From an uncultured bacterium (lineage in GTDB: Bacteria; Patescibacteriota; Minisyncoccia; Phycocordibacterales; UBA9973), in NCBI GenBank assembly GCA_903904195.1, contig CAIVBM010000026.1, positions 1 to 34,142 of the forward strand: 34,142 nt of DNA, in the 5' to 3' direction. Shown here piece after piece: positions 1 through 34,142 of this stretch. A model generated the notes under the pieces. It was not told the DNA's origin. It made no database searches and was given only the letters and a program-made list of their open reading frames with translations. Each line of letters begins with the position of its first letter. Positions within the stretch are counted from its first letter, which is position 1. Both the position numbers and the translations under genes were made by a program.

Positions 1-1
1 A

Positions 2-124
2 AAGAAATTGAAAAGATGGAATATATATTACAACAATCTAGAACATTGCGGTTTAAACGGCAAAACACCAAACGAATTTTTGCTGAATTATCAATTAATT
101 AAACCGCCAAATGTCTGTGCCTAA
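2..124 (+). CDS. C-terminal end of an integrase-core (rve-type) transposase, truncated by window start
   Basis: Frame 2 reads KKLKRWNIYYNNLEHCGLNGKTPNEFLLNYQLIKPPNVCA*, resembling the W-N-x-Y-Y...GL-G-KTP-E-F end of rve transposases. Open at the 5' edge and absent from the ORF track. Confidence 0.7.
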   Translation, partial: KKLKRWNIYYNNLEHCGLNGKTPNEFLLNYQLIKPPNVCA

Positions 125-136
125 AACATTTGGGCG
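101..136. repeat. Inverted repeat overlapping the transposase stop codon (possible IS end or terminator)
   Basis: CCAAATGT-ctgtgcctaaa-ACATTTGG, immediately 3' of and overlapping the transposase C-terminus. Confidence 0.5.
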
Positions 137-190
137 ATATAGTTAAAATACTTGTTATTTAATCGTTTTTTACCTATAATCTATTTTGTT

Positions 191-272
191 GCCCGAGTGG
201 CGGAACTGGTATACGCGCACGACTTAAAATCGTGTCTCGCAAGGGATGTGGGTTCGATTCCCACCTCGGGCA
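191..272 (+). tRNA. tRNA-Leu (UAA)
   Basis: gcccgag/ctcgggc acceptor, anticodon loop cTTAAaa context, long variable arm, GGTTCGATTCC T-arm. No encoded CCA. Confidence 0.95.
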
Positions 273-318
273 CTGGGAGTTATGTAAGAGATAAGTTGCT
301 TAAAATTAAATATTATAT

Positions 319-391
319 GCGCCCATAACTCAGCTGGTAGAGTAGCTCCCTCTTAAGGAGAATGTCGCAGGTTCGATCCCTGCTGGGCGCA
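319..391 (+). tRNA. tRNA-Lys (CUU)
   Basis: gcgccca/tgggcgc acceptor, anticodon loop ctCTTaa, GGTTCGATCCC T-arm. Confidence 0.93.
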
Positions 392-442
392 CAAAGCTAA
401 TCACTTAGCTTTTGCGAGGCGGAGCGCGACGGCGCGAGCCAG

Positions 443-567
443 GGTCGTGCAAGTTTTCAACAGAAAACTATGCCTGACCACAAAGTATGAAATCATTGAG
501 GCAAGGTCATGAAATTTTTTGAGCGACGGCGAGAAAAATATTCGGGACCACAAAGTGCGATTGCATT
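443..567. repeat. Two-copy structured intergenic repeat (hairpins 443-479 and 505-549, each followed by ACAAAGT...CATTG)
   Basis: Both copies fold as GGTC-[2 nt]-3 bp-A/U stem-loop-stem-A bulge-3 bp-[2 nt]-GACC with different paired bases, then share ACCACAAAGT and CATTG. Confidence 0.6.
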
Positions 568-649
568 GGGCGAGTGGCGGAACTGGTATACGCGTTAGTC
601 TTAGGAACTAATGTCGCAAGACTTGAGGGTTCAAATCCCTCCTCGCCCA
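568..649 (+). tRNA. tRNA-Leu (UAG)
   Basis: gggcgag/ctcgccc acceptor, anticodon loop ctTAGga, long variable arm. Confidence 0.95.
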
Positions 650-655
650 CAATAC

Positions 656-720
656 GGCCTGGTAGCTAAGTGGCATGAGCATAGCGAATATGTCATTCCT
701 CTGTGCAGAGGTTATAATAG
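656..720 (+). pseudogene. tRNA-Cys-like relic (5' half)
   Basis: GGCCTGGTAGCtAAGTGG is 17/18 identical to the tRNA-Cys 5' end and tCATTCCTCTG is shared, but there is no T-arm or 3' acceptor strand. Confidence 0.6.
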
Positions 721-752
721 ACAAATCGTTTAGTATAAATAAAAATATATAT

Positions 753-824
753 GGCCTGGTAGCCAAGTGGTAAGGCATTCCTCTGCAAAAGGAATATACG
801 GCGGTTCAATTCCGCCCCAGGCCT
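753..824 (+). tRNA. tRNA-Cys (GCA)
   Basis: ggcctgg/ccaggcc acceptor, anticodon loop ctGCAaa, GGTTCAATTCC T-arm. Confidence 0.95.
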
Positions 825-840
825 CAAGTTTAAAGCTTTA

Positions 841-1161
841 TTATTCTCTTAATAGTTCGTCAATTTTCTGTCTGTGTTTTTCTCCTAAATCAATAGCAAT
901 ATCAATAAAAGGTATATTTTTTGTGGTCATAACTTTTTTAAGGAATTCTCGTAGTTCTCCTCTTTTTCTTTTTGCAAATTCTAATGCTGTCTTTTCTTTT
1001 TCTATTGGGAATACCGTGATGAATATAGTCGCACGTTTTAGGTCAGGGGAACAAGTGGCAGAAGTCACAGTGATGAGTGAGGTTCTATTATTTTCTCGTC
1101 CCAAAAATTCTGCAGTAAGCTCTTTTAGATAATTTGCGACTTTTTCTTTTCTTTCACTCAT
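841..1161 (-). CDS. rbfA: Ribosome-binding factor A
   Basis: 106 aa with RbfA-like pattern (VANYLKELTAEFL...VTVTSA..SPDLKRATIFITVFP); directly downstream of infB. Confidence 0.85.
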   Translation of the reverse strand: MSERKEKVANYLKELTAEFLGRENNRTSLITVTSATCSPDLKRATIFITVFPIEKEKTALEFAKRKRGELREFLKKVMTTKNIPFIDIAIDLGEKHRQKIDELLRE

Positions 1162-1162
1162 T

Positions 1163-2704
1163 TTATTTCTGTGCTATGGAGAATAATTCTATAATGTCGC
1201 CTGAAGCAACTTCAATCTTTGATTCAATCATCATACCAAACTCAAATCCTTCTTCTACGATGCTGGTTTTTACTTTATTTTTTTCAAGGTTCACTATTTT
1301 TCCTCGGCCGATTTCAAATTCTCGACGCATGATTTTAACTGTTCCGTTTAAAAGCATACGACCCTCTATTACTTTTCCGCCTATTATTTGGCGTTCTTTG
1401 GTACGGCTAAAAGCTCTGATTATCTTTGCTCGGCCTGTCGTTTCTACTGTTTCTACTCTTGGTCTTCTTTTTTCCATTTCTTCTTCAAGCCATTCAGTCA
1501 TTTTATAAATAATGTCAAAAAAGGAAATAGTTATACCTCTTTTCTTTGCTATCTCAAAGGCGCTTTTGTCGGTTTTTACATTAAATCCAATCATTATTAC
1601 GTTTTCACTATCAGATATGTTTTTAATATCTGACTCAGAAATTGGGCCCACGCCTTTTGATATTATTTTAAACTCAGCGCTATCTACTTCGCCTTTGCAT
1701 TTTATCTTTGCTATTTCTTTTTCAATAGCTTCTAGAGATCCAGAAACATCAGCTTTTAGTAATATTGGGATTATCTTTTTATTTTCATTTATTTTAGAAG
1801 CAGAAACGGTATTTTTTATTTTAACAGCTCCATTTGATTTTTTTGTTTTTAATTCTTCTACATATAACAATGCGTCTTTTTTGTTTTTAAAAGTTTCAAA
1901 TCTAGCTCCAACTTTCGGTATTTTATCAAAACCACAAAGTCGTATTGGGGAAGAAAAGGATGCATTCTCTATCATAGATCCTTTAAAATCTTGGATTATG
2001 CGTGTGGAAGTTATGCTGTCTTCTACGGCTACAGTCATGCCTTTTTTGATAGTTCCATTTTTTATAATTAAAGTAGCTTGGATGCCTCGTTTTGAATCAA
2101 GGTCAGATTCTATTACAAATCCAGAAGCATTTTCTTCGGCATTTCCAGTAAAGTTTTCCATTTCAGATAAAATTAAAATCAATGATAGAAGGCTATCAAT
2201 TCCTGCACCAGTTTTTGCGGAAATTTCAACAAAAGGAATTTTCCCTCCATAGTTTTCCAAGTAGATTTCATTTTCTGCTAATTCTATCTTGGTTTTTTCT
2301 ATATTAGCATTTGGTTTATCTATCTTATTTATTGCGACAATAGAGGGAAGTTTCATCTCATTTATCGTTTTCCATGCCTCAATAGTTTGAGGTTTTACCC
2401 CGTCTTCTGCGGAAACTATCAAGATAGCTATGTCAGCGATGAGGGCTCCACGTTCACGCATTTTTGAAAAGGCTTCGTGTCCGGGTGTGTCTAGGAAAGT
2501 TATTTTTCTGTCTTTGCCTTCTTCGTCTTTGTGCAATACTTCATATGCAGAAATATTTTGAGTAATTCCTCCAGTTTCACTTTCTGTCACATTTGTTTTT
2601 CTAATATAATCGAGCAAGGTGGATTTACCATGGTCAATATGACCCATGATGACTACGACAGGTGGGCGGGGGATTATTTTGTTTTCTTTCTTTTCTGTTT
2701 TCAT
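1163..2704 (-). CDS. infB: Translation initiation factor IF-2 (short form)
   Basis: [44 protein letters not shown] and C-terminal IF-2 domains; lacks the long N-terminal extension. Confidence 0.97.
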
Positions 2705-2720
2705 ATATGTGAATTTTCTT

Positions 2721-3191
2721 TTATTTAATTCTTGCTTTATTTAGAGCTTCTCTTTCTTCGTTGCTTAATTCAAATTCTGATTTGTTGTTTTTGATGGGTT
2801 TGGCAAATATACTCATCCTATCACGGTAGTACAAACTTGAAAGAACTAGACCGTCTCCTTCTTCGTCTAACATTCCTATTGCAAAGCTTTGATTGCTACC
2901 TTGATCAGAGAAAGGATTAAAACGAATAGTCTCAAGCCCACGAATACTCTTTTTGAGTTTTGTATTTATTGTGATAATGTCTTTTTGTATATTTTCTCTG
3001 GATTTCTTTAGGTCAGAAATATCTTTTTCTAAGTTGATGATAGTATCTTCTAGATCTTTTGCTTTTTTACCAAGGAAAAATCTTTTCAAACGCTTTTCAG
3101 TAATGAAAATCCAAACAGCGCCAATCAAAATAGCGATAAAAACAAAAACAAAAAAGGCCAAGATAAAAATATTGTCGAGCTTTATATTCAT
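2721..3191 (-). CDS. DUF4446-like membrane/coiled-coil protein
   Basis: N-terminal TM, coiled coil, then GLETIRFNPFSDQGSNQSFAIGMLDEEGDGLVLSSLYYRDRMSIFAKPI. Confidence 0.7.
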   Translation of the reverse strand: MNIKLDNIFILAFFVFVFIAILIGAVWIFITEKRLKRFFLGKKAKDLEDTIINLEKDISDLKKSRENIQKDIITINTKLKKSIRGLETIRFNPFSDQGSNQSFAIGMLDEEGDGLVLSSLYYRDRMSIFAKPIKNNKSEFELSNEEREALNKARIK

Positions 3192-3215
3192 GTATTCATA
3201 ATATATACTATTTTT

Positions 3216-4469
3216 ATGCCCAAATCAAACAAAGGGTCCCAAAAAAGAGTAGATAATATATATATGGATTATGCTGCCAGTGCAGAGGCGAATCCGAGTT
3301 CAATACATTCTATGGGAGTAAGTGCAAAAATGAAGCTACAAAATGCGCATAAAGATGTCGCTAAAGTTTTAAGTGCTCACTCTGATGAAATAATATTTAC
3401 GAGTGGGGGAACAGAGAGCAATAATCTTGCTATACAGGGTGTTTTGCTTGCGGTAAAGGAGCAAATGCCACATATCATAACTACAAACATAGAGCATCCA
3501 TCAGTGCTTGAGACTTTTAGACTTATGGAAAAAAGAAAGCTCGCAGAGATTTCTATCGTGCCAGTTGAATCAAACGGAATAGTAGACCCAAAAAAAATAA
3601 AAAAAGAAATAAAGAAAAATACTATACTCGTCTCTGTAATGTATGCGAATAATGAAATAGGTACGATACAGCCAATCAGAGAAATAGCAAAAGAAATCAG
3701 ACACTGGAAGAACCTCACCCGCTTTCAGCACCCTCTCCTTAATAAGGAGAGGGCTAGGGAGAGGTGTATTTTTCCTCTTTTTCATACTGATGCAGTGCAA
3801 GCAGTAAATTATTTGGATTTAAATGTAGAAAAGCTTGGTGTTGATTTGCTTTCATTGTCTGGATCAAAGATAGAAGGATCGGGGAGGGTGGGAGTTCTTT
3901 ATAAAAAGAAAAACGTTCAATTGGTAAATATATTTGGCGGGGGAAATCAAGAATTGGGACTGCGTCCAGGGACAGAAAATCTGCCGGAGATTTTAAAATT
4001 CTCAAAAGCTTTAGAGTTTACGCAGGAAATAAAAGAAAAGGAAAAAAAACGTTTAACAAAATTGCGAGATTACTTTACAGCAAAACTTCTTCGAATTTTT
4101 TATCCCCGAGGGTCCCACTCCGAAGGAGAAGGGCGCAGGGGGAAAAAATTTGAAGAAGTGAAGCTTTTATTTAATGGTGATTTAGAAAACAGATTGCCCA
4201 ATAATATAAATATAACGATTCCAAATATTCCGAGTGATCTTTTAGTTATAGAATTATCAGCTAATGGAGTAATGGTTTCTGAAAAGAGCGCTTGTGAGTC
4301 TGGCGATGGAAAAACTTCGTATGTTATAAAAGCAATTCGTCCAGACACAAAAGAAACAGATGGCTCTTTGAGGTTTTCTTTGGGTAGGGAAACAACAAAA
4401 AAAGAAATTATTTACACTATTAAAACTTTGTCTATTATTTTGAATAAACTAAAAAAGTGGTATAATTAA
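3216..4469 (+). CDS. Cysteine desulfurase (NifS/IscS family)
   Basis: FTSGGTESNNLAIQG, NNEIGTIQPI, HTDAVQA, GSK (PLP Lys), LRPGTENLP, SACESG active-site Cys. Contains two palindromic-element insertions. Confidence 0.93.
   Translation: MPKSNKGSQKRVDNIYMDYAASAEANPSSIHSMGVSAKMKLQNAHKDVAKVLSAHSDEIIFTSGGTESNNLAIQGVLLAVKEQMPHIITTNIEHPSVLETFRLMEKRKLAEISIVPVESNGIVDPKKIKKEIKKNTILVSVMYANNEIGTIQPIREIAKEIRHWKNLTRFQHPLLNKERARERCIFPLFHTDAVQAVNYLDLNVEKLGVDLLSLSGSKIEGSGRVGVLYKKKNVQLVNIFGGGNQELGLRPGTENLPEILKFSKALEFTQEIKEKEKKRLTKLRDYFTAKLLRIFYPRGSHSEGEGRRGKKFEEVKLLFNGDLENRLPNNINITIPNIPSDLLVIELSANGVMVSEKSACESGDGKTSYVIKAIRPDTKETDGSLRFSLGRETTKKEIIYTIKTLSIILNKLKKWYN
3711..3766. repeat. Palindromic repeat element inserted in frame in the cysteine desulfurase gene
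   Basis: CCCTCTCCTTA-a-TAAGGAGAGGG (11-bp arms) flanked by AACCTCACCC / GGGAGAGGTG imperfect outer arms; translated as NLTRFQHPLLNKERARER. Confidence 0.8.
4086..4158. repeat. Second palindromic element in the cysteine desulfurase gene
   Basis: CTTCTTCGAATTTTTTATCCCC (4086-4107) pairs imperfectly with GGGGGAAAAAATTTGAAGAAG (4138-4158) around a GC-rich core; translated LLRIFYPRGSHSEGEGRRGKKFEEV. Confidence 0.75.
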
Positions 4470-4472
4470 ACC

Positions 4473-5294
4473 ATGGACATGAAAGATCTAAATAAATCAC
4501 AATTAATACTCCTAGCAGTTCTTCTTTCCTTTGTTACTTCTATAGCCACAGGTATAACCACCGTGACTTTGATGCAACAAGCACCTGCGTCTTTTACTGT
4601 TCCTGTAAATCGTGTCATCAAACAAACAGTTGAAAAGATACAGCAAGTGGAAGGCAAGACTACTGTTCAAACAGTGATAGTAAAAGAAGAAGATTTAGTG
4701 GTGGATGCTATCGCTAAAAACAAATCTGCTGTTTTTAATATAATTAAAGAAGTTATTGATCCATACGGAAAAATTACTGAAGTAAGTGCTGGATTAGGAT
4801 TTGGTATTTCCACTACTGACAGTGTTGTCGTAGTAGATGCTACTCTTGTTCCAGATAAAGGAACTTATTATTATGTAAAAAATGATAGTGGAAAATTTAG
4901 AGCAGATTTTATGTCTACAGATAAGGCAGGATTTTCTTTGTTGAAAATAGGGGATCCAGTAGATGGTAAAAGTAAAGTTTCTTTTACAGTCCCAGCTTTT
5001 GGAGATATGAGTAAGATGAAAGCCGGACAAAAGATTTTAGTATTAGGTAATTCTATTTCTTCTTTTATTTTTGATGGAAATAAAGATTTAAAAATGAATG
5101 TATTAAAATCAAATGCAGGAGCGATGGTCTTAGACCTTGATGGAAATGTTTTAGGTATTGCTTTATCTGGAGACAATTCTTCTTTTGCACCAATAGATGC
5201 TATTACCAATGCATACAAGCCTTCTACTGATTCTTCAAATACCTTACCTGCTAGTCCTATACTCGCGCCAACTGGGGGAACTACTCAACCGTAA
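4473..5294 (+). CDS. Membrane-anchored trypsin/HtrA-like fold protein, probable pseudoprotease
   Basis: N-terminal TM; GLGFGIS...VVVVDATLV...FSLLKIG...SNAGAMVLDLDGNVLGIA tracks the HtrA pattern but lacks His/Asp/Ser at the expected positions. Confidence 0.6.
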   Translation: MDMKDLNKSQLILLAVLLSFVTSIATGITTVTLMQQAPASFTVPVNRVIKQTVEKIQQVEGKTTVQTVIVKEEDLVVDAIAKNKSAVFNIIKEVIDPYGKITEVSAGLGFGISTTDSVVVVDATLVPDKGTYYYVKNDSGKFRADFMSTDKAGFSLLKIGDPVDGKSKVSFTVPAFGDMSKMKAGQKILVLGNSISSFIFDGNKDLKMNVLKSNAGAMVLDLDGNVLGIALSGDNSSFAPIDAITNAYKPSTDSSNTLPASPILAPTGGTTQP

Positions 5295-8018
5295 ATGCCA
5301 CCATTAAATAAATTTACAACTAAATCAAAGGATGCAATTAAAAAGGCTCATGAGTTGGCTATTGAGCGTGGCGTTAACCATGTTTCTGCACTTCATTTAC
5401 TAGCTGCACTTCTTTTACAAGAGGAAAGCATGGTGAATTCTATTTTAGATAAATTGGAAATAGATACGATGCTTTTGACTGATACTGTTTTGGAATTGAT
5501 TGAATTACCAGAGTCTAGAAATACTGTTTCTCCTTCGTATCAGATATATTTAAATCCTGATCTCGCACAAGTAATAGAGCAGTCAGCTAAATTAGCAGAA
5601 TCAATGAAAGATGAATTTGTTTCTACTGAGCATCTTTTTATTGCAATATTAGAAGTTACGTCTGAAGCTCGTGAGACTTTGGCGCGATTTAGAATTCACA
5701 AAGATTCAGTTGTAAAAGTTTTAGAAGAATTACGTCGTCAAAATATTACTGATTCTTCAGAACCAAAAAAGTTTAAATTACTTTTGAAATACACCAGAAA
5801 TCTTACTAAATTAGCAAAAGAAGACAAGCTCGATCCGGTTATCGGCCGAGATACTGAAATAACTCGCATAATGCAGATTCTTTCTAGAAGGACAAAGAAT
5901 AATCCTATTTTGATCGGTGAAGCTGGCACGGGGAAAACTGCGGTGGTGGAAGGTCTCGCTCAAATGATTATAAAAGGCAATGTTCCTGAATCTCTAAAAG
6001 ACAAAGAGCTCGTTTCGCTTGATTTAGGTTTGCTTGTGGCTGGTACAAAATATCGCGGAGAATTTGAAGAAAGATTAAAAGGCATTATGAAAGAGATAGA
6101 AAGGTCAGATGGCAAAGTAATTCTTTTTATTGATGAGATTCATACCATCGTCGGTGCTGGAGGTGCAGAGGGAACGATGGATGCTTCAAATATGTTAAAG
6201 CCAGCATTGTCTCGTGGAGAATTGCGGGCTATCGGCGCTACGACTTTGCGAGAATATCAAAAGCATATAGAGAAAGATCCAGCTCTGGCTCGTCGTTTTC
6301 AGCCTGTTTATATAGATGAACCAGGAACTGAAGACGCTATTGCGATACTTCGTGGTTTGAAAGAAAAGTACGAACTTTTTCATGGTGTGCGGATTACTGA
6401 TGATGCTATTATCGCAGCAGTAAATCTTTCTGCTCGTTATATCACCAATAGATTTTTGCCAGATAAAGCTGTTGATTTGATAGATGAAGCTTCTTCTTCT
6501 TTAAAGATAATGCTTGAAAATAAACCTCCAGTTTTAGAAGACGCACATAGAAAAGTGATGCGACTTGAGATTGAAAAAGAAGCGTTAAAGAAAGAGATCG
6601 CTAGTTTGAATTCAAATGTAGGAAAAGATAAAGAAGAAAAAGCAAAAGCAAAAGAAAAGCTTGGAGAAATAAAGAGTAGATTAAAAGATGTAGAAAGTGA
6701 AATAGGTAATTTGCACGAAAAAACAAAAGAGCTTGAACTCAAGTGGCAAAATGAAAAAGCTATAGTTATTGAAATTCGTGCTATTAAAAAAGATTTGGAA
6801 AGTTTACGTTTAGAAGCCGAGAGCGCTGAGATGCGAGCAGACCTTTCAAATGCAGCAGAGATACGCTATGGCAAAATACCTACCTTAAAAAAAGAATTAG
6901 AGACAAAACTTTTACGATTAAAGAAATTGCAAAAGTCTCGCAGAATCTTGAAAGAGGAAATTACTGCTGAGGACATAGCTGAAGTAGTGGCTCGTTGGAC
7001 TGGCATACCTCTTACTAAAATGCTGGAGGAAGAACGTGAGAAGCTCGAGAAAATGGAAATGGAATTAAAGAAACGAGTCATCGGTCAAGATGAAGCTATT
7101 TCTCGTGTTGCTGATGTCATAAGACGTTCTCGCGCAGGTATCGGAGATCCAAACAGGCCAATAGGTTCATTTATCTTTTTGGGTCCGACGGGAGTAGGAA
7201 AAACAGAGCTCACAAAAACTCTCGGGCAGTTTATGTTTAATGATGAAAAAGCAATCATTCGTGTAGATATGTCTGAATATATGGAAAGACATTCTGTTTC
7301 AAAACTTATTGGTTCTCCTCCAGGATATGTCGGTTATGATGAAGCCGGACAATTGACGGAAGCAGTCAGACACAGACCATATGCTGTGATACTTTTTGAT
7401 GAGATAGAAAAGGCTCATCCAGAGGTTTTTAATATGCTTCTTTCTGTTATTGATGAAGGTAGATTGACAGATGGCAAAGGCCGAGTCGTGAATTTCAAGA
7501 ATACAATCATCATCCTTACTTCAAACATTGGTTCACAGTTTGTGGAAAAAATGGAATCAATTGGATTTTCAAATAATTCTAAAAAAGAAGATTATGGAAA
7601 TATGAAAGAAAAAGTTTTAGAGGCGTTGAAAGATAATTTCCGCCCAGAATTTTTGAATCGTTTGGATGAAATAATTGTCTTTGATATTTTGAGTGAGGAA
7701 GCCATAAAAGGAATAGTTGATTTGAGAATAAAAGTAGTAAAGGATCGTTTAGCTTCTAAGGGTATAGGTTTGGAAATAAATGAAGAAGCATTGTCGCTCT
7801 TGGCAAAGGATGGATATAATCCGCACTATGGCGCGAGACCTCTCAACCGTTTAATACAAAGTAAGATTTTAAATCCAATCGCATCTTACATTATTGGAAA
7901 TGGAATTAAAAAAGGAGACGCTATAAGTGTGTCAGTAAAAGAAGGCGAGCTCGCTATTGAAGCGAAAAAATCTAAAGTTAAAAGTTCTATTCGTATTAGA
8001 TCTCGTTCTGAAGTTTAG
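5295..8018 (+). CDS. clpB: ATP-dependent Clp-family AAA+ ATPase (ClpB-like with long M-domain)
   Basis: Clp_N repeats, two Walker A motifs ([25 protein letters not shown]), long coiled-coil middle domain, [22 protein letters not shown]-terminal ClpB/C D2-small domain. Confidence 0.85.
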
Positions 8019-8027
8019 ATTACTTTG

Positions 8028-8110
8028 TGCGTCGAGAGGGATTCGAACCCCCGAAGCCCGAAGGCAACACGTTTACAGCGTGTCGTATTTGACCACTCTA
8101 CCATCGACGC
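8028..8110 (-). tRNA. tRNA-Tyr (GUA)
   Basis: Reverse complement: gcgtcga/tcgacgc acceptor, anticodon stem acacg-ctGTAaa-cgtgt, long variable arm, GGTTCGAATCC. Confidence 0.95.
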
Positions 8111-8155
8111 ATTCATTTAAATTAACATAAAAAATACTTTTTTGCATCTTTATTA

Positions 8156-8184
8156 CTTCATGAAATTTTCACTTATACTATAAT
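8156..8184 (+). promoter_or_regulatory. Putative response-regulator direct repeat plus -10 box upstream of the FMN-binding operon
   Basis: CTTCATGAAATTTTCACTT (8156-8174; TTCA-N7-TTCA) followed by TATAAT at 8179-8184. Confidence 0.6.
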
Positions 8185-8197
8185 AAGATAGATAAAT

Positions 8198-8713
8198 ATG
8201 AAAAAATTCGTTTTATCTTTATTTGTTATAGTGTCTTTTGGATTTTATGTTATCTACCAAAACATGGGTAATTCTTCTGTTAGTTTTACAGCGCCAGTTG
8301 TTGCAAATAATACTACAAAAAAGCTTTCTAAAAAAACTATTGCAAATACTTCATCCGTTCCTGTTCAAGATAATTCTTCTACACAAGTTGCTGTTGTCCC
8401 AGTTATTACTCCATCTAAAAAAACAGGAATATATAATGACGGAGAATATATCGGTGATTCAGTAGATGCATATTATGGATATGTTCAAGTCAAAGCTGTG
8501 ATTACAAATGGCAGGCTTACGGATGTGGTTTTTTTAAACTATCCGCAAGATAGAAGTACTTCAGTTCGTATTAACTCACGCACTATGCCGATTTTGAAAC
8601 AAGAAGCCATAACTGCGCAAAGTGCAAATGTGAATGGTGTTTCTGGGGCATCTGAAACCAGCCCAGCCTTTATGAAATCTTTAGCATCTGCTTTGAGTCA
8701 GGCGAAAGTTTAA
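8198..8713 (+). CDS. Exported/membrane-anchored FMN-binding domain protein
   Basis: N-terminal signal/TM; YNDGEYIGDSVDAYYGYVQVKAVITNGRLTDVVFLNYPQDRSTS..., C-terminal GVSGASETS (flavinylation-type motif). Next to apbE. Confidence 0.88.
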   Translation: MKKFVLSLFVIVSFGFYVIYQNMGNSSVSFTAPVVANNTTKKLSKKTIANTSSVPVQDNSSTQVAVVPVITPSKKTGIYNDGEYIGDSVDAYYGYVQVKAVITNGRLTDVVFLNYPQDRSTSVRINSRTMPILKQEAITAQSANVNGVSGASETSPAFMKSLASALSQAKV

Positions 8714-8720
8714 AAACATT

Positions 8721-9464
8721 ATGAAAGAAATTAGAACGATAATGGGAATGCCTGCAAAGATAGAAATCATAGATTCAAATGCGACTAAAGAAGTCTTTGA
8801 AGAGATTTTTAATTACTTAATTTCTATTGATGAACATTTTAGTACATATAAGAAAAATAGTGAGATAACTTTATATAATGAAGGAAAAATTGCTGAAAAA
8901 GATTTAAGTAGTGATATGAAAAAAGTTTTCAAACTTTCGCAAGAAACCAAAGATCAAACTGATGGTTTTTTTGACATTAAATATAATGGCAAGATTGATC
9001 CCTCTGGGTTAGTAAAGGGTTGGGCTATTTATAATGCTTCCGAAATTTTACGTAAGAAAGGATTTAAGAATTTTTATGTAGAAATAGCGGGCGATATTGA
9101 AGTTGTAGGATTAAATAATGAAGGTGAGAAATGGGCCATCGGTATACGTAATCCATTTAATAAAAAAGAAAATGTGAAAATAGTTTATTTGAGTAATTGC
9201 GGAATAGCTACTTCTGGCACTTATGAAAGAGGAGATCACATTTATAATCCTAAAGAAAAAAAGTTGGCGAAAGAAATAGCTAGTCTGACTATAATTGGGC
9301 CAAATATTTATGAGGCGGATAGGTTTGTCTCAGCTTGTTTTGCGATGGGTAAGGCCGGGGTTTATTTCATTGAGAAATTGTCAGGTTTTGAAGGATATAT
9401 GATTGATCATGACGGTATCGCTACATTTACAAGTAATTTTGAAAAATATGTTAAAAATAATTGA
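8721..9464 (+). CDS. apbE: FAD:protein FMN transferase (ApbE family)
   Basis: MGMPAKIEI, GFFDIKYNGKIDPSGLVKGWAI, GDIEVVG, IATSGTYERGDHIYNP, EADRFVSACFAMG. Confidence 0.92.
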   Translation: MKEIRTIMGMPAKIEIIDSNATKEVFEEIFNYLISIDEHFSTYKKNSEITLYNEGKIAEKDLSSDMKKVFKLSQETKDQTDGFFDIKYNGKIDPSGLVKGWAIYNASEILRKKGFKNFYVEIAGDIEVVGLNNEGEKWAIGIRNPFNKKENVKIVYLSNCGIATSGTYERGDHIYNPKEKKLAKEIASLTIIGPNIYEADRFVSACFAMGKAGVYFIEKLSGFEGYMIDHDGIATFTSNFEKYVKNN

Positions 9465-10968
9465 TGATTTTTTAAATAGAACGACGATGTATAAAGTGGT
9501 GTTGTATTACCTCTTGGCTCTTTGGGTGATAGCATTTGTATTTTCTTTTGTTGGTATTTTGCCTTACACGCCATTTTCAATGGTTATTTCTCTTTTTATT
9601 TTACTGGGAGTTTCATGGGCTACGAATAATATTTTCTCTTATGTTTTTGAAGTTCCAGCTAACATTGAATCAATTTATATTTCTGTTTTTATTTTAGCTT
9701 TAATCATCACTCCAGCCCTTACTCCCTCTGAATATATCTTTTTAGGCTGGGCGGGGATTTTAGCAATGGCTTCAAAATATATTTTTGCCATTAAACATAA
9801 ACACATATTTAATCCAGTGGCTTTTTCTGTTGCTGTCACTGCTTTTTTCTTAAATCAAGGCGCCAGTTGGTGGGTGGGGACTGTTGCAATGGCTCCGTTT
9901 GTCCTTGTGGGTGGATTAATGATTGTGAAAAAAATAAAAAGAAAAGATCTCGCTCTTAGCTTTTTTATTGTTGCTCTTATTACTATTTCTTTTTTTACTT
10001 TATTAAATAAAGGAAACATTTTTAATTCTTTATATAATGCTTTATCCTATTCACCAATTTTGTTTTTTACATTTATTATGATTACCGAACCGCTCACCAC
10101 TCCGCCTTCTTCATTTTTGCGAATTTTATATGGGACGCTCGTTGGATTTTTATTTGCGCCACAAATACACATCGGGACATTTTATTTAACTCCCGAACTT
10201 GCTCTATTGTTCGGAAACATTTTCTCGTATTTAGTTAGTCCAAAGAAAAGATTAACCTTAAAACTTAAAAGGGCTGTGCAGATTGCTCCAGATACGGCTG
10301 AATTTATTTTTACTCCAGATTCTAAATTGAATTTTAAGCCAGGACAATATCTGGAGTGGACATTGGGTCATGAAAAAGTAGATAGCAGAGGTAATAGGCG
10401 ATATTTTACGATCGCTTCTTCTCCCACAGAAAAGGAATTACATTTAGGTGTTAAATTTTATCCAAATGGAAGCAGTTTTAAAAAAGCATTAGCATTTATG
10501 GAAGATGGCGACAAGATTATCGCTTCACAACTCTCTGGAGACTTTGTATTGCCAAGAAATAGAAAAAAGAAATTAGTATTTATCGCTGGTGGTATTGGTA
10601 TTACTCCTTTTAGAAGTATGATTCAGTATTTGATTGATACAAAACAAAAAAGAGACATTGTTCTCATCTATTCTAATAAAACAAAAATAGACATTGTGTA
10701 TAAAGATATTTTTGATAAGGCTAAAGATTGTTTTAATTTTAAAACAGTTTATACATTGACTGATTTGAAAGATGGACAAACAAACTGGATGGGTAGGAAG
10801 GGATATGTAGATGGAAAAATGATTTTAGATGAAGTAAAAGATTGGGATGAAAGAACTTATTATATTTCTGGTCCACCTTCTATGGTTTCTGGAACTGAAC
10901 AGGTAATTAAAAACTTAGGTCTTAGTAGTAGGCATATCAAAACCGACTTTTTCCCCGGATTTGCATAG
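9448..10968 (+). CDS. RnfD/NqrB-like membrane domain fused to FNR-type FAD/NAD(P)H reductase
   Basis: Multiple TMs with KHKHIFNPVAFSVAV and MITEPLTTPPSSF, then FKPGQYLEWTL, RRYFTIASSP, FIAGGIGITPFRSM, YYISGPPSMV. ATG 9448 is preferred over the track start at 9403, which overlaps apbE more. Confidence 0.85.
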   Translation: MLKIIDDFLNRTTMYKVVLYYLLALWVIAFVFSFVGILPYTPFSMVISLFILLGVSWATNNIFSYVFEVPANIESIYISVFILALIITPALTPSEYIFLGWAGILAMASKYIFAIKHKHIFNPVAFSVAVTAFFLNQGASWWVGTVAMAPFVLVGGLMIVKKIKRKDLALSFFIVALITISFFTLLNKGNIFNSLYNALSYSPILFFTFIMITEPLTTPPSSFLRILYGTLVGFLFAPQIHIGTFYLTPELALLFGNIFSYLVSPKKRLTLKLKRAVQIAPDTAEFIFTPDSKLNFKPGQYLEWTLGHEKVDSRGNRRYFTIASSPTEKELHLGVKFYPNGSSFKKALAFMEDGDKIIASQLSGDFVLPRNRKKKLVFIAGGIGITPFRSMIQYLIDTKQKRDIVLIYSNKTKIDIVYKDIFDKAKDCFNFKTVYTLTDLKDGQTNWMGRKGYVDGKMILDEVKDWDERTYYISGPPSMVSGTEQVIKNLGLSSRHIKTDFFPGFA

Positions 10969-10976
10969 GGTATGTG

Positions 10977-11009
10977 CTTCATGAAATTTTCACTTTTAGG
11001 TGATATCAT
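10977..11009 (+). promoter_or_regulatory. Putative response-regulator direct repeat plus -10-like box upstream of the response regulator
   Basis: CTTCATGAAATTTTCACTT (10977-10995), identical over 19 nt to 8156-8174; TATCAT at 11004-11009, 6 nt before ATG. Confidence 0.6.
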
Positions 11010-11015
11010 ATAAAT

Positions 11016-11684
11016 ATGAAAATATTAGTAGTTGAAGATAATAAAAAATTAGCGGAAAATTTGAAACAAGGCCTTACCCAAGAAGGTTATGCTGTTGATG
11101 TGATAGAAGATGGAATTTCTGCGGAGCGTAGGATTTTGATAAATCGTGATGAATACGATTTGATCATTTTAGATAGATTGCTTCCTGGAAAAGACGGAGT
11201 TTCTGTTTGTAATAATTGGCGAGAGAATAGTGTAGTTATTCCTATATTAATGCTTACGGCGCTGGACACTATAGATGACAAAGTGGTCGGTCTTGAAGCA
11301 GGGGCAGATGATTATTTGGCAAAACCATTTGCTTTTAAAGAACTTCTCGCCCGTATTCATGCTCTTCTTCGTCGTCCAAAACAGACTTCACCTATTGTGC
11401 TTGCTTCTGGTAATATCAATATGAATACGACAAACAGGACGGTCACTTATAAAAATAAAACAATTTCTCTCACCCTAAAAGAATTTATGGTGCTAGAATA
11501 TTTGATGCGTAATCCAGGTAAGGTAATAACACGAGATGAACTTTATTCTCATGCTTGGGACTTTGCGGATTCGTCATTTAGTAATACTGTGGATGTACAT
11601 ATAAAGAATTTAAGAAGAAAAATTAATGATAATGCAAAAATTATACAAACAATTCGTGGAGTCGGTTACAAAATGGAAAACTAG
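11016..11684 (+). CDS. OmpR-family response regulator
   Basis: Receiver domain (DLIILDRLLPGKDG, ALDTIDDKVVGLEAGADDYLAKPFAFKELLARI) and winged-helix DNA-binding domain (LRRKINDNAKIIQTIRGVGYKME). Confidence 0.95.
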   Translation: MKILVVEDNKKLAENLKQGLTQEGYAVDVIEDGISAERRILINRDEYDLIILDRLLPGKDGVSVCNNWRENSVVIPILMLTALDTIDDKVVGLEAGADDYLAKPFAFKELLARIHALLRRPKQTSPIVLASGNINMNTTNRTVTYKNKTISLTLKEFMVLEYLMRNPGKVITRDELYSHAWDFADSSFSNTVDVHIKNLRRKINDNAKIIQTIRGVGYKMEN

Positions 11685-12657
11685 TTATCGTGTTGATGAG
11701 TTTTTTATCGCGCGAATTAGGCTAACTTTTTATTACTCTATTATTGCAGTATTTATTTTGGGCGGTTCAAGTATTGTGCTTTATAACACAATACTTTTTA
11801 ATCTTACACAATCAATTTTAGAGCAAGACATACTTGACCCACAAATTTCTCAAGCAATCATAGACAGAACTCAAGATATATTACTCAATCGTTTTATGAC
11901 TATAGATTTAATCATCATATTTTTTATAGTTATATTAGGATTTTTTCTTACTCACAAAACATTACAACCGATTCAGTCCAATATGAAAAAGCAAAAGAGG
12001 TTTATCGCTGATGCGTCTCACGAACTTCGCACTCCGATAGCAGTTATTATTTCTGGTCTTGAAGTAAATTTAAATAATAAAAAATTAGATCTTGGTGGAG
12101 CGAAATTAACTTTAGAAAAAACTTTAGATGAAATGAGGGAATTTTCAAAACTTAGCAATAGTTTGCTTGATATATCAAAATACGACACTCAAATACAAAT
12201 ACAATACGAGTCCATAGCTATAAATGAATTGATAAAGAACATTATAGAAAAGAATAAAAATTTAGCTCAAAACAAGCAGATAAATATTGAAACAAAAATA
12301 GAATCAATGGCCGTTGTGATGGGGAATAGTATTGAGTTAAGTCGTGTATTTTTTAATATTTTAGATAATGCTATAAAATACACCAAATCAGGTGGATCAA
12401 TAGTTATATCAGATAAAATTAATTCTAATAAATATGTAGTGACTATCAGCGACACTGGCATCGGTATTCCAAAAGATGTTATCGGTAAAATTTTCGATTC
12501 ATTTTTTAGGGGCGATGTTGCGCGTAGCACAGAAGGCGCAGGGCTTGGGCTTACTATATCAAAAAAGATTATAGAAAATCATAAAGGAACTATTTCCATA
12601 AAAAGTCAGGTAAATAAAGGGACAGAAGTGATAATTTCATTACCTATTTCTTCATAA
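11626..12657 (+). CDS. Membrane sensor histidine kinase
   Basis: Two TMs, DASHELRTPIAVI (H-box), NILDNAIKYTK, DTGIGIP, GAGLGLTI. 5' end overlaps the response regulator; exact start uncertain. Confidence 0.93.
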   Translation: MIMQKLYKQFVESVTKWKTSYRVDEFFIARIRLTFYYSIIAVFILGGSSIVLYNTILFNLTQSILEQDILDPQISQAIIDRTQDILLNRFMTIDLIIIFFIVILGFFLTHKTLQPIQSNMKKQKRFIADASHELRTPIAVIISGLEVNLNNKKLDLGGAKLTLEKTLDEMREFSKLSNSLLDISKYDTQIQIQYESIAINELIKNIIEKNKNLAQNKQINIETKIESMAVVMGNSIELSRVFFNILDNAIKYTKSGGSIVISDKINSNKYVVTISDTGIGIPKDVIGKIFDSFFRGDVARSTEGAGLGLTISKKIIENHKGTISIKSQVNKGTEVIISLPISS

Positions 12658-12682
12658 AGATTTCATTTATTTAATTTACTAT
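12650..12682 (+). promoter_or_regulatory. Diverged copy of the same direct-repeat operator plus -10 box
   Basis: CTTCATAAAGATTTCATTT (15/19 identical, TTCA-N7-TTCA kept); TACTAT at 12677-12682. Confidence 0.5.
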
Positions 12683-12683
12683 G

Positions 12684-12715
12684 TACTTATACATTATGGT
12701 CATAATGTATAAGTA
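12684..12715. repeat. Perfect 15-bp inverted repeat in leader of exported protein gene
   Basis: TACTTATACATTATG-gt-CATAATGTATAAGTA. Confidence 0.85.
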
Positions 12716-12736
12716 TTATTATTAATTTTATTATTT

Positions 12737-13201
12737 ATGAAATATAAGAAACAAATAGCTACTGGCGCACTCGCAATATCTTTGTTGGTGGGAGGTTCTA
12801 GCGTTTTTGCTTCATCTCCTCAAGATATAGGTATTAAAAATGTTCAACCAACTTATCAAAAGCAAAATAAGAATGAAAAAAATTCTAATGCCACAAATAA
12901 GGCAAACGGTAGCGTAGTTGGGACCATTGGAGCAATTACAAGCACAGGTTTTACTGTAGAAGTAAAAGATTTGAAGAAAAAGGCTGTTTCTGAAGTAAGT
13001 GTCACAACAAATGCTTCAACTACTTATAGTAAAAATGGTGCTAGTGCTACAGCATCTGATTTAGCTGTTGGACAAAAGGTAATTGTCTCTGGCAATTTAG
13101 ACAAAACAACAAATACTATAACTGCTAAAACAGTAAAAATAGTTATCGCTGTTGCTTCTAAAAAAACATCTACAAAAGCAAATATAAAAACAAACAAATA
13201 A
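12737..13201 (+). CDS. Exported DUF5666-like protein
   Basis: Signal peptide, then VVGTIGAITSTGFTVEVK...TTYSKNGASATASDLAVGQKVIVSGNLDKTTNTITAKTVKI. Confidence 0.65.
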   Translation: MKYKKQIATGALAISLLVGGSSVFASSPQDIGIKNVQPTYQKQNKNEKNSNATNKANGSVVGTIGAITSTGFTVEVKDLKKKAVSEVSVTTNASTTYSKNGASATASDLAVGQKVIVSGNLDKTTNTITAKTVKIVIAVASKKTSTKANIKTNK

Positions 13202-13226
13202 AATAGATAAATTTTTATTTCGTTTG

Positions 13227-13270
13227 AAACAAAAACTGACAAAACTTAAGGGTCAGTTTTTGTTTTTATT
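13227..13270 (+). terminator. Intrinsic terminator
   Basis: AAACAAAAACTGAC-aaaacttaagg-GTCAGTTTTTGTTT perfect 14-bp stem followed by T-rich tract. Confidence 0.85.
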
Positions 13271-13341
13271 TTAGCTTGAAATATAAAGCACAAAATAAGA
13301 AATTTGAGGATATACCAAAAATATGATATATTTATTTGTAT

Positions 13342-14409
13342 ATGATACACAAACACATTAAATCGTTACCGCATCATCCTAAAAGAGTAGTTATTATATC
13401 TTTGGTTGTTGCTGTTCTTGTTGGTTTTGGTGGATATATGGAAATTAATAAAAAAATATTAAGTCCTGAAATTATACCGAGCTTTGATACGGTAAATTCT
13501 TTGACTTCTCATGATCTATCACTTGGTTTTCTCGCTGGTGGTAGAATCAAAACAGTTTCAGTCAAAGCTGGAGATAAGGTAAAGACTGGCCAAGTACTCG
13601 CAGCCCTTGATGCTGGGAATACAGAAGGCGCATTGTCTCAAGCAAAGGCTGCTTATGAAACAGCTGAGGCTAATTATTTGAAAGTTGTAAATGGAGCTAC
13701 GAGTTCTGCTATTGATGTGGCAAAAGCTGCAGTAAATACAGCACAAGTTAATCTAGATGGAATTACCAAACAACAAGCACAGCTTGTTCAAAACGCTCAT
13801 AAAAATTTATTAAATTCCACTCCTGAAGCATTACCAATTTCTGGAAATAGTGATTCTTCTGCTCCGACAATAAGCGGTAATTACAATTTAGATACCGAAG
13901 GTCAGATAGTTATCTCTGTTTATTTTACTGGAAATGGTACTGGTTTTAGTGCGAGCGGTATCGTGAGTGGTAGTGGAATTGTTGCTACATCAACACCTCA
14001 ACCAATAGGGAATTCTGGACTTTATATTAAATTTCCAAGTACTAGCAACATAAGTATTACTGAATGGACTATTGATATTCCAAACAAGAAAGCTTCAAAT
14101 TATTTAACAAATTACAATGCTTATCAATCTGCTCTACAGATGCAAAGTCAAGCAGTTGCTGGTGCTCAAGCTCTTCTTGATCAAGCCCAGGCTTCTTTAG
14201 CTGCTCTTGTTTCAACCGCTCGTCCAGAGGACATAGCGATAGCTAAAGCTCAAGTAGACAATGCAGCTGGCGCCGTACAGATAGCTTTGGCTGCTTATAA
14301 CAACACTGTTATCACCGCTCCTTCTGACGGTACCATATTATCAGTCGCTATTACTCCTGGACAAATTGCAACACCAAATACTCCAGCAATAGAATTTATA
14401 AGTAACTAA
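13342..14409 (+). CDS. HlyD/MFP-like adaptor: lipoyl halves and helical hairpin, no barrel domain
   Basis: GGRIKTVSVKAGDKVKTGQVLAALD, Ala/Gln-rich helices, ITAPSDGTILSVAITPGQIATPNTPAIEFISN*. ATG 13342 is an alternative to the TTG at 13336. Confidence 0.75.
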   Translation: MIHKHIKSLPHHPKRVVIISLVVAVLVGFGGYMEINKKILSPEIIPSFDTVNSLTSHDLSLGFLAGGRIKTVSVKAGDKVKTGQVLAALDAGNTEGALSQAKAAYETAEANYLKVVNGATSSAIDVAKAAVNTAQVNLDGITKQQAQLVQNAHKNLLNSTPEALPISGNSDSSAPTISGNYNLDTEGQIVISVYFTGNGTGFSASGIVSGSGIVATSTPQPIGNSGLYIKFPSTSNISITEWTIDIPNKKASNYLTNYNAYQSALQMQSQAVAGAQALLDQAQASLAALVSTARPEDIAIAKAQVDNAAGAVQIALAAYNNTVITAPSDGTILSVAITPGQIATPNTPAIEFISN

Positions 14410-14419
14410 ATAAAATAAT

Positions 14420-15070
14420 ATGGAAAATAAAGTAGAAGAGAAAAAAGAAAAAGAGAGTATCTTTAAAAAGCCATGGGTGCGTAGTTTGGTGTATTTTATT
14501 GTTATATTTGGAGCACTTTTTGTATTTTTATTTTGGCAAGTAAACAAAGACACTGTTTTCATTGAGAATTCTCTCTTGGATGCGCCAATCATAAATCTTT
14601 CTCCGACATTACCAGGGACATTAAATGCTTTATATGTAAAAGAGGGGGATCATGTTCTTGCAAATTCAGAAATAGCGCTTGTTGGATCTCAAATTATTTA
14701 TACCAAAGATGGTGGTATAGTGTCTTTCGCTCCGGATGTTTTGGGTTCTTATTTTTCTCCTGGTCAGACAGTAGTTTCTATAGTTAATGTTAATGAGATG
14801 AAAGTTGTGGGCCAAATAGAAGAAACAAAAGGATTGAGTAGTCTAAAAGCGGGTCAACGTGCGACATTTACGGTAGATACTTTTTCAGGTAAAAATTATG
14901 AAGGTATAGTAGATCAAATAAGTCCGGTTTCAAGCAATACTGGTGTCGTTTTTTCTATTTCAGACAAGCGTCCTGTACAGAAATTTGATGTTAAGGTCCG
15001 TTTTAATGTTGCAGATTATCCTGAATTGAAGAGTGGAATGTCCGCAAAAATAACTGTTCACACTAAATAA
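14420..15070 (+). CDS. HlyD/EmrA-like membrane fusion protein lacking helical hairpin
   Basis: TM, then LSPTLPGTLNALYVKEGDHVLANSEIALVG, GQTVVSIVNVNEMKVVGQIEETKGLSSLKAGQRATFTVD, LKSGMSAKITVHTK. Confidence 0.75.
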   Translation: MENKVEEKKEKESIFKKPWVRSLVYFIVIFGALFVFLFWQVNKDTVFIENSLLDAPIINLSPTLPGTLNALYVKEGDHVLANSEIALVGSQIIYTKDGGIVSFAPDVLGSYFSPGQTVVSIVNVNEMKVVGQIEETKGLSSLKAGQRATFTVDTFSGKNYEGIVDQISPVSSNTGVVFSISDKRPVQKFDVKVRFNVADYPELKSGMSAKITVHTK

Positions 15071-15075
15071 TAAGT

Positions 15076-16578
15076 ATGGAAGAAAATGGTAACGGTAAGG
15101 GTTCGAGCTTGCGTTGGTGGATATTGCTCACAGTTATAGTGGGGACTTTTTTAGGGCGTTTAGACCAGACGATAGTCAACCTCGCTCTTCCAAAAATTAT
15201 TAATGATTTCAGCATCACTGTCACGGCTGCAGGGTGGATTGCCACTGCTTATATTTTAGCGAATGCTGTCTTTGTCCCGATCTGGGGAAAGTTGGGAGAC
15301 ACTATTGGAAGAAAAAAGGTTTACATTTTAGGTTTTGCTATTTTTATTTTAGGTTCAGTTCTGGCTGGGCTTTCTTGGAATCTTTCATCTATGATAGTTT
15401 TCCGTATTATTCAAGCGATAGCTGGTTCGGCTGATTATCCCACAGCGATGGCCATCTTGGCTGTTACTTTTAGAGAAGGAAAGGAACGCGCACAAGCGCT
15501 TGGTATTTGGTCCTCATCATTTGCCGCAGCGATAGTTTTCGGACCACTTTTAGGAGGACCTTTGATTGATAATTTTGGTTGGCGTTCGGTTTTTCTTATA
15601 AACCTTCCTATAGGTATTTTGGGTATTTTGATGGCTTTGCGTTTCATAAATGAATCACGTGATGAATCATTGGCTCAAAAAGATAATAATTTTGATTGGT
15701 GGGGCGCAATTACTTTGGGAGCCATGTTGTCTGCCCTTGTTTTGGTTTTAGACAGGGGGTCTGATTGGGGATGGCTTTCAGCTGGAAGCATGATTTGTTA
15801 TTTTTCAATTATTACTTTTCTTGGTCTATTTATTAAGATTGAGCATAAAGCACTTGAACCTATTGTTGATCTTAAATTTTTCAGAATTCCTGCATTTGTC
15901 AATGCGCTCGTAAATAATTTCGTTGTTTTCATGGGTATGATGGGTGGAGTATTTTTGATACCGGTTTTTGCCCAAACATTTTTAGGATATACTGCCACTG
16001 AGTCAGGATATCTTTTTATGCCTATAGCCGTGGCGATAATGATTGCCTCTCCGCTTGGAGGAATGCTTTCCGGAAAAGTGCAATCTAAATATGTGATATT
16101 CGTAAGCACACTCGTAGCGGCGCTGGGTATTTATCTTTTTACAGGACTTGATGCAAGATCAACTGCTTTTGACATCATGATTCCTTTGACAGTTATGGCA
16201 TTTGGCCTTGGTTTTGGTATGGCTCAGCGTACCAACATTGTTGCATCGGTTGTTCCAGAAAGTGAAATAGGTATAGCTTCATCTATTCTTGCTTTAGTAA
16301 GAAATATTGCAGGAGCATTTGGTATAGCTATTTTTGCCACAATATTAACCAATAGAATTGATACTAACGTTCTTGTGATTAATGGTTTTAGTAAACTTTT
16401 TTCTCATGTTCCTTTAGTAATTCAAAAATATATTGTTCTTATAACACTAAAAGCTCAGATAGATGCATATAATTATGTATTTCTTATTGCCTCAATTATT
16501 GTCTTTATTGGATCATTTACAATACTATTCATGAAGTTGGAAAAAGAACGAACAGATATCAAGGTGCAGGTAGAATAA
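15076..16578 (+). CDS. MFS transporter, DHA2 (EmrB/QacA) type
   Basis: FLGRLDQTIVNLALPKI, GWIATAYILANAVFVPIWGKLGDTIGRKKVY, about 14 hydrophobic segments. Confidence 0.92.
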   Translation: MEENGNGKGSSLRWWILLTVIVGTFLGRLDQTIVNLALPKIINDFSITVTAAGWIATAYILANAVFVPIWGKLGDTIGRKKVYILGFAIFILGSVLAGLSWNLSSMIVFRIIQAIAGSADYPTAMAILAVTFREGKERAQALGIWSSSFAAAIVFGPLLGGPLIDNFGWRSVFLINLPIGILGILMALRFINESRDESLAQKDNNFDWWGAITLGAMLSALVLVLDRGSDWGWLSAGSMICYFSIITFLGLFIKIEHKALEPIVDLKFFRIPAFVNALVNNFVVFMGMMGGVFLIPVFAQTFLGYTATESGYLFMPIAVAIMIASPLGGMLSGKVQSKYVIFVSTLVAALGIYLFTGLDARSTAFDIMIPLTVMAFGLGFGMAQRTNIVASVVPESEIGIASSILALVRNIAGAFGIAIFATILTNRIDTNVLVINGFSKLFSHVPLVIQKYIVLITLKAQIDAYNYVFLIASIIVFIGSFTILFMKLEKERTDIKVQVE

Positions 16579-16646
16579 GAGCTTGTTATTTATTAAAAAT
16601 AATGTTATTATTAAAAGACGCTCAGAATTCTTTTGGGCATTTTTTT

Positions 16647-18458
16647 ATGGAAATTAGAAACATAGCAATAATAGCTCACGTTGACCACGGCAAGACCACT
16701 CTGACCGATGCTTTAATGAAGCAAAACGGAGGACTTTTAGCTGAAGGAGTTTCAATGGATTCAAATGCCCTAGAAAAAGAGCGAGGTATTACTATATATT
16801 CAAAAAATACTTCTATCTACTATAAGGATACCAAGATAAATATCGTTGATACCCCTGGCCACGCTGATTTCGGAAGTGAGGTAGAGCGTGTCTTGCGCGC
16901 TGTGGATTGTGTTCTTTTGCTCGTAGATGCAGTAGAAGGCCCAATGCCCCAGACTAGATTCGTTTTAAAGAAGTCTTTAGAGCTCGGACAAAATCCGATA
17001 GTGGTTATAAATAAGATAGACAAGCCTGCTTCTGATCCCCACAGAGTTCACGAAGAGATTTTGGAATTGTTTTTTGAATTAGGCGCATCTGAAGAGCAAG
17101 CAAATTTTGAAACAATCTATGCTATCGGACGACAAGGAACAGCTTTCAAAAAACTTGGAGATGATTCAAAAGATCTTTCTCCTCTTCTTGATTTAATTCT
17201 TGAAAAAGTTCCTCCAGCCTCTACTAAACAAGATGCAAAAATGTCAGCACAAGTTTTTAACCTTGGCTATGATAATTTCTTAGGAAGAATGGCGGTGGCT
17301 AGAATTTATTCTGGGACGATTTTATCTGGAAGCACTATTTTTATCAAAGGAGAAAAGGAAATACGTAAAGGAAAGATAACAAAACTCTTTACTTTTGAAG
17401 GTATCAATAGAAAAGAAGTAGAAAAAGCCACATCAGGAGACATAGTTCTCTTGGCTGGAATTCCAGACATATATATAGGAGAGACATTATGTGAAGACGA
17501 GAGCGTAGAACCTTTACCACATATTGCTATTGATGAGCCGACACTTTCTTTAAACTTTTTGGTTAACGATTCTCCGTTTGCTGGTAAAGAAGGCAAGTAT
17601 GTGACTTCTAGACAAATCAAAGAAAGACTTGAAAAAGAACTTGAAGTCAACGTCGGCCTGAAAGTTGATTTCACCCCGGATCAGGGAGAGAAGAAATCAG
17701 GACCTAGTTTTTTTAAAGTGTACGGTAGGGGTGAACTTCACATCGCTATACTTTTGGAATATATGCGTCGAGAAGGATTTGAAATGCAAGTTTCTCAACC
17801 CGAAGTTATCATCAAAGAAAAAGATGGAATAAAGACAGAACCATACGAAGAACTTGTGATAGATGTTCCGATGGAGTCTTCTGGTGGTGTGATTGAAAAG
17901 ATAGGCAAGAGACGAGGTATAATGAAAGACATGGTGGAAAAGCAAGGTATTGCAAGGATTATTTTTGATATACCTACACGTGGATTACTCGGATATCGTG
18001 GTGAATTCATTATTGATACAAAAGGAGAGGGAATCATGAGTTCTAGAGTTACTGGTTTTCGAGAATATGCCGGAGAAATAAAAAGACGAGAGTATGGAGC
18101 TATGACTTCGATGGTTTCTGGCAAGGCAGTAGCCTTTGCGCTTGCAAATTTACAGGAACGTGGTATACTTTATGTAGGTCACGGAACGGAGGTTTACGAA
18201 GGTATGGTGGTTGGCAATGTTTTGAAGGGGGATGATATGGCAGTGAACCCCACAAAAGGAAAACAGCTTACCAACATGCGAGCTTCCGGCACTGATGAAG
18301 CAATAGTTTTGAATCCTGTATTTAGTTTGAACATAGAGCGAGGTCTTGAGGTAATGAATGAAGACGAATATCTTGAAATTACTCCTAAATCTGTCCGACT
18401 TCGCAAGAAATATCTTACTGAGTTGGATCGAAAAAAGAGTTTTATGCAGCAATTTTAA
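16647..18458 (+). CDS. typA: GTP-binding protein TypA/BipA
   Basis: [59 protein letters not shown] 16647 fits the family N-terminus; the track start is 16602. Confidence 0.96.
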
Positions 18459-18479
18459 AAAATATTAAACAAAGCTATT

Positions 18480-19508
18480 ATGTCAACAATAACTTTCAAA
18501 CCAAAAAAAGTAACTAAAAAAATAATTTCAGAACTTGCACCTCGTACATACGATGTGATAATGAATCGTTTTGGTTTGACCCCAGATGGAAAGAGAAAAA
18601 CTCTCGAAGAGATTGGTGACAAATACAACATCACCAGAGAGCGTGTTCGTCAGATTGAAGACTCAGCTCTATCTTCCATTAAAAAATCTGGTGCATACAA
18701 AGCAGAACAATTAGTCTTTGAAGAACTCAAACAACTAATGCACAAGCTCGGCTCAATCGTAGCAGAGCATGAACTTTTGCCATACATTTCAAAAGACAAA
18801 GCAACTCAGAACCATATTCACTTTTTCCTTACGCTGGGAGATTCTTTCAAGAAACATCGAGAAGATGATCATTTTCATACTAGATGGAGTGTTGACGATG
18901 GGATGGCTGATAAAGTACACGATTCATTAAAAAAGCTTTATGCTGGTTTAAATGACGAAGATCTTATTCCTGAAACAGAGATGATAAAGAAATTCCTTGA
19001 ACATATGAAGGATACAGCTGAAGAATTTAGAGATGAAGAGATGGTAAAAAGATGGCTCTCTATGTCAAAGACTGTGGCTAAAAATCCTCTGGGTGAATGG
19101 GGTAAAGCCTCATCTCCAAATATCAGAACTCGTGGAGTAAAAGACTATGCTTTCTTAGTCATGAGACGTCATGGCTCACCTATGCACTTTAGAGAAGTCG
19201 CTGATTCTATTTCAAAAACTTTTGATAAGAAAATACATTACGCTACTTGTCACAATGAACTCATAAAAGATCCTAGATTTGTGTTAGTAGGCAGAGGAAT
19301 GTACGCTCTTTCTGAATGGGGCTACAAGAAAGGTATTGCACGAGAAGTTATTGCTGATATTTTAAAGCGTGAAGGTCCTCTAGGGAAAGACGCTATAGTA
19401 GAAAAAGTAAATAAAGAAAGATATTTCAAAAAGAACACTATTTTGGTTAATCTTGCAAATCCAAAGTATTTCAAGAAGAACAAAAGTGGACTTTACACTA
19501 CAGTTTAG
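18480..19508 (+). CDS. Sigma-70 region 4-like HTH fused to HARE-HTH/RpoE-delta-like domain
   Basis: RKTLEEIGDKYNITRERVRQIEDSALSSIKK (sigma4.2-like); C-terminal KDYAFLVMRRHGSPMHFREVADSI...LVGRGMYALSEWGYKKG. No region 2. Confidence 0.75.
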   Translation: MSTITFKPKKVTKKIISELAPRTYDVIMNRFGLTPDGKRKTLEEIGDKYNITRERVRQIEDSALSSIKKSGAYKAEQLVFEELKQLMHKLGSIVAEHELLPYISKDKATQNHIHFFLTLGDSFKKHREDDHFHTRWSVDDGMADKVHDSLKKLYAGLNDEDLIPETEMIKKFLEHMKDTAEEFRDEEMVKRWLSMSKTVAKNPLGEWGKASSPNIRTRGVKDYAFLVMRRHGSPMHFREVADSISKTFDKKIHYATCHNELIKDPRFVLVGRGMYALSEWGYKKGIAREVIADILKREGPLGKDAIVEKVNKERYFKKNTILVNLANPKYFKKNKSGLYTTV

Positions 19509-19521
19509 ATAAAATAGAAGT

Positions 19522-20820
19522 ATGGTTAATGCAGTGCTAGATTTTATCTATAAAGTTATCGTGACTATTTTGCCGTTCTTCGGTGTCTTATTGCTGGGAC
19601 GTATTGCATGGATATGGTGGGTTCATTATATACAACAGGATTTTATCTCTGGTATTGATTTTGTTTTACTTGAAATCACACCACCTCGTGATGTCTTACG
19701 CAGTCCCAAGGCCATGGAGCTTTTCTTAACTAATGCTCTTTATCATTGGAGTATGAAAGGAGGTAAAGAAGAATATTGGCAGGGAGCAGTTTGGTTTTGG
19801 TTTTCTTTGGAAATTGCTTCTATTGATGGGCAAGTGCATTTTTATATTCGTACACCGTCGCGTATTAGGGGGTTGATTGAGACTCAGATGTATGCGCAAT
19901 ATCCTCAGGCGCAGATAAAATTAGTGGAAGATTACACTTTGGCAGTTGATAAGATTACTCCAGATAGCGCCTGGAATGGTTGGGGTTGTGAATTTAAATT
20001 AGTAAAGCCTGAAGCTTATCCATTAAAAACTTATGTGAATTTTGGATTAGATAAAGATCCAAAAGAAGAATTTAAAGTTGACCCTATTTCTCCAGTGGTA
20101 GAACTTTTTGGTTCTCTTCAAAAAGGAGAGCAGATGTGGATGCAGATTGTCATCACACCTTCAAAGAAAACATGGCATACTCATGGCACTTGGTTTGGGC
20201 ATCATGACTGGGTAGAGGAATCAAAACAAGAGGTGATGAAAGTTTTAAGGTTGTACAGACGAACAAATGAAGATAAAAGTCATCCTGGAACATTTAGTTA
20301 CGAATATCGTGTCCCAGACTTTTTGAAAAATTCGGTTACAGCTATGAATCTTAAAACTGCAAAAATAGGCTTTGAGGCCGGTGTTAGAGTATTTTATGCA
20401 GCCAAGAAAGAAGTGTTTAGTATGAGTAGCAGAAGGAATCTTCGTCTTATCTTTCGTCAATATGCCATGCCTGATTGTAATCAATTAATGCGTTTTAATT
20501 CAACCCAAGGAGATGCTTTTGGTGGAGTCTTTATGATTTCTAAAGAAACAATTATGCTTTTAGCCGATAGAATGCTCAATGAATTTAGGGAACGTTCATT
20601 TTTTCACGAATCTTTAAGACAGAAAATTCTCTCTCAACACACTGTTCCTTGGCCATTTTCTAGCATGTTTCATCCAGTCTTTTTTCATCCCTTAACTTTT
20701 GTTTTAAATGTTGAAGAAATAGCAACTATGTGGCATTTTCCAGGTCAGATACTCAAAGTTCCTACTTTGGAACGTATCGAATCAAAAGAAGCTGCTCCAC
20801 CTACGAATTTGCCTATATAA
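19522..20820 (+). CDS. Conserved CPR-type hypothetical membrane protein, possibly T4SS/VirD4-associated N-terminal module
   Basis: N-terminal TM, large soluble domain, ending VEEIATMWHFPGQILKVPTLERIESKEAAPPTNLPI*. Confidence 0.45.
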   Translation: MVNAVLDFIYKVIVTILPFFGVLLLGRIAWIWWVHYIQQDFISGIDFVLLEITPPRDVLRSPKAMELFLTNALYHWSMKGGKEEYWQGAVWFWFSLEIASIDGQVHFYIRTPSRIRGLIETQMYAQYPQAQIKLVEDYTLAVDKITPDSAWNGWGCEFKLVKPEAYPLKTYVNFGLDKDPKEEFKVDPISPVVELFGSLQKGEQMWMQIVITPSKKTWHTHGTWFGHHDWVEESKQEVMKVLRLYRRTNEDKSHPGTFSYEYRVPDFLKNSVTAMNLKTAKIGFEAGVRVFYAAKKEVFSMSSRRNLRLIFRQYAMPDCNQLMRFNSTQGDAFGGVFMISKETIMLLADRMLNEFRERSFFHESLRQKILSQHTVPWPFSSMFHPVFFHPLTFVLNVEEIATMWHFPGQILKVPTLERIESKEAAPPTNLPI

Positions 20821-20826
20821 AATATT

Positions 20827-21729
20827 ATGGATTTTTTTAGAGCCAACAGAAATTTTTTTTATACAATTGGCGTAATCTTTTTTTTAGTATTTTTTTATTA
20901 TTTCTTTTTCAATGCGCCAGCAGATTTTCCAGTTGGAACAACTATTAACATAGGTGAGGGCTTAAGTTTGCATAGTGTGTCTTTAGAATTAAAAAATGCG
21001 CATATCATACGATCTCGATTTGTATTTGAAACATTTGTATTTATTTTAGGCAGACAAAGGCATTTAATAGAAGCAGATTATTATTTTGAAAATAGGCTTC
21101 CGGTTTTTGAAATTGCAAGACGCATATTAAAAGGTGAACGACACATCGCACCTGTTTCTGTCACTATTCCAGAAGGATTTAATAATACTGAAATTGCAGA
21201 TGTCTTCGCTTCTAAACTAGCAAATTTTGATAAAAATAAATTTTTAGCTCAAGTTAAAGAACTACAAGGATATCTTTTTCCGGACACTTATTTATTTCTT
21301 ACTACTGACACAGAAGTGGAAGTGGTAAAGTCAATGAGTGAAAATTTTAATAAAAAGATTTCGCCCGTTATTTCCGAGATTATTCAATTACAAAATACAA
21401 CAAGGAGAACAGAGAAAGAAATCATAACAATGGCTTCAATAATTGAGGCAGAAGCAAAAGGTGATGCAGACAGGGGATTTATTTCTGGAATTTTATGGAA
21501 AAGATTAAAAATAGGTATGCCACTTCAAGTGGATTCTGCGCCAGATACTTATAAAACAAAAGGTTTACCTAAGAGTCCTATTGGGAATCCTGGAATAGCT
21601 GCTATAAAAGCTGCGATGTATCCGCAAAGTTCACCTTATTTATATTATCTTCATGATAAAAGTGGAAACATACACTATGCTAAAACATTCGCACAACACC
21701 AAGAGAATGTGCTAAAGTACCTAAAATAA
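20827..21729 (+). CDS. mltG: Endolytic transglycosylase MltG (YceG-like)
   Basis: TIPEGFNNTEIA, LQGYLFPDTYLF, MASIIEAEA, LQVDSAPDTY, PIGNPGIAAIKAAMYP, YYLHDKSGNIHYAKTFAQH. Confidence 0.92.
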   Translation: MDFFRANRNFFYTIGVIFFLVFFYYFFFNAPADFPVGTTINIGEGLSLHSVSLELKNAHIIRSRFVFETFVFILGRQRHLIEADYYFENRLPVFEIARRILKGERHIAPVSVTIPEGFNNTEIADVFASKLANFDKNKFLAQVKELQGYLFPDTYLFLTTDTEVEVVKSMSENFNKKISPVISEIIQLQNTTRRTEKEIITMASIIEAEAKGDADRGFISGILWKRLKIGMPLQVDSAPDTYKTKGLPKSPIGNPGIAAIKAAMYPQSSPYLYYLHDKSGNIHYAKTFAQHQENVLKYLK

Positions 21730-21733
21730 TTTT

Positions 21734-22891
21734 ATGAAGAAAAAAGTAGTGTTTGTCGGGCTTTCAGGAGGGGTAGACTCTGCTGTCAGTGCGGCTTTAT
21801 TAAAAGAACAGGGCTATGAGGTTGTCGGAGTTTTTATTAAAACTTGGCATCCAGATTTTTTAGCTTGCAATGAAGGGGAGGAAAGGTTGGACGCTATGAG
21901 AGTCTCTGCGTATTTAGATATTCCATTTTTAACTTTTGATTTTAAGGATATTTATAAAAAAGAAGTTGCAGATTATATGATTAGTGAATATAAAGTTGGT
22001 AGAACTCCAAATCCTGATGTGATGTGTAATAAGGAAGTAAAATTTGGTGCGTTTTTGAAAAAGGCTATTTCAATGGGGGCAGATTATGTCGCAACGGGGC
22101 ATTATGCTATTTCAAATAGTGGGCTTGTCTTTTTTGGGTCGCTGTCTCCGCGTGTTCGCGGAGCGCTGCCTCTCGGCCCGTCGGCCTGCGAGACACCCAA
22201 AAAAGACAAGCCCACTATTTTTTTATTAAAAGGTGTTGATCCTTCAAAAGATCAAAGTTATTTTCTTTGGACACTAAAACAAGAGCAATTGAATAAAATT
22301 TTATTCCCAGTCGGTCATTTAAAGAAGACAGAAGTTAGAAAGCTAGCAGATAAATTTGGTCTTCCAGTAGCAGAGAAAAAGGACAGTCAGGGTATATGTT
22401 TTTTGGGTGATATAGATTTAAAAGAGTTCTTGAAACATTACATTAAATCTAAAAAAGGGAAAGTGTTAAATGAAAAAGGAGAAGAAATCGGATATCATAA
22501 TGGCGCAGTTTTTAATACTTTAGGAGAACGTCATGGTTTTACTGTCACTAAAAAAGGTCCGACAGATGGGCCATATTATATTGTTGGTAAAGATATTAAG
22601 AAAAATATTTTGTTTGTAAAACAGGGGACTCACAGCTCCCTAAATTCTTCAAATTCTATTCTTGCCCTTAAAGATGTGAATTGGATTTTTAAAACTCCAG
22701 AATTAAACAAAAAATACACAGCACAAATTCGTTATCATGGAGAATTTTTATCATGTACAATAAAAGCTGAAGGCCTTGAGCAAAAGCGAAGGGCGGAAAT
22801 AATATTTGATAAGCCGGTTTTAGTCGCTTCTGGTCAGTCTTGTGTTATATATGATAAAGATGTTTGTCTTGGTGGTGGAGTTGTAATTTAA
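21734..22891 (+). CDS. mnmA: tRNA-specific 2-thiouridylase MnmA
   Basis: VGLSGGVDSAVSAALL, GRTPNPDVMCNKEVKFG, VATGHYA, KDQSYFLWTL, KKDSQGICFLG. Contains palindromic-element insertion. Confidence 0.96.
   Translation: MKKKVVFVGLSGGVDSAVSAALLKEQGYEVVGVFIKTWHPDFLACNEGEERLDAMRVSAYLDIPFLTFDFKDIYKKEVADYMISEYKVGRTPNPDVMCNKEVKFGAFLKKAISMGADYVATGHYAISNSGLVFFGSLSPRVRGALPLGPSACETPKKDKPTIFLLKGVDPSKDQSYFLWTLKQEQLNKILFPVGHLKKTEVRKLADKFGLPVAEKKDSQGICFLGDIDLKEFLKHYIKSKKGKVLNEKGEEIGYHNGAVFNTLGERHGFTVTKKGPTDGPYYIVGKDIKKNILFVKQGTHSSLNSSNSILALKDVNWIFKTPELNKKYTAQIRYHGEFLSCTIKAEGLEQKRRAEIIFDKPVLVASGQSCVIYDKDVCLGGGVVI
22114..22220. repeat. Long palindromic element inside mnmA, translated in frame
   Basis: Perfect 26-bp arms AAATAGTGGGCTTGTCTTTTTTGGGT (22114-22139) / ACCCAAAAAAGACAAGCCCACTATTT (22195-22220), 55-nt GC-rich core with inner hairpins. 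Confidence 0.93.
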
Positions 22892-22895
22892 ATTT

Positions 22896-23357
22896 ATGAA
22901 ATTAATCTCAATTAATATAGAAATAAATAGGCATTACGATACAGTTTTAAATTTTCTTAAAAAAGAAAAGCCTGATGTTGTTTGCCTCCAAGAAGTTTTA
23001 GAAGATGATCTTCCATTTCAGGTTGTGGATTTTTTGTTAAAATCTCTAGATTCTATGCCAGAGTTTGTTCTTTGCGGTGATACAAATGCTCCTCGTGGAA
23101 ATGAAACATTTAGTCGTCTAGCAACAAAATATAAAGATAATATTCCCGCAGAATATAAAACCAGTATTGATCAAAAATTACATAGAGTTAAAGGCATAAT
23201 GTTTATGGTAGATGGGCTTTTTACAACTTCTTCTTGTATTGCTTCAAACGTTAGATTGCAGGATGGAGTGAGTGATCATATGGCTGTCTTGGCTGAAATT
23301 GAAAAAAGTAGTATTTGCTTCTCTTTTTGTTATTTTTATTATAGAATATCTATATGA
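22896..23357 (+). CDS. Endonuclease/exonuclease/phosphatase-family protein, internally shortened
   Basis: N-term MKLISINIEIN...KPDVVCLQEV, then directly PEFVLCGDTNAPRG...VSDHMAVLAEI; the middle third of the fold is absent. Confidence 0.6.
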   Translation: MKLISINIEINRHYDTVLNFLKKEKPDVVCLQEVLEDDLPFQVVDFLLKSLDSMPEFVLCGDTNAPRGNETFSRLATKYKDNIPAEYKTSIDQKLHRVKGIMFMVDGLFTTSSCIASNVRLQDGVSDHMAVLAEIEKSSICFSFCYFYYRISI

Positions 23358-23824
23358 ATGAATTTTTTACACAAAATGGTGAGGTTATTATAAGGTTAGT
23401 AATAGCAGTAGTTTGTGGATTAATAATAGGCGCAGAAAGGCTTTTGGTGCACAAGGAAGCTGGCATGAAAACGCATGCACTCGTAGCTATGGGCTCGGCT
23501 GTATTCGTTTTGATTTCTGAAGCCTTGGTGCAAAAGTATATAAACTTACCCGGATTAAATCCTACGATGATTCCTTCACAAATAATAGTTGGTGTTGGAT
23601 TTTTGGGTGCTGGGGCAATAATGCTTCAGGACTCTAGGTTAAAAGGTCTTACCACTGCTGGTGGGCTTTGGGTTACAGCTGGTATAGGTATGGCAGCTGG
23701 ACTTGGCTTTTTTAATTTAGCTTTAATTTCCACAATACTTGTATTGTTTGTTTTAATTATTGTTTATAGATTTGAAGGACCGATTAAAAAGATTTCCAAT
23801 GAGATAGATCCGAGTGAAAAATAA
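23354..23824 (+). CDS. MgtC/SapB family membrane protein
   Basis: IRLVIAVVCGLIIGAERLLVHKEAGMKTHALVAMGSAVFVLIS...GVGFLGAGAIM...GLTTAGGLWVTAGIGMAAGLG. Confidence 0.93.
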   Translation: MNEFFTQNGEVIIRLVIAVVCGLIIGAERLLVHKEAGMKTHALVAMGSAVFVLISEALVQKYINLPGLNPTMIPSQIIVGVGFLGAGAIMLQDSRLKGLTTAGGLWVTAGIGMAAGLGFFNLALISTILVLFVLIIVYRFEGPIKKISNEIDPSEK

Positions 23825-23833
23825 TTAAAAAAA

Positions 23834-25474
23834 ATGGATTCCAGTGAGATTAGATCAAGATTTTTAAAATTTTTTGAAAAACGAGGGCATAAAATAATTC
23901 CTTCGTCTTCGCTTGTACCCGGAGATCCGACAGTTTTATTTACGACTGCAGGGATGCAACAGTTTAAGCCTTACTATACAAATCCAAAAGACGCAGACAA
24001 AGATTTTGGTAGTAGAAACATTACTACTGTTCAGAAATGCATTCGCACGGGGGACATAGATGAAGTGGGTGACGCTACGCACCTTACATTTTTTGAAATG
24101 TTGGGTAATTTTTCTTTTGGCGGATATGATAGAGGTGATGCTATTACTTATGCTCATGATTTTATTACAAAAGAATTAGGATTAGAAATTTCCTATGTGA
24201 CTTTTTATAAAGGTGAAGGTGTCGTACCGAGAGATGAAGAATCAAAAGGTATTTGGACTTCGCTAGGGGTAAAGGATATACGAGAAGATGGTAAAGACGT
24301 TTTTTGGGGGCCGACAGGGGGCTCTGGTCCATGTGGTCCAACGACTGAAATTTATTGCAAAAATGCAGATGGTCAAGATGTGGAAATTTGGAATATTGTT
24401 TTTAATGAATATTTTTGTGATGGTTCAAGAGAGAAATTAGACAAAGGTGAAGCTAAACTGAAAAAATTAGATGTGCTAGGTATTGATACTGGTATGGGTT
24501 TGGAAAGATTGCTTGCAACTGCTCAGAAAAAGAAAAATGTTTATGAGACTGATTTATTTAATAATGAGCAGGCCAAGGATGAACGCATTGTGGCTGATCA
24601 TATCAAGGCCGCATTATTTATGATTTCTGATGGAGTAATACCAGCAAATACAGGCCGAGGATATATTTTGCGAAGATTAATCAGACGAGCAGTTAGATTT
24701 TCTAAGCAATCGTTGGTTCAAGAAATTGAAAAAATTAAAAAAATATATAAAGGCGTTTATGAATTAAATGATAAGGGAGAGATAGAAAAAGAGGAAAGCA
24801 AGTTCAGAGAGACGTTGAATAAAGGATTAAAAGAATTTGAAAAGAATACTGATCCTTTTGTTTTATTTACTACTTACGGTTTTCCTATAGAACTAACTCT
24901 TGAACTTGCAAAAGAAAAAGGCAAGACAATTGATCTTGAAGATTTTAATAAAAAAATGGCTGAACACCAAAAACTATCCCAGACATCTTCTGCTGGTATG
25001 TTTAAAGGTGGCATGGCAAATCATAATGAAAAGACCATTAGACTTCACACTGCGCATCATCTGCTTTTGGCTGGATTACAGTCAGTTGTCGGTTCAAGTG
25101 TAAAACAAAAAGGAAGTAATATTACCGAAGAACGTTTACGTTTAGATTTTCTTTTTGATCGTAAATTAACTGATGAAGAAAAGAAGAAAGTTGAAGATTT
25201 TGTTAACGAAAAGATAGGACAGGGTTTAGATGTTGTACGAAAAGAAATGCCACTAGAAGAGGCAAAGAAAATAGGAGCAGAAATGGAATTTGGAGCAAAA
25301 TATCCAGATATTGTGTCCGTTTATTTTATAGAAGATAAGGATGGAAAGTCTGTTTCTAAAGAATTTTGTGGTGGTCCACATGTTAAAAGTACCAAAGAAT
25401 TAGGTCATTTTAAGATTCAAAAGGAAGAAGCCGTCGCAAAGGGGATAAGACGCATAAAAGCTGTACTCATATAA
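23834..25474 (+). CDS. alaS: Alanyl-tRNA synthetase, compact form without C-Ala domain
   Basis: IRSRFLKFFEKRGHKIIPSSSLVP...TTAGMQQFKPYY; editing motifs HTAHH and CGGPH; ends shortly after the editing domain (546 aa). Confidence 0.95.
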   Translation: MDSSEIRSRFLKFFEKRGHKIIPSSSLVPGDPTVLFTTAGMQQFKPYYTNPKDADKDFGSRNITTVQKCIRTGDIDEVGDATHLTFFEMLGNFSFGGYDRGDAITYAHDFITKELGLEISYVTFYKGEGVVPRDEESKGIWTSLGVKDIREDGKDVFWGPTGGSGPCGPTTEIYCKNADGQDVEIWNIVFNEYFCDGSREKLDKGEAKLKKLDVLGIDTGMGLERLLATAQKKKNVYETDLFNNEQAKDERIVADHIKAALFMISDGVIPANTGRGYILRRLIRRAVRFSKQSLVQEIEKIKKIYKGVYELNDKGEIEKEESKFRETLNKGLKEFEKNTDPFVLFTTYGFPIELTLELAKEKGKTIDLEDFNKKMAEHQKLSQTSSAGMFKGGMANHNEKTIRLHTAHHLLLAGLQSVVGSSVKQKGSNITEERLRLDFLFDRKLTDEEKKKVEDFVNEKIGQGLDVVRKEMPLEEAKKIGAEMEFGAKYPDIVSVYFIEDKDGKSVSKEFCGGPHVKSTKELGHFKIQKEEAVAKGIRRIKAVLI

Positions 25475-25498
25475 TTCAGCTATGGTATAATTAACTAG

Positions 25499-26683
25499 AT
25501 GAGATTTTTTTCGAAGGGAAAAAAGAAAGATAAGTTAATTTTGATTTTTGATGTAGGTTCTTCATCAGTAGGAGGGACGATTTTTTGGGCACAGAAATCA
25601 GGAATTCCTAAAATAGTTTTTTCAATACGTGAACCGATAGCTTTAGAAGACAATATTGAAGCAACTAGGTTTTTGTATTTAACTATGAAGTCTCTAGAGG
25701 TGGTCGCCAATAAAGCCCACAAGTCCGGTATTGGAGCACCAGATTCCATTTATTGTATTCTTTCCTCACCTTGGCATGTTTCTCAAACTAGAGTTATTAG
25801 GGTTGAGAAAAATACACCTTTTACATTTACTCCAAAGCTCGCTGTTGATTTGATAAATAAAGAAATATCTCTTTTTGAAAATGAATATTCCGCAAAATAT
25901 AATGACAATGGAAGTTCTGTCAGATCAATTGAATTTAAAAATATTAAAACTATGTTAAATGGCTATGAAACATCAAAGCCATTAGATCAAAAGACTAAAG
26001 AATTAGAAATGACGATTTTTGTTTCAATAAGTCCAGAACAAGTTCTTAAAAAAATAGAAAATACGATAATAAAATATTTTCATACCAAAGAAGTAAAGTT
26101 CTCTTCTTTTACATTGACTTCCTTTGCTATCGTTCGTGATATTTTTGTAAATCAAGAGAACTTTCTTTTGGTTGATATTGATGGGGAGATGACCGACATC
26201 TCAATGGTAAAAAATAACATATTACATGAATCAATTTCTTTTCCTTTAGGTCTTAATTTTATGGTGCGTAAAATTGCTGCTACATTTCATAGTTCACTTG
26301 ATGAAGCTAAATCCATTATTTCTCTTTTTAAAGATGGACATGCGACGCTGTCTGAAGTAAAGAAACTCTCACCTATTATGGAAAGTTTAAAACAAGAATG
26401 GCTAATAAAATTTCAAGAATCTTTGGCTAGTCTATCCAAAGACATTTCTGTTCCCGCAAATATCTATCTTGTGTCTGATAAAAAGATGGCTGATTTCTTT
26501 TCTGAAACAATTAAAACAGAACAGCTCAACCAATACACCCTCACTGAATCAAAATTTAAAATTGTCTTTTTAGACACAGAAATTTTCCACGAAATGGCAA
26601 CATTTAAAGGTGATATAACTCGTGATCCTGGTTTAACTATTGATTCCATTTATATTAATAGATATTTGGTTAATCCAGTCTAG
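25499..26683 (+). CDS. Actin/FtsA/PilM-like fold ATPase-related protein
   Basis: KLILIFDVGSSSVGGTIFWAQ phosphate-1-like motif; NFLLVDIDGEMTDISMVKNN phosphate-2-like motif. Confidence 0.6.
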   Translation: MRFFSKGKKKDKLILIFDVGSSSVGGTIFWAQKSGIPKIVFSIREPIALEDNIEATRFLYLTMKSLEVVANKAHKSGIGAPDSIYCILSSPWHVSQTRVIRVEKNTPFTFTPKLAVDLINKEISLFENEYSAKYNDNGSSVRSIEFKNIKTMLNGYETSKPLDQKTKELEMTIFVSISPEQVLKKIENTIIKYFHTKEVKFSSFTLTSFAIVRDIFVNQENFLLVDIDGEMTDISMVKNNILHESISFPLGLNFMVRKIAATFHSSLDEAKSIISLFKDGHATLSEVKKLSPIMESLKQEWLIKFQESLASLSKDISVPANIYLVSDKKMADFFSETIKTEQLNQYTLTESKFKIVFLDTEIFHEMATFKGDITRDPGLTIDSIYINRYLVNPV

Positions 26684-26705
26684 TTTTGTTACTAAATAAA
26701 ATATT

Positions 26706-27998
26706 ATGTCAAAAAAATTACTGCAAGATATGGTAAAAGTGAAAAGTGTCAGTCGTAAAGTACAAGCTATTCCTAAAAGAGAAGCTGATGTTTCTTCAGA
26801 AAAAAGCTATGAACCTAGCATTGTATATAATATTTCAAACAAAAAGAAAAAGGGTGGATCCAGATATATGCTTTGGCTCGTGGCTTTTGTGTCTATATTA
26901 TTTTTTCTTTATAGTATTTCTCTTCTTTTTTCAAATGCAGAAATAGTAGTAAATCCAAAAATTAAAGATGTAACTTTAAATGAAAATCTATCCGCTGTAA
27001 AAAATGCTAGTGGAGAGGCTTTGCCTTTTGATTTGGTAATGTTGTCAGGTGAAGAAACAAAGACAGTAGTCGCCACAGATAGTAAAGATTTATTTTTAAG
27101 TTCAAAAGGAAAAATTTTACTTTACAATAATTTTAGTGCTACTCCTCAAAAACTCAACATAAATACTAGACTAGAGGGTTCAAATGGAAAAATTTATAAA
27201 ACATTATCAGCTGTAAATATCCCAGGGAAGGTTGGGAATATCCCAGGTAAAGTAGAAGTAGGAATATATGGTGCAGTGCCTGGTGTAGAATACGATAGTA
27301 CGCCACTTGATTTTAAGGTTTTGGGATTTAAAGGAACTCCTAAATATTTAAAGTTCTTTGGAAGAGGGGAAGGTAATATCTCCGGTGGCTTTAAGGGTAA
27401 ATCTCCTGTAGTTTCAGACGCTATAAAAATAAGCACGTTTACAGAATTAAAGGCATCATTAATGGTAAAACTTCTACAAAAGGCCACAGCCCCTGGCTTT
27501 ATTCTATTTAAAGATGCAGCTTTTTTGAACATAGATGGAGAAGATGTTCCTTTTGTTACTGGTGGTTCTACTAGTGTGCCCATAACTTTAAAAGGTACTC
27601 TGTATGGTTTCCTATTAAATGAAAATAAGTTAGTAAATAAAATAGTTACAGACAATATAGATAAATATGATGGTAGTGATGTATATATACAAAATATTAA
27701 TAATTTAACTTTTTCTCTAACATCTCCTCAGATAGATTTTTCTGCTAAAGATAATTCTTCCATTTTAAATTTACAAAATATAAATTTTAGTTTATCAGGT
27801 ACTGCAAAGATTGTTTGGAAAATAGACGAAAACAAACTCATAAATGATCTTCTTGGTAAATCAAAAAAAGATTTTAATCAGGTATTATTACAATACCCAA
27901 ACATCAGCTCAGCGCAGTCTACTTTTAGTCCTTTCTGGAGAATGTCTTTTCCTGATAAGAGTAAGAGTATAAAAGTGATAACAAACTATCCTCAGTAA
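26706..27998 (+). CDS. Single-TM extracytoplasmic protein, conserved partner of the actin-like protein
   Basis: Basic N-term, TM (YMLWLVAFVSILFFLYSISLLF), long beta-rich region with a baseplate-J-like look; follows 25499 in the same orientation. Confidence 0.5.
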   Translation: MSKKLLQDMVKVKSVSRKVQAIPKREADVSSEKSYEPSIVYNISNKKKKGGSRYMLWLVAFVSILFFLYSISLLFSNAEIVVNPKIKDVTLNENLSAVKNASGEALPFDLVMLSGEETKTVVATDSKDLFLSSKGKILLYNNFSATPQKLNINTRLEGSNGKIYKTLSAVNIPGKVGNIPGKVEVGIYGAVPGVEYDSTPLDFKVLGFKGTPKYLKFFGRGEGNISGGFKGKSPVVSDAIKISTFTELKASLMVKLLQKATAPGFILFKDAAFLNIDGEDVPFVTGGSTSVPITLKGTLYGFLLNENKLVNKIVTDNIDKYDGSDVYIQNINNLTFSLTSPQIDFSAKDNSSILNLQNINFSLSGTAKIVWKIDENKLINDLLGKSKKDFNQVLLQYPNISSAQSTFSPFWRMSFPDKSKSIKVITNYPQ

Positions 27999-28025
27999 TA
28001 TGACTTATTTCCCGTCTCTATAAAT

Positions 28026-28054
28026 TTGACATTATCACTTTATTTTACTATAGT
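28026..28054 (+). promoter_or_regulatory. Sigma70-like promoter for infA
   Basis: TTGACA (28026-28031), 17-nt spacer, TATAGT (28049-28054); ATG at 28065. Confidence 0.7.
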
Positions 28055-28064
28055 TATATTCTAA

Positions 28065-28319
28065 ATGAGCGATCTAAAAAATGAAAAATTATTGACGGCG
28101 AGGGGAGTTATCACTGAAGCGTTGCCTTCTACCTTGTTTAGAGTAAAAATACCTGCCTCGACGCAAGGTGGGGAAGACAAAAATGAAGGAGAAAAGGAAA
28201 TTTTGGCATATTTGGGTGGAAAAATGCGTATGCATAGAATAAAAGTTTTAATAGGTGACAGTGTTGAAGTTGTGCTTGATCCATATGGAGGAAAAGGTAG
28301 AATTATAAAAAGGTTATAA
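28065..28319 (+). CDS. infA: Translation initiation factor IF-1
   Basis: ARGVITEALPSTLFRVKI...ILAYLGGKMRMHRIKVLIGDSVEVVLDPYGGKGRIIKRL; carries a charged insertion TQGGEDKNEGEKE. Confidence 0.92.
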   Translation: MSDLKNEKLLTARGVITEALPSTLFRVKIPASTQGGEDKNEGEKEILAYLGGKMRMHRIKVLIGDSVEVVLDPYGGKGRIIKRL

Positions 28320-28325
28320 AGGGGG

Positions 28326-28354
28326 TTGTCTTTTATTTAATAATAGTGTATTAT
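28326..28354 (+). promoter_or_regulatory. Sigma70-like promoter of rpmJ-rpsM-rpsK-rpsD-rpoA operon
   Basis: TTGTCT (28326-28331), 17-nt spacer, TATTAT (28349-28354). Confidence 0.6.
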
Positions 28355-28385
28355 AGTCATACGGTTTGAAAAAAGGAATATGTTG

Positions 28386-28414
28386 AAAAATAAGGGTTTT
28401 TTCCTTGTTTTTTT
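28386..28414 (+). promoter_or_regulatory. Terminator-like hairpin in leader of the alpha-operon-type cluster
   Basis: AAAAATAAGG-gtttttt-CCTTGTTTTT pairs over 10 bp (one G-U in RNA) with a T tract, between promoter and rpmJ. Confidence 0.5.
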
Positions 28415-28438
28415 CTTTCGTTAAGTATTTTAAATAAT

Positions 28439-28549
28439 ATGAAAATTAGATCAGCAGTAAAAAAAATTTGTGATAATTGTAAAATGGTAAGGCGTAAAAG
28501 GCACTTAAGGATAACTTGTTCTAACCCTAAACATAAACAAAAACAATAA
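28439..28549 (+). CDS. rpmJ: 50S ribosomal protein L36
   Basis: [36 protein letters not shown]; below the size cutoff of the ORF track. Confidence 0.95.
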
Positions 28550-28553
28550 TTAA

Positions 28554-28934
28554 ATGAGAATACTTGGAATCACAATACCAAATGAAAAAAGACTTGAAAT
28601 TGGCCTAACCTGCCTTTATGGAATAGGTATTCCTCGTGCTCGTAAGATTCTAGACCAAGTCGGTATCGAACGTGGTAAGAAAGCAAAGGATTTGACCTTG
28701 GATGAAGAGAATAAAATCCGCGTAGTTATCGAAGGATTTTTAATAGAAGGAAACTTAAAGCGAGAAATTTCTGCAAACATCAAAAGATTGAAAGATATAA
28801 AGAGTTACCGAGGCATCCGTCATATGAAGAGGCTCCCAGTTCGTGGACAAAGAACAAAGACAAATTCTAGAACAGTCAGAGGTAATGTCAGAAAGACAAT
28901 GGCATCAGGTAAGAGAAAAGAAAGTAAGACATAA
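28554..28934 (+). CDS. rpsM: 30S ribosomal protein S13
   Basis: MRILGITIPNEKRLEIGLTCLYGIG...YRGIRHMKRLPVRGQRTKTNSRT. Confidence 0.97.
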   Translation: MRILGITIPNEKRLEIGLTCLYGIGIPRARKILDQVGIERGKKAKDLTLDEENKIRVVIEGFLIEGNLKREISANIKRLKDIKSYRGIRHMKRLPVRGQRTKTNSRTVRGNVRKTMASGKRKESKT

Positions 28935-28939
28935 AAAAA

Positions 28940-29374
28940 ATGGCAAAAGAAAAAACAGAAATTAAAAAAGAAGAAATCGTAGCAGAAGTAGACACAAAAA
29001 AAGCTGCTCCAAAAACTCCTAAGAAGAAAGTGACTTCAGGTATTCTTTCTATCGAAGCTACCTTCAATAATACAAAAGTTCTTTTTTCGGACAAAGGAGG
29101 TAACACATTATTTTGGTCAAGCGCAGGAAGTTTAGGATTTAGAGGTGCAAAAAAGGGAACACCATTCGCAGCTTCAAAAGTTGGCGACATAATCGGAAGC
29201 AAGGCAGCAGTATTAGGAGTAAAAGACGCAGATGTTGTGGTGTTAGGAGTTGGATCTGGTCGTGAACCCGCAATCCGAGCATTTATGGCTCATGGGATTG
29301 AAATCACTTCCGTTGCTGATGCGACACCAGTTCCACACAATGGACCACAAGCTAAAAAGCCACGAAGAGTATAA
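28940..29374 (+). CDS. rpsK: 30S ribosomal protein S11
   Basis: GILSIEATFNNTKVLFSDKGG...SAGSLGFRGAKKGTPFAA...VADATPVPHNGPQAKKPRRV, with a Lys/Glu-rich N-terminal extension. Confidence 0.97.
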   Translation: MAKEKTEIKKEEIVAEVDTKKAAPKTPKKKVTSGILSIEATFNNTKVLFSDKGGNTLFWSSAGSLGFRGAKKGTPFAASKVGDIIGSKAAVLGVKDADVVVLGVGSGREPAIRAFMAHGIEITSVADATPVPHNGPQAKKPRRV

Positions 29375-29389
29375 TAATTTTTTAATATT

Positions 29390-29992
29390 ATGATATCTAA
29401 ACCAAAGTTTAAAATTTGTAGAAGATTAGGTCCTGGAGTTTATGACAAATGTCAGACTTCAAAGTTTAAAGCTTCCACAGCTAGTGGAGCACCAGGCGCA
29501 CGCCGACCAAAGGCTCCTTCTGAATACGGAGCACAACTTTTTGAGAAACAAAAGATTAGATTTTCTTATGGTATAACCGAACGCCAACTTTCAAATTATG
29601 TTAAAAAGGCTTCCTTGGTAAAGGGTGCAGGTACAGCAGAAAGATTCTTTGAAGAGCTAGAATCCCGTCTTGATAACGTAGTTTATCGTATGGGTCTAGG
29701 AGTCAGCCGTAGAGCAACCAGACAAATGGTCTCTCATGGACACTTTGTTGTAAATAATAAAAGAGTCACTATTCCTTCATATGAATTGAAATCCGGAGAC
29801 ATCATCAAGATTCGTGAAGGTTCAAAAGGAAAAGGAGTTTTTAGTAATCTAGCAGAAAAAATTAAAGATTATAATCCTCCAGCATGGTTGAAATTTGATG
29901 TCAGTACTATGGAAGGTCATATTCTAGATAAGCCAAAGAATACAGAGAGTTTTATTGATTTAAATGCAGTGCTTGAGTTTTATAGTCGTTAA
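29390..29992 (+). CDS. rpsD: 30S ribosomal protein S4
   Basis: KFKICRRLG..., EKQKIRFSYGITERQLSNYVKKA, LESRLDNVVYRMGLGVSRRATRQMVSHGHFVVN. Confidence 0.97.
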   Translation: MISKPKFKICRRLGPGVYDKCQTSKFKASTASGAPGARRPKAPSEYGAQLFEKQKIRFSYGITERQLSNYVKKASLVKGAGTAERFFEELESRLDNVVYRMGLGVSRRATRQMVSHGHFVVNNKRVTIPSYELKSGDIIKIREGSKGKGVFSNLAEKIKDYNPPAWLKFDVSTMEGHILDKPKNTESFIDLNAVLEFYSR

Positions 29993-30030
29993 ATTTTATT
30001 AAAATTATTAAAAACTAATTTTTTAAAAAT

Positions 30031-31023
30031 ATGTCTGAATATAATATAGTTATGCCTTCAAAGCCAAGAATCGTTTTAGAAGAGGGCAATAAAGGAGTAT
30101 TTGAAATAGACGGTCTATCTCCAGGATATGGCCACACACTAGGAAATTCTCTAAGAAGAATCATTCTTTCTTCTTTGCCGGGCGCTTCTATAACATCTAT
30201 CAAAATTGATGGCGTGAGTCATGAATTTCAGACACTTGAAGGTATCAAAGAAGACGTAATCGTGATGATTCTCAATCTCAAAAAGGCACGCTTCAAGATG
30301 CTTTCTGATGAGCCTCAGACTGTCAGCCTTTCTATCAAAGGACCAAAAGAAGTCACAGCAGCAGACATAAAAATAGGTGGACAAGTAGAGATCTTGAATC
30401 CAGAGCTTCACCTTGCTGAAGTCACAGGTAAGATTAATTTAAATATTGAAATGAAGATTGAAAAAGGTCTTGGATTTATTTCCAAAGAAGCTTTTCAAAA
30501 AGAAAAAGTTGATGTCGGTACTATCGCTGTGGATGCTATCTTCACACCTATCCGCCGAGTTTCTTACGAAGTTGAAAACATGCGTGTCGGAGACAAGACC
30601 AACCATAACCGTCTTCGAATCGCCATTGAAACAGATGGTACTTTGACTGCACGTGAAGCTCTTTCTAGATCAATTGAAATCATGATAAATCAATTAAAAG
30701 CAATCATTGATTTTAAAGAGCCTGAAGTTTCAGAAGAAAAAGACGTTGAAGTTAAGGTGGGAAAAGAAGAAAAAGGCAAGAAAGATGAAGAAGGAGAAGA
30801 TAAAAAAGGATCTGATTTTGCTGATGTATTAAAAACTCGAACAGACAGTCTAGATCTTTCCACTAGAACATTAAATGCTTTGACTGGTGCAAATATCCGC
30901 ACATTGGGTGGTCTTGCTCGAAAAAAGAGAGAAGATTTGCTCGAAGTTGAAGGAATCGGAGAAAAAGGAATTTCTGAAATTAAAAAAGTTCTTGGTAAAT
31001 TCGGCCTTAATTTAAAAGATTAA
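30031..31023 (+). CDS. rpoA: DNA-directed RNA polymerase subunit alpha
   Basis: LSPGYGHTLGNSLRRIILSSLPGASITSIKIDGVSHEFQTLEGIKEDV; alpha-CTD at C-terminus. Confidence 0.97.
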   Translation: MSEYNIVMPSKPRIVLEEGNKGVFEIDGLSPGYGHTLGNSLRRIILSSLPGASITSIKIDGVSHEFQTLEGIKEDVIVMILNLKKARFKMLSDEPQTVSLSIKGPKEVTAADIKIGGQVEILNPELHLAEVTGKINLNIEMKIEKGLGFISKEAFQKEKVDVGTIAVDAIFTPIRRVSYEVENMRVGDKTNHNRLRIAIETDGTLTAREALSRSIEIMINQLKAIIDFKEPEVSEEKDVEVKVGKEEKGKKDEEGEDKKGSDFADVLKTRTDSLDLSTRTLNALTGANIRTLGGLARKKREDLLEVEGIGEKGISEIKKVLGKFGLNLKD

Positions 31024-31026
31024 TAT

Positions 31027-31380
31027 ATGAGACACGGAAATAATAAAAGAAAATTCGGCAGAGTTAGAAAAGTCAGAAAGGCATTGATGAATTCTTTGGC
31101 TCTCAATTTGATTATACGTGGAAAGATTAAGACCACAGAACCAAAAGCAAAAGAATTACGTCCATTTATAGAAAAGCTCGTAACTGGAGCAAAAAAGGGT
31201 GACATGGCTACTCGTCGTTTGATAATCGCTAAACTTAGCAACAGACGTCCTGAAATCAAAAAGCTTTTTGATATAATCGCGCCAAAATACAAGAATACAA
31301 AAGGAGGATACACAAGGATATTAAAATTAGGCGCCAGAAAGGCTGATGGAACTCCTATGGCAGTAATAGAATTTATATAA
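31027..31380 (+). CDS. rplQ: 50S ribosomal protein L17
   Basis: MRHGNNKRKFGRVRKVRKALMNSLALNLI..., GGYTRILKLGARKADGTPMAVIEFI. Confidence 0.96.
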   Translation: MRHGNNKRKFGRVRKVRKALMNSLALNLIIRGKIKTTEPKAKELRPFIEKLVTGAKKGDMATRRLIIAKLSNRRPEIKKLFDIIAPKYKNTKGGYTRILKLGARKADGTPMAVIEFI

Positions 31381-31382
31381 TT

Positions 31383-31760
31383 ATGAAAAAAGAAGTGAAA
31401 CAAGTTAAAAAAACAGAAGTAAAAGTGATAGATGCACAAGGTAAGATCTTGGGCCGAGTAGCGTCAGAGGCTGCTATGACTTTGATGGGTAAGACCAAGG
31501 CTTCTTTTGAGCGAAATACATATTGTGGTTTCCCTGTAAAAATTATCAATGCTTCAAAACTCAGCATCACTCCTAAAAAATTAACACAAATATATCACAC
31601 CAGATATTCAGGTATTCCAGGAGGATTGCGTGTTTTACCAGGTACAGAAACAGCGATGAAGAAAGGATTGAAAGAATTGATAAAGCTTGCAGTTTACAAA
31701 ATGTTGCCTTCAAATAAACTACGAAGGACAATGATGAAGAGTTTAAAGATAACAGATTAA
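31383..31760 (+). CDS. rplM: 50S ribosomal protein L13
   Basis: VIDAQGKILGRVASEAAMTLMGKTKASFERNTYCGFPVKIINASKL. Confidence 0.95.
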   Translation: MKKEVKQVKKTEVKVIDAQGKILGRVASEAAMTLMGKTKASFERNTYCGFPVKIINASKLSITPKKLTQIYHTRYSGIPGGLRVLPGTETAMKKGLKELIKLAVYKMLPSNKLRRTMMKSLKITD

Positions 31761-31769
31761 TAATATTTT

Positions 31770-32195
31770 ATGGATAAAGAAACAAAAGGAAAATACATAG
31801 AGGCTATAGGAAGACGCAAGACTTCAACTGCACGAGTTCGTATTTCAGAGTCTTCAAAGGCTAGTTTTAAGGTGAACGACATGGACAGCAAAGAATACTT
31901 TAAAACCGAAGGGGAGCGTCGTTTGATTTTAGACCCTATGGTAAAAGGACAAAAGACTGGCGAAGGTAAAGTCGCTTTGAAATGGAATGTTGAAGTGCAT
32001 GTTGTCGGTGGAGGAGTCCATAGTCAGGCTGAAGCTATCCGTCACGGACTTGCTCGTGCTCTTGCAGAATTTAATCCAGAAAACAGAGCTGAGCTTAAAA
32101 CTTTAGGATTCCTAAAACGTGATCCAAGAGCAAAAGAAAGACGCAAATTCGGTCTCAAAAAAGCCCGCAAGGCACCACAGTGGTCAAAAAGATAA
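31770..32195 (+). CDS. rpsI: 30S ribosomal protein S9
   Basis: YIEAIGRRKTSTARVRI...GGGVHSQAEAIRHGLARAL...RDPRAKERRKFGLKKARKAPQWSKR. Confidence 0.97.
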   Translation: MDKETKGKYIEAIGRRKTSTARVRISESSKASFKVNDMDSKEYFKTEGERRLILDPMVKGQKTGEGKVALKWNVEVHVVGGGVHSQAEAIRHGLARALAEFNPENRAELKTLGFLKRDPRAKERRKFGLKKARKAPQWSKR

Positions 32196-32204
32196 AATAA
32201 ATTC

Positions 32205-32277
32205 AACCCCCTATAATCCCCCTTGTCAGGGGGATTTGGTTTTTCTCCCCTGCTAAGGGGAGATGCAAGAGGGGTCT
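32205..32277. repeat. Intergenic palindromic repeat element (two hairpins, G/C-run arms)
   Basis: AATCCCCC-ttgtca-GGGGGATT and TCTCCCC-tgctaa-GGGGAGA, outer ACCCC...GGGGT, between rpsI and grpE. Confidence 0.8.
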
Positions 32278-32297
32278 TTTTATGTTATATTTTATTT

Positions 32298-32897
32298 ATG
32301 CCCGACGACGAAACCAAAAAACCCATTGAAAACATTGAACCAAAACCAGATACCTCTGAGGTTCTTGAATTTGAATTCAACGAAGATGGCGAAGAAGATT
32401 TAAAGAAGACTTTAAAGAAATTAAGGGAGGATTTAAAGGTGTGCAAGAAAGAAAAGGAAGAATACTTACTTGGCTGGCAAAAGGAACGAGCCGAGTTCGC
32501 TAATTATAAAAAAGGAGAAGACAGCAGAAAGGCGATGTTTTCAGAATCAATGCGGGAAAGAATCTTGACCCGTTTTTTGACCGTGCTTGATAGTTTCAAT
32601 ATGGCTTTTGCAAATAAAGAAGCTTGGGAAAAAGTAGATGAAAACTGGAGGCGTGGAGTGGAATATATTTACGGTCAGATGAATACAGTTTTTGAAGAAT
32701 ACGGAGTAAAAGAAGTAGGCGTAGTGGGAGAAATTTTTGATCCAAATATTCATCAATCTATTGAATTAGTGCAAACAGATAAAAAAGAATTAAACCACAC
32801 AGTTTCAAATGTCATTCAAAAAGGATACAAGTTGGGTGATCGAGTAATCCGAGCCGCCCGTGTCAATGTTTATGAATACAAAGAATCAGGAAATTAA
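32298..32897 (+). CDS. grpE: Nucleotide exchange factor GrpE
   Basis: LLGWQKERAEFANYKKGE, GVKEVGVVGEIFDPNIHQSIELV, VIQKGYKLGDRVIRAARVNV. Start set at ATG 32298 because the track start (32223) lies in the repeat. Confidence 0.92.
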   Translation: MPDDETKKPIENIEPKPDTSEVLEFEFNEDGEEDLKKTLKKLREDLKVCKKEKEEYLLGWQKERAEFANYKKGEDSRKAMFSESMRERILTRFLTVLDSFNMAFANKEAWEKVDENWRRGVEYIYGQMNTVFEEYGVKEVGVVGEIFDPNIHQSIELVQTDKKELNHTVSNVIQKGYKLGDRVIRAARVNVYEYKESGN

Positions 32898-34142
32898 AAA
32901 TTGTGTTAACTGTAAGAAAGACTTTACAATTGAGCCGGATGATTTTGGTTTTTATGAAAAAATAAAAGTTCCTCCGCCAACTTTTTGCCCTGAATGCAGG
33001 CTAAGAAGGCGTTTGACATGGAGAAATGAAAGAATTTTATATCGTAAAGAATGCAAATTATGCGGAAAAAATACGTTGACCACATTTAACTCCGACGATA
33101 TCACCACATATTGCCAGTCGTGCTGGTGGAGCGATGAATGGGATCCATTATCTTATAAACTTGATTATGATTTTTCTAAAACATTTTTTGAACAATTCAA
33201 AAATCTTATTTCTAAAGTTCCTTTTTGCGGCCTATTTAATTTGAATTATGTTAATAGTGATTATTGCAACTATACATTTGAATCAAAAAATTGTTATCTG
33301 AATTTTGCCAGCGACATGAACGAGGATACGGGATTTCTATATCACTCGATAGAGAATAAAAATTCTTTTGATATGCTTGGCTCCCGAAAAAACGAAAATT
33401 GCTATGAACTCATAGATTGTGAAAAATGCTACGGAAGCAGTTATTTGTCGCTTTGTGAAGGGTGCGTAGATTCTAAATATTGCTATGACTGCCACAATTG
33501 CTCTGATTGCGTTGGCTGTTTTGGGCTAAGAAATGCAAAATATCATATTTTTAATGAAAAATATTCTCCTGACGATTATAAGAAAGAAATTCTTAAGTTT
33601 GATTTGAATAAACACGCTAATAATTCAAAAATCGGTGAATCCTTTAAAGAATTACTAAAAAAATATCCTAGAAAGTTTTTTAATTCTCGCCACGCGGTCA
33701 ATTGCACCGGTGATTATATTAAAAATGCGCAGAATTGCATAAATTGTTTTGATATTGAGGGTCCGGCAAAAGATCTGAAATATGCAATTTATGCGGTTAC
33801 AAACATACACGGTTCGCAAGATATTTATGCATTTGGTGTAAACGTTGAAAATTGTTATGAATTTCTTGGGGGCGGTGATGGTATTCAAAATATATATTTT
33901 TCCATGTATGTTTTTAATGGTTGCTACGATTGTAATTACTCATATTATTTAAATAGTTGTTCCAATTGTTTCGCCTGCATTGGTTTAAGAAATAAAAGCT
34001 ATTGTATTTTAAACAAGCAATATACGAAAGAAGAATATGAGGAATTGATACCAAAAATAAAAAAGCATATGGATGAAATGCCTTACGCAGACAAAAAAGG
34101 ACTAATATATAAATATGGAGAATTTTTCCCATCAGAATTAAG
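32872..34142 (+). CDS. Cys-rich zinc-ribbon/repeat protein, truncated by window end
   Basis: Open for 423 codons from ATG 32872 with no stop: MNTKNQEIKNCVNCKKDFTIEPDDFGFYEKIKVPPPTFCPECRLRRRLTWRNERILYRKECKLCGKN...; many CxxC and NCY motifs and two GLRNxxYxIxNxxYxxxxY modules. Missing from the ORF track because it is unterminated. Confidence 0.85.
   Translation, partial: MNTKNQEIKNCVNCKKDFTIEPDDFGFYEKIKVPPPTFCPECRLRRRLTWRNERILYRKECKLCGKNTLTTFNSDDITTYCQSCWWSDEWDPLSYKLDYDFSKTFFEQFKNLISKVPFCGLFNLNYVNSDYCNYTFESKNCYLNFASDMNEDTGFLYHSIENKNSFDMLGSRKNENCYELIDCEKCYGSSYLSLCEGCVDSKYCYDCHNCSDCVGCFGLRNAKYHIFNEKYSPDDYKKEILKFDLNKHANNSKIGESFKELLKKYPRKFFNSRHAVNCTGDYIKNAQNCINCFDIEGPAKDLKYAIYAVTNIHGSQDIYAFGVNVENCYEFLGGGDGIQNIYFSMYVFNGCYDCNYSYYLNSCSNCFACIGLRNKSYCILNKQYTKEEYEELIPKIKKHMDEMPYADKKGLIYKYGEFFPSEL

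Follow-up and report, generated by a model that had tools for sequence, protein, structure and literature searches.

The locus raises the question of whether three adjoining genes of a reduced-genome, Nomurabacteria-like bacterium encode an ion pump or a one-way electron wire, and what such a device would serve. The window, by which we mean the entire 34,142-nucleotide stretch of DNA analyzed, is contig 26 of a 679 kb genome that is 95.5% complete. The three genes are co-directional, are separated by short gaps or overlap, and are bounded by a tRNA gene and a response regulator gene (11016); the open reading frames described in a first-pass annotation are all present:

8027-8110, minus strand, tRNA-Tyr
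8198-8713, plus strand, FMN_bind protein of 171 aa (Pfam PF04205)
8721-9464, plus strand, ApbE FAD:protein FMN transferase of 247 aa (PF02424)
9448-10968, plus strand, fusion protein of 506 aa with an RnfD/NqrB-like membrane domain (residues 1-263) and an FNR-type FAD/NAD(P)H domain (approximately 268-502)

According to our analysis, this gene set very probably serves to move electrons out of the cell, from cytosolic NAD(P)H via the membrane protein to an externally anchored flavin. The gene order is not due to chance, because it recurs in dozens of other genomes. At this locus the nearest relative with a name is L034, a Candidatus Nomurabacteria genome, in which the fusion is 75% identical and the flanking genes match.

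Pfam searches confirmed the FMN_bind, ApbE and FAD_binding_6/NAD_binding_1 domains of the first-pass annotation, with 24.9 bits for the product of 8198-8713 against PF04205 (cut-off 22), 129.7 bits for ApbE against PF02424, and 67.8 and 23.8 bits for the fusion against NAD_binding_1 (PF00175) and FAD_binding_6 (PF00970), respectively. ApbE also matched PDB entry 4xgw (E 5e-18). The N-terminal half of the fusion scored 24.7 bits (E 1.9e-5) against NQR2_RnfD_RnfE (PF03116), slightly under the cut-off of 27.7, yet its earlier assignment as NqrB/RnfD-like holds up. Judging from sequence comparison, the weak match is real because 48 of 50 fusion relatives match PF03116 (best E 1.8e-13) and because the profile of the membrane half has a single match in the PDB, the RnfD of an Rnf complex (8ahx_D, E 1.3e-5, residues 152-260). 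The AF2 model of the fusion (pLDDT 87.7, pTM 0.81) agrees with the proposed architecture, showing about 10 transmembrane helices followed by an FNR fold. Foldseek returned FNR-domain matches alone among the top 50 listed, which thus leave the membrane fold uncovered. The FNR half matches NqrF and flavohaemoproteins, and at most positions of its signatures RRYFTIASSP and GGIGITPF the 50 relatives show little or no variation. The fusion most likely starts at the ATG at 9448, and not at the mechanically assigned TTG at 9403; relatives also start at the position of this ATG, from which the gene overlaps apbE by 17 nt.

The FMN_bind protein consists of an N-terminal membrane-anchor helix (residues 2-23), a low-complexity linker and the FMN_bind domain (approximately 82-170), within which the AF2 model reaches a pLDDT of about 85-96. 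This domain superposes on domain 2 of SaFMN3 (PDB 8p2a; Foldseek TMt 0.91, rmsd 1.1 Å), with which it shares the fold, the position of the motif and 37% identity. SaFMN3, a soluble multi-FMN protein of Streptomyces, is the nearest relative of the domain with a solved structure; its FMN is attached to Thr (PMC10339131), whereas the window protein offers a Ser at this place:

8633-8653, plus strand, flavinylation motif NGVSGAS, located by alignment and by the motif of PMC12052999, with the predicted acceptor Ser152 at codon 8651-8653

The residue to which ApbE attaches FMN is the final one of D-x-x-[S/T]-G-A-[S/T] (PMC12052999). The motif is present here within the FMN_bind fold, with Asn in place of Asp, as also in 24 of 74 relatives. 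The Thr encoded at 8657-8659, which had been put forward as the FMN acceptor, is not borne out: this residue, Thr154, lies two positions beyond the one that the known motif designates, and Ser152 is the expected acceptor. Of the 74 relatives with the motif, 60 offer Thr as the acceptor residue and the other 14 Ser, and Ser is reported to be less well modified than Thr (PMC12052999).

We consider it likely that these proteins form an Nqr/Rnf-like flavin electron-export module, with cytosolic loading by ApbE and a two-component switch. The genes, their domains and predicted folds, the motif, the recurrence, the lack of PF02508 subunits and the operator pattern are observations; for the direction of electron flow, the cytosolic loading, the pairing of regulator and operator, and the acceptor, we infer the following course. 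Cytosolic NAD(P)H would be oxidized via FAD by the FNR domain at the C-terminus of the fusion; in the RnfD/NqrB-like domain, a flavin that is probably bound non-covalently would carry the electrons across the membrane, and they would arrive outside at the FMN held by a phosphoester bond on Ser152 of the membrane-anchored FMN_bind protein. From there they would pass to an extracytosolic acceptor, candidates being ferric iron, cupric ions, oxygen and quinone-like compounds. ApbE would attach the FMN by acting in the cytosol on the FMN_bind chain before its export, and the adjoining two-component system would switch the operon, itself and a DUF5666 protein via shared direct-repeat operators. The route from NAD(P)H via FAD and the membrane domain to extracytosolic FMN was already contained in the first-pass annotation; it is supported, as are the domain assignments, and coincides with the proposal for a published class. 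Since the potential of SaFMN3 lies at -184 mV and oxygen reacts with its reduced form (PMC10339131), electron flow from NADH to FMN would, by analogy, be downhill and oxygen a possible acceptor. The module is also a haem-free and, judged by its domains, iron-sulfur-free electron exit from a reduced-genome cell.

The kind of system is already known. The window system is a member of the NQR/RNF-like flavinylation systems, which Meheust et al. (2021; PMC8238504) defined by exactly such a fusion of an RnfD/NqrB-like and an NAD-binding domain, reported in 127 clusters, mainly of Actinobacteria and the candidate phyla radiation, and proposed to conduct electrons in one direction, with NAD(P)H as the donor and an FMN domain outside the cytosol as the recipient. 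The presence of the module in this lineage is therefore not unexpected. Membership in the class requires FMN_bind or apbE no more than five genes away, at least one of them with a predicted export signal; here an N-terminal NqrB/RnfD-like membrane domain is followed by a C-terminal PF00175 domain, and the fusion adjoins an FMN_bind protein whose N-terminal membrane helix, according to hydropathy and AF2, is the predicted export signal. An AlphaFold-multimer model of the two Ktedonobacter subunits shows them in contact, and in that work the flavinylated Thr of the membrane domain is described as lost and the FMN subunit is treated as extracytosolic (Huang et al., 2024; PMC10979944/PMC11334425). 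The window shares with this class the fusion of a PF03116-type domain with PF00175, the adjoining FMN_bind and apbE genes and the lack of a flavinylated Thr in the membrane domain; its own traits are the Ser acceptor and the adjoining two-component system with shared operators. New in comparison with the published class are thus the predicted two-component control circuit and the puzzle of an ApbE that has no export signal; the first-pass annotation overlooked both this lack and the two-component system with shared operators directly downstream.

Other systems are related more distantly. Na+-NQR and RNF have the RnfD/NqrB-like domain, an FMN_bind domain of the NqrC/RnfG type and an NqrF-like FAD/NADH domain in common with the window, which however lacks NqrD/E or RnfA/E and a covalent FMN site in the NqrB-like part, and in which the reductase is fused to the membrane domain without a semicircular electron path. 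NOX, MsrQ-like and ferric-reductase fusions (PF01794 with FNR) likewise consist of a membrane domain followed by an FAD/NAD(P)H reductase and send electrons outward. The Ferric_reduct domain (PF01794) by which they are recognized was not found in the window fusion by Pfam; having an RnfD-like domain in place of this haem-binding one, the fusion should need flavins only. Gram-positive flavin-based EET (Ndh2, EetAB, FmnAB, PplA) also combines a flavinylated protein anchored outside with an ApbE-type transferase and NADH as the source, whereas the window has an ApbE without lipoprotein signal, a single FMN motif and a direct membrane fusion.

The putative control circuit comprises three operator copies and three further genes:

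8156-8177, plus strand, operator copy 1, direct repeat CTTCAT-GAAATT-TTCACTT with a period of 11 bp, overlapping the place where the operon's -35 region is expected
8179-8184, TATAAT following operator copy 1
10977-10998, plus strand, operator copy 2, upstream of the response regulator gene
11016-11684, plus strand, OmpR/PhoB-family response regulator of 222 aa, receiver PF00072 and Trans_reg_C PF00486
11626-12657, plus strand, sensor histidine kinase of 343 aa, PF00512 and PF02518
12650-12671, plus strand, operator copy 3 (CTTCATAAAGATTTCATTTATT), upstream of the DUF5666 gene
12737-13201, plus strand, DUF5666 protein of 154 aa, PF18914 (31.2 bits)

The 22-nt sequence CTTCATGAAATTTTCACTTATA lies upstream of the operon (8156) and of the response regulator (10977) and, 77% identical, upstream of the DUF5666 gene (12650). 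The pattern CTTCATnA....TTCA was first found by inspection of the window; searched as TTCAYNAANNTTTCAYTT, it has exactly three sites genome-wide, all in the window and all on the plus strand, and the reversed-pattern control has none. The repeat recurs at the corresponding places in L034, L035 and L108, and in nine promoters of the four genomes the CTTCAT, one A and the TTCA columns are invariant. A chance origin of the operator was rejected on account of the three sites and this conservation. Among 76 loci, nine have the looser form TTCAY-N6-TTCAY no more than 150 nt upstream of FMN_bind, where 0.0023 would be expected per locus. The window and the relatives that first showed the pattern account for four of these, which leaves five as independent, and the distant matches in L067 and L074 may be due to chance. 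An 11-bp repeat period fits regulators of the PhoB/OmpR type. The response regulator, which is 85% identical in L034 and 75% in L108, is predicted to act at these direct repeats; the histidine kinase is 75% identical in L034. The DUF5666 protein is probably secreted and is predicted to be the third regulon member, and its gene carries the same operator in L034. The predicted regulon offers a way to learn under which circumstances such cells employ the electron-export module.

Two observations on the surroundings may be added. L034 has a fourth operator-type copy (TTCACAAACTTTTCAC; 3762-3777, plus strand) 38 nt before a clpC-like gene, and no match precedes the window's copy of that gene (5295). 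Between DUF5666 and typA/bipA, the window holds two HlyD-type adaptor genes (13336-14409 and 14420-15070) and an MFS exporter (15076-16578); in L034 typA directly follows DUF5666, and the efflux set 13336-16578 was therefore either inserted in the window or lost in L034.

As to physiology, we favor a device for electron export that is inducible and delivers to a metal ion, to oxygen or to a quinone-like compound. A version of this explanation with the role specified is that the same wire is an inducible envelope metal or redox-stress reductase, serving mainly defence (Cu(II), Fe(III), oxygen, disulfides) and not the disposal of fermentation electrons. We regard this as a serious possibility, though somewhat short of probable. 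The adjoining two-component system with its shared operators speaks for it. The best NCBIfam relatives of the response regulator, all below cut-off, are RppA, CztR/SilR/CopR and PmrA; its high score against CztR/SilR/CopR would suit a metal response, but it also scores high against the non-metal families RppA and PmrA. Among the genes near the module, the CopA-type ATPase cluster is found in nine loci and ABC ATPase genes in 18, a VIT1 gene adjoins the module in L036, and the neighbors in L103 and L108 are a CopA-type ATPase, a cupredoxin-like protein and a DsbD_2/HMA protein. However, the neighbors differ between lineages and most loci have no nearby metal gene. Histidine kinases occur near the module in 17 loci and MacA/HlyD-like adaptors in 14.

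Envelope flavoproteins made by ApbE are taken to be finished outside the membrane, for which both ApbE and FAD have to be exported. The window ApbE has neither signal peptide nor lipobox; its domain starts at Met1, and the open frame permits no hydrophobic extension. As judged by hydropathy and open frames, none of 68 fusion-adjacent ApbEs bears an export signal; their domain starts at Met1 or close to it (MK.TR.IMGMP). A hydrophobic segment or membrane anchor at the N-terminus is present in 76 of 77 FMN_bind partners, and the remaining one is truncated at a contig end. We place ApbE in the cytosol because an export signal is lacking here and in relatives, and its combination with an anchored partner suggests that FMN is loaded in the cytosol before export. 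The main texts of Meheust et al. (2021) and Huang et al. (2024) do not discuss the location of an ApbE without export signal, and we found no precedent for cytosolic flavinylation of a Sec substrate with the motif about 20 residues from the C-terminus. A seven-residue motif is sufficient for ApbE according to a review (PMC12052999), and modification of the unfolded FMN_bind chain in the cytosol is therefore conceivable. We tentatively posit, with more doubt than confidence, that throughout the class, and perhaps throughout Patescibacteria, a signal-less ApbE loads FMN inside and Sec passes the chain, with the module as one output of an envelope two-component regulon. Should ApbE stay inside throughout a large class whose substrates are exported, either Sec passes a flavin-bearing chain or ApbE exits unconventionally; with FMN_bind loaded before Sec, the bacteria would need no FAD exporter.

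The absence of a signal is not a trait special to the NQR/RNF-like class, an idea that was rejected since 30 ApbE loci sampled in the order likewise appear signal-less. Most non-NQR-like ApbEs in Chloroflexota also have no signal; one Tat-type signal was seen in L116. The window ApbE is a compact form lacking about 50 Pfam positions (75-125), and such two-piece matches (1-75 and 125-265) characterize the ApbEs of the main branch. Compactness was rejected as a class hallmark and is a subfamily trait only, since the fusions of L155, L156, L158 and L174 are accompanied by full-length ApbEs. In L162, an order relative (G270), the ApbE frame contains two internal TGA codons and is either a pseudogene or read with recoded TGA. 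As for FAD synthase, the genome has two sub-threshold matches to PF06574, both general nucleotidyltransferases by NCBIfam, and no RibF above cut-off. A nucleotidyltransferase of 137 aa on contig C22 of the same genome (L178, 1186-1596, minus strand) resembles short archaeal-type FAD synthetases or glycerol-3-phosphate cytidylyltransferase.

The problem of ApbE localization would disappear if the topology were inverted, so that ApbE and the FMN domain alike lay in the cytosol and the module were a membrane-bound cytosolic diaphorase. This is very improbable. The flanks of the membrane helix of the FMN_bind proteins carry a mean charge of +2.1 before and +0.5 after it (29 proteins), from which the FMN domain at the C-terminus is predicted to be outside; the positive-inside rule and the N-terminal KK thus argue against inversion, as do the low-complexity Pro/Thr/Ser linkers, typical of surface proteins, and the published model, in which the FMN subunit is extracytosolic.

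For the electron-export module, the first-pass annotation had left open a one-pump or a one-wire chain. An energy-conserving pump, i.e., a minimal Nqr/Rnf in which oxidation of NAD(P)H by the fusion drives ion translocation, would agree with the homology of the membrane domain to RnfD/NqrB and with an NADH to FMN step that, provided the SaFMN3 value applies, runs downhill by about 0.1 V. However, no gene of the NqrD/E and RnfA/E family (PF02508) was found in the 95.5%-complete genome by a search that was positive in four control genomes, which extends to the whole genome, for PF02508, the earlier remark that the window has no other Rnf/Nqr subunit. The covalent FMN site of NqrB/RnfD is also absent: the [S/T]GA[S/T] motif is missing from the membrane half in 50 sequences, apart from one loose match (TAAS) in L064. 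In addition, the route proposed in the literature is unidirectional (Meheust et al., 2021), and the module apparently belongs to an inducible regulon. We hold a pump to be very unlikely; the one-way wire is better supported, because a PF02508 gene is lacking and the ApbE, FMN_bind and RnfD/NqrB-like (PF03116) domains are each present in a single copy across the genome. That ApbE acts on another cytosolic substrate and not on the window FMN_bind protein, as in the case of the Klebsiella fumarate reductase, is very unlikely: cytosolic ApbEs with cytosolic substrates exist (PMC12052999), but the two genes are adjacent in most relatives, the genome holds no second ApbE or FMN_bind gene, and the flavinylation motif is conserved in FMN_bind.

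The same three-gene set is found in Patescibacteria, Chloroflexota and one Actinobacteria bin. At least 564 pattern-matched stretches in the GTDB collection encode relatives of the fusion, and nearly all of the best 80 of these contain the whole operon, with apbE adjoining FMN_bind in most relatives. Within the genus the distribution is patchy, with a full-length fusion in 6 of 36 genomes, the window's own included; several of the other genomes have FNR proteins of the ferric-reductase type (PF01794). A quick single tree places Chloroflexota on one side of a weakly supported branch, from which nothing firm can be said for horizontal transfer. In L036 (7473-10259) the module has no adjacent apbE and is followed by a gene for a VIT1-family iron transporter. 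In genus and order genomes where no RnfD-like fusion was found (L012, L014, L015 and L017), ferric-reductase/NOX-type PF01794 domains are fused to FNR, and these fusions are a possible haem-based alternative.
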